NCBI GenBank assembly: GCA_015039315.1
Contig: WIDE01000026.1
Span: forward strand, 359,574 to 423,573
Length of the DNA: 64,000 nt
Origin: Clavulina sp. PMI_390
Taxonomy: Eukaryota; Basidiomycota; Agaricomycetes; Cantharellales; Hydnaceae
Direction of reading: 5' to 3'
Below, piece after piece: positions 1-64,000 of the stretch. The translations under genes and the position numbers were made by a program. The first letter of the stretch is position 1. Every line of letters begins with the position of its first letter. Under the pieces are notes generated by a model. That model made no database searches, had not been told where the DNA came from, and saw only the letters and a program-made list of their open reading frames with translations.

Positions 1-2
1 CT

Positions 3-89
3 TTGATATGGAGAGTGTTAGTTCTGCTTCTACTCTCGGCCCTGTTCTTTGGCGTCACTCAATTCTTGGGCACCAAAGCTGTTAGTTAA
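3..89 (+). CDS. Possible 3' end of a gene entering from the left (C-terminal membrane helix)
   Basis: The frame starting at base 3 is open to a TAA at 87-89. It encodes a hydrophobic stretch (WRVLVLLLLSALFFGV) followed by a short polar tail ending in KAVS. This would be the last exon or exon end of a tail-anchored or multi-span membrane protein transcribed toward clathrin, which makes the two genes convergent. Only 28 residues are visible and no family can be named. The second frame is also open to a TAG at 84-86 but looks less protein-like. It may be chance. Confidence 0.3.
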   Translation: MIWRVLVLLLLSALFFGVTQFLGTKAVS

Positions 90-372
90 ATATCATGTGC
101 AGCACTCCTCCGTCTGTCCTGTTGCATTATAGATGCTTCTATGTGTTCGCATTCCTTCTACTACCTTTAAGGTGCTGCAGTGGTGTGCTCATCCAATAAC
201 CAAACAACTCAGGTCACACGATTGGAAGAGTGGGAAATCCGATACATAGAGTGGAATGCGGAGAGTGGTGGATTACAGTGGGAGGACGGCAAAGGATATA
301 GGCAATGATGATATCATAAACAAGGTAAAGGAGAATCGAGTCCATGTGTGAATGACGAAAGCCCAACGAACC

Positions 373-3300
373 CTAGAAACCGAACTGGAAAAGCACAACC
401 GTCAGAAGAGCGTTTCAATTGGAAAACTTGAAGCGAGAACGTACCGCTCCTGACGCCCCATTAGTATAGATTGGTGGCATTGGAGAAGGAGCAGTTCCCA
501 TGGCCCCTTGTGTTAACAGCAAGGTACCGAAACCGCCAGGGTTGATGATTGGCTGCTCCGACTCGGCCTGTTCCTTCGCAGTATCCTTCTTCGCGCGTTC
601 CTTAACCTCCTTCTCCAGGGTAGCAATCTGAACAGAGTGGAACGCGGTGATACAAACGCTCAGCTTCTGGTGGAGGTCATTTTATGAGCGAATTCGTACC
701 TTGTCGAGCATCGACCGTTGACTCTGGATACGATATGGCATGTAGAAGTCGTTAAGCCCATGCTGCCATGAAAGATCCATTACCACATCTGGTCGCAGCA
801 GGTCGAAGCAAACGTATAGCATTGCTGCAAAGCACTCCCTGTTGCCAATGACGACGAAGTACGTGAGGAGATCCTCGGCGACATCGATCGAGTTGGATGT
901 GGCAGCAGTGATGATAGCATCCTTGAAGAGCTTGTCCTCCTTTGAGAGAGCGATAGAGGTATCCCATCGGGAATTTTTCTATTCGAAAATGCTTGATGTT
1001 AGAACAAAATGAAAGGGGTAGCTAGGAGTGTTCAAGACCTTGTACAAGTGTGCGGCCAGCCGACGGAATTCCAATACAGGATGCTTCTCGAGTTTCTTGG
1101 CGAGAGCGATAGGGTCATAACGATCGAAGCTGTCAATAGAGTCTCGTAAGGTGTTGTAGTCTTCCTCATCAATAAGGATGCTGTTGTAGGCGTCGTTCAC
1201 AGCTTCGATGTTGAGCTGATAGTGGAGAAGATGAGCAAGAAATATGAATCACGGTGTCTCATGGACGTACATGTTGGACAGCAACCAAGTAGGGCTTGAT
1301 AAGGGGCAAGTTGTCGTTTCCGGAGGCATTGAACATTCGCACAACACGTGTGTGGTCGATTCGTGGAGAGAGAACAGTGAGAAGGTCGGTGAGAAGGAGG
1401 GGCTGTTCCTCAAGGTAGAAGCTGAGGGCTTTGTAGTAGCTGGATAATGGTAAAGCGGTCAGCCCCCGAAAGGAAATATCCTCGCAAGCTCACTAACATC
1501 TCGAGGTTTGCAACCTTGACAATGGTATCCTTGAACTGGTTGTGATCCCAGGCGTCTGCTGCCCGTTCCATGATAGCCAAAGCAGCGTTGTCCTGCAGTA
1601 GAACGAGAAACGGTTCAATAGGGATCGAGTAATTGGCTGCGTGACCCAAACTTACGTATTCATCATACTTGATGTACAGATACACGAGCTCCGCCCAGAG
1701 ATGAGCCTTCTCTGCGGATTTGATGACCTGACATAATCTCATGAGATGGATCTCGGTAAACTGGATGTGCCTAACATACCTTGGGAATGTTGATGCGAGA
1801 GACGAAGAGCTTGAGGTGTTCCATGACTAAACAAACTAAGCGTTAGTGGTGCCTTGGATTTCGCCGGCCTTATGACATACGTTTTTCGGGCTTGTACTTG
1901 CTATAGAGAGTGGAAAGCTCCGTGAAGATACCCATCTGCGAGATTCAGAAGTTAGTAATGAGCGTTGAGCACACATAGAGAACACTTACGTGAGCACGTT
2001 CCAAGCTCAAACCAGCCTCAAGCAGTGCCATGATCTCATCGAAATACCCTAGCCTCTCATACATGCGAATCACGGCAGGGAGCTCCTCCTGTAGTAGAAT
2101 TAGTGCTGGCCACACCATTTCTTTGAGCTACGACTTACAGCATGGACGATAACGTTCAAACCACAAATCTGAGCAAGGCGGAACTCGGCCTTCTCGATAC
2201 AAGCACGGTGGACCTGCTTCCAGACCCTATGTTTGAGAAATGTGAGTGGTTGGGTGGATTATAACACCGAAGTCGACACAACGTACTCGGTGTTGCCGGC
2301 TTTGCGTGCGCTTTCAACAGCAGCCTGGCTCTCTCCAAGATAAATGAGAGTGGTGGCAAGACGTGCCCAGTTCGAGATGCTGGTGAACAGGAGCTTAGAG
2401 GCCTGGTACAACTCGTCATTGAAGCACTTCTCGCCAACGTCGAGGATGTCAGCGACATTGGTCATGCCGAGGAAGTCTTCCATGTCGTGAAGCCGGTCGG
2501 TCTTTGCGTAGGCATAAGCGAGCTCAGTGTCAATCTTGGGCTCGCGCAGCGTTTTGCGGGCCATCTGCAGGAAGCGAACAAGATCATCTTGCTTGCCGGC
2601 ACGGTTGGCAATCTCGATAACCTCGAGGTAGTTTGTAGGATCCTGAGCCTTGATGTACGAATCTGAAGACGGGATGAGACAAGCTTATGGAGAAATTAAA
2701 ATACATAGGACATACCGATTGAATCCTTGATACGGAGGCCATCAAGCTGAGCCTTGGCGAGACGACTCCAGACCTCGGGCTTGTCAACCTTATGGGCGTA
2801 GTCCAAACCGCGCTCAATGCTGACGATGTGCTCAACAAGGATGCTCATGGCGAGGGCATGCTCATTATACTTCTTGTAGATGGTGAAGGCCTCCTCGTAA
2901 AGACCATGCTCGGTGGCAATGCGAGCGATCTCCAGGTGGTCGTAGTTCTCGAGCTTATTGATATAGCCATCAACCTTCGCCTTGTGCGAGCGAATAGCAG
3001 TAAGCAAGAGGAGCTTCTGCAGATTCTTGTTGTCGCTGAAGGGTGAGGGCTCCAAGACAATCTTCTCGAGCATCTCAATGAGAGGAATAGGAAGGTCAGC
3101 CTCCATGAAGGCACGGACAGTCGCAGAAACATCATCGGGGTCGGTGGACTCCGGAACAGCGGTGGCGACAACCTGGTCAACGAGCTGGCGGCGATGATCG
3201 TTGCCGGGATCGAGGACCTGACGCCAAAGCTCCAAGCGCCTGCGCTTCACGAGGTAGCGAGCTTGCTGCTTGAACATCGAGTTGTCGTTTGTGATGGAGA

Positions 3301-6300
3301 TAAGCTCTTCATCGCAGAAGCCCTTGGCGTACGCGATGTAAGCAAGAGAGGGATCACGCTTCTCGCAGTACTTGCCGACAACAAGAGGTTCGTACAACTA
3401 GAGAGGCAAGTGTCAGTGTCGTAATATATAAAGCTGATAGCGTATTTAGGCTCACGTTGTTCTCGGTAAGGAAGGCCTGGGGGTTGCTGTTGCTGTCAAT
3501 CAGGATCTTGGCAAGAGCGTTGTATAGAGCAGGATCTTGTAGCCCGCTAGCCACCTTGGCTTCAACCCATGGCAGGATGATCTTAAGACGGTTGCGCTTC
3601 TCCACTTCCTCCACAAGCTCCTCGATCGGGAATACACCAACCACTGACGCGAGCAGGCTCTTGATTGTCTGCTCCTCGCAATCGACGTCGAGCAGACCAC
3701 CGATCACCTGTGGTGTACGTGCGGAGTTGACGCGCTGGACGTAGACCTCAATGAACTTGATCAGACCGTTCTGATAGAGGTAAAGTACGAGGTCGTGCAC
3801 GAAGTCGAAGCGATCACAAACGATGATGAGCGGGAGTTGATCGGAGAGCTTAGCCTCCTTGAGGAAGTTCTTGACTTTCTCGGGGTTGTAGTAGTTGCTC
3901 TCGCGGCAAAGACGCTCAACTTCGCGGATCTGACCAGTTCGGGTCGCAGCCTGGATGTACTTGTAGTGGACCTCGGGATCTTGGCTGAGGTTGACCACGG
4001 AGCCAAGGTAGTAGTAGAGACCTAATAAAGCACAGTTAGTAACTCACGGCGGAATCACAGGTTCTTCATAACGCACCTTCGAAGCTCTTGAACGACTCAA
4101 ACATCTCGATGAGCTTGACGGGGCCCAAGATATCAGAGTACTTGGTCGCAATTTGGACCACAACCTGGAGGTTCTCCCGGATGTTGACACGAAGCATTTC
4201 ATTCATGCATGCGAATGACTGATCAGCGGTTAGACGGCTGAAGTAGGTGACGAGCCACTATTATGATGATGCGATCAGTAAACCGCACCAGTCAGGATTC
4301 TCGAACGATGATACTCACCTCGACATTGAGAACCTTTGAGTGAACGACAACACGCTTGATATCTGCAAGGTCCTCGTAGTGTTCCAATGCCTATACAAGT
4401 AATTAGACCCTAGAAAGACATTGCTAAGCGGTAAAAAGAGAACTCACTCGCTGTAGCAGGCCGGCCTTCTCGCAGAGGTTCGCGATTCTCGGTCTGTCGT
4501 AATGAGTGAACATCTCGTTGCCAAGGATGGCATCAGCAACCTGTGGCGCATGGACAAGGTTCATCTCCAAAAGTCTGGTCTGGAGATGGGCCTGTTCAGG
4601 CTTGTTATCCTTGAGAGCATCGAGGAGGAACGAGGTCGCCTGCTGGATCATGTTCTGGGACATGAAGATGTCTACGACACGCTCAACGTCAACAAGTGGC
4701 CCGTTCTCGTCATTCACGAGCTGAGAAGCGAACTCAGCACCCTTCTCGGGGTTCACTCGCATGATATGCTGGAGGAGGGTGGTGTAATCGGGAGTGTAGT
4801 TGACCTTCTTGGCATACAGCACAATCTTCTCAAATTGGCCGGTCTCAGCGAAGCATGCGACAACCTTGTTCGGGACGTTGGCACGGAGGTAGACTGAGAG
4901 AGCGAGGGTCATATCATGGAGGCGAACGATATCACCAAGCTCTTCGGTGCACTCGAGCTTGTTCTCCTTGAGCCATTTCTCGAGCAGCTGCTTGCGGCCT
5001 TGAGCAAGCACGGGGCGCGCGAGTTCAAGCGACTCGTGCTTGTTGAGTTCACCTTTCTCAAGGAGAATGCCGAAGTACTGGAGAATCGGCGACAGGGTAC
5101 CGGGCTGAACGGGGACTTGCTTGAACTGCTCAATGGTCTGGGGAGTTCTGAGGATACCCTGTTGGTTGCAAAAATCACATAATCTCAGATAAAAATACCC
5201 TTGTCATGCTCGTAAAATCAATGACGTACCCTTGGCGAGTTGGCAGCAATCTTGGCAGCCTCTGCATATTGACCAGTGCCGAACAGCTGGTTATACTGCT
5301 GCACATACAAGTCATCGGCGCCAGGGAGATTAGCTCGGCTTGCGAGCTTGACAGCGAGCTCAGTGTTGCTGAGGACATTGAGGATGTATGGGATAATAGT
5401 TTGCTCATCCACGCTGACACTGAGGACCTGCCCACGCTTGTTGACGCCTATAATACCATTTGATGCTTCGTGTTCGGCAGTGACGAAGATGGTCTCCCCA
5501 GAGATACGGTTCATGTAGAGACATGTGCCGGATTCGAGGTCATACAGATGGATAAACCCGTACTTGGTGACGAGATAAATGATGCCGTGCTTCTTGGAGA
5601 CTTGCATGGCCACCGGGAAGTCGTTCGGCGCCTCCTGGGGGAAGAAAACGTCGACGGCCTTCTTGGCGAAGGCCGGGTTCGCAGCGTTGTGATCAATCTC
5701 GACGATGTGAAGCTAAAAGCAACAAAAAGCATCAGACAACGGGCTTCTATGTGACAGGGGAGGTATCAGCGCTTTACATACCTTAGCGCCCTGTGCTGTT
5801 CGGACCGAGAATGTGAACAGGCTTGTCGGAGCTGGCGCACCATCCAGTTTCAGCTGCGCAAAAGACGCAGCATGACCCTCAATAGGCTGACTCACGCCTC
5901 GCTCACGGCTGTACAGCTGCATGGCACCCTTGACCTTGAACGCAGCGGGGTTGGCAGTGTTGCCCGAAATACCAACAAGCACTAGCCATTTCTCGTCGGC
6001 TGAAGCGCGATAGTTGATAATTTGGGCCCCAGCGAGGGTAGCATGTCGGTCAAAGACTTTTACAGGGGCAGAGGTGGGATCGTCGATTGCCCAATGGAAC
6101 ACCGCGGTGTCGGAAACGATACCAATGGTGGTGTCTGAAATCCATTTCCAGAAAACAACATCCTCGCTGTTCAAATGAGACTTTACTTTCGACTTGGTCT
6201 CAATGTTGAAAATTTGGAGCTGTCGTGATGCTGTGTGGAGGTAGTGAAACAGAGGTTGTCAAGCTGAAGTCACAGTTGATGGGTATTAGGGGAAGGACAC

Positions 6301-6635
6301 ACCTCGTAGCGCAATAATCTTCTGCTTGGGGTGCATGATGGCCGAGTCGGCCGTAATTGGTCGTCGCATCACGTTGTTGGCGTCTGCGAGGTCGATGATG
6401 ACGACCTGGCTCTGTTCACCAACTTTCTCTTGAACACAGATGAAGTGGTCGGACTCGAGCGTTAATGTCTGCACCAGGTTACGTTAGAATACGACCTAAG
6501 TGGGGGCTTCGACGAAATACCGCGGTGCCAGCGGGCTACGTCGTCTGAACGCACCTGAAAGGATATCGACGCGGGCTGGACATTGACCGAGGAAAGTTGG
6601 AGGTGTTCGGCAAACGTGATAGGTCTGTCCGCCAT
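373..6635 (-). CDS. CHC1: Clathrin heavy chain, many short introns
   Basis: Triskelion-forming coat protein of vesicles at the trans-Golgi, endosomes and plasma membrane. The chosen ATG (6635-6633) opens [18 protein letters not shown], the conserved start of the N-terminal beta-propeller. The first intron follows FQ, and the propeller continues with [15 protein letters not shown]. Exons down to about 5.2 kb give the propeller and linker; the rest encode the alpha-solenoid legs with clathrin repeats (for example [20 protein letters not shown] and [20 protein letters not shown]). The C-terminus holds the trimerisation region and a proline/glycine-rich tail. Two ends are possible: reading through to TGA at 417-415, or splicing a 60-nt intron (444-385, donor GTACGT, acceptor TTTTCCAG) to finish ...GAFGF with TAG at 375-373. 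The short Gly/Phe end fits fungal clathrins better. Single copy, no disruption seen. Confidence 0.95.
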
Positions 6636-6985
6636 TTTGATAGGTTAAACGACCCTAGCAAGTGTGCAGAGCGTGTGGAGGAGGAGCGCGGTGCTGCGCG
6701 AGGTTTTCAGAGGGCTTTGGGTGTTGCGTGTAGAGGTCACGTGATCACCCAAATTTATGGTAATGTTGGCCAGAAACAACATAGAGAGAGCAGGCACCTT
6801 TTTCGGACAAACCCCTATCCCACAAAGCAGTACAATAGACTTTCAATAGCATTGCATAGTATCATACAGAGAAGAATTATAGGTTTATACTTATGAATAT
6901 CTACATACACCTGAATAATCACCCAACGAGACATACAAGGAGGGCTACCGTTTATCATTATAACCAAAAAGGGACCATGCAAACT
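6636..6985. promoter_or_regulatory. Clathrin promoter region with CACGTG box
   Basis: About 350 bases lie between the clathrin start and the stop of the next minus-strand gene. A CACGTG palindrome at 6738-6743 (context GGTCACGTGATCACC) sits roughly 100 nt upstream of the clathrin ATG. This is the core site of bHLH factors of the Cbf1/Pho4 type. The same hexamer recurs in other promoters of this window. No gene seen here. Confidence 0.5.
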
Positions 6986-8507
6986 CTAAATTTCCCATGC
7001 ACGAACGTGGAGATCAAAGTCGACTGGGATTGACTCCATGACCCACATCCAATCAGAATCTGGCTGGCAGATGGGATCCATAGACATGAGCGCCACAGGG
7101 TCGGACGAGACATGCAGTACTGGACCAGCAGGCCCATTGCTAGAGTCGGAGCTAGAGCTAGAGCTGAAGGTATCGTCGTTATCCTGAGCCGTTTCTGCTT
7201 GGTCGACCAGAACTATTGGGGTGGGTTCAGTGGAAGGCTTTCGTACTAACGATCTGTCAAGAGGAACCCGAGTCCATACACGACGCAGCATGTCGCTGCT
7301 AAAGGTGATGCGACGAAGGGTACAGCAGTTTTTAGCGAAAGCAAGCACGAAATTTGTGACCCATTCCACGTCAATGGTGAGGTCGTAGGTGAGGCTGCAC
7401 CACTCGAAGCATTCCAATATGGGTAGCATCTTGAGTGGTGGGGCGAGCGCCTCATAGTCAGGAGAGAAATAGGATGATATTTTGAGGGAGTAAACGGAGG
7501 GAAGGGAGATATGATAGATGATGGACATCACGAGAGGGTAATGGTAGGTGTCCTCGAGTAGATATTCCATGTCCATCCACACATTACGTGCTGCAGTGCG
7601 TGAACTTTCGCGCAACAGTTCTTCTCGCCGAGCGGATGAGTGGAGATAGTACTGGGGATAAAGATCCTGTATGCCTTGCGTCACCGATGAGCCAGGAATA
7701 TAGAGGGTATCCAACGAGCGGTCCTCAAGGAAGGGCCGAGCATATTGATTTGGACCACGGAATCGCTTGAGGTTTGGCAAGAGGGTGTTGGGCTGGGGTT
7801 TCCACGTATTTTTGCCCTTGATCCGATGCCAGTATGCTTCTGTGATCTCGTACTCTGTGATAGAGGGTTGTGATTGGAGGAAGGGGTGGATGTGGTCAAG
7901 AATAGAGATCATGGTATGGAAGGTAGTAAGGCGGAACGGCCAGCTCCGACCATTTGGTGGTTTCGCCAGCACTTCACCCAACTGCTGTTGATGCTCACAT
8001 TCAAGTGTTAGCTTGGTGAGATTGGGCATGGAACCAAGCGCCTGGGCTAGACGTCTGATGTGGATTCCGGAAAGGCGGTGAAATAGGGACACCGAACCCA
8101 GACGAGCAGTAAAGGTTCCAATGGACCTAGACCGCTCAGGATCACGGCAAATGGCGTGACAGGCTGTCGCCAGCTCGCGGCGGCGGCGACGCCTTGACCC
8201 ACAATAAGGGTGGAACTCGAAGGACTCTGGAAATGTTTGTAAAAGCGATAGCACAACAGCAGACATATGTTAGATATATTCGATGGAATGAATCGCAATG
8301 CTTACTCCAGAGCAATGGATTCACAAAGCGGTAGAAATTTTGGTTCACACAAGCCAATGCCTTGAGGTCATAGCTTGACAACAAATGAAGGATGATGTTC
8401 AAGATATCCAGAGGTATGAGGTTCTCCACACTGGTAACAAGTGAGCGGGCTTGTCCAGTCCCACCGCCTCCAGAGAGACTTTCAGGAGTGGACGCGTGTT
8501 GACCCAT
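6986..8507 (-). CDS. F-box-like protein (two exons, 480 aa)
   Basis: Exon 1 is 8507-8306 and exon 2 is 8226-6986. The intron (8305-8227) has donor GTAAGC and acceptor TTTCCAG, and joins ...NPLLW to KSFEFHPYC in frame. Residues about 30-68 form a degenerate F-box-like helix bundle (LIPLDILNIILHLLSSYDLK, then NQNFYRFVNPLLW). The remainder is a weak leucine-rich solenoid. F-box proteins usually recruit substrates to SCF ubiquitin ligases through Skp1; the partner is unknown here. It shares organisation with the gene at 48.8-50.4 kb: an MGQ start, PLDI(L/I) box, N-rich motif before LW, then a basic run and an RSLDT motif. The C-terminal part contains a serine run and an acidic patch. It is transcribed divergently from the next F-box gene. 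Confidence 0.8.
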
Positions 8508-9122
8508 CGTGTGTTATGGGGACAAGAAATTGTGTCCAAAGACAATATGCGTCGGTTATATCAAGAGTGTTTGAGAGCTCAATCGCTATGGCAGTGGGAA
8601 ATAGTACGAGTCATTGGAAAGTTGAGGCACAGGTTGGCTGTGTTGAGCTTTTCAGGGACACGTGCGGCAGTGTGGAAGGTGATGTGTCACGCTGCGCCTA
8701 CAACTGGCGGTGCGCGTTTTGGTTTTCGAGAGAATCAGCACTGGCAGCGACCCCTCATCAACTTGCGGAAGAAAATGGGAGCAGCTTTCCGATGCCGAGT
8801 TTACCCAACCATGCTATGGTAACAAAGTCGCACGCTTCTCAGCTGGCAATTGCGCTTTTCTCGGGATGAAATGCACATTCTCCTTGGTTTGACCTTCACG
8901 ATAAGCAAGTGGCACTCTATAGATTCCTGCTCGCTCTCCCTTCGCCTGTCCTGAGCTGGCGCACTGTCGCTCATCGATCGCTACCATACTGCGTTTCCCA
9001 CCAAGCACGAGCTTCTGTGATTTCACTCTAAAACAGCCTGTGGAGAACTTGTAAGGATGAAACTGCTTCATAAGGAATAGAAGACAATCCTAACTCTCAA
9101 TCCAAATTGACTTCTAAGTCCT
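8508..9122. other. Divergent intergenic region between two F-box-like genes
   Basis: This 615-base gap separates the start codons of two oppositely transcribed F-box-like genes and should hold both promoters. Short open frames here have no recognisable protein character. I see no clear TATA box or repeat. Confidence 0.5.
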
Positions 9123-10517
9123 ATGCTTCGGGAAGCCGGGACTACAATTCAGATTCAGTCCGAGGACGCCGAGGCCGAGCATGAGCGTCAGGAACATCGA
9201 GCCATGTCGCCGATCCATTACCTGCCTGTGGAGCTTCTTGGGAAGATCCTAGCCCACGGCCATGAACAAGTAAAACTGATCCCTCGTGCCCTTGCGCGTT
9301 ATCTTGCCTCCATCGTTGCCGTATGCAGACACTGGAACTGGGCCGCTTCATCCCATGCAGCCCTCTGGACTACAATGTATTATTCATGGGACCCAGATAT
9401 CTTTGAGGCAAAGCAGCTTCAGCTCATGATAGATGGCCCAAAACATTTCCGCCGAAGACTCGCAGGCCCAGCGTCACGAGGGCAGCTGGATATTACGCTC
9501 CAGTTACAGACTGCAGCAGGAGCTGTGCAATGGCCGACGTTTGCTGAAACTCTGGCTGAGCACTCGGCACGGTGTCGATCGTTATCATTGACTTTCAACA
9601 CTCAATCCGAGGCCCAAAAGGCGCTTCAGGAACTCTGGGCTCACCCCTTCACGTCACTTCAGCAACTGGATGTCATGGTCCTGGAGTTACATGGACGAGA
9701 GTCCTTCAATCGCATTCTTCTTCCCTTCCCAGAGCCTAATGGACACACTTGGCATCCCCACTCAATAGGGGTATTTGGATTTAGCTTCATATCCTTCAGT
9801 GCGATAGCCTTGGACCGACTCACAGAAGTCAAATTCGACCTTTTGAGGGAATCGGATGTGAGCAGGTTGATGTCGTTGTTATGCTCAGCGCCTCACATTC
9901 GACACCTGGATATAACCATCCCCGATGTGCGTGACGCGGGCAGTAATCTTCGGCTCTCCTCCCCCCTATACCTGCCAAGCCTGCATACGCTCACTCTATG
10001 TGGGAAGGGCTACCTCAACTTACCCACTCCTCAATCAAGCCCCGACTTCGCCGTTGATGAAGATGGTCAAGAATCCATTGAGCTTCCGAAGCTTTGCCAC
10101 CTCACAATCAGAGGGATCTCCCACCCTAATCCACCCCTCATCCAAGATGTTGTGTCTCACTTTGACTCGCTGAGCACGCTGGAGGTGCAGCACCTTGGTG
10201 CCGTTAGTCATCCCATATTCGCCCTCGCTCCAGTCACGAAGCGCTGGCCCACGATGCATCTTCGTGAAGACGTCGTAGAACTTGATCTTGTGCCGTTGAA
10301 GCAATTACGAACGCTTCGAATTCGCGACGGCCTACCATATGAGACATCCGCACCCACGTTCTTAGGTGCCCTGGACGCTATGATGGATCTCCATCCTGAG
10401 CTGAAAGTAGAGCTTGATGGCACAAGCTTTCGAGCAGCTGGCAGCGTTTTGCAGGTGTTCAAATCGATCGACGTCTCCAAGAGGATCGAGGTCGTGGAGT
10501 TTGGTGGAGACAGTTAA
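9123..10517 (+). CDS. F-box-like protein, intronless (464 aa)
   Basis: A single open exon. The F-box-like segment is at about residues 30-83: IHYLPVELLGKILAHGHE, then VAVCRHWNWAASSHAALW. This is the pattern of basidiomycete F-box-like proteins, in which a buried W follows the second helix. The rest consists of irregular leucine-rich repeats (for example LPSLHTLTLCGKGYL, and LPKLCHLTIRGIS preceded by an acidic stretch), likely a substrate-binding solenoid of an SCF ligase. The next in-frame Met (MSPIHYLP, residue 28) is an alternative start that keeps the whole F-box. It is of a different subfamily from its divergent neighbour. Substrate unknown. Confidence 0.82.
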   Translation: MLREAGTTIQIQSEDAEAEHERQEHRAMSPIHYLPVELLGKILAHGHEQVKLIPRALARYLASIVAVCRHWNWAASSHAALWTTMYYSWDPDIFEAKQLQLMIDGPKHFRRRLAGPASRGQLDITLQLQTAAGAVQWPTFAETLAEHSARCRSLSLTFNTQSEAQKALQELWAHPFTSLQQLDVMVLELHGRESFNRILLPFPEPNGHTWHPHSIGVFGFSFISFSAIALDRLTEVKFDLLRESDVSRLMSLLCSAPHIRHLDITIPDVRDAGSNLRLSSPLYLPSLHTLTLCGKGYLNLPTPQSSPDFAVDEDGQESIELPKLCHLTIRGISHPNPPLIQDVVSHFDSLSTLEVQHLGAVSHPIFALAPVTKRWPTMHLREDVVELDLVPLKQLRTLRIRDGLPYETSAPTFLGALDAMMDLHPELKVELDGTSFRAAGSVLQVFKSIDVSKRIEVVEFGGDS

Positions 10518-11112
10518 CACTTATTCACCTCTTTGCTGATAGGGGAACCCACAGAAATCGCTTTATCTCATACCTCTCACAATTACTTCTTTGGCTGTAA
10601 CGAATGATTAGGCCAGAGGTGATAGTACATTGACATGAACTTGAGTGCATAGTTGCATACGGTCGTACGGCATACCCAATTTAGGTAGGAATAAGTATCT
10701 CGAACTCAGAAACGCGCAACAAAGGGCCAGGTCGGAGAGAGAAATGAAGAGAGGGTGTATGCACCGATGGGGATTGGCGCGAAGGAAATTGGTCAACAGA
10801 TGGACAGGGATTATCATCAAGCTCAGCGATGGAAGAAAATTTTGAAATTGTGGAGTGCCCGCGAGACGGAACAGTAGAAGTAATATAACGAAGCGAAAAC
10901 CAGGGTTAGGAGTCAGGGTCCTTTTCGGGTGCCGCATCTGACGATCCCGCACCAAGGCGGGCCAACCAGTTGCACAGTTCGAGGGAAAATCTACAAAGTA
11001 AATGAAATTTGTTCGTGATGAAGGATGGTCGATGACGATGGTGGTGATTAAGATCTGGACGTGACGCTGATGAGATGGAGGTGTCGCAATAGATATGATG
11101 GCAGCCAGCAAT
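10518..11112. other. Convergent intergenic region
   Basis: About 600 bases between the stop of an F-box gene (+) and the stop of the cyclin gene (-). It should contain both 3' UTRs. A 171-codon open frame on the minus strand looks like noise (no domain, irregular composition). Nothing else supported. Confidence 0.5.
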
Positions 11113-13105
11113 CTACTCGTCAACCTCGGTTACGGGCTGCAAGAGTAAACCCTCTGCTTCACGAGCAAGACGGATCTCCTCTCGCAATCGAGGAAGCTCA
11201 TCAACAAGACTGACGGATCCGGGAGATGGGACGATGTGAAGAGTCGGATCAACTCCAGTTGTTGGTTCCCCATCTGCGTCGTAGTCGACCACTGCAGCCT
11301 GACCAAACTTGGCCCACAGCCACTCGCGAACGTATTTGCTGACCTTCATATACTTCTTGCTGGCATATTTCTGATAGAAGCACTCATGCTTGACGGCGCG
11401 AAGCAAGTATGTGATCATAAGCTGAACGACAGGAATGATGTCTTCCTCCTTCCAGCCAGAAAAATGGGCCAATGTTGGAGTCTGTAAAGCGAAATCGTCA
11501 ATAAGGTATTCCAGTATACATGAAAGGATCCGTACCCAGTCGTCCTTCTCCAGGATCAAACGAGCGAACCAGATACCGGCAGCGGCCACTTGGCTCGGTG
11601 GATGCGGAAGGAATCGATAATCAACGCAAGAGATCTCAATTAAGTACTTGGCTACCGTGCGTGTCGGAAGATCGTAACCATCAGCCTTGCTTGCACGACG
11701 CAGGAAGGTGACAGGGTTAGGATAACTGAGGTTGTAGTCGATGGAGGAAAGGATGTATTGCTCAGCCTCAAGGATATCACCATCCTCGTACGAGTGCTCG
11801 GTGCACTCCATATAATGAGAGAGGGCAGGGGACATGATCTCCTCATACTTGGACGCAATGAACATGGCTGTGATCCCCATCAACTGGAGCTTGACAAGGG
11901 ACACAGCACGTACGCTGAGGAAGCGATCAACGATGTTGACAGCAAGGAAGAGTGTTTCAGGTAGCATGCGGAAGCGATTGTGGACCTGGATGAGCCAATC
12001 CATCAGAATACCTCGCATCTTCCACGCGAGGTCAGGTTGCCCGTTCATGTAAAGTGGGTCAGGAAGAGTCTCAATCTCCAACTTGCGCAGATACTGGAAA
12101 ATTTCCACAACATACTCCGACACCATCAGGGGATCTGCGTCATCTTCGCGATCAAGTTCCTCCCATTTCGCTTCCTCAAGAGCAGCGTTAACCTTTGTCT
12201 CTTCAAGATGGGTGTCAAGGACTACAGGTTCATCCGCGGGCTCCTCGAAGACTGCAACTTTATCATCCGCACCCACGGACGAAGTCCGGCGCTTCTTGGC
12301 AACAGGCTGCGCCTCATCCTCAACTGGCTCCTCATGCTTAACGCGTCGAGAGCTTCGCGAAGAGGTTGGACGCTTTGCAGTTCCGGAACTGCGACGACTT
12401 TGGGAGGCGGTGGCGCCATTCGACGAACGAGGGTGAAGATGACGCGTCGAAGTGCGCGCCTGTGGCTCAGCATCATCGATAGCCATCACATCATCTTCGG
12501 ACGGGAGTTGGGGTTGTGATTCGGGCTCAGCCTTGACAGGCCTTGGGACAGCAACTTCATCGTCGCGTTTCACCTGAATGCGACTACGAGCGGTGCCAGC
12601 GGCGGATACGGTAGTACGGGACGTAGTGGACGTGGTTGTGGTGCGAGTGCGGGCAGCGGCGGGAATTGTTGGGTTGGGTACCTCAACGTAGGCGTGGGGC
12701 TTTTTCACCTGGTGGTTCTCTTTGTCGACGGCAGGTGCTTTCGGTCGCAACCCCTTCACGCCAACATTCTCGCTGAGAGCTTCACGCTTTCGCTTAATGG
12801 AAGCCGTAGTGGCTGATGGCCCGTTGTCTTTGGACACAGCGGGCTTGGTGGTCTTGGATGACGCGACTGGGTTGGCGGGGACAGTATTAGATGGTTTGGT
12901 AGTCGAAAGCCCCGCAGAGCCGGAGCGTGTCTTTGCTGAGGTTGCACGGGCGATGCCTGGCTTCATCGATGGTGCATTTTCGGCCATGGCCTGACGATTT
13001 GTTACGCGTGTTGTTCGACGCTGGCGGCAATGTTGGGCATCAGCACAAAGGCAGAACGCGTGAAGAAAAGGATCAAAACCGATAAGGTACGATACCCACC
13101 TGCAT
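11113..13105 (-). CDS. G2/mitotic B-type cyclin
   Basis: Regulatory subunit of Cdk1 driving entry into mitosis. Two cyclin folds are present: the first includes MRGILMDWLIQVHNRFRM and SKYEEIMSP, the second EISCVDYRFLPHPPSQVAAA and YVREWLWAKF. The disordered N-terminus carries degradation signals: a D-box-like REALSENVG and a KEN box (DKENH), as expected for APC/C targets, plus many basic and Ser/Thr-Pro sites. Best model: a 6-nt first coding piece (ATGCAG, 13105-13100), an intron at 13099-13021, then MQ joined to RRTTRVTNRQ, giving 619 aa. A simpler start is the Met at 12987 (MAENAPSM, 606 aa). A 54-nt intron without a stop (11535-11482, GTACGG...TTTACAG) interrupts the second fold; removing it restores EKDDW-TPTLAHFSGW. 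Shares a promoter with the EF-hand gene. Confidence 0.93.
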
Positions 13106-13349
13106 GGTAGAGCGACAGCTGCAGCTGCTGCACGAAAATAAGGTTTGTGGTGGTGGGAAGGAGGCGGACACGGCGACTGCAGGACGTTAGCGCTTTGACA
13201 TAATAGACCACAACAAGTCAACAAACCCTTTGTAAGGGCTCGTACTCTTCTCCTGTGAGGGTGAACGGCTCTGTGCACTAATTGGGGGTGCTATTACCAT
13301 CAAAGACTGTTTTTATTTGCACTTCAGCTCGCGCAACACTGTTTTAAAG
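13106..13349. promoter_or_regulatory. Bidirectional promoter: cyclin B / EF-hand-like gene
   Basis: Only about 240 bases separate the two divergent start codons, so both genes probably share one nucleosome-depleted promoter. Co-regulation in the cell cycle is possible but is inference. No TATA box is evident. Confidence 0.5.
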
Positions 13350-14436
13350 ATGGATGACTGGACTGCCCTCCCACCCTCATTACGACGCGAGATCGATAAG
13401 GCTTTCAATAAAGCCCGTGTCCTGGGGCCAAGCCATTCTGATTCAGGCTTCGCCTCCCGCCCCGCTAAGCGAAGGCGTATTGGTGGTCAAAACGATGTTA
13501 CAATAACTAACGAGCCCAGCGATGACTCAGATGAAGAGGGTGGCTTTTTGGTTGAGCGCGATGATCAAGAGGCGCCAAATGATACAAAGTCCACTAGTAC
13601 AGGACTATTGATCTCCGACGAACAAGACTCTCTCAATCTCTCTATGGTCTCGAAAGCGGTAAGTGGCCCACCTCTTGACTCCCACGTTGTACTCAGGCCG
13701 AAATGCTTTCAGCTACAACTACTCGACCTTCCACCAGATGATGACGATGTATTGGCGATATTCAAAAGTGCTGCTACCCCTCGGGACGTAGGCGAACCTG
13801 GCGAAGAGAGTGTGAGTCAACAAGAATGGCGGGAGGTTTGCGCTATACTGCTGCAGCATAGGGCATCTGCGATGGACGGTGACACGGCCCAGAGCTACGA
13901 TAGCGAAGACCCTGAGCCCGATGCCCTTGTAGAATCGGAGCTCGACGAAAACTCCTCTGATGAGTATCAGGATGAGGACGATGAGGAGGAGGCTGGGGGA
14001 TTTGCTGTTGAGGAATCGTCTACCGACGAATATTCGGGCCCTGCCACCTCAAAGCACCGTACTAAGCAGCCCCCTAAGCGGACACATAAGAAACGGGCGG
14101 CAAGTGATGCATCATCTGATGAGATACCGGTCATAACCCCTCGCCAAAAAGTGGAGGCACGCAAGGCATTTGCGCTCTTCTTTCCCGAGGTTGCGGAAAG
14201 CGAATTATCTTCACAGCGGATTATGATCAAGGATATTGCCCGGGTGGCTAATCTCTTATCGATCAAGGTCAAAACGGAAGAGGTGAGCATGTCCTAGTTT
14301 CCATTTCCAGCGCAGGCCCACTTACTTGGGTTTCGTGAAGATTATGGAAATGCTGGAAGCTTTTTCGACGTCGAATGATAAGTCGATAAGTCTTTCGGAC
14401 TTTGAGACCCTGGTCATGGAGATAAGGCTCGTTTAA
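13350..14436 (+). CDS. Acidic nuclear-type protein with C-terminal EF-hand-like domain (324 aa)
   Basis: Exons 13350-13658, 13713-14282 and 14341-14436. The first intron is 54 nt, in frame and without a stop (GTAAGT...TTTCAG); its removal gives SKA-LQLLDLPPDDDDVL. The last intron (14283-14340) joins KVKTEE to IMEMLEAFST. The N-terminus is basic with an NLS-like RPAKRRRIGG. The middle is disordered and strongly acidic, with Ser-Asp/Glu CK2-like clusters. The C-terminal 85 residues (TPRQKVEARKAFALFFPEV ... MLEAFSTSNDKSISLSDFE) match a pair of EF-hand-like helix-loop-helices, with a degenerate calcium loop in DKSISLSDFE. This resembles the calmodulin/centrin fold, as in Rad33-type repair proteins, but no specific assignment is made. 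The start was chosen at MDDW rather than the Met 11 codons upstream. Confidence 0.85.
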
Positions 14437-15191
14437 CGAGCCTTGGTGGGTAGCTACCCCCAGCAGACGGCGCAGTGGCAATCACTGTTATGAAAACATC
14501 ATTGACGGCTCCTGTTCATGCCCCATTCGAACCATGTTTTCACATGTCAGTTTGTTGTAACATCAATGTATCTGATCAATATTGGCTCAAGAGACGTGCA
14601 TTATGCTGAGAGGATAATGGTGGAGGCTTGGAGGCTAGACACACGTCATGATCATTTGCGGTGATTTGAGCCCTAATTTCACTCTGTGCTTCCATACGAG
14701 CAAAAATCACTCATACCTGTGCCTATTGCTTCCACTTCCCGAATCCGCGAGGAAGTCAGTTTGGTAACTCCTGAGCATATAAGGCATTGTATGATCTATG
14801 GGCTGTGATGAGCTCAAAGATCCATAGATCAGAATCAAGTGCTTCCAGGTTGCATGAAATTCGTCATGGACGGCTGCTAAAACACGTCCACCCTGCAGTG
14901 GAGGCATCGTCGACAGAATGGAGGGTCAACCAGTATCTCACCCCCATAATCAGACGCACACGCAGCAATATACCGGAGTTATAGAAAGTGGGGGTCACAA
15001 GACCTTATGGGAAGCGAAGAAACATGCTACACGCATGGTAGGGTGTGAGGGGCGCATGGATGGGAAGTGACCATGAGATTGCAACACGGCCAAGACAATA
15101 TGCGGCAGCCAAGCGAATGGAAACATCAAGAGTAACGAAAGGAACGACAAGGTCGCACGGAAGGCGGGACAAACATTTAACAAGGTGCATA

Positions 15192-15299
15192 ATGACAAGC
15201 ATTATTTGGTCGGCCGCCCCGCTTGCCTGTCTTTTCGCCGTTGCTCGAGCTACGGCACAAAATTCAACTATGAGAGATACCTGGTGCGAAAAATGCTAA
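15192..15299 (+). pseudogene. Possible relic or microprotein with signal peptide (35 aa)
   Basis: A short frame starts MTSIIWSAAPLACLFAVA and continues RATAQNS, which looks like a signal peptide with an AxA-type cleavage site. It then stops after only 10 more residues. A donor-like GTGCGA near its end does not join to any downstream open frame that I can find. It could be the 5' remnant of a decayed secreted-protein gene or chance. Low confidence. Confidence 0.22.
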
Positions 15300-16727
15300 T
15301 AGCTCACCCATGCAGCCTTACAATCTAGATGAACGGCGGTCAGCCAGCATGTTGACACCAAAACTTTCGAACATGCCTCGATATGCTTGGAACAAATCAA
15401 GGCACTTATCACGATTGTAGCCGTTCTGAAAGGTCAAGATTCTCGTTGATAACACTCCAATATGCAATTGAGGCGCGGCCTACCTTGTCTAGACATGTCA
15501 AGGACGCTTTTGATGCTTCATGGCAAGGGCTAAAGCCTCCATTCGTCAAGCACGGCTGTTGTGTTGTTATGATGCACCAGCAAGGAATACATACTCAATA
15601 AACTGGGAATCTACAGCACGGCCCTACACAATATTCGCCATCAGCTCATATATGATCACTCGCCATAATCAGGCGGCTTCCCCACACCTGAAAAGCTTCT
15701 CGGTAATTGATGTTGTTCTTCCCTGAAGTCTCTTCTCCTTGACCAGACATGAACGGAGGTATTTGGGACTAATAGAATAAAGCAGGGTTATAGTGCTTGA
15801 AAACTTAGATCTTCCGGGCTGACGAGTCACGAGTGTAGCCAAAAGGTGGCAGTAGGGACCAACAGTCACTGAGTTGAACAGCTGGTCACGATGTGCTTAA
15901 ATGTCACACGCTTCCCCCGTCTTACTTCCATGTGTATGTCCGGCTGATCAAACACCCTAAGTCTAAGCCTCGATCATGCTACAAGTTATCTCCGAGGCGG
16001 AAACCGCGCCATCGCCCCTGCTGTCGAGAGAGGAAGAAAGGCCGGAGGAACCTTGAGAACTGCTTCCGCTAGGAGCACACTGGCACTGCAGTACAAGTTA
16101 CCTTGCTTTAGGCCTGCTAGATATTGATCTAGAACCTTGGGCGATTTATAACCCAGCCCGTGCTCGTATAGCTTGGTATTGTCGTCCATACTTTCTGAAA
16201 CATGATCGCGTCGTGGCCCGATGCAGGCACCCTTCAGCAGTCAGCACAAGTATCATAATTTGGATACAAATTTAGGACCCTCGACCCCTAGGAAACAACT
16301 CAATATCATATCTGTGCTAAATGTGGCCACCCGCGGTAGCTGGATTCTGACGTGATTGTCACCCACATATGTTGACTCATTAGGAAGTCATCAGATAACC
16401 GTCACCAAGGACTTCTCAGGCCAACTTTCTTCCGATGTCGGTATCCTACGACGGGTTATACGAGCTTGATCTCCAACGGCTATCGCCCCGCAACATCGTT
16501 TAGTGAAATATTGGTCCCACACAGTCCTGATATTGCTGAGTGTGATTTTAATGGAGTATGAATGCTCATACTGATCCATGAACTCCACGGGCCGGACAAT
16601 TCCACCCCCTCCAGCCAATCTCTTCGCGACCAAGTGGTCGGCGTAACCCATGACCTCTCAATATGGCCTATCTATACTGCCTATCGTCCTTGGCAGAGTC
16701 TGACATTCTGCCCGACGCCGCATGACA

Positions 16728-16733
16728 TATATA
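16728..16733 (+). promoter_or_regulatory. TATA box of the amylase gene
   Basis: TATATA in the context CATATATAGC, 71 bases from the amylase ATG, with a CCAAT motif about 110 bases further up. The placement is typical of a fungal core promoter. Confidence 0.6.
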
Positions 16734-16803
16734 GCTTTGCCTCCTCGTCTCTCCCCGACACCGTTCATCCCCCTCGAATATTTCGGCCAGCTCTCGCAAA
16801 GCC

Positions 16804-19468
16804 ATGTTTTGGGCTACGACTTCGTTGGCGCTGGCGAGCATCTTGCTCAAGGCTGAGGCTCGTCCACTGGCGAGCTATAACACCTCTTCGACCGGCCATA
16901 TGAGACGGGACATTGCTGGGAGCAAAAGTACTTCTCAATGTGCCAAAACGTGTGGACTCTGGGCCTAACCTCTGTTACACCAATAGGTGTAATTGTTCAG
17001 ATGTTTGAGTGGACCTGGGATTCTATCGCCACGGAATGCACCCAGTATTTGGGCCCGGCTGGTACGTTCCTCCCAATTCCAATTCTGCTCCATGGGCGCT
17101 CGTTCTGAGGCTTTCTCGAATCTTCCCGTTAGGTTATGGTTGGGTGCAAGGTGAGTGCAATCATGCGTTCATTGTAACTAATTTCCGAGCTATAGCCTCA
17201 CTGCTTCCGCTCAAATACAGTCAGCCCAGCTCAGGAGCACATTACTGGATCCCAATGGTGGACAGATTATCAGCCTGTGTAAGCGAAAGCATCAACGCCA
17301 CCCAGTAACCTGTCTCATCCTGCTTTCTGGTACTAGCTCATACACTTTGACCTCGAAGCGTGGTAATCGCTCTCAGTACCAGAACATGGTGACTGCATGC
17401 AATAAGGCCGGACTCCAAGTCATTGCTGGTATGCCTTCGAATTTTCGTATCCTCCGTAACCTCACATGCTATTATAATTTCAGACACAATCTTCAACCAT
17501 ATGACCGCACAGTCGTCTGGTGGGTTGTCTCATGGCTAAACAGAAAACCATAGCTTATTTTAGTTCTTATGTCTCAGGCACGGGTGTAGCGGGGGATTGT
17601 AAGTTCCCTGTTCTTTCATGGCCTACTATGCTCACGTACTTCTTTCCCTTACGAACCGACGAACAGCCTTCAGTAAGCTAGAAGCCTCGTGAAGGTGTTG
17701 CTGTCACTAACGCGTCCCTTCCAGCTCAGTTTAATTATCCTGGCACATACCAGTCGCAAGTCAGTACTGGACCAGCTCTTACGTATCCCCAGTGAACTGA
17801 TTTTTTCTCCTAGGATTTCCATTATTGCGGTAAGCACATCTCGCTAGTAAGGTCATTCACGAACGGTCTATTGACGCCTCTCCGATCAGGCTTGGAGCCC
17901 AACAACGTCATTGGTAAGAAGCTGTATAAGGATAATTGGCTGGAGTTTCATTCTCGCTTACTACTGGTTCGACAGTCAACTACGATAATCGTCAAGAGGT
18001 CCAGACCTGTGAATTGGACGGGCTTGCAGAGTGCGTTTGTGCGACATTTTTATCCCATCGTGCTTCCGCTCACGTTGGATTCCGACCACGCCGGCATCCC
18101 CATTTCATTTGTAGTCTTGCCACTGAGACCGAATACGTCAGGTCCCGCCTCGCGCAATACGCGAATGACCTGATCTCTCTCGGCGTAACTGGCCTTCGCC
18201 TCGATGCTGCAAAACGTGGGTTCAGTCCCTTCGTTCTTGGGCGCTGCGAGTTTCTAACGAGACTGCCCACTAGATATCGCGACCGGCGACATCAACAACA
18301 TCCTATCGAGACTTTCGAAAGTGGTCTACATCACCCAGGAAACCATTTGGGGCTCTGGAGAGCCGATCACACCTTCAGAGTATGTCCAGAATGGTAAGCA
18401 CCTATATTGGAAGTTTTCTTTGCAGCATTTGACGTCTCTGTAACCCAAGGTGACGTGCAAGAGTAAGAAGAGTTTATGGCCCAACTTATGCGGCTCGTTG
18501 ACTTTGATTTCCAGGTTCCGTTATACCTCCGCCGTCAAGTCAGCCTTCCTCACAAACGGTATCACTGGTCTCTCTCTCGTGGCAAGCGACGGTGAGTGGT
18601 ACCTCCAATGAAGTCTCAGCACCTCGTGGCGAATGCCATCTCTTCTATAGGATGGGAAGATAGCAGTGTCGTGAATGTTTTTGTGGCAAACCATGATACT
18701 GAACGAGTGAGCCCTCTTATCTAGCGAGTCCACCGGCTCTCTAGAAACTCATTCTACCTCCCCCCTGATTCATAGAACGGCAATTCGCTCAACTATCTCT
18801 CGCCCAGCAACACATACACTTTGGCGCACGCATTCATGCTGTAAGCCATCATTCATGGTTTCAATCCTTGTTGGCAATTCTCAGACGGACGAATTTAGTG
18901 GGTGGCCGTATGGAACACCAACCGTGACCTCCGGATATACATGGAGCACCACTGATGATGGCGCGCCAAACGGAGGTACTTTTGACCAGTGGCTTCGATG
19001 ACAGAATCAGCCTTGCTGACCTTTTGCTACCAGGTGCTGGAACGTGCTACGGGAACGGAGGCGTCAATGGATGGCTCTGCACCCACCGCTGGCCTTTGAT
19101 TGCGGGCATGACCCAATTCCGAAACCACGTCTTTGGCTCTGCAGTCACCAACTATGTTACTGGCACCAATGAGCAGATGGCTTGGGGTCGCGGGGCTCTC
19201 GGATTCGTCGCAATCAACAACGCCGATTCTGCATGGTCCAAGACCTTCACTACCTCCCTGCCTAACGGCGTTTATTGTGATGTTGCGGCTGGGCAGCCAT
19301 CTGGGACAACCTGCGCCGGTGGAAAGTAAGTTCAATTGGTCTTATCGTCTCCGCTTATGAAAGTCTGACAACAATTATGTCAGATATACTGTCTCATCCG
19401 GAACATTCACAGCATCTGTCCCCGCCCGTAGTGCTGTGGCTTTGCATACTGGTGCTCTTAGTTCTTGA
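16804..19468 (+). CDS. Secreted alpha-amylase (GH13), 21 exons, 481 aa
   Basis: Endo-hydrolysis of alpha-1,4-glucan outside the cell. Exons: 16804-16927, 16987-17061, 17133-17150, 17221-17278, 17337-17428, 17484-17519, 17578-17598, 17667-17672, 17725-17759, 17814-17829, 17890-17913, 17976-18030, 18115-18215, 18274-18393, 18450-18462, 18515-18591, 18651-18706, 18776-18840, 18899-18975, 19034-19325, 19384-19468. The sum is 1446 nt, in frame. Signal peptide [19 protein letters not shown], then a short pro-segment with RR. The barrel starts [17 protein letters not shown]. The catalytic GH13 regions are all present: region [11 protein letters not shown] (nucleophile Asp), region III ITQETIW (acid Glu), region IV VANHDTE (Asp). 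The all-beta domain C ends the protein; there is no starch-binding domain. One exon is only 6 nt; without it the motif SFTQFNYPG is broken. Confidence 0.93.
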
Positions 19469-20020
19469 TGACAGGTACCATGTGCGCCTCCGCGTGAAAT
19501 CACTCAGCAATATGTCAAGGAGAGTGGGCCCCTGATCATGTATTGTGCTCCATATCAACTCGAAGCCTCGGGTAGGATGAATCGATGATGTATAGCACTC
19601 CTGTATTCTCCAAAGATACTCCGCAATAATATCCTGTTAGTAAGTGGATGGTGAGCGTTCGCTCATTTCTTTCATGAAATCAAGTGCTGGAGTGCGTTAG
19701 TCATGATGATAGCAACAAAATCCGGGGGATCGGTCCGAACAGATGAAATGAATTTCGCACTTGGTATGGGCAAAGCCTCATTTACCAAAGTTCTCACAAT
19801 ACACGCCAACTATCACCAACAGGTGAGCAGGCACTCCGACTTCGTTTCCTCTTATCACGTAGTCTCAGTCGAGGCGCTGCTGATGTCTAGACGTGCTTTG
19901 TGGGAAGTAGTCGGCCTGGTATAGCGTCGTTGCGGTGGTAATTACCCCGTCGTCGCACATCACATATCTCTTTCGGTACTGTCGCTCAGCGGCGGGTGGG
20001 CAAATCATCACTCGTCACTC
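19469..20020. other. Intergenic region downstream of the amylase
   Basis: 550 bases holding the amylase 3' UTR and the promoter of the small membrane-protein gene. A 73-codon frame (19703-19924) has no recognisable features. Nothing else seen. Confidence 0.5.
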
Positions 20021-20209
20021 ATGGCACGCTTTGGACCACGTCATTTCCTGGCGCCTGCAGCAGCATTCACAATGGCCATTGTTCTTGGCTTGTACGTGAA
20101 AGGCTCTATCCAGCGAGCGCGATGGGAGGCGCAGTTTGAGCGACAACGCCACCAACAGCTTCGTGACAACCCGAATACTGAGCGGACCCCTCAAAGTGGA
20201 GAAAAATGA
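20021..20209 (+). CDS. Small single-span membrane protein (62 aa)
   Basis: Short intact frame: MARFGPRHFLAPAAAFTM, then a helix (IVLGLYVKGSIQRARW), then a charged coiled tail rich in Arg, Gln and Glu. A basic N-terminus, one transmembrane helix at about residues 12-27 and an amphipathic charged tail are typical of small mitochondrial inner-membrane or ER proteins. I cannot name the family. It stands between the amylase and the convergent scaffold gene. Judged real because of its clean start, membrane helix and compositional bias. Confidence 0.55.
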   Translation: MARFGPRHFLAPAAAFTMAIVLGLYVKGSIQRARWEAQFERQRHQQLRDNPNTERTPQSGEK

Positions 20210-20719
20210 TAAATGATAGAATGAGTAATAAAGCAAAATGTACGCATATATGTATGATACGAAGACATTTGCTTTGATGAAATGGCTCCTCATTGATAGT
20301 ATTCATCTCGTTTTGTAGGCAATGCCAAGCTTCACGCCAAATGATGATGGTCGGCGTCAGCTGATATTCTTGCAAAAATACCGGAAGCGACACAACAATT
20401 CCAAAAGTGTAATGTACAGCGCACAGTGACAACCGCCGAGGGTAAACAATCACAACTGCCTTCAAGGCTGTTCAAGACCAAGTGCAGACAGTGAGAAACA
20501 GAGGATGGAGGGATTCAGACGCAGACAAAAGTGCGAGGAAGGGGGTAGAACGAAGCGCTGTACAGAAATTGTCAAAGGGGGAAAAGAAAATGTACAAGAT
20601 AAGAAAAGAACAAAAAAAGAGGCGAAACCCTAGAACAGAACCCCAAAGGAGCCAAAGGTGGCCTACATCTACTGTAGAACCGGGTGAAGAGAGGAATGAA
20701 AGGAAACGTCAGATGTACA
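20210..20719. other. Convergent intergenic region
   Basis: 510 bases between two convergent stops; A-rich on the plus strand around 20570-20640. Contains 3' UTR sequence only, as far as I can see. Confidence 0.5.
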
Positions 20720-23700
20720 CTATGAGTAGCTCGAAACCCAGTCATGGCTGCGTGACATCAGCTCGAGTGAGTTATCAGCAACCCAGAAGAGTTTCTCTGT
20801 TGGTGTCCGTCCCGTCCAGCTCTTTTGGTCTCTCAGAATCATAGCCTAGACGAAGAAAACGAGTTAGATATCAAGATATGGTACCCAAAAATAGCGAGCA
20901 CATACTTGTTGAGCACCGAAATTTCGATGATCATGCTGGAATAGATCAACGTTATCCTCCAGCGCATCAATCAACGTCTGCAAATCTTGCAGCATGCTCT
21001 GCAACGTCCGCACCGCCGAGAGGCTCAACAACTCTTTGCGGGATCGTGCACCTCCCCCAGCGGACCCGCTCCCGGCAAGAGGGCTCACGCCTTGCGACAC
21101 GTTTTGTAGGACCGTCTGCAGGATGCGCTTTGTTTCCTCGATGATCTTCTGTGCTTGCGCATAGTTTTTGCGCGCAATGAGCACAAGTGCACGGGTGATC
21201 ATGTCAGAAGCGAGCAGCTCCATTCTCCTACGGACGATGACGACGTCGGATATGCTCGCGGACGCGGACGGGCGATGTGATGACTGAGCAGGGATGAGCG
21301 TCACCGTTAGGAGTACAGGGTTTGCCAGCCGTGAAGCTGTCCGCCCCACTGCTGGATCATAGAACGAGCCGTCCAGCTCGAACACCGGTACTTCGTCAAT
21401 CATGCGGTCCATGATGCCATCCACAAGATTCGCCGTAGAACCACCGAGGCTGAGTGCCCCCAAGTTGCGCACAAACTGGTCCGTCGCATTACCTGCCCCG
21501 CCACCACCGTGCGGCGAGTCAGAACCGTGTGTATGCATCGACTGATCCGATGCATTATCCAGCTCCAGCTCCACTAGCATCTCCTTCTTCTCACCATACC
21601 GCAGCTCTCCAATATCCACGTGCACGTCCTGCCCGTCCGTGGACACGATGGCGTGCGGCGCCCCAGAAACCTTGCGCATCTTGAATCGCATGCTATCCAC
21701 CACGCGCATGTGGAGCTTGAGCTGTGTGAGCGCGATGGACATCATGCCGCCCACGCATCCGGCGATGCAATCACGCAGGTCATACCATTCGCGCACGAAT
21801 GTGTACGTTCCGCTCGTGTGATTCGACATCAGCCATAGAGACGCCGGATCATGGGACTTGCCATACCCAAAGGAATGAATGGGGATACTAGAAAATTTCA
21901 AGCCCATCAAACGTCGAGAAGGATCAAGAAGTTCGCGAAGAGTCCCATATCAGTCAGTAATGGTACAAATAAACGCCGGAGAGAGAGAGAGAGCAAAGAA
22001 GGAATCCCAACATGGGAAAACGGTAAATGACGAGCAACGAACAACTCACTTTGCGGCTTCCGTCCGGGCAAGAACGAGATCCATCTGAGCACGCCGAGTG
22101 GAATCCGCGGCATCACTGACGAGAATCAGGCCGGAGATAGGGTTCTTGTGCTTGCGCTGCAAGACGACATCCAGACCTGATGATATTAGATGATCGTCGT
22201 GTTGTGGCGAATCGAAACCCGGATTGCGGAACGGAATGGACGAAAGAGAGCAACCAAGGGCCAATCAGTGGGGTCGTTACAAGCGATACAAGGAGCCAAA
22301 AGCGGGGAATCTCCAACAGCGTCGATCCGATAATCAGATCCCCTCTTGGAGTCTGACATGCGGGAGGAGCAGCAGCGCATAATGCTCGACAAGGGGTGCC
22401 AGAGAAGAAAGTCACCGTGAAAGAATAGCGTAACGAAACTCACCATGATTAACGGCAGTCACCACATCCGTCTTCTCATCACGCCCGCTAGGGACGAGGA
22501 ATTCGTCGCCCTCTTTCCTTTCTGAGAGCGAATCCACAAAACTCGCGAGGCGCTGCCGGCTCTGCGCCCTTCCCAGTGATAAAAACGGAGTCTTGCGAAT
22601 CCTACCCTGCACGCCCACCTCAAAAGTCACTAGTGAGAGGCGATCCTTTGCGCCCATGGACGCGATGACAAATTCCAAAGTAGTTTTGATGACGCGGGTT
22701 TTGAGTGATGCAGTTGGGACGTGCACACTCGGGGGAGGTACTGAGATCACGCAGATGAGGTCGAGGGGTGTATGAGCAACAGGGGTGAGCGAATTGGAGG
22801 CTCCATTCGCCGAGCGCGGTGTTACGGTGGGAGGAGGCGGCTGGTGGTACATTGTCGTATTTGCAGTCGAAGCATTAGACATAGGGCCGCTAATAATAGT
22901 GACAAAAATCGTGAATAAAATGAATGGGTCAGAGCGGTTTGTTTCAGACGTACTTGGAAGACATGCCAGCACGCGAGTTGGAGTTGGACGTCGTGGATGA
23001 CATAGTCGAGCGCTGGGACGAAGCAATGATGCTGTCCTGGCTCGTGATTCTGCTGCTTCCACTCGCTTGTGTCTCCCCACCGGCTGACCCAACGCTCAGT
23101 ATCCGCGCAGCCTTGCCGCTAATCCCGAACTCCTCCATCTCGCCATTCGAGTTTGAAAGCGCATAAATCCCGCTCGGGGTCCCGGCTCGCGGACGACCCA
23201 TCGCGTCCTGGAACATTGTTACCAGTCCAATGATTGCCGTGCGCCAGCTTTCCAACACGCTTCGGTTCTTGAACACCAAGACAAACGACTCGAGGCGGTC
23301 GTCCTCCATATCGATCGTCAGGCTGAGCTCGCCCGCAACCGAGGTGTCGATCACACGCTTGATGTGTCGGACGTAGATTCGCCCTTTGAGCTTGAGCGTC
23401 CCTCTGTTCTGCGACGACGTGTCACTGTATACGCTTCCACTGCTGCCCGACGCATGCAGCAGCCTGCTGCTGATCGTCTTCTTCTTTTCCTCCATCACAC
23501 ACAAGATGGCTTCCCGGAAAAGGTACACAATGAACTCGCGCACGGTCGTGTCGCGTCGCACACCCAGGACGTCGTACATAAGCATAGCGCCCATGCCGGT
23601 CAGCTCATGGCCCTTCCAGTCCCCCATCCGGTTCTTCAGATCGGCAACTACGGACGCAAAAGGACCGTCGGTCGCCGAGGGAGTTGCGTTGAACGAGAAT

Positions 23701-24792
23701 GGCTGTTCCTGAACATCATGACCGGCCCCATTGGCAGCCGACGCGTATTTGGGATCCGGACGCCCCATATCAGGTTCCTCAGGAATCGAATCTGGGGGCA
23801 GGCTGGAGCTATGTTGATGATACGGCGACGAGTTAGAGGGGCCCAGGCCATTTGAGGAGTATTGGCTCGCGCCATCGGGTAGCATGGGTGGTGTGGGCTG
23901 CTGATAGGGTTGTTGGGGTCGCCTGCTGGGCAGCTCGACGACAATAATGCATGTGAGGGGTTGGGTGGGGGCGGTGGTGCGGGATATGGATGAGAATTCG
24001 GGGCGAACATTGATAGCGGGGGTAACGATGTAAGGAGAAGGGTCGGACCCACCCGACTTGATAGACCCTGTGTGATCTATCGCATCGTCTTCGTTGGGGT
24101 CGTAAGGGGTAGGGGTGGATTGGTCGAGTCGAGAGTTGGCTGAAGGGCGACCGTTTTGGCCCCGGCCTGGATAGACAGGGCTGGCAGCAGGGCCTCCGAC
24201 CCCGGTCAATGAAGCAAGTTCTGGACGCACACACAAGGCAGCATCAAAGGAAAGAAATAGATCAGAAATCCGATTTGGATAGACAAAGCATCGAGAAGTG
24301 CGTGGAGACGAGTGATGATGATGGAGGATTGTGCTTACTGTTTCCTTTGCTATTGTCGCCATCGCCCAACTTCATTGGACGACGACAAACACCACAAAGG
24401 CCAAAGTTGCCGTTGGCACGGCCGCCCCGCTGGACGGGCCCATAGACGGCGGTGAAGCATGCTTCGTGCAGGGCATGACCGCATTCGGGTACGATGTGGG
24501 GTTTCTCGCCAGGTAATCTGAAGCTGAAGCTTAGAGACTCGCAACAAATGGGGCAGGTGCTCTCGTCATCGGCCTGCCCACCGTTGGAGACGACAGGGAG
24601 GACGTCTGGCTGGTGCCCTGAGTAAGGATGAGAAGCAGAAGCGCCGGCAGCGGAGGAGGAGGACGATGGGTAGGTCGCTTGGGACGAGCTTCGCCCCGAC
24701 GACGCTGACAGAGGGGGAGGAGGTGGTTCCGAGCGCGAGGTTGGTGTCGCAGACCGACCCCAGCTGGAGGGCGCAAAGGTTTTTTTGTACAT
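20720..24792 (-). CDS. RING-PH-VWA protein, Far1/Ste5-type pheromone MAPK scaffold candidate (1133 aa)
   Basis: Exons (minus): 24792-24339, 24220-22954, 22889-22444, 22176-22050, 21887-20906, 20845-20720; total 3402 nt, in frame. Domains: a Ser-rich start; a RING-H2 finger at about residues 80-139 (CPICCESLSF, PECGHALHE, CGVCRRPM); a Pro/Ser-rich linker; a PH domain at about 350-480 ending with SVLESWRTAI; then a von Willebrand A domain (LDLICVISVPPPS ... RLSLVTFEV ... SGLILVSDAAD) whose MIDAS DxSxS is replaced, followed by IPIHSFGYGKSHDP. RING, PH and VWA in this order is the architecture of the Far1-like scaffold family of fungi, which tethers G-beta, Cdc24 and MAPK modules. That role here is inference; a ubiquitin ligase role is the alternative. 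The third intron is long (267 nt). CACGTG lies at 24960-24965, upstream of the start. Confidence 0.85.
21977..21993. repeat. Short (GA)n tract in an intron
   Basis: A GAGAGAGAGAGAG run within intron 4 of the RING-PH-VWA gene. Simple repeat; likely polymorphic. Confidence 0.6.
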
Positions 24793-24898
24793 ATTTTTGG
24801 TGGTCGCTGGAGCCGACCGCAGCGACGGGGACGACGGAGGCGAAGCGCACTAAGGTATAGGGTTGGGACTATGTTCGAGTTGGAAAAGAAGGGGCGCG

Positions 24899-24930
24899 CA
24901 CATACACACACACAGACACAGAGACACAAG
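24899..24930. repeat. (CA)n-type simple repeat
   Basis: Alternating CA dinucleotides with a few interruptions (CACACACACACAGACACAGA), about 110 bases upstream of the scaffold start codon, in its presumed 5' UTR or promoter. Confidence 0.8.
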
Positions 24931-25495
24931 AAAGAGAGAAACTTTCTGATCTTCTCTCTCACGTGCCCCTGAAATAAAATCACATATATGATGATATAAC
25001 CTTTCTTTGGGTTCTTGGGTTCCACCTCTCGTTGGTCGCCTTGCCCACTGAATTCACCCGAAAAGTCGGGGGATCGAGCTTCGAAACGTCCTCGACGACA
25101 AGGGAAAAAATAAAATATTACGAAATGGTGGACAACTGCAGTAAGGGTCCAGCCCTTCCTTTGCGCTTGTCGCCTGAGCGGGGGATGTTGCCAGCCACGT
25201 GCGGCAGCACCGCGATCAGGCACGCCGCCAAAAAAAACCGCTTATCGTGGGCTGTCACCTCCGACATGTCCCTGAGATCTCATTTGGTACGGAGGAGCGA
25301 TTTTTTTTCTTTTAGTGGCCTCGTATTTGCTACGTGAAGAAACCTACAGCTTGGTACAAGCATAACTGTAATATTATATGACGAGCTTAGTGCATCCGAA
25401 CGAGCTAGTAAACATTGACAGAGTCACGCTATACGATTGCTTGTGAACGCAAAAGCCGCCTTTTCATTCGCCTATATGTAGGAATGAAAGCTCAA

Positions 25496-25511
25496 GGGAG
25501 GGCGCCCTCCC
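25496..25511. repeat. 16-bp perfect palindrome
   Basis: GGGAGGGCGCCCTCCC reads the same on both strands. It is isolated in an intergenic region. It could be a dimeric factor site or a small hairpin; no further evidence. Confidence 0.5.
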
Positions 25512-26618
25512 CAATATTGCTTGTATGCGCTGGTGGTGTATGACCAGCCATTGGCTCTGGGCAGAATAATATTGCCTACATTGACTCATCGTAGGAGACC
25601 GGGGATCCCCGTCGTGTTATTTTTTCCCTTTGGCTGTTGCCGAATACAGGTTTTTACCGCGCCCCCGAATGGATCGAGAGTGTCAATGTTCATTTTTTTT
25701 CGGACGTCCGTGTACGCGCGGCGGGCGTATATACCATGACAGCGGGAGGAAGAAGGGGACGAGTCTGCTGTCTCGTCAGTCTCACAGGCAATGCAGACGT
25801 GGGAGTGCGCCATCGTTTCGAGCTCATTGCCGCACAAGATGATCGTCACAACTCCATTGCCATGATCCACTTGCTTCATGGATCGACTGTTTTTTGATCT
25901 GATGGGAGCCACGTGCAAGAGCCACAAGCTGGGCTTCGTAGCTAATTTTCTACAATTAAAGACATCAATTGGAAGTCGTAAATCCTTTTCAGGGTTTTTT
26001 TGACAGCTTTAGAGCCCATGTCAATGTCAGCTTGCCGGTGACTTGGAACACATTGGGGGCTTCCCTTGCGCCCCTCTCGATGTGCGGGATGGGAAGATCA
26101 TTTGTCGTGGGGCGCAGGGAGCCATGTTCGCATCAAGGATCCCCGACAATGGTAGTGAGAGTGCATCTCAAACACCACACGGGTTCTAGATCACCGACGA
26201 CTGCGACAGTCGATAGACACGTATCAGAAGAGCCGGTGGAAACGATCCATCTGCAGCGATGGCGCATTCAGAGGTGATGAAGAGAACGACGATCACTACC
26301 CTGGTATGAAATTCTTAGCATGCATCACCACAACCTCGCAAACCTTTCCCGGCACCCTCTCCCATTCATGAATCTGACTCATCCCAGTTCTCGAGGGGTC
26401 TGGGATCTAGTATAGTTTCCGCCGTATTGTTTTGCGGGCTGATAACCGTCACCGTTCCTCACCAGCCACTGTTTGCCCGAGTTTGTGTCGACGATTGCCG
26501 CGCTCATGCATATGACGCACAAGCACAGCAGCAAGACCGCAGTGACGCTCCCGTCCTGCTTCCAACATCCATCCCAAGTCCAGCTTTCTCGAAATAAAAT
26601 AACGGAAAATTCCAAAGC

Positions 26619-29600
26619 ATGTCGGCTCCGATCCACTCCATCCCTATCGAGGTCTTCTTGGACTATCTCCTGCCCCAAATCCCCATTACGGACCTGTGCA
26701 ATCTAGCGTGCACCGATCGTTTCTTTGCCAGCCTATGCGCCGATGATATGTTCTGGAAACGGAAGCTCAAAGACGATTTGAATTATTCTATCGTGGATGC
26801 CAGAGATAAGGGTGTGTTGCCATCTTGGTTCTTTTTGGAACTCGTCGGTTGTCGCGTCTCGGCCCGCCCCATCACGTTGCTTCCTCCCTCTCCCCATCTC
26901 ACTAATACAATTTTCCCTTCGCTCCTCTGATCCTCTTTCGGTAACTGGCACATCAGGATTCAAGCTCTTGTATCGTGGGATTCGCCGCCCTCACGTCTAT
27001 GTTTGGGGGTGAGTTCTAAAGGCCCCACGTCATTAATGGAGGGATTTTCCTCTAGAGGTTTCGGATTCTAACGACGTTTCCAACGTTCCACCGTCACCTT
27101 CCACTTCTTTCAGGCAGAAGGATCAGGGCCGTCTCGGCATTAGCAATGTTGACGAAATTTACAAGGCTCATGGCGAAGGAATTCCTTTTCCCGTGGAGCT
27201 TCCGATGAAAGACACTCGGATCGTGTCAATAGTTGCTGGTGGATGGTAAGCATATTCCCCCCACCATGCCTATGATTCCTTCTTGAACGTATTATATCCC
27301 ACTCTCCGTATCGCCTTGTTAGGTCTTTCGCTGCCCTCGATGAGGAGGGACAACTACATGTTTGGGGTATGCGGATGTAATCGGGAATAAACGCTTGAGG
27401 TCCTAGTATTGACATATTCTTCTCTTAGGCCAGCTGGATTCCGGAATGAGTGCGTCCAGGAACAATTGGGGAGACTTCGGAGAAAGCGGGCATAGGCAAT
27501 CAACACCTGCTACGCTAATACTTCCAGAGCCAATCGCTTCCATCAGGTGAGATTGGCTACTTCTTATCTCTCTTGCTTCGTCGATCGGCAATCAGACTCT
27601 CCTAATCATGGCGCTATGAAATCCTTCGAAGCTCCGGCCGTCGTCATCTGTTGGCGCTCGATCAGAAACATCAGGTCTGGCTGCTTGCCTCCTGGGGCCG
27701 TCCGGCACTTCTGCGTTCTCCCCAAATCAATGACACTTCTTCTCGCCTCTCGCGGGTCATACAAGTCGCAGCTGGATGGAACCACATCGCTCTTCTCACC
27801 GAGGCTGGGTCGGTGTTTGTTGAATGGCCGTTCGACGGCGAGCTCGGCGACAAAGTTACATCACACCACGAGACTCTTGCCCAGGCAGAAGGCCGAGGCA
27901 AAGATACGACCTTGAAGGAGGGCGAAAGCGCGCTCAAGTGCGCAGCATGGGAATTGGATCACCCTCTTATCGAATTGCCCCCCGTGCCGGCACAAGGGCT
28001 GCCTGTGCTCGCAAAGCCTGTTGGGGTGGACGATGATGTGCCTCGGGAAGAACTCAAAATTATCAAAATCGCCGCAGGGGAGCATTTCGTGATTGCTCTG
28101 ACTAATCAAGGGCATGTCCTCAAGCTTGCGGCCCAACCAGAGAGAGGAGGAGATACAACGCAGTTGAAGGAGGATATCAAGTATGGGCGGCTTACTTGGC
28201 AATACGTAAGCAATTCTCCTTCTGGGTCGATCCTCGGCGAGGCTGATCCCTGACTATTCTTGCTCTCCAGCTCCGTCATTTCAGCGAACTGGAAGATGTT
28301 CAAAATGCGTTCCGAGAGAAAGGGTTGGAGCCCCCCACTTCTGTCCGGATCACTCACGCAAGTCAACCTTTCCCAGCTTCCTGAGAAATCTAATTCTTAC
28401 CTGAGGGCACTCTCATCCCGCTGTTAGATCTCGGCAACATTCAAAACATTTACTGCCTACTCTGTCGGCGAAACATCCGTCGTTCTCCTTGGTACTGGGC
28501 TCGATACCACCACTCCGACTATCATCCCTGGTTTGCAAAACCGCAATATAGTTTCGGTCGTCCTTGGAGACTACCATTATGGGGCGCTTACTCAGGACGG
28601 TGTAATGCTCACGTGGGGCAAGCACTCGAATGGTGCCTTGGGCCTGGGGGACCCGCTCAAACTTCCGGCTGGATCTCCAGGGGGCTTTGCAGAGCCTGTC
28701 GAGCCTAATCCTACCCCTGCGATGGAAGGGGGGATGCACCATGTACCAATCATCAGGAGGAGGCGTGCGGTGCCCGACGTCGCTGAGCCAACCGTGGTGA
28801 GATTCGATCATGAGGATGGGAAAAATGACAAGTTTGTATTCGCGATTACCGCCAGCGGGGTGAGCCTTCCGTTTCCTTCCGTCCCTTTCCCCTCCTTGTC
28901 TTTTTTTTTTCTGCATTCTGTTCTGTTTGGAACACTGGGGTATATGGTCTACCCGGGAGTGCTCGGCGTTGGCGATGGAGGGACCGACACAAATTACTCC
29001 ATTTGACTTGTGTCGTACCCCATGCAGCAATTATCTTATCTCTCCCGTGGCTGATCTGGCCGCTTCTTAATTTTTGGCGGCGACACTAATACATCCCCTC
29101 TATCTTCGGATTTTTAGTGGCACACCGCGGCGTTGGTGATAGATTTGGATCCCACTGCTGCGTCTGGAACTGCTGCTGGCACCACTGCATCCACATCCAC
29201 GCCCCAAAATCTGCCAGCCGCGGCATCTTCGGCAGGGCTCCACACATACGATGATACTCATGAACACTCAAACGCCGGCGGAGCGGCTGACGATGAAACA
29301 GCACCACAGATGCCTGGCTCCTTCTTCCCCCGTACGACTTTTGGCACCAGACCAGGTCGAGGTCGTGTGTTTCCGCAACATGGACGCCTGCACGCTGTCC
29401 CAGTCGACCAAGACTTCATCAACAATACTTTCGGCGCTTACACTGGCCCTCACGCGCCAGATCTAGATGAGCCTGGGCTTGCGAATCCGTACGCGCCCAC
29501 GGAGAGCGTGGCCCCTCCTCGTGCGCCGTTCGTGGGAGGACGAATTGGATTCGCCGGGCGTGGGCTTTCCCGTGGCGGGGCTGGGCGCGGAATGAGTTCT

Positions 29601-30311
29601 CAAGCTGGACATCACCGTGTGCTCCCAGGAGGATGGCAGCAACATGAGGACGACGACACTCCAGTGGCGTCATCGACGTCAGAGGAGCCTACGGTTGTCG
29701 TTGCTCCGGGTGATGATGAGACAGTTATCCATCATGGGGAGGTGCCTGCTGATAACGGAGCGCCGATCCCAGGCTTAGCACTTCGTGCTCATCAGGCTCA
29801 GATGATGCGTGGTATGCCACCCTTCAGATTGGGCTATGCTGCGCGCGGGGCGTATCGAGGCACTGGGATCGGACACGCAATGATGGCAGCGCGAGGAGCT
29901 GGCGACAACGGAGATGCCCACGCAGAGGACCCCCCACACACCGATGAGGAAACTCCTTCCGTATTGCGCGAGCGTGGTGGGGGGCCTGGCGAAGACAATG
30001 CTGAGACCCCTGCTAATGATGCATCGACTGATGTCCCCGCTGGTGAAGCTCATTCTGAGGGTGTGGAGGAGGCATCCAGTGCTCCCGCCAGTGGTGAGGA
30101 CGGCGATGCTCCCGCACAACAAGCTAGCGTCCCTAGGGGACTTCGTGGAGTGCGAATAGGATTTGCGGGGCGAGGGGCGTACCGTGGCGAGGGCTTTGGA
30201 AGAGTTCTTGCAGGAGGATATCGTGGTCTACCTGGTGGACGTGGTCGTGGAGCACATTCATTAGATGATACTAGTTCTGCAACTGCGGGTGAGCCCCAGT
30301 CGGAGTCTTGA
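26619..30311 (+). CDS. F-box / RCC1-repeat protein with RG-rich C-terminal tail (SAF1-like, 941 aa)
   Basis: Exons: 26619-26811, 26957-27008, 27114-27245, 27323-27366, 27429-27546, 27632-28205, 28271-28357, 28428-28859, 29118-30311 (2826 nt, in frame). The N-terminal F-box (residues about 3-50) has IHSIPIEVFLDYLLPQIPI and ADDMFWKRKLKDD. RCC1-like propeller blades follow up to about residue 550: HVYVWG, VAGGWSFAALDEEGQLHVWG, VAAGWNHIALLTEAG, AAGEHFVIALTNQGH, LGDYHYGALTQDGVMLTWG. This matches fungal SCF-associated Saf1-type proteins, which bind substrates through the propeller for ubiquitination. The last 390 residues are unusual: disordered and acidic, with three spaced RG-rich repeats. One intron uses a GC donor (28358-28427). 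The last intron is 258 nt. Confidence 0.9.
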
Positions 30312-30449
30312 AAACTGGTGTTCCACTTTGGTCTTCGTCCAATTGGTCTCGCCACTGTACTCTCTGTGTACCATCAAGTGTATATCAACCCAAATGTATC
30401 CAGTAACTAATCCTACGTAATACAAGATTGTATCTCCATATTTTTACCA

Positions 30450-33400
30450 TCAAAACCTCAACGATATCGTGGCAGCTTTGCCTGTCGAGAAGCTAGATAT
30501 GGTTTTCCCTGCATATACGACTTGGGCCGACCGTGCTAAAACAGAAGAGCCGTCCACAACAATGGACCCACTCTGCGGCCGGCCATTGCTCCAGCTGAAG
30601 CTCAAAGTCATGCCCCCTCTAATACGAGCACCCTTGATAGAGCCACTTGGCCACTTTGAGACTGGTAGAGCGGGAAGAAGCGAAATGGTCAGCGCCTGAT
30701 TCAGCGATGCTGTATCAGGAGCTTGGACAAGCGCATTCTAAGGAACCAGCCAGGTCAGAGTCAGCATGTTGCGCATATGATTGAAATAGATCAACAATGG
30801 GAACTCACTAGAAGTGCCGCAGGGAAGCCAAAATTCGCGTCAATCTGGAAAGGTGAAGTTGGGTCTGAAGAGTAGAGGCTGAACAGGTTGCCAACGAAGT
30901 TTCGCTCAAGGGCGTACTATATTCGGGGGACAGAGAATTCCACTCAATCATAGAACTGCTAGCGACGTGCGAGGTAACTGACCGAAAGTTCATGATAGAA
31001 TGTGGTACTGTTCTGGAGCTGAGCCCAGCAAGCAGCACGCCACACTTTCTCCCACCCTGAGTCTGCATCCGAACCAGTGCCATTACCCCGATGGATCAGG
31101 GAGGTGGTGGTTGCATCAATCACCTGAGCCTTGGTGTAGTGGGCTAAGGCCCCTGACGGTGTATAGGACTGCTGGTTCGTGCCATCAAACGAGGAGAGTG
31201 CATAGCCCGGATAAAGGCCAACTAAGTGTGAGAGATGTCGGTGGGTGTCCGTTGGAGAATCCATCTCGAATTTCCATTCTACAGCAGGTATGTTGAGCCC
31301 AAGGAGAGAGTGTGGATATAGCAAACACCACGATATACCTTGTAGTTGGCCCCAGGAGCCTATATGAATCCCACTATCAATCGCAGCCAACTTGGCATGG
31401 ACATCTATTGATTTTGAAAAGTCAGAATATGGAACCCACCCCGACAAAAGAATCACTTACCTGCCAAGAATTCAGGGTCGTTATCTCCAGCTGCAGCATA
31501 CCCTTTCGTTGCAGAGTTAAGAAGCTGCCAGATTAATTGTTGACCATGTGCACAGCCTGATTTCCCGTATTCCACGCTCCATCAGCAGTGATCGGTGCAG
31601 ATAAGCATGATTGACTCACCGAATGTAATTGGTGGTTGCTCAGGAGAATTGCAGGGTGCCACGACAAGAGTTGAGTCCTTGAAATGTTCATCTGGAATCA
31701 ACTTTCCGAGATGGAACTGGGCAATTCCCTGCAGGAAGTTTCATGTTAGATATCGAAGAGTAAGAAAAGGCGGGCGAGCCCACTGGACCTTGAGGAGCGG
31801 CCACCCTTGTGATTTCCACCATGAGACGTCATGTGTATAGTCAAAATGGTCCCATATGTGTACGGCCTGCGGAGCTTGAGAATTGCATTCTAATAGATAA
31901 CATGGTCTGACATACCATCCAAGCATTGGATTCTGGGTAATTCGCCCACCTGGACAAAGTCTTCAGAAACTGAATAGAAACTGAGAATAGGAAGCTTACT
32001 TACTCGTCGCCATCGGTATACAACTTCATACCAGTAGCTCCGAAGACCTGAACAATAAAATGAGAAACCGATGCTATCAAGACAATGCTGAACGCACGTT
32101 CATCTGAAAGTATTATGAGTATCAGGCACGAGATCAGAAGTTGATATGAAGAATTTACCTCATCATGCGTCACCCAGCCATTCGATACGTTGTAAAGGGC
32201 CAGAGCTGTTTCTGTACCTCGAGGTGCCCAGGTTTTCTGGTCGGATGGCACTCGTGTTATCATGTCAATTGTCTGTCACCTGCGCTGAACTAACCCACCT
32301 CGATATAATTCCAAAGAGGGAGTGTTACGGAAGGTAGGTTTGTAAGTTCGGCGAGCCAGTAATTCATCTGGAGGTTGATGTTTGCATCTGCAAAGGTGGT
32401 CAGTCAAATTGAGCTTGCCCCGTGTCCTCGCAAGGATGACATACGGTAATCTGCCGTCCATGCGATCCTTGTTAGTTATAAAAAAATTCATCAGATACGG
32501 ATGAAATACCTCCACTCCACGCATTGCTGATATCGCTAGCCCATTTGCCCTGCAAATTGGCAGGGAGCTCCCCTCGGGAGCTACCGACGAGAAGGTATCT
32601 ACCAAAGTTGAACAGAAGCCATTCGAGATAAGGATTTCCTACGTCCGTCTGGTATGCATCGACGAGCTGATCTGTAGGAGTCGAGAGGTCGGGGGTCTGG
32701 CCGATATTGAGACTGAATTTAGATACAACCCCAGTGTAATCCCCAATGTGTTGATTAAGGATGGCAGTGTATGTTAGCTTTGAGGTCGTTGCAGCCGTTA
32801 ACAACGATAATAACGACGCGTGTGGATCCACGCCTTGGAATGAGTAGCCATGAGCTGCATCACCTGCATCCATGTCGTAATTTGTTCCTCCAACCCAGGT
32901 AATCCAAGCCTCAGAGCCACTCGCAACATGGAGTGTGGCGTTATTTGAGCCGGCCACAGGATTACAGACGACCTTGCCTCCAGTCGATCGCGCCCGTGCA
33001 AGGAATTCGTAGCTCATGCCAGGATCAGCGACGAGCCCCCGAACAAGGAGGGTTGACTGGTCAAAACATGATATATTTGGCGTAGGAAGGCCGGACTCCA
33101 GGCTGGAAGAGAAAGCCCATGTGACTCCTGGGAGGGAGCTGGAGCTCTGGATATGCTCAACGCAAGCTTGGAGTGGGTTGGAACAGAAGGAGGTCCTGAA
33201 AGGTAATTTTTTCAGATTACTAATACTTTGTGGTTCAAGAGCGCGAACCTGAGGAATGTGGAATTTGCATTAGTCCATTGCGTGCGGGCAACCGCCGAAT
33301 CCAAGTCCAGCCATCGCCCGTAGGTTGAATATGAAGACGAGGTGTTGAGTGTGGACACGAGATCCCCAGCAGCAGCATATGACCCTGTTATTGGGGTTTT

Positions 33401-34016
33401 TGAGCAAGTGTGCGCATCAATTTAGTTGACATGGGCTTCACCATAATACGTGAAATCTCCTCCCATTACCGCATCATACGCTACAAGAGGTGAAGATCAG
33501 GAAGGGGACATATGTAGTGTTGCAAACTTTATACGGACTTGTGATCGTGCCATTTGGGCTGGAGAAGACCGCTTGGCGACTTTGTTGGACGAAAGCAGCT
33601 AACGTTGCCCGGTCACTGAGTGGTTTGCTTTGTCCATCGTAGCCCTATGAATTTTAATGTCAGTCCTTCGGTCAATGTGGATTTTCGGGCGGTATCCGGA
33701 CCGGCTGAGCAAATGGTCCACCACTCCACAATGATTCAATATTAAGTTGAGTAAATTCTGCGGCAGTACCACCAGGGATCATGGCTAGATGCAACCGTCA
33801 GACGCCAGCAAGAGTCGGAGAGCATCGCCCAGCGATTGAACCTAAACGCATACCTGCAAGGTATCCATTGCCTATAGGTAGGTAGTCCGTTACCCAAGTC
33901 GCTCCTGGCGATGAATACCACAGTCCATTCCCAGACGTAGGGAATCCAGCTGGAGCCCCATGGGCCGTAACACCTAGGATTATTGTCAGGCCTAGATAGA
34001 GCTGAAATCGAGGCAT
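30450..34016 (-). CDS. Secreted alpha-L-fucosidase, family GH95 (19 exons, 848 aa)
   Basis: Exons (minus): 34016-33854, 33784-33702, 33644-33539, 33480-33442, 33384-33249, 33195-32510, 32450-32445, 32387-32299, 32272-32159, 32103-32098, 32047-32004, 31949-31916, 31866-31789, 31728-31620, 31556-31461, 31404-31339, 31278-30983, 30916-30809, 30737-30450; 2547 nt, in frame. Signal peptide [21 protein letters not shown]-terminal beta domain: [16 protein letters not shown] and [11 protein letters not shown]. Catalytic (alpha/alpha)6 barrel: [18 protein letters not shown] (conserved Asn site), [10 protein letters not shown] (probable acid Glu), [23 protein letters not shown] (conserved Asp). A small C-terminal beta domain carries [16 protein letters not shown]. 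Inverting GH95 enzymes release alpha-1,2-linked fucose (or L-galactose) from glycans. Two exons are only 6 nt. It faces the gene-poor region, with a TATA box about 35 bases upstream. Confidence 0.93.
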
Positions 34017-34050
34017 TTCGATCCAGAAAGACTATAGCGATTCTTTACCA

Positions 34051-34057
34051 TTTTATA
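34051..34057 (-). promoter_or_regulatory. TATA box of the GH95 gene
   Basis: TATAAAA on the minus strand (context GTGTATAAAATGG), about 35 bases upstream of the ATG. This implies a very short 5' UTR or an alternative downstream start. Confidence 0.55.
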
Positions 34058-35848
34058 CACATCGCTAGCCATCGTAGCGGCACCGTGGCACGCGCTGCCT
34101 GAAACCGAGGATCTCCCGGTCTGTCGTCAATGTCTCCGATGCTGAGAGGAGCCAATAAAATGATAAATACTCAAGCCGGGCCACGGGATGAAAGGCCCCG
34201 GTCAAGATTCTCATCGAATGGTCCATGTGACACCAGACGAGGGCTTCTGTTGATTTCCGGTCAGGACCGCGAGAGATGCGCTCTGAGCTGAGTAGCGAAG
34301 GGAGAATTTCGGCCATAAATCCGGAAATAATACTATTCTTGGTTTTAAAGTAGTGGGGTATAACATATCTAGACTCAAAATAGTGAGTATGGGCAGCAGC
34401 TGCTGTGACGCGGTTCGCGTCGACATAGGTCATGTTGACAGTATGGAAGGCAGAGGAGAGAGGAGAATGGGAGAGTATAACCCATTCATCAGCGAGCGGC
34501 GATCCCCCCAAGTCATGTGTAGTGATGAGTGCGCGCTGGTGTAGATTTCAGCATTCACAGTTCTGCTACCCGGCGCCATAAGACATTATGGGAAAGTCGG
34601 AGCTGGGGCTAGAACCAAGAGTTGCGTTCGGTTATGTTTCGTCGGTATATTAAGGGACCACCAGGTAGTGATTGCGATGAATTTCGAGTACCACCAACGC
34701 ATTCCGGGCCGTCTTTGTTTGTGTGTACATGTATGAGTCTGTGTTTGGCACTACAGAATGCCGCTATGCGACGCAGGGGACTTCTCGCGCTCTGCGTGTA
34801 ATGATACGACCAAAGATTGTCTCAATATCCCTATCTCTACATCATTGTAGGACTCTCGATCAACTGTGACCTCTCTGTTGGACTAGCGAACACATGATCT
34901 CAGTGGCTACTCTCCGATACGCTCACCCTACCAATTAGGCCTTGTCTGTTATTTCATGCGTATCGACAGCTGGGCCCATCCTTATTGGAGCTCTCTCCTA
35001 GGCAAACGAGGTGTCGGACTCAAGTGCACGTATGGTGTCCGAACCAATAGTACGCAGCTTTCCTGAGTTATCCCATGTTTCGTGGGCCGTTCCTTGTATT
35101 CTCTGGTAGCTGATTATCTACATACATATGAACAGGGCGCTTTTAATCCGATATGCGGTTATTCAGCCTTTGGGCTCGACCACAAAATTACCCTCAAGAA
35201 CATCAGCCTACGAATCCTTCCATTGCGTCTCTATACAATCAATTGATTTGTATCCCTCCTCAGCTTTGGGCCCTGGATCGATGGCCGGCTGATGCAACTA
35301 CTCCCGAGCCTCGGCACCTGTGTGCGCCGACCCACTATACTGTTAGGGGCGCTACTCCTCGTCCTCCATCACAGAGTACTTACCGTCTCATGCAAGGGTT
35401 CTCAAACCTCGAATCAGGGCTCAAAGTCTTGTTGGTTGCTATTTATAGTCATTGGAGTTGTTCCTCATAACTCCATGATAAGTTAGCCCTCACTTCACAG
35501 CGCGTCATCAACTGGCCCTTATCACTCTTCATTCACGAGAGATCTACTGGACAGATGACTACTCTCCACAATTTTATGATATCATGCACACTAAGAGGTG
35601 TGTTGCGGGGACAATGTGAACTTGAATAGTATTCCATTGGTATGATTCTCCACATTGAAATTTGTGTTCAATTCGGTGCTTTCAATTTATTTCGTGTACC
35701 TTTATTCTCATCTGTCCAATGCAAGACCAGGGACGTAATGAAGAGAATGCTTCATGAATACTGCATTGATGAGAATGTTCTTGGCACTGCCCCCATCGCT
35801 CTGCGTCCCCTACCTCCACTCCACCTCTGCAGCGTCCTCAGTATCCAC
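34058..35848. other. Gene-poor region between fucosidase and first small secreted gene
   Basis: 1.8 kb. The first few hundred bases are the fucosidase promoter. I see no supported gene. A 105-codon frame at 35153-35470 has no signal peptide or domain and was not accepted. Confidence 0.5.
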
Positions 35849-36125
35849 ATGCGCCCCACTGCTGCCCTGCTCTTCATTGCCTTATGTTTTGAGTTGTGCA
35901 TGGCGATGGCTCCGCCTGTCGCTCTAAGCAACAACCTTGAACAGCGATGCTGTGTTTCTCATGCTTCGTGCACTTGTGATGGCGTGAAACGTGAGCTCCA
36001 ACTTGAGTGGAACGAGACGTTTGGGACCCTTATGATGAGATTCGCTTCTAGAGGACATCCCATGCACAACTGATGAGCTGACGGCTGGTTGTGTCGCTGG
36101 ATCTTGCTCGGGCCCCCTGTGCTAA
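35849..36125 (+). CDS. Small secreted cysteine-rich protein, copy 1 (71 aa)
   Basis: Exons 35849-35990 and 36052-36125 with a phase-1 intron (GTGAGC...CTTCTAG). Signal peptide MRPTAALLFIALCFELCMAMA, then a short spacer ending NNLEQR directly before the core. The core has eight cysteines: CC-x5-C-x-C-x8-C-x8-C-x4-C-x4-C, starting CCVSHASCTCDGVK and ending AGCVAGSCSGPLC at the stop. It shares the core spacing, intron phase, LExR site and terminal Cys with the genes at 38.3 and 39.9 kb. All cysteines could pair as four disulphides. I recognise no named family; secreted effector-like or antimicrobial roles are possible but not shown. The most diverged copy of the three. Confidence 0.8.
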
Positions 36126-38305
36126 TACTATCCATGGAAGGTACGAGGTGATCATATTGACACAATGCTCATCGAAAATCGCTGAAGCCTCTCCTACTAG
36201 TCTAAAGGCGCTCCCGATGCATTGTCTTTAAATACATGTAGCTTCGTCATGGGTCACATGTTGAATGCTCCATATGATCCCAGACAATAAGAAGGGACCA
36301 TCTTTTCTGTTCTCATGTTCACGCTTGTTTCCGAAAGAAAATTCCATCGTATCGGCCCTCTGAGGCTTGCTTCTCCGACATTATCTACTAGTGGCCTCCA
36401 TACCCATGCTCGCATTGTCGACCCCTTGCTTCTTCATTGTTCAGTGCTGAGCCGCAGCCACACGGAGGCCCCGTTATTACCATCTGAGCTGAACCGAATG
36501 CCAGCGATGATCGTACCTGCGTCGTATATGATGATACTCCTTGATCACACCACAGTCGTCCATTGCTAGTTGAGTTCCCTGATCCAAGGTATGACTCCGA
36601 GACTCTACGTTAAAGCCACAGTACTACGTGGATTGCACTGATGGCTCGTAGAGGCTCCCGTTGCAGTACCGAAGAAGTTCAATAATTGCCTGCGGCGGCT
36701 TTTTGTGAACACAGTGGCGAGGCACAGGTAACCAACAAGGAATTTTAAGAATTCATTATTATTTCGCGCTAAACTATTCTTGATCCCTGGGCGGCGACCT
36801 GCTGAAGGGGTCACAAATGAGTGACATTGACGATTGCGCGACCTGAGTCCCATCTGCCAAGATGTGTGTGTCTGTGAAGGCCTAGCGCCCGACATATCCT
36901 CGTAGCAAGACGAGGCACGACGGAGGGGTGAATTATGCTACGTCCCCAAACGAACTACGGTCTACTGCTTGATCTATTATACTTCCTGCGTGAGATTGAT
37001 CCTCAAGAAGAGGCTTATTCGGATCCGGGACTTCACGTCATCTAACTAACCGCGCGTTTGCGGCATTTCTGCAGTGATTCGGAATATGGAGGATTCCGAG
37101 AGGAGATCGCTCTCCATCAGCTATCCCATCATCCCAAATTGGATAGGTGACTGGAGATGGAATATGAAGTTATGCACAACACCGATATGATATGAACTGT
37201 GATTCCGATTTTATGGCGTTTTCTGTTATTGCGTACCAGCGCGTATAATAGTTTTTAGGCTCGCCGCTAATTAGATAAATGTTAAATACCTAAAGGGCTT
37301 AGATGCCTGCGAAAATACGGCTGAACGCCAGCGAAATGTATATCTGCTGATGATGAGCAGCTATTCGGGTCGGAAATAGTTGTGCACAGAAGTTGGTCAC
37401 ATGCAAATGGATTAACAGACTGAATAGAAGGCTTATCGCCGTCTCATCGCCTGTGTGTAGGCTTTAACGCTCAATGGCAAGCAGAGATCAACGTTTGAGG
37501 GACTACTTGAGTATAGTTGTTGCGAAGAATATGGGAGAATGGTATTCAACATTTAGTTGGATTCGGCCCCATAATCTAAGCATAAGACTATCCATTTTCC
37601 AAGGCACTGGAAGTTACTGTGGCGTCAGGCAAGAATGTGAAGAGATTGGCGTGAAGTGGGAGCCGGATTGGGAAGCGGTCGTAGTGCAGATCACAAGGGA
37701 TTACGTCGCCCTTGGGTTCGCACAGGTATCCAAAGGTTGAAACGTTCAAGGTCGAGATGCCAAGCTTGAATTTTCAAGTTAGCGCATAGACACACGATGT
37801 TTGTTCCGAGCCACACATATTTGGCTCATTGTCGTCCTCTAAGGGATTTCCAGAACTTGTGAATCGCTGATTAGCCTCGCCCACCCACCGCCAACTTTCT
37901 GAATATTGATTTTCTCTTGCTCGCTCCATACAATCATAATCCCGCCGCTGCAGTACTCAAGGTGCCCAGGCCAGGCTCCCCAATTGCAATGCTCGGACCT
38001 TTGGCCAGTTTCCCGCCATAATATCGTATGTGTATGATTCCACATGAGGCGTATACGTTCTCTCATAGCTCCAATATGATAACCGACTGGACGTGCCATT
38101 GGAAAGAAGGGTTTCAGCCCTCATTAAAGGTTTGCCGAACTAGATCATCTAAACTAGAAACCAAAAGAGGGGCCAATGGTAATTTAATTCGCGGTTCTGT
38201 TTGTCACCGCATGGCGTAGGGACTCTACAGCAGTATAAAAGGGACTGAGGGCTTCGTCCATTCCCTGCAAGTTGTACCCCGAACCCACCCCAACGTTTAA
38301 CTGAG
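36126..38305. other. Gene-poor spacer in the small-secreted-protein cluster
   Basis: 2.2 kb with no supported gene, including none on the minus strand. The last 80 bases hold the TATA box of copy 2. I searched by eye for further CC-x5-C-x-C cores and found none. Confidence 0.45.
38234..38241 (+). promoter_or_regulatory. TATA box of small secreted gene copy 2
   Basis: TATAAAAG starting exactly 72 bases before the ATG. The TATA element of copy 3 has the same 72-base spacing. Confidence 0.65.
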
Positions 38306-38631
38306 ATGCGATTGACTTTCAAGACCTCGCTCGTTGCTTTCACTTGGCTCTACCTGAGCGCATCTGCTCTTGCGGCGCCTGGACCCTTCCCTGCGCCCGT
38401 CCAGCTGGAAAGCCGCGTAAAATGCTGCCTCTCGTGGGACTCGTGCTATTGTGGTGGAATTCGCAGTGAGTAATGATTACTGGCATCTCCCGAGTGCGAA
38501 AGTCCGCTCTCAACGTTTTTGATCGGTGATTGCGTCGCTTTCAAGAGGACGATGTGGGCTGTACAAATGATGAGATCGCTGCAGGATGTGTCTCAGTCGC
38601 GTGCGGTGGCCCTGGTGTGGACTTATGTTGA
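38306..38631 (+). CDS. Small secreted cysteine-rich protein, copy 2 (81 aa)
   Basis: Exons 38306-38465 and 38546-38631. The intron (80 nt, GTGAGT...TTCAAG) is in the same phase and position as in the other copies. Signal peptide MRLTFKTSLVAFTWLYLSAS followed by ALAAPGP; the spacer ends QLESR just before VKCC. Core: CCLSWDSCYCGGIR, then GCTNDEIAAGCVSVACGG and a terminal DLC. Cysteine spacing is CC-x5-C-x-C-x9-C-x8-C-x4-C-x7-C. The first 53 codons align with copy 3 without gaps (MR(L/F)TFKT, CCLSWDSC), and exon 1 has the same length, so these two are recent duplicates. The extra three residues before the last Cys distinguish it. Function unknown; secretion is strongly supported. Confidence 0.87.
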
Positions 38632-39789
38632 GGCTATGATGTGAGTACCAGCTGGTCCAGGAGATGTTTCTGTCTTTTGAAAAATTGATGCAGGGGTCGT
38701 GAGGGGCGGTCTGGCCCGTTATCAAGCGCATTACTGTTGTGTCTAGCTATCAAATAGTTTTCTACCAATGTGAACCACAAATGACACCTATTCTGACTGA
38801 GCATGAGAGTGGATGTGGCTGAGAAGAGGGAAGGGGGACATGAGGAGAACGAATGAGCCCAGTGGACCAGCTTAATTCGAGGGTTTGGACGGAACATGAG
38901 GGGGAGAAAGAAAACGGGGAATGTAAGCTTGCCGCCGATAAGCTAACTGACACGTTCGAAAGAATCATGCCTCCTATGGTTCACTATTGATCGATTGAAT
39001 TGCTTGATGGGTTGTGATGCTATTAATGTTTTGGCCAGCTATGCTGCGCTTTGTCAAAGCTGTGTACCAGTAGAACTGGGAAGGGCACAACGCTACTCGG
39101 ATCGGAAGGAGTGACGTACATCAATTCAATGGTCAGGTTAGGGAGTGAGCTAATTTCCGGAGCTTCCACATGCTTTGAGATACTGAGGCTATAAGGAAGG
39201 GAACCGTGTGGTACAGCTCAGTGCCGTTAGGTGCCGATGGAGATTCAACTGTCCGGCGTAGAGGGATTCACAGCGCCCTAGAAATGGACCGGAATCAATA
39301 ACAATCAATATGGCGTTCCTTGTGTCCAGTGAATAGCAGTTACTCGGGATTGTCTCGCTGTGGCTTGGAGTATTAATTCCGCGCATTAGGGAGGGGGCTT
39401 TGAGAATATTTTGTGGCATTTATTCAAGAGTTTTGGCCGAATATGGAGACTTCTGAGCCAGAGAGCTCATCACGTAAAATTGTCAGTGTCAGGGTCGCCC
39501 AGGCCATGATCGTGTGGGACAGAGTGCCGAGAGCTCATGCGTTGCAGAAGCAATATGAGATCACTTCTGGTATAGCTTCCTGATATCGAAGGATGTCCCA
39601 TATTATATCTTAGAATGAATAGGATACCAAGGATGATAACGCTTTTGTCTGTTTCCAGGTAATCGAGAGCGGAGGGCAATATCCAACCTCCAAGTGAAAG
39701 GGTAGTAGGCCACATTGGGAATCGCGGAGGTACAAGGATTTTCCAAGCCGTCCCGTCCGATTCCTCTAATCATCTAATTTTGGCCAGAG
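38632..39789. other. Spacer between small secreted gene copies 2 and 3
   Basis: 1.2 kb. No gene supported on either strand. Contains the 3' region of copy 2 and the upstream region of copy 3. Confidence 0.5.
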
Positions 39790-39797
39790 TATAAGAG
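39790..39797 (+). promoter_or_regulatory. TATA box of small secreted gene copy 3
   Basis: TATAAGAG starting 72 bases before the ATG, matching the position of the TATA box in copy 2. Confidence 0.6.
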
Positions 39798-39798
39798 A

Positions 39799-39840
39799 GG
39801 TGGGAGACTTGGCAGGGCTTCTGCCAAGCCGCGTCCCACC
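39799..39840 (+). repeat. Two-part hairpin just upstream of copy 3
   Basis: GGTGGGA (39799-39805) pairs with TCCCACC (39834-39840). Inside it, CTTGGCAG (39808-39815) pairs with CTGCCAAG (39821-39828) around a 5-base loop. The 15 paired bases form one extended stem with a small internal loop. It lies between the TATA box and the ATG, so it probably falls in the promoter or 5' UTR. Copy 2 lacks it. Confidence 0.6.
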
Positions 39841-39861
39841 CCAGCACGACACCTATACGAT

Positions 39862-40187
39862 ATGCGATTCACCTTCAAGACCACGGCAGTAACAGCATTC
39901 CTGCTCTATAGTAGCGCATCTGTTCTTGCGATGCCTGGGCCTTTCGTCTCAGCTGCTGAGCTTGAAAGACGTGGAAACTGCTGTCTTTCGTGGGACTCTT
40001 GCCTCTGTGGTGATGTCCGTGGTGAGTAGCGACTGTCACCTTTTACCTTTTGAGAGTATCTCAAAGATCCTAATATTCGCCCTGTACCGATTGATGATAC
40101 ATGAATCAAGTCGTGGCCACGGGTTGTAGTGATGCTTACCTTGCGGAAGGATGTGTCTCGAAGGCCTGTAGCGGTACCCTGTGCTGA
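39862..40187 (+). CDS. Small secreted cysteine-rich protein, copy 3 (78 aa)
   Basis: Exons 39862-40021 and 40111-40187; intron 89 nt (GTGAGT...ATCAAG), phase 1. Signal peptide MRFTFKTTAVTAFLLYSSAS followed by VLAMPGP; the spacer ends ELERR just before GNCC. Core: CCLSWDSCLCGDVR, then GCSDAYLAEGCVSKACSG and a terminal LC. Cysteine spacing is CC-x5-C-x-C-x9-C-x8-C-x4-C-x4-C. It shows near-identity to copy 2 in exon 1 and in the CVS(V/K)AC motif. The ERR or LExR site before the core could be cut by a Kex2-like protease to release a mature peptide of about 41 residues; that is inference. No homolog known to me. Confidence 0.87.
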
Positions 40188-40920
40188 GTTCGATTGAGAA
40201 ATAAAAAAAGATATCATTTCTTCCCCATTTGATTGGCGAAATTTCGCATTAGGAGGTCGACAAGCACCGCACCCGCTATCCCCAGGTCGCCTTGCCAGTA
40301 GCTTCAGCTTTCTTAGTGAAATTATTGGTTCTGTGATGCAAATGAGAAGTCGCAAGCTAATGGGCAGGGGATATGCATCGCTTTGTTCCAGGAAGTAGCC
40401 GCCGTCGGGACCATAGTGATCGTAGGTAAGAATTAATTCGAAAGGAGTGTAGCCTGGAGCTTTCCTCGTCGTAGCCGGTGGTGACGATGTGTGAACCTGA
40501 GGCGCCAGTCACGACCTCCAGAAGGGGAAGTCACCAGGGAGATACAGATCCAAGATCTTGCGCGAGCATTTCGCCATTCACTTGAGCCTCTTCTTGGCCG
40601 TGAAGAGGGTTGACGAACCTGAAGTTTGTTTGTGTCAGTTTTTGCCAGTGGCACTGGCAAAACATGACCATATATGGCAAGTCTATCTGTGCTAGAAGCA
40701 TGTAAATACCGATGGGGACATGGATATAGTGCGCCAGGGATATCTATACATCGTGAATTCAGGCCCCGGCATCATTGTGAAGGATGTCACTACGTAGCGA
40801 TACATGAAAGAATTAGCAGGGATAACTGTGCAAGTCATAGCAAGGCGAGTAGCGTAATAGGCGTCAAGTCATTCGAAAGTGAGCAAGGGAATAATTTGAT
40901 TGAGTCATTGAGAGCGCGAG
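40188..40920. other. Convergent intergenic region
   Basis: 730 bases between copy 3 (+) and the disordered protein gene (-). Contains 3' UTRs; no supported gene. Confidence 0.5.
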
Positions 40921-42705
40921 CTAGTGAGGCAGGCTCGTGAGGCTCGCACTACCTCGAAGCATGGGCATGTGATGGCTCGCGCCATCCGTGCCCGAGCCAG
41001 TGATTGACATTGGAGGTGTGTTAAACACATTATGCAGCCAGTCTGCGATCTTGTAAGGCGCAGAAGTGAGGCTAGCGCCATCAAGACGGTCTGACTCCAC
41101 GTGCGCAGCAACAGATGGATCCAGCTGCTGATGCTCGTGTTGGGGTCGTGGTTTCCTCAGTTTGGAACGTGTGCGGACTGGCGAATGCACGGAGGTCGCT
41201 GAGAACACATCAGGACCGACGATCGCTTCGGTGCTGTCGATTGCAGAGAAAATGGTATTGCCTGAAGTGACACCCGTCGTGGCCCTCCGTTCTGTAGCAC
41301 GGGTCACAGTACTTGTGCTTGACCCATCCACTGTTTGTCTGCGAGCTGCTCTCCGAAGCGAGTTCCGAATGCGCTGGAAGCTCAAGCGGCTGTCTCTCTG
41401 TTTTGATGGGGCAGGAGGCGGCATAGAGTGGAGGTCTGGTTGTGAAGCGCCTTCTTCGGTGTCAGACGCCATGAAGTCGGCGCCCGCTATTAGTGGGCGG
41501 TGAATGAGTTTTTGGGCTCTTAGCCACAGTTCGCCCTCTGCGGGGCTCAACGAAGTACGATAGGATGGGTCACTCGGTGGGACAAGGATGTCGTTGGGTG
41601 ATAGCCGCGGAATCGGGGTACGGCTAGCGGGGTATCGTTTCGTCACGGTGATCATCTCGAACCCCGAGTAACGAGAGAGGAGCTGCGAAACGGGTTGGGA
41701 GCGGGATGAAATGGTCATATCTTCGGGAATGGCTTCTTCTTGTGGTTCAGGAACACCATCCTCTCGACTCTCGGGGGGATGTTCTCCAGGTTCAGGAGTG
41801 TCTGGATTTACCATCTCCGTCTCTGGCTCATCGTCTAGTTCTGATTGGGTGTCGAAGTATGCCGTGTCCTCAGACGACAGAGACGACGCATCTTCAACGA
41901 CGATGAGAGGTTGATTGAGAGGTGGAGGGATGAAGGAAGGGTATTTCGTGTACGTTCTACTTGAGGGAGGTGGAGGAGCTGTTGAGATAATCTCAACTGG
42001 GTAAGGGTGGAACGACCTCTTGCGACGAGGAGGATTGATGAGTTCCTGAACTTGTGGTATTGCCAAGATTGAGAAGGGCCGAGGCTGGAATGGCGCTTCG
42101 TCCCATCGCGATAGTATTGCCTCGGTTTCGGGCAAGGTGTGCTCTAGAAGAGCAATGGTGGAGAAGACATCAGCATCGGCAGAGGAGCTGGCCCAACGCG
42201 ACCAGAGGGATGCGTCAGAGTCACAAAGCTCGGGAGCTGTAGTATCTCGAGTAAGGTTCACCGTTGGAAGGACTGGGGTGGTCATGGTCGTCGTTTCATC
42301 CCAGTGTTCGGATGAATGCGTATAATCGAGGGTCGATCCTCCCTCATGTTGAACCGTCTCAGTCACCGTCTCGGTTTCTACGGTGTTGTCGGGCTCATCT
42401 GGGATGTCGTGGAGCGAGTGCATGCTCGATAAAGTGGGGATCGTGGGGATGCCTTGAGGATTGCTGAATGGCGATGCAGACGGTGAGCCGGCGAAGCTGT
42501 CTGAATATATGAATATAGGGGAGAATTCCCTACATCAGCTCAGGTAGCGCAACAGATTGGCACCAGCCTGAGGTGGTCTGCCGGACTCACTGGATCCTGT
42601 AGGAATCGAGAAAGAGGCGCTAGTCACATAGGCTCGAAGTGAAGGAGGAATGGAGGATATGGGCTGGTTGTCGTCGTCGAGGTTTAGCAGCTCGAGAGGG
42701 GGCAT
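40921..42705 (-). CDS. Uncharacterised Ser/Pro-rich disordered protein (564 aa)
   Basis: Exons 42705-42591 and 42500-40921; intron of 90 nt (GTGAGT...ATTCAG), in frame. Starts MPPLELLNLDDDNQPISS. No globular domain is recognised. The sequence is rich in Ser, Pro, Glu and Thr, with acidic PEST-like stretches (MVNPDTPEPGEHPPES) and one short basic helix (RLSFQRIRNSLRRAARR) that might bind membrane or nucleic acid. A conserved-looking segment (SPAEGELWLRAQKLI) suggests a short linear or helical motif. No signal peptide or transmembrane helix. Function unknown; it may be regulatory. The clean open frame and sensible intron argue that it is real. Confidence 0.75.
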
Positions 42706-42809
42706 GGTCAAAGTCGAGGGGTGGGAGTAACTAAGCTCTGACGTGAGGTCGAGGTGACATGATGTCTTTTGTTTACTGCTGCACGGGGCTCAGGTACTAC
42801 AACGTTGGG

Positions 42810-42972
42810 GCAACGTGCATGATTATGATATGCACATTTGACGATAAGCAGCAGCTCGGGGAGCGGATCTCGGGTGGCAAATTGCCACAAGTTACACTGA
42901 TTCAAACAAAAACTGGTGTCGGAAAGCAGGCTGCAGGAAGCTCGACAAAGGCTTTCTATGCCATCACGTGAC
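42810..42972 (+). repeat. Promoter of MDR gene A, duplicated at gene B
   Basis: This upstream block resembles the block at about 44785-44948: both carry AAGCAGCAG, GGATCT, a TTCAAACA run, GGAAAG, an AGGCTG/AGACTGC-like stretch, GCTTTCT and finally TCACGTGAC. So the duplication that made genes A and B copied the promoter too. CACGTG is at 42965-42970, 29 bases before the ATG. Confidence 0.7.
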
Positions 42973-42999
42973 CGGTCCGGAGCCCTCCCGCAAACCGCG

Positions 43000-44592
43000 A
43001 TGGCCCAGGCTGAACTCCCAACAGAAACTCGTGCATTGGTGTTGCAAAAATCGACCAATGGCCCATTCGTCTACGATGCAGTTATAGCAACACTGCCTAT
43101 ACCACCTCTCACCGAGGGTCAAGTTCTTGTCCGCATTGGTGCTGCAGGGTTCAATCATCGTGATGTTAGCTTGCATTTCCTGGGCATTTTTGAAGAGCTT
43201 TTGGCACTGAAATGCGTGGGATGACCTTTGAAAGCTCTGGCAGAGAAAAAATCTATATCCGGGAACGGCTCCCGGCTCGCCACTCGGTGGAGGTATGCTC
43301 AATTTCCACTGCTGCGTTGGAACGCGATAATCGACATTTTATTCCCTTGCCCACATATAATAGAAGGCGCAGGTGATTGAAGCTGGAAATCGTTCAATGT
43401 TACTCTTCTCTCTCTCTCTGACACCTCCTCTAGGCGTCGTGATTGCAGCTTATGACCCGAACGACCCGCTACTTCGTGAGAAAGTGATGCTTGTTCCCAT
43501 AAGAAACTGGGAGTCAGATCCCCGCGCGCCTGAGGGCAGGTAGTCTCTCGCTGTTCTTGGTCCTACCTTACCTCCCCCAGTTCATTCGTGGTTTGGCTGT
43601 AGGTTCTGGTTAGTGGGAGGAGGTCCTCCTGGTGGATCATTTTCGGAGTTTGTAGTCGTCGATCGACATTATGTCATCCCCGTCCCTCCGCATATGCCTC
43701 TGATTTACGCTGCTGCATGGCCTGTTGGCGGACTGACCGCCTGGAGGTGCGGCTATACGTTAAGAACTTATCCATACTTCCACTCACACTGGATTGATTA
43801 GAGCGCTCAAAATCAATGCAGAAGTCAAAGCTGGCGATAACGTTCTGATTGTAAGATTAGATTGATTTGTTTCCCTTTTTTCGCTAATGTTAGTCGCACG
43901 TTCCTCAGACTGGGATCGGGGGCGGGGTTGCCCTGATTGCCCTACAACTGGCTGTCGCATTCGGCGCCAACGTTTATGTCACTAGTTCGAGTCCTCTCAA
44001 AATCAGCAAGGCTGGTGAGATGGGGGCGCGAGGTGGTGTGAACTACAAGGCTGAAAACTGGCCTAAGTTACTTGGAGAGCTATTGGTTCAGGCTGGGGGC
44101 AAGCCCACTTTGGACGCTGTCATTGACTCTGCTGGGGGCGATATTGTTGGTCAACTCGGCAAACTACTGTCTCCAGGCGCTCGAGTGGTCATTTATGGAA
44201 TGTGAGTTTCTTACCTTGAAGGCCCTCCTAAATACAGGTCATCACACATATCTCAGGACTGTGGCTCCTGAGGTCAAGATCCGCATGACGGACGTGCTTA
44301 GGAATATCCAGATTAAGGGTATGATTATATCGACAGGTACTGAGCGATATTCTTATTAACGAAGTGCATTCTTGCGTATGGTGGCGTAGGCTCCACAATG
44401 GGTTCTCGACAGGACCTTATTGATGCCACAGACTTCATTGCCAAGCACCGCATTAACCCAGAAGTTACAAATGTCCTCCGTGGGCTTGAAGAAGCTGAAG
44501 AAGGGTTCAGGATCCTTCAGGACGGTGATAGGATGGGGAAGATTGTTATGAAGTTTCCTGGCAGGACGCCAGAAGGCGATGTGCGACTGTAG
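43000..44592 (+). CDS. MDR-family quinone reductase/alcohol dehydrogenase-like, tandem copy A (362 aa)
   Basis: Exons 43000-43164, 43235-43292, 43364-43372, 43434-43539, 43603-43746, 43802-43850, 43909-44201, 44257-44318, 44390-44592; 1089 nt, in frame. N-terminal GroES-like domain (GQVLVRIGAAGFNHRD, then GEGAGVVIAAYDPNDP); Rossmann domain with TGIGGGVALIALQLA, the NAD(P)-binding glycine motif, and ANVYVTSSS. The catalytic and structural zinc cysteines of classical ADHs are absent, so a zinc-free NAD(P)H oxidoreductase of the quinone reductase type is likely; substrate unknown. Exon 3 is 9 nt and supplies the EGA of the conserved (D/E)GAG turn. First of three tandem paralogs. An upstream in-frame Met (42916) was rejected because the other copies start at the homologous M-x-Q. 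Confidence 0.9.
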
Positions 44593-44784
44593 TGAATTAC
44601 ACACCCTGCCAGCTTTCCCCCTAATGCCACCTGTGCCTACATCCCTGCTAGCTTGCTTCTTGTGAGGAAACGACCTCGATATCATCTCTGTCAGCAGCGC
44701 TTCTCAGTGTCACGCGAGTCAAACTGCAGGTGCTCATGCCTCGAAAGTCACTGTTTATCATATCACCTCACTACAGCACACCCT

Positions 44785-44948
44785 CGTTCAGTATGATTTG
44801 CATGCCGAACGACAAGCAGCAGTGCGGAGATGGATCTAGGGTCGGAAGCTGCCAAAAATTGCGCTTATTCAAACAGAAAATTAGGACGGAAAGTAGACTG
44901 CGGGAGGCACGACAAATCGGATTAACGCTTTCTCTGCCCTCACGTGAC
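44785..44948 (+). repeat. Promoter of MDR gene B, duplicate of the gene A promoter
   Basis: Diverged copy of the block before gene A, ending with TCACGTGAC. CACGTG is at 44941-44946, 28 bases before the ATG. The rest of the 380-base A-B spacer is the 3' UTR of gene A. Confidence 0.7.
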
Positions 44949-44974
44949 TGGTTACAGCCTTTCTGCAATCCACG

Positions 44975-46573
44975 ATGTCTCAGCCTGATCTCCCCACAGA
45001 AACCCGTGCTTTGGTGTTCGAAAAATCGACCAGTGGCCCGTTCGTCTACGATGTGGTGATTGCAACACTACCTATACCACCTCTCACCCAGGGTCAGCTT
45101 CTCGTCCGTATTGGTGCTGCAGGGTTCAACCATCGTGACGTTAGTTTGCGTTCTGTGGCCATCTTTTGAAGAACTTTGTTACTGAAATGTGTAAAATGAC
45201 CTTTGTGAAGCTATGGATGAGGATGAACTTGTTCCCGGGAACGGCTCCCGGTTCGACACTAGGTGGAGGTATGCCCAATCCCAAATGCCCTGTGTTGGAT
45301 TGTGCTAATCGATCCCTCGTTCTCTTGGGAAATAATAATAATAGAGGCTGCAGGTGATTGGCGCCGGAAAGCATCGAATGCTATTTTGTCTATGTCTAAT
45401 ACCTGCTTCAGGTGTTGTCATCGCAGCCTATGATCCAAAAGACCCTTTCCTTCGCGAGAAAGTGATACTTGTCCCTACCAGAAACTGGGATTCGGACCCT
45501 CGAGCGCCTGAGGGCAGGTCAGAGTTGGCTTTTCTTCGTGATTCATTTTTCGGTACTCAATTTCTTCGCTCCCGGGTTTAGGTTCTGGATGGTGGGAGGT
45601 GGTTCTCCTGGCGGAGCATTCTCAGAGTTTGTGGTCGTCGATCGGCACCATGTCATACATGTCCCTCCGCATCTGTCTTTTGTCCACGCTGCTGCGTGGC
45701 CTGTTGGTGGAGGGACTGCATGGAGGTGGGAATGCATTGCTCCATTAACTTGCCCGCCACCAATCTCATTCTGTATTGTCCAGAGCACTCAAGATTAATG
45801 CAGAAGTTAGGCCTGGCGATAACGTTTTAATTGTGACATCAGTTTCTCTTTTTCCCATTTGCTGCGCTAATATTGACCGTACGTTCCTCAGACTGGGATC
45901 GGCGGTGGAGTCGCCCTTATTGCTCTGCAGGTTGCAGTGGCTCTTGGTGCGAACGTGTATGTAACAAGTTCCAATCCTATCAAACTAGACAAGGCCCGGG
46001 AAATGGGCGCCCGAGGCGGTGTTAACTATAAAGCCAAAAACTGGCCCGAGTTACTCAGAGAGCTCTTGGCGCAGGCGGGGGGGAAGCCTACAATAGATGC
46101 TGTCATGGACTCTGCTGGGGGTGATATTGTTGGTCAACTTGGGAAGGTGCTTTCTCACGGCGCTCGGGTGGTCATCTATGGCATGTAAGGAATATTCACC
46201 TTGAGGTGTTCTCAGCACCTTGTGACTGACTGCATCATAGGACGCAGGCCCGTGTGGTGAAGTTCCGTATGGTGGATGTGCTTAGGAATATTCAAATTAA
46301 GGGTACGTTTTATGTTTTGGCTCCTGATTGCTGTTCTCAGTGGGCAACTATTTTTGGTGTGTTGATAACATAGGGTCTTCTATGGGCTCACGGAAAGACC
46401 TTATTGATGCTACAAACTTTATGGCTAAGCATCGTATCACTCCAGAAGTGTCCCATGTCCTCCATAGCCTTGCAGAAGCCGAAGAAGCTTTTAAGATACT
46501 TCAGGCTGGTGATCAGATGGGGAAGATTGTAATGAAGTTTCCTGGAACGCCAGAAGGCAAATCAAGGTTGTAA
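44975..46573 (+). CDS. MDR-family quinone reductase/alcohol dehydrogenase-like, tandem copy B
   Basis: Same nine-exon structure as copy A. Exon 1 (44975-45139) is also 55 codons and ends GFNHRD. The 9-nt exon is 45345-45353. Copy A and B proteins are nearly identical in the N-terminus (LPTETRALV, STSGPFVYD). Rossmann motif TGIGGGVALIALQVA. The C-terminus reads MGKIVMKFPGTPEGKSRL, one residue shorter than A before the end. After YGM the sequence is TQARVVKF instead of TVAPEVK, a local divergence. Zinc ligands are absent as in copy A. Paralogy, spacing and shared promoter indicate recent tandem duplication; likely role in xenobiotic or quinone reduction (inference). Confidence 0.9.
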
Positions 46574-46790
46574 TATTATCTAAATTTTGCTGGGTGATGC
46601 CCTAATCCTTGCGTACGCCTCATCTCTTCGAATAACTCATTAGTTATATTTGAATGCCTCCTTCTCAGTTACTCTCAATATCTTAATCGGCTACAGTCGC
46701 TGGTTAATGTCGACGCGTTGAGTATTGCATTTTGAGATAAGCTTTCCAAGACACCGTTCAATCTCGCGCTCTTGGACTTGAGTGGGGCAG

Positions 46791-46796
46791 CACGTG
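46791..46796 (+). promoter_or_regulatory. CACGTG box of MDR gene C
   Basis: CACGTG followed by AC, 31 bases before the ATG; the equivalent boxes are 29 and 28 bases before the starts of copies A and B. The surrounding promoter is otherwise diverged, so the box looks retained by selection. Confidence 0.6.
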
Positions 46797-46827
46797 ACCG
46801 GCTCGGCTTCGGCTTCTTAACCTCCCC

Positions 46828-48419
46828 ATGGCTCAGACTACGATTCCCACAGAGACGAAAGCTTTGGTGCTGCAGAGATCAGAAAATGGCCCTCTGTTCT
46901 ATGATTCTGTCGTTGTGAAGCTCCCTCTTCAACCTCTGGCCGAAGGTCAGGTTCTTGTGCGAATTGCTGCTGCTGGATTCAACCATCGCGAGGTCTGCAG
47001 TCCAACTTCTGGTGGAGGGTTTTGAGGAAAGTCATCATCTGATTCCTATCTCTTCTTGAATTGAAGCTATGGCAGAGGAAGAATCTGTACCCAGAAACTG
47101 CTCCGGGCGCACCGATGGGTGCAGGTACGCCGAACTCGCTGGGCAAATCATGAGGGTCCATATTTATGCTTTTGATAAATTTAGATGGCGCAGGTACCTG
47201 AGGCTGAGAGCAAAAACGCATGAATCAACCTTGCTAAAATTGATCTAGGCGTTGTGATTGCCGCGTATGATCCCAATGACCCTCTCCTACGAGCAAAGGT
47301 GATGCTCGTTCCCACCAGAAACTGGGAGTCAGATCCTCGAGCGGCCGAGGGCAAGTGAGTGCTCATCTTATCATCTCTTAACACTACTCTAATTGGCACT
47401 ATTATTGCTTGAATAAGGTTCTGGACCATCGGTGGTGGCCCTCCTGGTGGCAGCTTCGCAGAGTTTGTTGTGGTCGATCGACGCGAAGTCATCCTTGTTC
47501 CCCCTCATATGCCGCTCATCCATGCCGCAGCATGGCCTCTTGGCGGTTTAACTGCATGGAGGCGAGACTACATCTCACTTCGAGCCGAATTTACCTACTA
47601 ACACTCGTGCCATTGCAGAGCGGTGAAGATAAATGCAGAAGTCAAGCCTGGCGATAACGTCCTTATTGTGAGAATATTCTACTTGAATCTCATTTATCAT
47701 TCATATGAAAGCTTACGTCGCGATCTGCAGACTGGGATTGGCGGTGGTGTCGCGATGATTGCACTGCAGTTAGCGGTGGCGCTTGGTGCCAATGTTTATG
47801 TGACTAGTTCCAGCCCTGCAAAACTTGAGAAGGCTGGCGAACTGGGGGCGCGGGGAGGTATCAATTATAATGCCAAGAACTGGCCAAAATTACTGGGGGA
47901 GCTTCTGGTCCAGGCTGGAAAGAAACCCACGATTGACGCTGTGATTGATTCCGCTGGTGGTGATATCCTCGGCCAACTCGGCAAGGTCCTCTCTCCGGGT
48001 GCTCGCGTTGTCGTGTATGGGATGTGAGTGCCTGAAATTCTCCAGGTGTGATGTTACTTATCATAAGGTGGCCATCTTTGTAGGACTGTGGCACCCGAGG
48101 TCAAGTTCCGAATGGTCGACGTGCTTCGCAACATTCAAATCAAAGGTGGGTTCATGTTGTCGTCTACTATCACCATTTTCCAAGGCCAGCCACCCTCTGA
48201 TGCCTTGTTTCATCAGGATCCACTATGGGCTCCCGTCAAGATCTCATTGAAGCCACTGACTTCATTGCTAAGCATCGTATCACTCCGGAAGTATCACACG
48301 TTCTTCGTGGGCTAGAGGAGGCTGAAGAAGGATTCAAGATTCTTCAAGCCGGTGATCAGATGGGAAAAGTTGTCATCAAATTCCCTGGGAGGACCCCTGG
48401 AGGCGACGTCCGACTGTAA
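46828..48419 (+). CDS. MDR-family quinone reductase/alcohol dehydrogenase-like, tandem copy C
   Basis: Third tandem paralog with the same exon plan. Exon 1 ends GFNHRE, exon 2 gives LWQRKNLYPETAPGAPMG, the 9-nt exon is 47185-47193, then GVVIAAYDPNDPLLR. Rossmann motif TGIGGGVAMIALQLA; C-terminus MGKVVIKFPGRTPGGDVRL. The 9-nt exon encodes DGA, the usual residues of the DGAG turn, where copies A and B have EGA and EAA. It is more distant from A and B, so the first duplication separated C from the A/B ancestor. Retaining all three with intact reading frames suggests specialised substrates or dosage. Not a pseudogene as far as visible. Confidence 0.9.
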
Positions 48420-48802
48420 AATGCCCTGATGCCATCTTACGCCTCCTGTTGGCAATCCTGCTCAGAAAAGACCTCAGTATATCCCCCAGAGGTCTTCACC
48501 GAGACGCTAGAAGGAATCGTGGCTCAAATGGGGACTGAACACGCTGCGAGATCGATCCGATGCAGTCGGGAAGGGGCAATCAATGTCCTTACTGTTATAC
48601 AAGCTGGCGGTATCAATCAATATACAAGAACTTGACAGAAGCTGAATCAGCAGAGCCCAAAACAAGGGAAAAAGACAAGAAATAAAGTGGATGAACGGCG
48701 TCGAGAACAAGATGAAGAACAAAAAGCGCGCGTGTATCGCGCACGCTCCCTATCCCCCGTATAAATGAAAGCGTGAGCCAGCGCGGAAGCAGTATCTCCT
48801 TA
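48420..48802. other. Convergent intergenic region
   Basis: 380 bases between the last MDR gene (+) and an F-box-like gene (-). No gene seen. Confidence 0.5.
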
Positions 48803-50352
48803 TCAATCAAGCTTCCCTGGCCGAATCTCCATCTCCGACCACCAACAAAAGTTTGCGTTGTCACGGAAATGTGGGGTAGCCACCGCTTGTCCGTCCCCCG
48901 CCCCCGCCGCTGACTTTTTCTCGCGCCTCTTGAACGCCGCCTCGCTCAAGCGTTTAAAGGTGCGGCGGTAGCCATAACCGCCTGTGAGCGTTAGCTTGCG
49001 CAGAAGAGGCGCGTTTGAGGCGCAATCCAGGACGAATTGCTTCATCCACCCGCCGAAAGGATCTATGGGCCGTGACCGACTCGCTACAGATACACCGTCC
49101 TCGCCTTCTTCCCCTTCGCGATCGCTCTCCTCGTCCATGGCGGAAGGAGGCTCGAGGCCAAATAGCTCGGCGATAGCAAACTCGCCCTGGCCGGTGTACT
49201 GCGTATCTCGTCCCTGAACATCCCATCGAAGGTTTTGCAGAGCCGTAAAGTGTACGAGAGCTTGAGGGATATATTCACGGTGTGGACCACGCGACGACGC
49301 GATACGCAAGACGGTGATCGAGTGCAGTGCGATACCATAGCCGAATCGAATCAGGCTAGGCAACTCAACATCTCGCTCCTCACGCACCCATAGGCCCATG
49401 GCGAGTTTGTGCGCGGAGCATAGCTCCTGATCGCTCGTTGAAGATGATTGGATGAGGTCGGAGAAGGATGATTGAGGGGGAAGAGCTGAGAGCTGCTCTC
49501 GAGCAAACGAGAAGCCATACTCTGTATAGTCGGCTTTGATGGACACTGTATCAAGTGATCTTCCTCTGGACCATGCGCGCACGCAGTTAGGTGGCCCGTG
49601 TATGCGAGTGAGGGATGGAAGGAGCGGCTTGCGCCACGATGTGGCAGAGGCGTCTAGCGCTCGCAGCGGGCCCTCTCCGCCGAGGTCCTCGAACAACTCG
49701 TAGTCAGTTATCCCAGGTTGTTGAGCAAGGAACGGTTCCATTCGGTCGTCAAACCGAAAGTTGCAGACAAACTTGGTGAGCTGGAATTTGAAGGTTGATG
49801 CATTCTGTGTCAGGAAGCGGACGAATGCATCTTGATCACGACGTTCATCAATTTTCCATTGGCTCAATGCGACTTCGAGATGAGTGATTCGTGATGTGGT
49901 TTTGAGGACGGAGTAGAGACTCCTAAGAGACTTTGATGTGAGGAACGAGAAGCTGCCGAGAGGGTAGAAGGTGCGGATGATGAGGGTTCGGATAGACTGT
50001 GCTCTCCTCCCGTCCCGAAGGATGGCAGAACAAGCGGCTTGAAGTGTCTTCCGACGTTTTCTCCCGCTAGGGGGATTTCCCAGACTTGTCAGTTTCGCAG
50101 GGTCGATGTCCGAGACCACTACTCGACGCCAGAGACGAGAGCTGGCCAAGTGATAGAGGTTATGGTTTAGGGTAGAAACGGCCTTGAGGTCCTCATGATT
50201 GAGCGTGTCGATGAGTAGGTGGATGATATCAAGAGGGATGGTGAGCTCTCCGCTTGGCCGATCGACACTCGGCTGCGGCGCAACGAGGGGACTGGCGTGA
50301 GTGAACAGAGGAGCGGCAACAATGGACGAAAACTATAGACCTTTTGTCCCAT
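48803..50352 (-). CDS. F-box-like protein, relative of the 7-8.5 kb gene (about 493 aa)
   Basis: The main exon (50272-48803) is continuous. The F-box-like part reads LTIPLDIIHLLIDTLNHEDL, then LYHLASSRLWRRVVV; a solenoid follows. It mirrors the gene at 6986-8507: PLDI box, a basic RKRRKTL run versus RRRRRRELA, an ACxAI(L/C)RD motif, a PGITDYE/PSITEYE motif and RSLDT. The first exon is uncertain. My best guess is a 12-nt exon (MGQK, 50352-50341) spliced over a 68-nt intron (50340-50273) with the weak donor GTCTAT. It rests on the MGQ start of the relative. The C-terminus is rich in Lys and Ala. Substrate adaptor for an SCF ligase by family; targets unknown. Confidence 0.75.
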
Positions 50353-50844
50353 AAGAAAACACCTTTGACACGTTGGGATGTTCCTAGACACTGGACGAGA
50401 CGCTGCAGACGTTGGAGTGGTGGTGGTGGAAGGAGGGACGACGGACGGAAGCAAAAAGACTGCAGCTTATCCCTGTTCCTGAACTGTGTTCTTCCGTCGA
50501 TTGCGCACTGCAATTTTCATTCTACCCCACATTGATTCATAGATTCATTCATCCCACAAAGGCCGATCGACCCAAAAACGTAGATCAGTGTTACAAAAGT
50601 TACGCGCTGTATGCAGCTAACTATATCATTATCATTACGTGTGTCAAAAAAACGGTCCCGCTCGATCGCGCATTGCGCTACCAGCGCAGAAGAAGTCAGC
50701 TTCCTAAATCAAGCTATTTTGACATATCTCCTAAGAACCACGAATCGGGTAAGTCATCCATCACCACATGGAATAAGTATTGATAAAGTCCATGGTATTC
50801 GCATCCTAAGCGTGAAGAATCAGTGAAATATTTTGTCGGGTAGA
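50353..50844. other. Intergenic region between two minus-strand F-box-like genes
   Basis: 490 bases: upstream region of one F-box-like gene and 3' region of the next. No gene seen. Confidence 0.5.
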
Positions 50845-52068
50845 TCAGAGTGTGAAAGGGTGACGAACCAGGTCTTCTAGATGGATGCGAGGATAATGAA
50901 GTTCGAATTCGCTTGTCATCCTGGCCGCATAATGCCATTCTCCATGCGCAGAACTCGACTTCCACCACAGCCCGATCGGCTTCCACTCTCGATCACTCGA
51001 TGACAGACCAACAAGCGATTCGTGGATTACTAAACGAGTGGATAGACTCGCGTACGATTGAGGCGACCATTGCTGGCGGATAGCTTGATCATCAAACTTC
51101 CAGGGGTACTTGAACCTCCATTTGACAATTTCAAGCGATGTTAGCTCCATGAGCGGGGAGAGGGAGCTACTGGGGCTGTACTTCTTGCCTGTCAATAGGC
51201 ATGTCAAGAATCGTGCATGTGGGGCAAGCGATGTCAGAGCAGATAATCGGTTTCTTATCGTGGCTTGAGGAGGGGCGGCGAGAGAAATCGACCTAATCGT
51301 GGCCCTCGATGGAGGGAGAGCGAAAATGGCGTCAGAATCTGGGACAACATTGATCGCAATGTGTTCAAGAGGCCGTTCTTGCCCCACAACTTCCAGGAAC
51401 TGTACTGGAGCGACGGCAACGTTGAGCTTGGTGAGGCTCTCACTGAGGATTTCCTCCTGGGGCGGTGGGTTTTGGGTTCGAACGACCAATCGACGAAGGT
51501 TTGTCTGGGATGCGACAAAGGGCCAAAGACCAGGGACCGCCGAGGACGGCACGATAACAATAAGTTGCTCCAGCTCGGTAAATTTTTGTTGCAAATATGG
51601 CAACAGTCTAGCTGTGATGCGCGAGTGCATCAGACTGGCATCAGGAGTAGGAATATAATCACAAAACTGCAAGACGCGAAGGTGGGTGGTTTTCAGAAGG
51701 AGCTGGTGGACGAGTTTTTCCACGTGGCGATCATGCTCTTCCTTAAGAATGGACCGCAGGGCGAGAGAAAACTTGACCACACGCGTGACGCGGTCCGGAA
51801 TGCTGAACAACATGTCCAGGCGTCTGACGATCATGTGGGTCTTGGAGTCGGCGGTGACCTCAAAGTGAACCTTTCTCCAACGCCAGAACTCTCCTTCGTT
51901 GAAGAACGCGTGACTGGCATGGGCTAGTACGGTTTTGCTGACCCAGTCGTCTTCGAGCCAGTTGTATATGTTGCCGACGACATCCAATGGAAGCTGGCGA
52001 GTCGGGGAGGGTTTGCTAGGGGAGGGTGCTGGACGTGGGCGCGTGAGGGATGCGACCACCACACTCAA
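50845..52068 (-). CDS. F-box-like protein (407 aa), head-to-head with its paralog
   Basis: Intronless. The F-box-like segment (residues about 24-68) has RQLPLDVVGNIYNWLEDDW and SHAFFNEGEFWRWRKVHF. The rest is an irregular leucine-rich solenoid. It pairs with the divergent gene at 52435: both have an EFW(R/K)WR motif after the second helix, then an (R/H)R(L/F)xxLxxxxxR stretch and a basic V(V/E)(K/L)F segment. These are tandem-inverted paralogs. Predicted adaptor of an SCF ubiquitin ligase; the substrate is unknown. Confidence 0.8.
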   Translation of the reverse strand: MSVVVASLTRPRPAPSPSKPSPTRQLPLDVVGNIYNWLEDDWVSKTVLAHASHAFFNEGEFWRWRKVHFEVTADSKTHMIVRRLDMLFSIPDRVTRVVKFSLALRSILKEEHDRHVEKLVHQLLLKTTHLRVLQFCDYIPTPDASLMHSRITARLLPYLQQKFTELEQLIVIVPSSAVPGLWPFVASQTNLRRLVVRTQNPPPQEEILSESLTKLNVAVAPVQFLEVVGQERPLEHIAINVVPDSDAIFALPPSRATIRSISLAAPPQATIRNRLSALTSLAPHARFLTCLLTGKKYSPSSSLSPLMELTSLEIVKWRFKYPWKFDDQAIRQQWSPQSYASLSTRLVIHESLVGLSSSDREWKPIGLWWKSSSAHGEWHYAARMTSEFELHYPRIHLEDLVRHPFTL

Positions 52069-52434
52069 GTTCTGATGGCATCATATCACACCTGAATCCT
52101 CTAGTCTGGTAGGTAGGGCTAGCTGGTCTCTGCTAGTGGGATGGTTGTTCATGGGAGTGCTGAGGTTTCTCGCTACAGGTACGCTAGAAACTGTATCAGG
52201 ATTGAGTGCAGTCGACATATTGGCTGGAACGAGGAGTATCACTGGAGGTGGAAGACAACAGAAACGAACAAAGCAGTGCTCCCAATGTATCACCACCGCC
52301 GTGACGGTCCCGCGGATCCAGTGCGGAGTCACAGCAACCTCCATCAGGGATGTCACACGCACCCAACCTTCAACTTTTCGTGAGATCAAACGCTCTCAAA
52401 CTTCTTGTTGTGACTACACAAGAGTATCAGATCC
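52069..52434. promoter_or_regulatory. Shared promoter of divergent F-box-like paralogs
   Basis: 366 bases between two start codons on opposite strands. No clear TATA box. Likely serves both genes. Confidence 0.45.
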
Positions 52435-53691
52435 TTGCGTGAAATGTCCACCGGCCTGCTATCAAAGATCCCCTTCGACCTCATCCATGTGATCTTCTCT
52501 GTGTTACTAGACGACATGCCCACGATGTGCGCTTTCGCATCCACAAGTCGAGCGCTCTATGAGGAGGCAGAATTCTGGAAGTGGCGATACGTCCGGATTC
52601 GGACTATTTCGCCCGTGTCCCGTGTACACAGGTTTCGAGCTCGGTTGCTCAACCTTACACGTCGAGCAGATCGCCCAGGCAAAATTGTGGAACTTTTCAT
52701 CCACATTACTGTTCTGATGCCTACGCTCAAAGAGTCCGTGGTAAAGGGAAGCCTTCAAACCATTCTAAGGGCAGCATCCGGTCTGAAAGTCTTCCATTTT
52801 CAAGACACTACAGGGAGCTTGCTCAGCCGCTCCATAGTAGTACACACCAAATCTTGCGCGTTCTCTCTGTCAACACTGGCACTGATGGCCGCTGTGAAAT
52901 GGGATGACATTAAAAAGGTCCTGGATTCTCAGCCCGGCATTCGCCAGCTTACATTGCGCCACCCTATCACGCTGGATGCGGGTGACACCGCTTGCTTGCC
53001 CCATCTCAATACACTGTGCGTGACCCACAAGACGCACCTGACGTTTATCCAAGGACGCCCAATCAGCTACCTCTCCGTAGACTCGAGATGGATGTTCGAC
53101 GGCGACAGTGACTGGGGACTCGCTCTGCTAGAAAGCAGCGCTCCAACACTAGGACTTAATATCATCATTCTGTCCGAGATGTACCTAACAGAGTACTTCC
53201 GATTCCATCCTTTCCATGAAATAGCCCCAAACCTCCGTTTTCTTACCATCTGGTGGTATGATACTCCTCTTATGGAGCTTGATGTCGCAATTTGTGACAT
53301 TATCAAGTCATTAAACCGGCTAGAGATCCTTGTCTGGAGAAGCCAATACGAACCCTGGGATGTGGAATCAATCCTGCCTGCCTGGGACTGTGCCAGGTAC
53401 GCTGGCCCCCAGCTTCGAGTCGTTATTCACGACAATTGGGACAAGGACAGTGGACAAGCTGTAGTGCAGTACTGGCAAGTGAGACAGGCTAAAGGCTCCA
53501 TGCCTGAGGAGATCATGAAAGAGGAAATGAAATTATGGGCCCCGAAGCCTGTCTGGGCGCGCTTCCCGCTCTTTTCCAATGTGACGGAGGCCGAGAATAG
53601 TCTGGTAGGTCACTCTCTGTTTAGATCACGATTCTTGGCTGCTAAAGAACATATTTCCACCAGGAACCTGGAGCCGTGTCATACATATTGA
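52435..53691 (+). CDS. F-box-like protein (418 aa)
   Basis: Intronless frame. F-box-like helices: LLSKIPFDLIHVIFSVLLDD and STSRALYEEAEFWKWRYVRI, residues about 7-58. Then a leucine-rich solenoid with typical strands (LRFLTIWWYD, LEILVWRSQY). The next in-frame Met (MSTGLLSK, residue 4) is an alternative start. Paralog of the divergent gene at 50.8-52.1 kb but with a distinct C-terminus. Expected partner Skp1; substrate unknown. Confidence 0.8.
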   Translation: MREMSTGLLSKIPFDLIHVIFSVLLDDMPTMCAFASTSRALYEEAEFWKWRYVRIRTISPVSRVHRFRARLLNLTRRADRPGKIVELFIHITVLMPTLKESVVKGSLQTILRAASGLKVFHFQDTTGSLLSRSIVVHTKSCAFSLSTLALMAAVKWDDIKKVLDSQPGIRQLTLRHPITLDAGDTACLPHLNTLCVTHKTHLTFIQGRPISYLSVDSRWMFDGDSDWGLALLESSAPTLGLNIIILSEMYLTEYFRFHPFHEIAPNLRFLTIWWYDTPLMELDVAICDIIKSLNRLEILVWRSQYEPWDVESILPAWDCARYAGPQLRVVIHDNWDKDSGQAVVQYWQVRQAKGSMPEEIMKEEMKLWAPKPVWARFPLFSNVTEAENSLVGHSLFRSRFLAAKEHISTRNLEPCHTY

Positions 53692-53841
53692 ATCATGCAA
53701 TGCCGCAATAGGAAGCCGTCGTGATTGGAGCGATAGAGAATATGTACACCAGAGCAATGAAAACAAGTTGCATGAGTAGATCGAAAGTTCAAAAACAGAT
53801 TGTGTGGAGCAAAGCTTCTCGATCATATGCTCTGGGGGGTA

Positions 53842-55114
53842 TCAAGTCGTCGTCTTAGTCAGTCCTGCAGCGGTGCCTCCATAAGCTTGCGGAAGTTCGG
53901 CTGCATCAACATAGGGGAGGAGCTGCTTTCCGATCACTTGGGGACCTGATCCGACGACATGGAGTTTCGCGAAAGTCTTGGACGGCACGATGGGCTTGAA
54001 CAGCCAGTAGATCCAAGTGAGGAATGTCGGAACATTGACGAAAAACTTGACGTGCTAGAGATAGGAATGAGGATTGTTGTCAACCCGCCGACATATCTAT
54101 GCAATAATAAACTGATCCACGTACCAGGCATTCAGGGTAGTGTTCGCCAAAGATGCGAGTAGCTTCAGCTGCTGCCTTCTTGCTCTGCTCTGTCCTCGAG
54201 CTCGAGCTCACTCCAGCGTAATCATGCACCTAAACGGAGGATTATCATTCTGACGGGCTGTGGTCATCACTGGTAACGAACCTGGACGGTCGAGTCGGCC
54301 TTCTCGAAGTCCAATTGACGCATAGCTCGCTCCATCAGCTGAACACGCCATCTACGAAGAATAGGGGTATGGAGTCAGTTTTGACACCAACGAGCAATAC
54401 TCAAGTGGCGTACCTGAGGAATCGCTCGAGGTCCTTGAACACCTCCTCAAGCTTGACGTCGCCTCCATATACGTTGTACCTTTGGTAGGGAAGAAGAGGA
54501 GAGGGCTTCATGAAAGGCGACACAGGTTTTAACTTCCGAGGACGACGTACGTGAGTGGACGGCCTTCCTTATCTCTGCCAAAGATATACCCTATGTTCCC
54601 AAAGATGTCTTCTGGGAAGGTCTCGGTCAGGAGTCCCTCAATGTTAAATTCTTCGCGCCACTTGAGGGTGGCAATGAGCCGTTCTGTAGCTTTCTGTACA
54701 TTCAGATCGCTTAATCAAAGTTGTTTGGACCATATTAGTAACATAAAAGGTTTGGAGCGGCCCAAGACTCACGTCGCACGAACGAATTTGGCTAAAACGA
54801 CGGACACACGAGCATCGTCCACACGCCCAGGGTCAATCTTGACTCCCCACAAATCGACGACACGGAATCGTGCATCAGGGTTGTTCGGGAAGGCTTCCTC
54901 GAAGATCAGAGGCAGGGCTGTCTACAAGTTGTGCATGCCAAGGTCAAGTTGTTTAGCCCCTGCAAGACGTCACTGATAAAACAAAGCACATGTGTGTACA
55001 CACCCTAAGCTCCTTTACGGCGGCCCACTCTTTCTCAGTAAACTTCTGAGTCAGGGCATTCTGGGGTTCCGGCTCCACTGCAGGGGTCGGGGCGGGTGCT
55101 TCCTCTGCTGACAT
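53842..55114 (-). CDS. SFH5: Sec14-like phosphatidylinositol transfer protein SFH5 (290 aa)
   Basis: Exons (minus): 55114-55004, 54921-54773, 54709-54551, 54479-54414, 54351-54282, 54229-54125, 54054-53842; 873 nt, in frame. A CRAL-TRIO-N helix region (AKFVRATDLNVQKATERLI, then LKWREEF) is followed by the CRAL-TRIO lipid-binding fold (GRPLTYNVYGGDV, VHDYAGVS, FFVNVPTFLTWIYWLFKPI, LPQAYGGTA). Length and motifs agree with Sfh5, about 290 residues in yeast, which acts at the ER/plasma membrane and binds phosphatidylinositol or haem. The N-terminal 25 residues are Pro/Ala/Glu-rich and disordered. The stop is TGA at 53844-53842. It lies downstream of PUS1 on the same strand with a 228-base gap; each gene probably has its own promoter. 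Confidence 0.87.
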
Positions 55115-55342
55115 GGTGGTGGTAACGTTGAGGATCTTGGTGTGTGTGACGCGGACGGACGGCCGCAGCGGTCTGCCGTTTTGCGCCGATCTGATAAACA
55201 CCCGGCAATCTCCTAACGTACCATATTTGGTTATGATCCACACACTTATCAGTGCCAACTTGTGAGGGTTCAGACGAGCCTTGGTACAACACAAGTAATA
55301 CAAGTGGACATGACAGATACTTCACATCTACAATTCTCCAGC

Positions 55343-57727
55343 TCAGCCTTCAAGCTCATCCATTTTTGTCCTTGCCATCGAGGTCTCTGGTTCGTCTTCC
55401 ACAGCTTCAGCAAATGTATCACCTTTTCCTTTCTTCATAACTGCCGACGCAGGGATAGTGCCCTCTGCATTCAAGTAGTCGAAGTCCGAACCAGCATACC
55501 GATCCACTGATGTGATCCACTGGGAGAAGCTATATTGTCACAAGGTCATCAGCCTCAACCACGTAAATAGGCACCAAGTACGGCAGCACTCACACATGGT
55601 TAGAGGCCTCTTCTGCTCGCATGGCAGCATAGATGTGGTCTCGCTTGAAGACTTCGATCGTTTCACGGTGTGGCTCAAAGTCGATAGGCTCCTTGATGGT
55701 CGCTCCGCCTATCCCGGCAACATCGTTCACATTTGTTGATGGCTTTTTCCCTGCGCCTTCGGCTTCTGACTGTGCGTCGTCAATATCGATGGCCACTGGC
55801 GCTTCTGACAGCTGTTTCTGAATCTGAGCGTTTGACTGTTCTGTCTTCATGTTGTACGAGCTGAACCGTGGTTGCTCTAGCAAGAGTCCGAGTGCGGGTG
55901 CTCGAGGAATATGGATTCTACTCGGTCCGAACGTCTGAATCCAGGTTTACCGTAGTCGGTGACGGGAAGTATATGGAACAGGGCCGTAGCACGCACCTCC
56001 GGGATTAGTGTTGCAGGCGTCGACGTACGAGCAACGAGCATGACCATCCCGATCATTTTCCTCTAGCAGAGCAGAGCTGTTAGTATAACATACACGTGGT
56101 GGTACGGGCTAGCCTCACGATCTACGACCATATGATCAGAATCGAACGACCGAATCTTTATGACGATATTGGACTACCTGATGCAACATGAAGCTCTGGC
56201 CATGGAACTGAACGCTAACCCATTCAAAATCCCCTTCGACTCGAGGTTCTCGCACCTAGCAATAGCCATTAGGAAGGGGTGTGAATGTGAGGAATCGAGC
56301 AAGAGAAAATGACCACATACCTCCAACTTGATCATGTACCTCGCAGCGGCCTTGTCCGAGAATGGCCTTCCAACAGTATAGTTATGGAAGTTGTGTGTCC
56401 CCTCGAATTGTTTGAGAACCTCCTGAAATCGGGCTAACTGGTCCGGTGTCGCTCGGAATTTTTTGTGAAGCTCATCCAACTCTTCTATTGAGGGTTCCGA
56501 AGTAGGGGTATCGGGATCTGATGTGGCTGAGGAACGGGCGAGCCGGGCCCCTAGTTGCGAGGCCGGGTGTGGAGGCATGAGGATGTATGATGGAAAGAGA
56601 TATTCGTATATGCGGCTATCACATGTGCTGGGCATCGCAGGCCGTTTGTTCTCAGTAAGCGAAGGGCCTCCACGAGCAAATGAAGTTTGCGAAGCGAGAA
56701 TAACTCACGTCCTTGCACTAGATAACGAGGAAACACGATTAGCGCGCTGAGTACGACTGCTGCTGCGGGGGGAATACACAAAGCTGAATACGAACTTGAA
56801 GTTATTGGTCGTCCGAAGGATTTGCCAGACTCGAATTTGCGGGGGCAGAAAGGAGTTGACATGATCTACAAGACTGATGCCCGCTGAATGTAGCTCCGGT
56901 ATCTCGTTGATTAGCTTGAGAGATACGATGTTGCCTGCTGCGTGCACACCAGCATCAGTCCTCGCTGCCCGTCCTAACGAGACCTGTGAAGCCATATTCA
57001 GCATCACAAGAAACATAAATACTTGATCTATACCTTGGTAGGATCATCGGAATTGTCGGAACTGACAGCTCCGGCCTTGACAAGGGCGTCAAAAAGATCG
57101 CCCTCGATAGTTTTCGTGTCCTTTTGAGTTGCTTGACTGGGGGTATACGACAATGGCATGCGAGATAGAAGAGAATTATTTTCTTCAGTTTCGATTCCTT
57201 AGCATGGTTCAAACTTGGAGTGGATCGGTGTCGAGCGTATAAACTCACAACTGCATGCCACTGTAGCCTGTCCCGCAAAATCCGACCAGAACAGCACATT
57301 TCCTTTTTGGAAGCCGTTCCTTCTTATCATCCCCCTCATCTTCATTGCCTTCCCCTTTGTCTCTTTTCGATGTCCAATCCGCTGTTTCTCTTCCTCGAGC
57401 TCGTTTGCCTCTGCGATCGACCTTTCCAGGAGCAGGAGGATCGGACTTTGCGTTACGTTTCCCTCTCTTCGGCTTCGATGTGCCTGAAGGGGCAGAAGAC
57501 TGAGCAGGCAGAGAACTCGATTCTGGCGCGGCATCCATTGCAGAATCTTCGGCAACGTCGTGGGCATCTTTTACCAATGACTCGGCAGAAGCAGGAGTTT
57601 CAGACGGCTGTTGGGAGATTACGCCGTCCTCATTTACCGATCCAGAGGTTTTAGCCCGTTTAGAATCGGGAAGAGACACATTTTCGGTAGCAACAGAATC
57701 AGACTCGGGCTCTGGGCGTTTGCTCAT
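55343..57727 (-). CDS. PUS1: tRNA pseudouridine synthase 1 (TruA/Pus1 family)
   Basis: Modifies uridines in tRNA and other RNAs in the nucleus. The basic, Lys/Arg-rich N-terminus ([19 protein letters not shown]) is a likely NLS. Catalytic region: [41 protein letters not shown] (catalytic Asp), [29 protein letters not shown], then [30 protein letters not shown] and [15 protein letters not shown]. Two microexons are required: 9 nt at 56717-56709 (completes FNART) and 3 nt at 56121-56119 (the Ile of HQIRKM). The C-terminal region after the enzyme core is long and disordered. Start at 57727 (MSKRPEPES) because upstream codons in frame look like 5' UTR. The last exon ends KMDELEG with TGA at 55345-55343. 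Confidence 0.92.
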
Positions 57728-57841
57728 GAGAGGGGATTTTTGAATTGGGGTTGCAAAAATGAGACAACCGTGAGAATATGCTTCAACAACAACAACACAA
57801 CGATGGGCGCTCAGTGCGCGAAATCCTCCCCAGCGATCCAA

Positions 57842-58057
57842 CTAGAGGACATAAGATACTGCCTGCTTCCCCAGGAGATATACACCATAGCAGAAGATGC
57901 CCAATAGAATAGTCAATCCTGCTGTCTTCAACGCTGTGTCCTCAATCCCCATCTCTTCTGGGGTCTCGTGGTGGTCGTGGTCGTGCTTGTGGACGCGCCT
58001 CCGCATCTGAGCAGGAAGCTCTTCAACGGCAGGGCTCGAACTTTGTGCTTGTGACAT
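57842..58057 (-). CDS. Small tail-anchored membrane protein (71 aa)
   Basis: Intact short frame: MSQAQSSSPAVEELPAQM, a His/Asp-rich patch (HKHDHDHHE), a conserved-looking ETPEEMGIEDTALK, then one transmembrane helix near the C-terminus (AGLTILLGIFCYGVYLLG) and a short tail. Topology suggests a tail-anchored or single-span protein of ER or mitochondria. The His-rich patch might bind metal. I do not recognise the family. Its stop lies about 115 bases upstream of the PUS1 start on the same strand. Confidence 0.6.
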   Translation of the reverse strand: MSQAQSSSPAVEELPAQMRRRVHKHDHDHHETPEEMGIEDTALKTAGLTILLGIFCYGVYLLGKQAVSYVL

Positions 58058-58605
58058 TGCTAGTTGATAATACTGCGTAAAGAGATGGTTCGGTCAGCAC
58101 TCCTCGTCCTTTGGGGGTAGTGGCCAGCGACCAAATGCTCCCTACCAATCTACACACAGGCTCTCTATGCACACACAAACATACAACGGTCGACCTATCA
58201 TCAGTGCTACGTCCATGCTACCATAGGATTGCTAAAAACTTACTAGGAAATGCAGCAGGACTGGTTGGGTTCTCTCGACGGCGTGGGAGAGTTTGCTGTT
58301 GACATAACCCATTGAATTTCAATCTATGTCACGATTCAGGATTCATCAAAGGGAGCGTCATTCATCGAACGCTTGCTCAGGTTTCAGTCCTATACAACCG
58401 TCGCGATACTATGGCTATATGCTTATCAGTCGCCTTCTAAGAACGAAAGCGGAATACCCCCATGACCCGGTAACCGATGCCCCTCCCCCATGGGGGTGAA
58501 GAGTCCCCGCACAATACTATCAATACGACCACCTGACTCGGGATTTGGCTACGACTCGGATATATAAAGGGTCCTTCTGGCCAGTCTGGATCACGGCATC
58601 ACACT
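58058..58605. promoter_or_regulatory. Divergent promoter region; ALDH side with TATA and C-rich repeats
   Basis: Between the small membrane protein (-) and the aldehyde dehydrogenase (+). On the ALDH side: CCCCCATG at 58457-58464 and again at 58485-58492, the second within the 12-base palindrome CCCCCATGGGGG (58485-58496); TATATAAA at 58561-58568, 45 bases before the ATG. CCCCT-like cores are bound by stress or carbon-control zinc-finger factors in fungi. Confidence 0.55.
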
Positions 58606-60593
58606 ATGACCTCCCCATCTCTCCTCAGCATCGATCAATCGAGCCCATTCCCCTGCTACGTTGGAGGGGAATTTTTCGCTACTCCCACTACCTTTTCTGT
58701 CTACAACGCGCATGACAAGACCAAAGTCTGGCGCGAAATTCATGGCGTAGGCCCCAAAGAGGCTGCGGATGCTGTCAACGCGGCTGCTGCTGCCCTTCCA
58801 GGTAACGTTAGCTTCATGCAAAAACTCATTACCCGATGACCTTTCAACTAAATCATGATCTATAGCTTGGCGAGACACAATGGTGCAAGCCAGGAGGGCC
58901 ATATTGCTCAAGGCAGCTGCAATCGTTCGTGATCGCAGTGAGGAATTCATCAAAATCCAGGTACAAGAGACGACGACTTCGCGGGCGATGGCGGGCCTGA
59001 ACGTCATGCTCACAGTATCCTGGTATGTACGAGCCCCGAGTATCCTTGATTTGAATATGCATCGCTAAATAGAACGACTGTCGGGCGGTCAATTCTCACA
59101 GTCTCGAAGAGCTTGCCGCCGCAGCGAGCCAAGCCCTTGCTGGACAAGTGGTGCAATGCGACTTCCCTGGTCAGACCGCCCAGCTTCTCCGTGAACCGTA
59201 TGGAGTTGTTCTCGGTATCACGCCCTGGAACGCTCCGTTGATTCTTGCCGCTCGAGCTGCAGCGAATCCTATCATTGCTGGTAACACGGTTGTGTTGAAA
59301 ACGAGCGAACTCAGCCCCGTCAGCAACTCGATCATTGCCCAGGTGTTCGCAGAAGCAGGGTTGCCCAAAGGCGTATTGAATGTCATTCATGCCTCGGTTG
59401 CCGATACTCCCAAGGTGAGACCGTGTCCCTGATGCCGCTCCGCTTAACGTTCACTCTTCGGCCACACTGACGCTGCCCGGAATAAGGTTGTCGAGTCTAT
59501 CATTGCGAACCCTATCGTCCGAAAAGTGAATTTCACGGGCTCCACCCGTGTGGGTTCCATCATTGGCGAGCTCTGTGGGCGCTACATCAAGCCGTCTGTC
59601 CTGGAATTAGGCGGTGCTGCGGTTGTCATTGTCCTTGAGGATGCTGATCTTGAGGGTGCCGCCAAGAATGCTGTGTATGGCAGTTTCCTTCACAGTGGCC
59701 AAATTTGTATGAGCACGAATAACGTTCTCGGTGAGTGGCCCCCGAGGATCGATGTCATGCATCTATCCCGATATTACCGCCGATCACTTACGCCGTTTCT
59801 GTAGTTCATGACGCGATTGCGGACGAGTTCATCAAGGTTGTGCAGAAAGAAATGGCCAAGGTTCAAGCTGGACCCAGCGAGAATCCCGAAGATAATCTCC
59901 TTCGTGGCGTTTTCACTACGTCTCATGCATCTCGCATGGGTGACCTAGTCAAGGATGCTGTGAGCAAGGGTGCTAAGGTGGTCGTTGGTGACGCTGCAGC
60001 GACGAGCCAGCTCCCTGCTGGTTCCAATGTTGTGCAGCCAGTGGTCCTTGACGGTCTCACCGACGAGATGAGTACGTTCATCTCACCGACTATCCCATCA
60101 AGTGTGTGTGCTAAACACGCTTTGTTGTTTAGATATCAGCTCTGAGGAAATCTTTGGTCCTCTTATGGGCATTATTCGGTTCAAGACCGACGCAGAAGCT
60201 GTTCAACTAGCCAACAAGCTCGAGTATGGCCTGAGTGGTGCCGTACACGGTCGTGATCTGCTGCGAGCCACCAAGGTCGCGAGGCAGTTGGAGATCAACC
60301 TCGTTCACATCAACACCTTCACTTTACACGATAATGCTGTAAGGCTTCCAGTGTTCACCATCGTCCTATGTTCCACGCTGATCTTACCATATTGTTTGTA
60401 GATGATCCCTCATGGTGGATGGAAAAAGAGTGGGTATGGGCGCTTCAACGGCTTTGAGGGTATCAGAGAGTTTACGCAAACCAAGGTTAGTCGCTAAAGC
60501 GATCATGTACTTCCTATGATTTGCTCATCTGCTCGTTCACAGTGTATATCTTTCGTTGACCAAAGCATTGCTCCCCCAATTCCCGCCCTCTGA
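58606..60593 (+). CDS. NAD(P)+-dependent aldehyde dehydrogenase (505 aa)
   Basis: Exons: 58606-58801, 58866-59022, 59102-59414, 59487-59730, 59805-60071, 60133-60338, 60402-60485, 60543-60593; 1518 nt, in frame. Family motifs: VLGITPWNAPLILAARAAAN (cofactor loop), VVLKTSELSP, VNFTGSTRVGSIIGE, the LELGGAA glutamate and the nucleophile Cys in HSGQICMSTN, EEIFGPLMGIIRF, and GGWKKSGYGRFNG near the end. The full length is typical of an ALDH superfamily subunit. The pattern resembles fungal salicylaldehyde/vanillin-type enzymes, but substrate assignment is uncertain. Cytosolic (no signal peptide). Oxidises aldehydes to acids. The PABA synthase gene follows on the same strand. Confidence 0.93.
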
Positions 60594-61079
60594 GCAACAA
60601 TCGATACCGTTAGCCAACTTCATGGCGTCTGTCTACTTTTTTAGGTGACTGTACCATCTAGTCTGTACTTTGTAGCAAAAAAAGTATGTCATGTCGAATA
60701 GTCACAATCTGGGACTGCACCGACTCAAACTGACCGAGGAGCGCGTGAAAAGCCGCCGGGCGATCCGAGATTAAATGTCACGTGGCTGTCGAGACGTCCC
60801 ATAAATTTCGTGGCCAGCATCCACTTTTGTCGTTTTGTTACACTTTCAGTGAATATCCGAGGAATATCGTATTCGGTAAAATAATTGATCAAACCCCTCT
60901 GTGACCCTTTGCGTTACTCGGTCGCACAGATCCTCTCCCCGTCGTCGTCTCACTTTTTTTGGGCCACCAGCTGTGAGTCATCTCCAGAAGCCAACTACGA
61001 TCTGATGCGTGTGGCGATGAGAAATATTAATTTAGCCCCCCCGTAGATATTTTCTTGGGACTCTAGTGTCTTTGATCGC
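60594..61079. promoter_or_regulatory. Intergenic region with CACGTG upstream of PABA synthase
   Basis: 486 bases. CACGTG at 60779-60784 (context TGTCACGTGGC) lies about 300 bases upstream of the PABA synthase ATG. No gene seen. Confidence 0.45.
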
Positions 61080-63598
61080 ATGCCGAATATCCTTCTAATC
61101 GACTCGTACGATTCCTTTACATTCAAGTTCGTACCATTGCTATCCCGCTGGCCAACAAAACTTTCATCTTAACTATGCTGTCCGTTAGTCTCGCAGATTT
61201 AATTCGTACCTCAATACCCTTAGCTGACGTTCACATTATCCACAACGACTCGCTTTCCCCGCCCCACCTCCTATCCCTGCTTCCCTCATTCGATGCAGTC
61301 GTAGTTGGTCCAGGTCCCGGATCTCCCGATGATCCAGAGTCCGTAGGAATCATCCCAACGCTTTGGAGCCTATCTGATGACCAACTCGTCCCCGTCTTTG
61401 GCGTTTGTCTTGGCCACCAGTCTTTGTGTCTCGCATTTGGCGGGTCCTTGCGCAGGCTTCGTGACGTGAAGCACGGACTCAAATCACTCCTCGAATACAA
61501 TAGCGCTGATATCTTCAAGGGCGCACAAGACCCTGATGTCGTCCGCTATCACTCTCTTCATGTTGATATCGCTGCATGCTCCGATTTGACGCCCCTAGCG
61601 TGGGCTCTCGATGAGCACGACGACTCGTCCACAACTCATGTGCTTATGGCCGCCAAACATCTCGAAAAACCATTCTGGGGGGTTCAATACCACCCAGAGT
61701 CGGTTTGCACATCAGAAGGGGGTGCCCAAGTTCTCAAGAATTTCTGGACCCTAGCTTCCCAATGGAACCAGGAACACAATCGGGTCTCGCTTCCTTCACT
61801 GCCGCTTGATTGGAAGGATCACTTGACTCCATCCTCTCGTGCCCTCCATCCCTTGCCACTTGTCCCTCGCTCCGCATTCGCATCTCCTTCTGCATCCGTC
61901 CACTATACCAAAATCATCCCAAATGACCGTCTTGACAGGTCTATTGTTCCTCGGCTATGTGAAACATTGCGAGGCTCAAATAATATTTCTGCTCAAGACG
62001 ACTTTGTGGTTCTCGACTCTAGCGCTTCGCCAGGCCGCTACTCCATCATTGGGCTCATCATGCCTGATACCAGTCGTTTTGAGTATACAATGGGTGATGC
62101 ATTTATCTCTGAGAGGACAGCATCTACTTCCTCACGTGCTATATTCCAAGATGGCGATGATGTTTGGCAATGGCTGGCAAGATATATGGATACAAGGAAA
62201 TGCTCCAATGGCTCACCGGACTCACCCTTCTGGGGCGGTCTCCTCGGGATCGCGAACTATGAGGCTGGCGTCACAAGCTTGGACATCCCCCTCCCCAGTC
62301 GACCTCAAAGCCGGTACCGACCAGACATATCGTTTGCCTTTATCGAGCGCAGCATCGTACTGGATTTCTCCAGTGGTAGCGTCTACGTTCAATCGATCGG
62401 TTTAGAACAAGCCGTCGAGACCACGTGGATAACCAGCACTGCTGCCTTGCTCAAAAGAATCATTGACCCTGCTTTTACCCCGGCTCCTACCCCTCCTATC
62501 AGCCCTGACCTTGACTCTACCCACCGAGCTCCTCCAGCCCCACCGCGGTCTCACATCAAGGTTGAGATGCCTTCGGAGGATCGCTATATCTCTGGGATAC
62601 TCCAAGCTCAGGAGTTCCTCAAGGCGGGCGATTCCTATGAAATCTGTCTCACCGCTCTCACTCGCATTACCCTTCAACCAAACATTTCTGGGCCTTCTGT
62701 CTCCCCTGTCTCACATGAATACCTCCCATTGCGCTTGTTCAAGGTTCTTCGCGTCCTCAATCCAGCAGCTCACGGCTCGTACATGCGATTGGGAGGGATT
62801 ACGCTCGTAGGCTCGTCCCCAGAACGATTTGTTTCTTGGACTAGAGGCGGCCTTTGTCAATTACGGCCTATCAAAGGCACGATCAAGAAGTCTCGTCCCG
62901 GTCAACCGGACGTCACCCGGGCGGAGGCGGAGGAGTTTTTGTTAGGATCTCCGAAGGAGATTGCTGAGAATCTCATGATTGTCGACCTCATTCGACACGA
63001 TTTGCATCGCGTCGTCTCTGCACATGCTATTCAAGACACGCTCACACCTCCGCCGGCGAATGCTACGAGACGCAGCGTGGAAGTGACAAAACTTTTTGCG
63101 GTTGAGGAGACCGAAACAGTCTTTCACCTCGTCACTGTTATCGAGGGCTGCGTTGATGTTGCGCAAGGTTATACAGGCTGGGACGTTCTTTCGCGCAGTT
63201 TGCCTCCAGGTAAGGTTCCGCTTTCATGATGATTTTATAGTGTTGTTGATTTGGATTATTCGTGATCTCTAGGCAGCATGACGGGAGCACCGAAGAAACG
63301 CTCTGTCGAACTTCTCCAGGAACTCGAATTCTCCCCAGGACCTACACCGTCCTCGACTCCCCATGAGCGCGGGGTCTACTCTGGTGTCTGTGGATATTGG
63401 TGTGTTGGTGGTGGAGGTGACTTTAGCGTCATCATTCGCTCCACTTTTCGATATGATGACGAACTGGGAGATGATGGGACTGAGACATGGTATGTTGGAG
63501 CAGGTGGGGCTATAACAGCACTCTCGAACCCAAACGACGAGTGGGATGAGATGAAGACTAAGCTATCAAGCGCGCTGCGGGCATTCTCGCATGTGTGA
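61080..63598 (+). CDS. ABZ1: Bifunctional para-aminobenzoate synthase (PabA-PabB fusion, 797 aa)
   Basis: Aminodeoxychorismate synthase of the folate pathway: chorismate + glutamine to 4-amino-4-deoxychorismate. Exons 61080-61126, 61189-63209, 63273-63598; 2394 nt, in frame. N-terminal class I glutamine amidotransferase: NILLIDSYDSFTFN, VVVGPGPGSP, GVCLGHQ (catalytic Cys), WGVQYHPES (His, Glu). C-terminal chorismate-binding domain: DRYISGILQAQEFLKAGDSY, RPIKGTIKKSRP (Lys of PIKGT is typical of PABA rather than anthranilate synthase), EIAENLMIVDLIRHDL and GSMTGAPKKRSVELLQEL. The fusion of both subunits is normal in fungi. The tiny first exon (47 nt) carries only the MPNILLIDSYDSFTF start. The lyase Abz2 is not in this window. 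Confidence 0.95.
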
Positions 63599-63797
63599 GC
63601 CCTTCTTATCAGCAATGTATGCACGTCGTCACTGCTATATCCTGCCAATATGTTAGACAAAAATGCAAGTGACCAGTCACCATGCATTGGAATTTTCAAT
63701 GTATTTAGCGGAAGTACAAAATTGCAATTCATCGACACTCCCCACTGAGGACAGTCGAGCCACGGGCCGCGTTCGGAGTCATCGGGAATGCATGTCA
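63599..63797. other. Convergent intergenic region
   Basis: 200 bases between the PABA synthase stop (+) and the minus-strand partial gene at the edge. No feature seen. Confidence 0.4.
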
Positions 63798-63964
63798 CTA
63801 GACACCATTCTGTCCCGTTGCCTTAGAATCGACGGCCAAGGTCTGGAAGCCAATGATTCCCTTTGTGATATCGCCGTTCACAACATAATAGAGGTTCCAA
63901 GCTCCGTATTTCCCGTTCTGCTGTGTCCAAGGGCGGTCTTGATCGTTGGTTGTACGAGTTTTGG
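63798..63964 (-). CDS. Last exon of an unidentified gene (partial, extends past the right edge)
   Basis: On the minus strand a TTTTTAG acceptor at 63967-63965 opens a 167-nt exon that ends with TAG (63800-63798). It encodes TTNDQDRPWTQQNGKYGAWN, then LYYVVNGDITKGIIGFQTLA, and ends TGQNGV. The composition (many aromatic, Gly and Asn residues, no basic runs) looks like a beta-rich extracellular or enzyme C-terminus. The family is not recognised. Only 54 residues are visible; the gene is convergent with PABA synthase. Confidence 0.5.
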
Positions 63965-64000
63965 CTAAAAATGTCCTCGAATGATCAGCAATCTTGGCTC

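Follow-up and report, generated by a model that had tools for sequence, protein, structure and literature searches.

A very probable one-codon exon in PUS1 of Clavulina, likely ancestral to the Agaricomycetes and often missed by gene prediction

Among described exons, the 1-nt exon of the Fusarium P450 gene CYP621A (PMC12940212) resembles the one considered here in being fungal, ultra-small and situated inside a conserved motif. Exons of 3 nt that supply one codon, as in PUS1, have been reported for Drosophila homothorax (PMC7392893) and for TnT and Ncam (PMC8042270). In plants, small micro-exons of 1-15 nt are described as conserved, mostly included (PSI above 0.5) and pervasively misannotated (PMC8831610), as the PUS1 exon also appears to be, and the P450 genes of Phanerochaete chrysosporium, likewise an Agaricomycete, combine tiny exons with introns of 45-55 bp (PMC1184071). 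Here we consider PUS1 of Clavulina sp. PMI_390, in a window of 64,000 nucleotides (the whole stretch of DNA that was analysed; contig WIDE01000026.1, positions 359,574 to 423,573). A single codon in this gene, ATC, is very probably a real, constitutively included exon, one that is probably ancestral to the Agaricomycetes and is often missed by gene predictors.

By its predicted protein, the gene is identified as that of a Pus1/TruA pseudouridine synthase. The model comprises 10 exons and 9 introns and encodes 586 aa, with an uncertain start ATG (the NCBI models begin at a later Met); its product matched Pfam PF01416 (PseudoU_synth_1) with an E of 3.4e-13 and the Pus1 chain 7r9f with an E of 2.6e-82, the similarity spanning both halves. 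RAARTDKGVHA of 7r9f aligned with the model protein, which carries the Asp of RAARTD, presumably the catalytic residue of Pus1/TruA; 7r9g has A there. HQIRKM in the model protein aligned without gaps with HQIRKM of both 7r9f and 9h51, which we take to be the yeast and human Pus1 structures. Elsewhere in the gene, exon 4 probably represents another micro-exon, one confined to part of the Cantharellales; it is flanked by introns of 78 and 81 nt, and its three residues are absent from both NCBI models (P0001 and P0002), Hydnum P0003 and Cantharellus P0004 and present in Rhizoctonia P0057 and Tulasnella P0064. The first intron (57248-57137, minus strand) measures 112 nt in the model, which is long for the Clavulina genome. 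A hidden micro-exon within it was considered and set aside, because the protein length there equals that of Hydnum (MQIQRDHSNTKTIEG; compared by eye) and no hidden codon is needed.

Table 1. Position of PUS1 in the window and of the exons and introns discussed in the text
Feature	Position in window	Strand	Basis
PUS1, tRNA pseudouridine synthase 1, TruA family	55343..57727	-	model, Pfam, Pus1 structure match and NCBI proteins P0001/P0002
Exon 4, 9 nt, TGCAAGGAC, part of FNARTTCDSR; probable second micro-exon	56709..56717	-	gene model and relatives
Exon 6, 78 nt, ends ...GQSFMLHQ	56178..56255	-	gene model and sequence reading
Intron 6, 56 nt, GTAGTC...CGTAG, CTGAT branch-point-like, weak donor (no G at +5)	56122..56177	-	sequence reading
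Exon 7 (very probable), 3 nt, ATC = Ile of HQIRKM	56119..56121	-	sequence, junction enumeration, relatives
Intron 7, 56 nt, GTGAGG...CTGCTAG, TACTAAC branch point	56063..56118	-	sequence reading
Exon 8, 66 nt, RKMIGMV...	55997..56062	-	gene model

CATCAG (HQ) closes the upstream exon at 56178, and AGGAAAATG (RKM) opens the downstream exon at 56062. An earlier note on this DNA had divided the gap between them into two introns separated by ATC, and its coordinates proved exact to the letter (Table 1), including the TACTAAC of intron 7, which ends 16 nt before the 3′ end of that intron; the CTGAT of intron 6 did not appear in that note. With a micro-exon taken as an internal exon of at most about 30 nt, the site presents 3 nt between two GT-AG introns of normal size for the organism, the 25th to 75th percentile being 55-69 nt in a rough strict set of local introns. 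Intron training used the window and 19 ten-kb pieces of the same contig, which yielded 581 candidates at a loose cut-off; this loose set is contaminated (three were kept in the PUS1 region, two of them wrong), and the strict subset of 134 introns is a rough yardstick whose selection favours short introns and disfavours long ones. The GTAGTC donor of intron 6 is atypical, with AGT at +3 to +5 in none of the 134 rough strict introns, and scores just below the 25th percentile of the loose set. The last acceptor, which is common to the models that include the exon, skip it or insert Val, is middling (3.2, between the 10th and 25th percentile). When the interior of the gap was dinucleotide-shuffled 100,000 times with the donor hexamer and final TAG held fixed, AG-ATH-GT with at least 44 nt on each side arose in 1,040 shuffles, but in only 15 when both halves also had to contain a CTRAY branch point.

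The possible junctions between the HQ and RKM exons were enumerated with donors restricted to GT or GC, acceptors to AG and introns to 40 nt or more, allowing zero or one internal exon of at most 30 nt; for the two-intron cases, inserted stretches were listed up to a length of two residues. Only the ATC exon inserts exactly Ile among the enumerated combinations. The earlier note had named a different junction supplying the Ile codon as one finding that would overturn its reading, and none that supplies this residue alone emerged. The splice from 56174 to 56063, which inserts Val, had been overlooked in that note. Single-residue rivals are this Val form (a 112-nt intron from 56174), a Pro form (CCC) and a Val form with an extra downstream GC intron; the remaining outcomes are the deletion (56177 to 56063), further forms with an extra GC intron, the two-residue insertions IV, VI and VP, and longer insertions. 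The Pro exon (CCC, 56108-56106) was rejected, as its second intron would be just 43 nt. By eye, upstream extension of the RKM exon is blocked by an in-frame TAG immediately before AGG. If either intron is retained, the 14th codon past HQ is a stop, and skipping of the ATC preserves the frame and deletes the Ile, as previously noted.

The proteins of relatives are stronger evidence for a 3-nt exon than the anatomy of the site. The sample was drawn from three protein searches, the best 120 matches of 3,248, 2,593 and 2,377, respectively, which overlap and comprise 194 distinct proteins; all were classified, and we assume that organism names, or the nearest relative for nameless entries, divide them correctly into Agaricomycetes and others. 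The Ile was present in all 28 non-Agaricomycete proteins (24 genomic, 1 jgi and 3 lgn). Among the 156 sampled genome-annotated Agaricomycete proteins, in contrast, 101 read HQ-RKM, 21 HQI (including P0039, which is tagged both ncbi and lgn and was counted as genomic) and 11 HQV, with 18 showing other junction strings and five lacking the motif. In an alignment of the 194 proteins and the model, the Ile column was gapped in 108 of these 156, compared with a median of 2 of 156 over 286 core columns and with 69 in the next worst core column, which lies in a stretch of variable length; the columns adjoining the Ile, from HGQSF through the nine residues after it, had at most 6 gaps each.

The 101 proteins without the Ile cover eleven orders (one member per order was looked up): Cantharellales, Auriculariales, Gomphales, Geastrales, Sistotremastrales, Hymenochaetales, Gloeophyllales, Russulales, Boletales, Agaricales and Polyporales. 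Within the sampled Cantharellales, the residue is missing from one of the two Clavulina models, from Hydnum, Cantharellus and Tulasnella and from four Rhizoctonia proteins; one Rhizoctonia and one Ceratobasidium entry appear to read through a splice site, and the five motifless proteins also belong to these two genera. Models with and without the Ile are intermixed inside genera (Suillus, Mycena and Coprinopsis), which points to gene-model error rather than biology: Suillus placidus (HQI) and S. plorans (HQ-) are 93% identical, and Coprinopsis cinerea (HQI) and C. marcescibilis (HQ-) 74%. Four of the 21 HQI proteins come from inky-cap relatives (Coprinopsis, Coprinellus, Ephemerocybe and Candolleomyces). 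Some Agaricomycete lineages may have lost one or both introns, and some of the 11 HQV proteins could have a real Val. A DNA search of viral contigs for related sequence gave no match.

Annotation also conflicts on identical DNA. The PUS1 locus is present twice in the assembly, and the second copy (L021, G000:C106), probably the uncollapsed second haplotype of a dikaryon, is identical from 55850 to at least 61152 (5,303 bp). Nevertheless, of the two deposited proteins, P0001 reads HQVRKM and P0002 HQ-RKM. As two different models were deposited on the same letters, at least one must be wrong; if the ATC exon is accepted, both are wrong at this junction. Together, the close relatives and the identical DNA annotated in both ways make gene-prediction error the best explanation of the records that lack the Ile. 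Over the whole range compared (53870-61152), the two copies have 149 mismatches in 7,285 aligned bases and are diverged below 55850. P0002 additionally omits 35 residues (105 nt; 55796-55692, minus strand) between SEAP and EPIDFE that P0001 and the present model keep, as if an extra intron had been called in one copy; the DNA of the copies differs there.

Several annotated proteins appear to retain traces of the splice sites. Eight have HQ-I-V followed by R, S or G: P0028 (Artomyces), P0062 (Cristinia), P0073 (Steccherinum), P0125 (Ceratobasidium), P0169 (Tephrocybe), P0174 (Panaeolus), P0185 (Sphagnurus) and P0192 (Mycena indigotica). Artomyces was looked up as Russulales, Cristinia as Agaricales and Steccherinum as Polyporales; Ceratobasidium we take to belong to the Cantharellales and the other four to the Agaricales. 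Since GTRNGY-like donors translate as V-R, V-S or V-G, these eight models seem to run from the Ile codon into the GT donor of the second intron directly after it. Similarly, P0043 (Rhizoctonia) reads HQ-V-S-Y, as if it continued into a donor directly after HQ. On the pattern of the relatives' proteins, we infer that AG-ATH-GT is present in their DNA between the HQ and RKM exons. In five Agaricales proteins (P0169, P0171, P0172, P0174 and P0185), the predictors seem to drop the RKM exon and to join HQ or HQIV to other residues.

All ten Agaricomycete proteins labelled lgn contain the Ile. Judging from contig size, these entries are probably transcript assemblies, because genomic contigs would not so regularly stop at gene ends: eight of the ten have longest contigs of 1,911-2,401 bases, which leave 168-733 bases outside the CDS, those of P0023 and P0042 being 5,377 and 3,928 bases. 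The argument is compelling only for P0097, whose 168 spare bases hardly leave room for the usual introns; for the others, size alone is no proof. A caller working on genomic DNA, however, would also need to find the 3-nt exon in order to produce these proteins, unless the introns were lost there. Seven of the ten have a nearest annotated relative without the Ile, at 88-90% identity in three cases (P0024 and Lactarius tabidus, 90%; P0023 and Pisolithus croceorrhizus, 89%; P0191 and Pleurotus eryngii, 88%) and at lower identity in the others (P0147 and Mycena latifolia, 81%, with Mycena at 81-84%; P0034 and Phanerochaete carnosa, 79%; P0111 and Lyophyllum, 74%, range 74-76%; P0097 and Coniferiporia, 66%). 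The nearest annotated relatives of P0042, P0051 and P0170 have the residue.

These data bear on three other readings of the site. A single 112-nt intron with its donor, GTCCAA, at 56174 would give HQVRKM and dispense with a micro-exon altogether. This is the junction of the deposited model P0001, its product resembles the 11 HQV records, Val is chemically close to Ile, and the first intron of the PUS1 model is also 112 nt; but the donor scores 2.42 compared with 3.92 for GTAGTC, C at +3 and A at +5 are each found in 9 of the 134 introns in the rough strict set, which disfavours long introns, and Val occurs in none of the 13 lgn proteins and none of the 25 other non-Agaricomycete proteins. Under it, the second donor would be there by chance, as would the ATC and the CTGAT branch point; we regard the Val reading as extremely unlikely. 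A true loss of the Ile in the Agaricomycetes, with HQRKM real and the ATC present by chance, would account for the 101 deposited proteins that read this way; yet such a loss should not alternate inside genera, and both the ten lgn proteins, some up to 90% identical to models without the residue, and the eight HQIV read-throughs speak against it, so that we find this reading barely credible.

The third reading accepts the exon and makes it a regulated cassette: under some conditions it would be skipped, leaving a Pus1 without the Ile whose activity would be changed or abolished. Skipping preserves the frame, the upstream donor is weak, and a glucose-regulated micro-exon has been reported in Trichoderma Xlr2 (PMC11121469). 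However, the Ile-less deposited proteins are scattered within genera in a way that fits annotation error, and no lgn protein of the 13 shows the skipped form, although this tests regulation only weakly because these entries are cluster representatives. We consider regulated skipping very unlikely, and the earlier suggestion that alternative splicing toggles the enzyme is not supported. Its central proposal, a 3-nt exon that restores the invariant Ile of HQIRKM, is well supported by the relatives' proteins. From the same proteins, we infer that the Clavulina PUS1 mRNA itself includes the ATC exon and that this inclusion is constitutive.

Short fungal introns are usually recognised across the intron (intron definition). 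If each short PUS1 intron is recognised as a unit in this way, no exon-spanning complex need form on a 3-nt exon; introns 6 and 7 could be spliced out sequentially, whichever came first, and the product would be a normal Pus1 enzyme with the HQIRKM helix intact. Given an invariant Ile, the arrangement would be kept, since failure of either splice event truncates the protein (retention) or deletes the residue (skipping). AlphaFold models of the normal protein P0111 and the Ile-less P0002, each run with 37 other rows, both have a 16-residue helix beginning at the motif: in P0111 it spans 371-386, with the Ile at 374, and in P0002 it spans 319-334 and begins at the motif Met rather than the Leu. 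The preceding block of ten had a mean pLDDT of 81 in P0002 against 90 in P0111, a contrast to which we give little weight because the block edges differ. The models fit the idea that deleting the Ile would shift the register of the residues before it in the helix, with which its strict conservation agrees.

Given the orders covered, the one-codon exon was probably present in the Agaricomycete ancestor and kept since. An exon in the common ancestor of the Cantharellales and the other orders would be about as old as the crown Agaricomycetes (~300 My), the median age of which is given as 299 Ma (351-252) (PMC6303338). It is very unlikely, though conceivable, that the exon was held class-wide over these ~300 million years as a built-in splicing check, such that functional Pus1 would be made only when two adjacent introns are removed without skipping. 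Pus1 modifies the spliceosomal U2 RNA in yeast, and the exon would then link the quality of splicing to an enzyme that tunes splicing. If the ATC is a constitutive exon, a single annotation error common to about two thirds (101/156) of the Agaricomycete PUS1 proteins sampled has removed an invariant residue from them, and the gene offers a ready benchmark for tools that find 3-nt exons. It would also be a natural, long-lived case for studying how the spliceosome copes with an exon below the size needed for exon definition and how exons of this kind originate and are maintained, with a wide choice of mushroom species for experiments.

Micro-exons as small as this are documented, with 1-nt exons (PMC12940212, PMC8831610) and 3-nt animal exons (PMC8042270, PMC7392893) on record, and the earlier description of the PUS1 exon as close to the smallest known is fair. 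In the literature covered, mostly papers outside subscription, no PUS1 micro-exon and no class-wide one-codon Agaricomycete exon was reported; in the text available from PMC4014442 and PMC3990503, the term micro-exon occurs only as an aligner option. The kind is thus known, and the PUS1 exon in mushrooms seems to be a new case. The plant micro-exons differ by kingdom, and the word 'fungi' is absent from the main text of PMC8831610. The shortest exon of the P. chrysosporium P450 genes is 6 bp, and those exons are spread over families as candidates for alternative splicing rather than being one conserved exon (PMC1184071). The 3-nt exons of homothorax (PMC7392893) and TnT (PMC8042270) are reported to be alternatively spliced, a behaviour of which the PUS1 proteins examined give no sign, and the Trichoderma Xlr2 micro-exon, although fungal, is 20 nt long, not a multiple of three, and glucose-regulated (PMC11121469). 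Like the PUS1 exon, that of CYP621A is needed to rebuild the protein and hard to annotate, and it is conserved among orthologs, as the PUS1 exon probably is; it differs in being 1 nt rather than a full codon, so that skipping it breaks the frame, and it is a Fusarium exon supported by RNA reads, whereas the PUS1 exon is known here from DNA and proteins and appears to be class-wide (PMC12940212).
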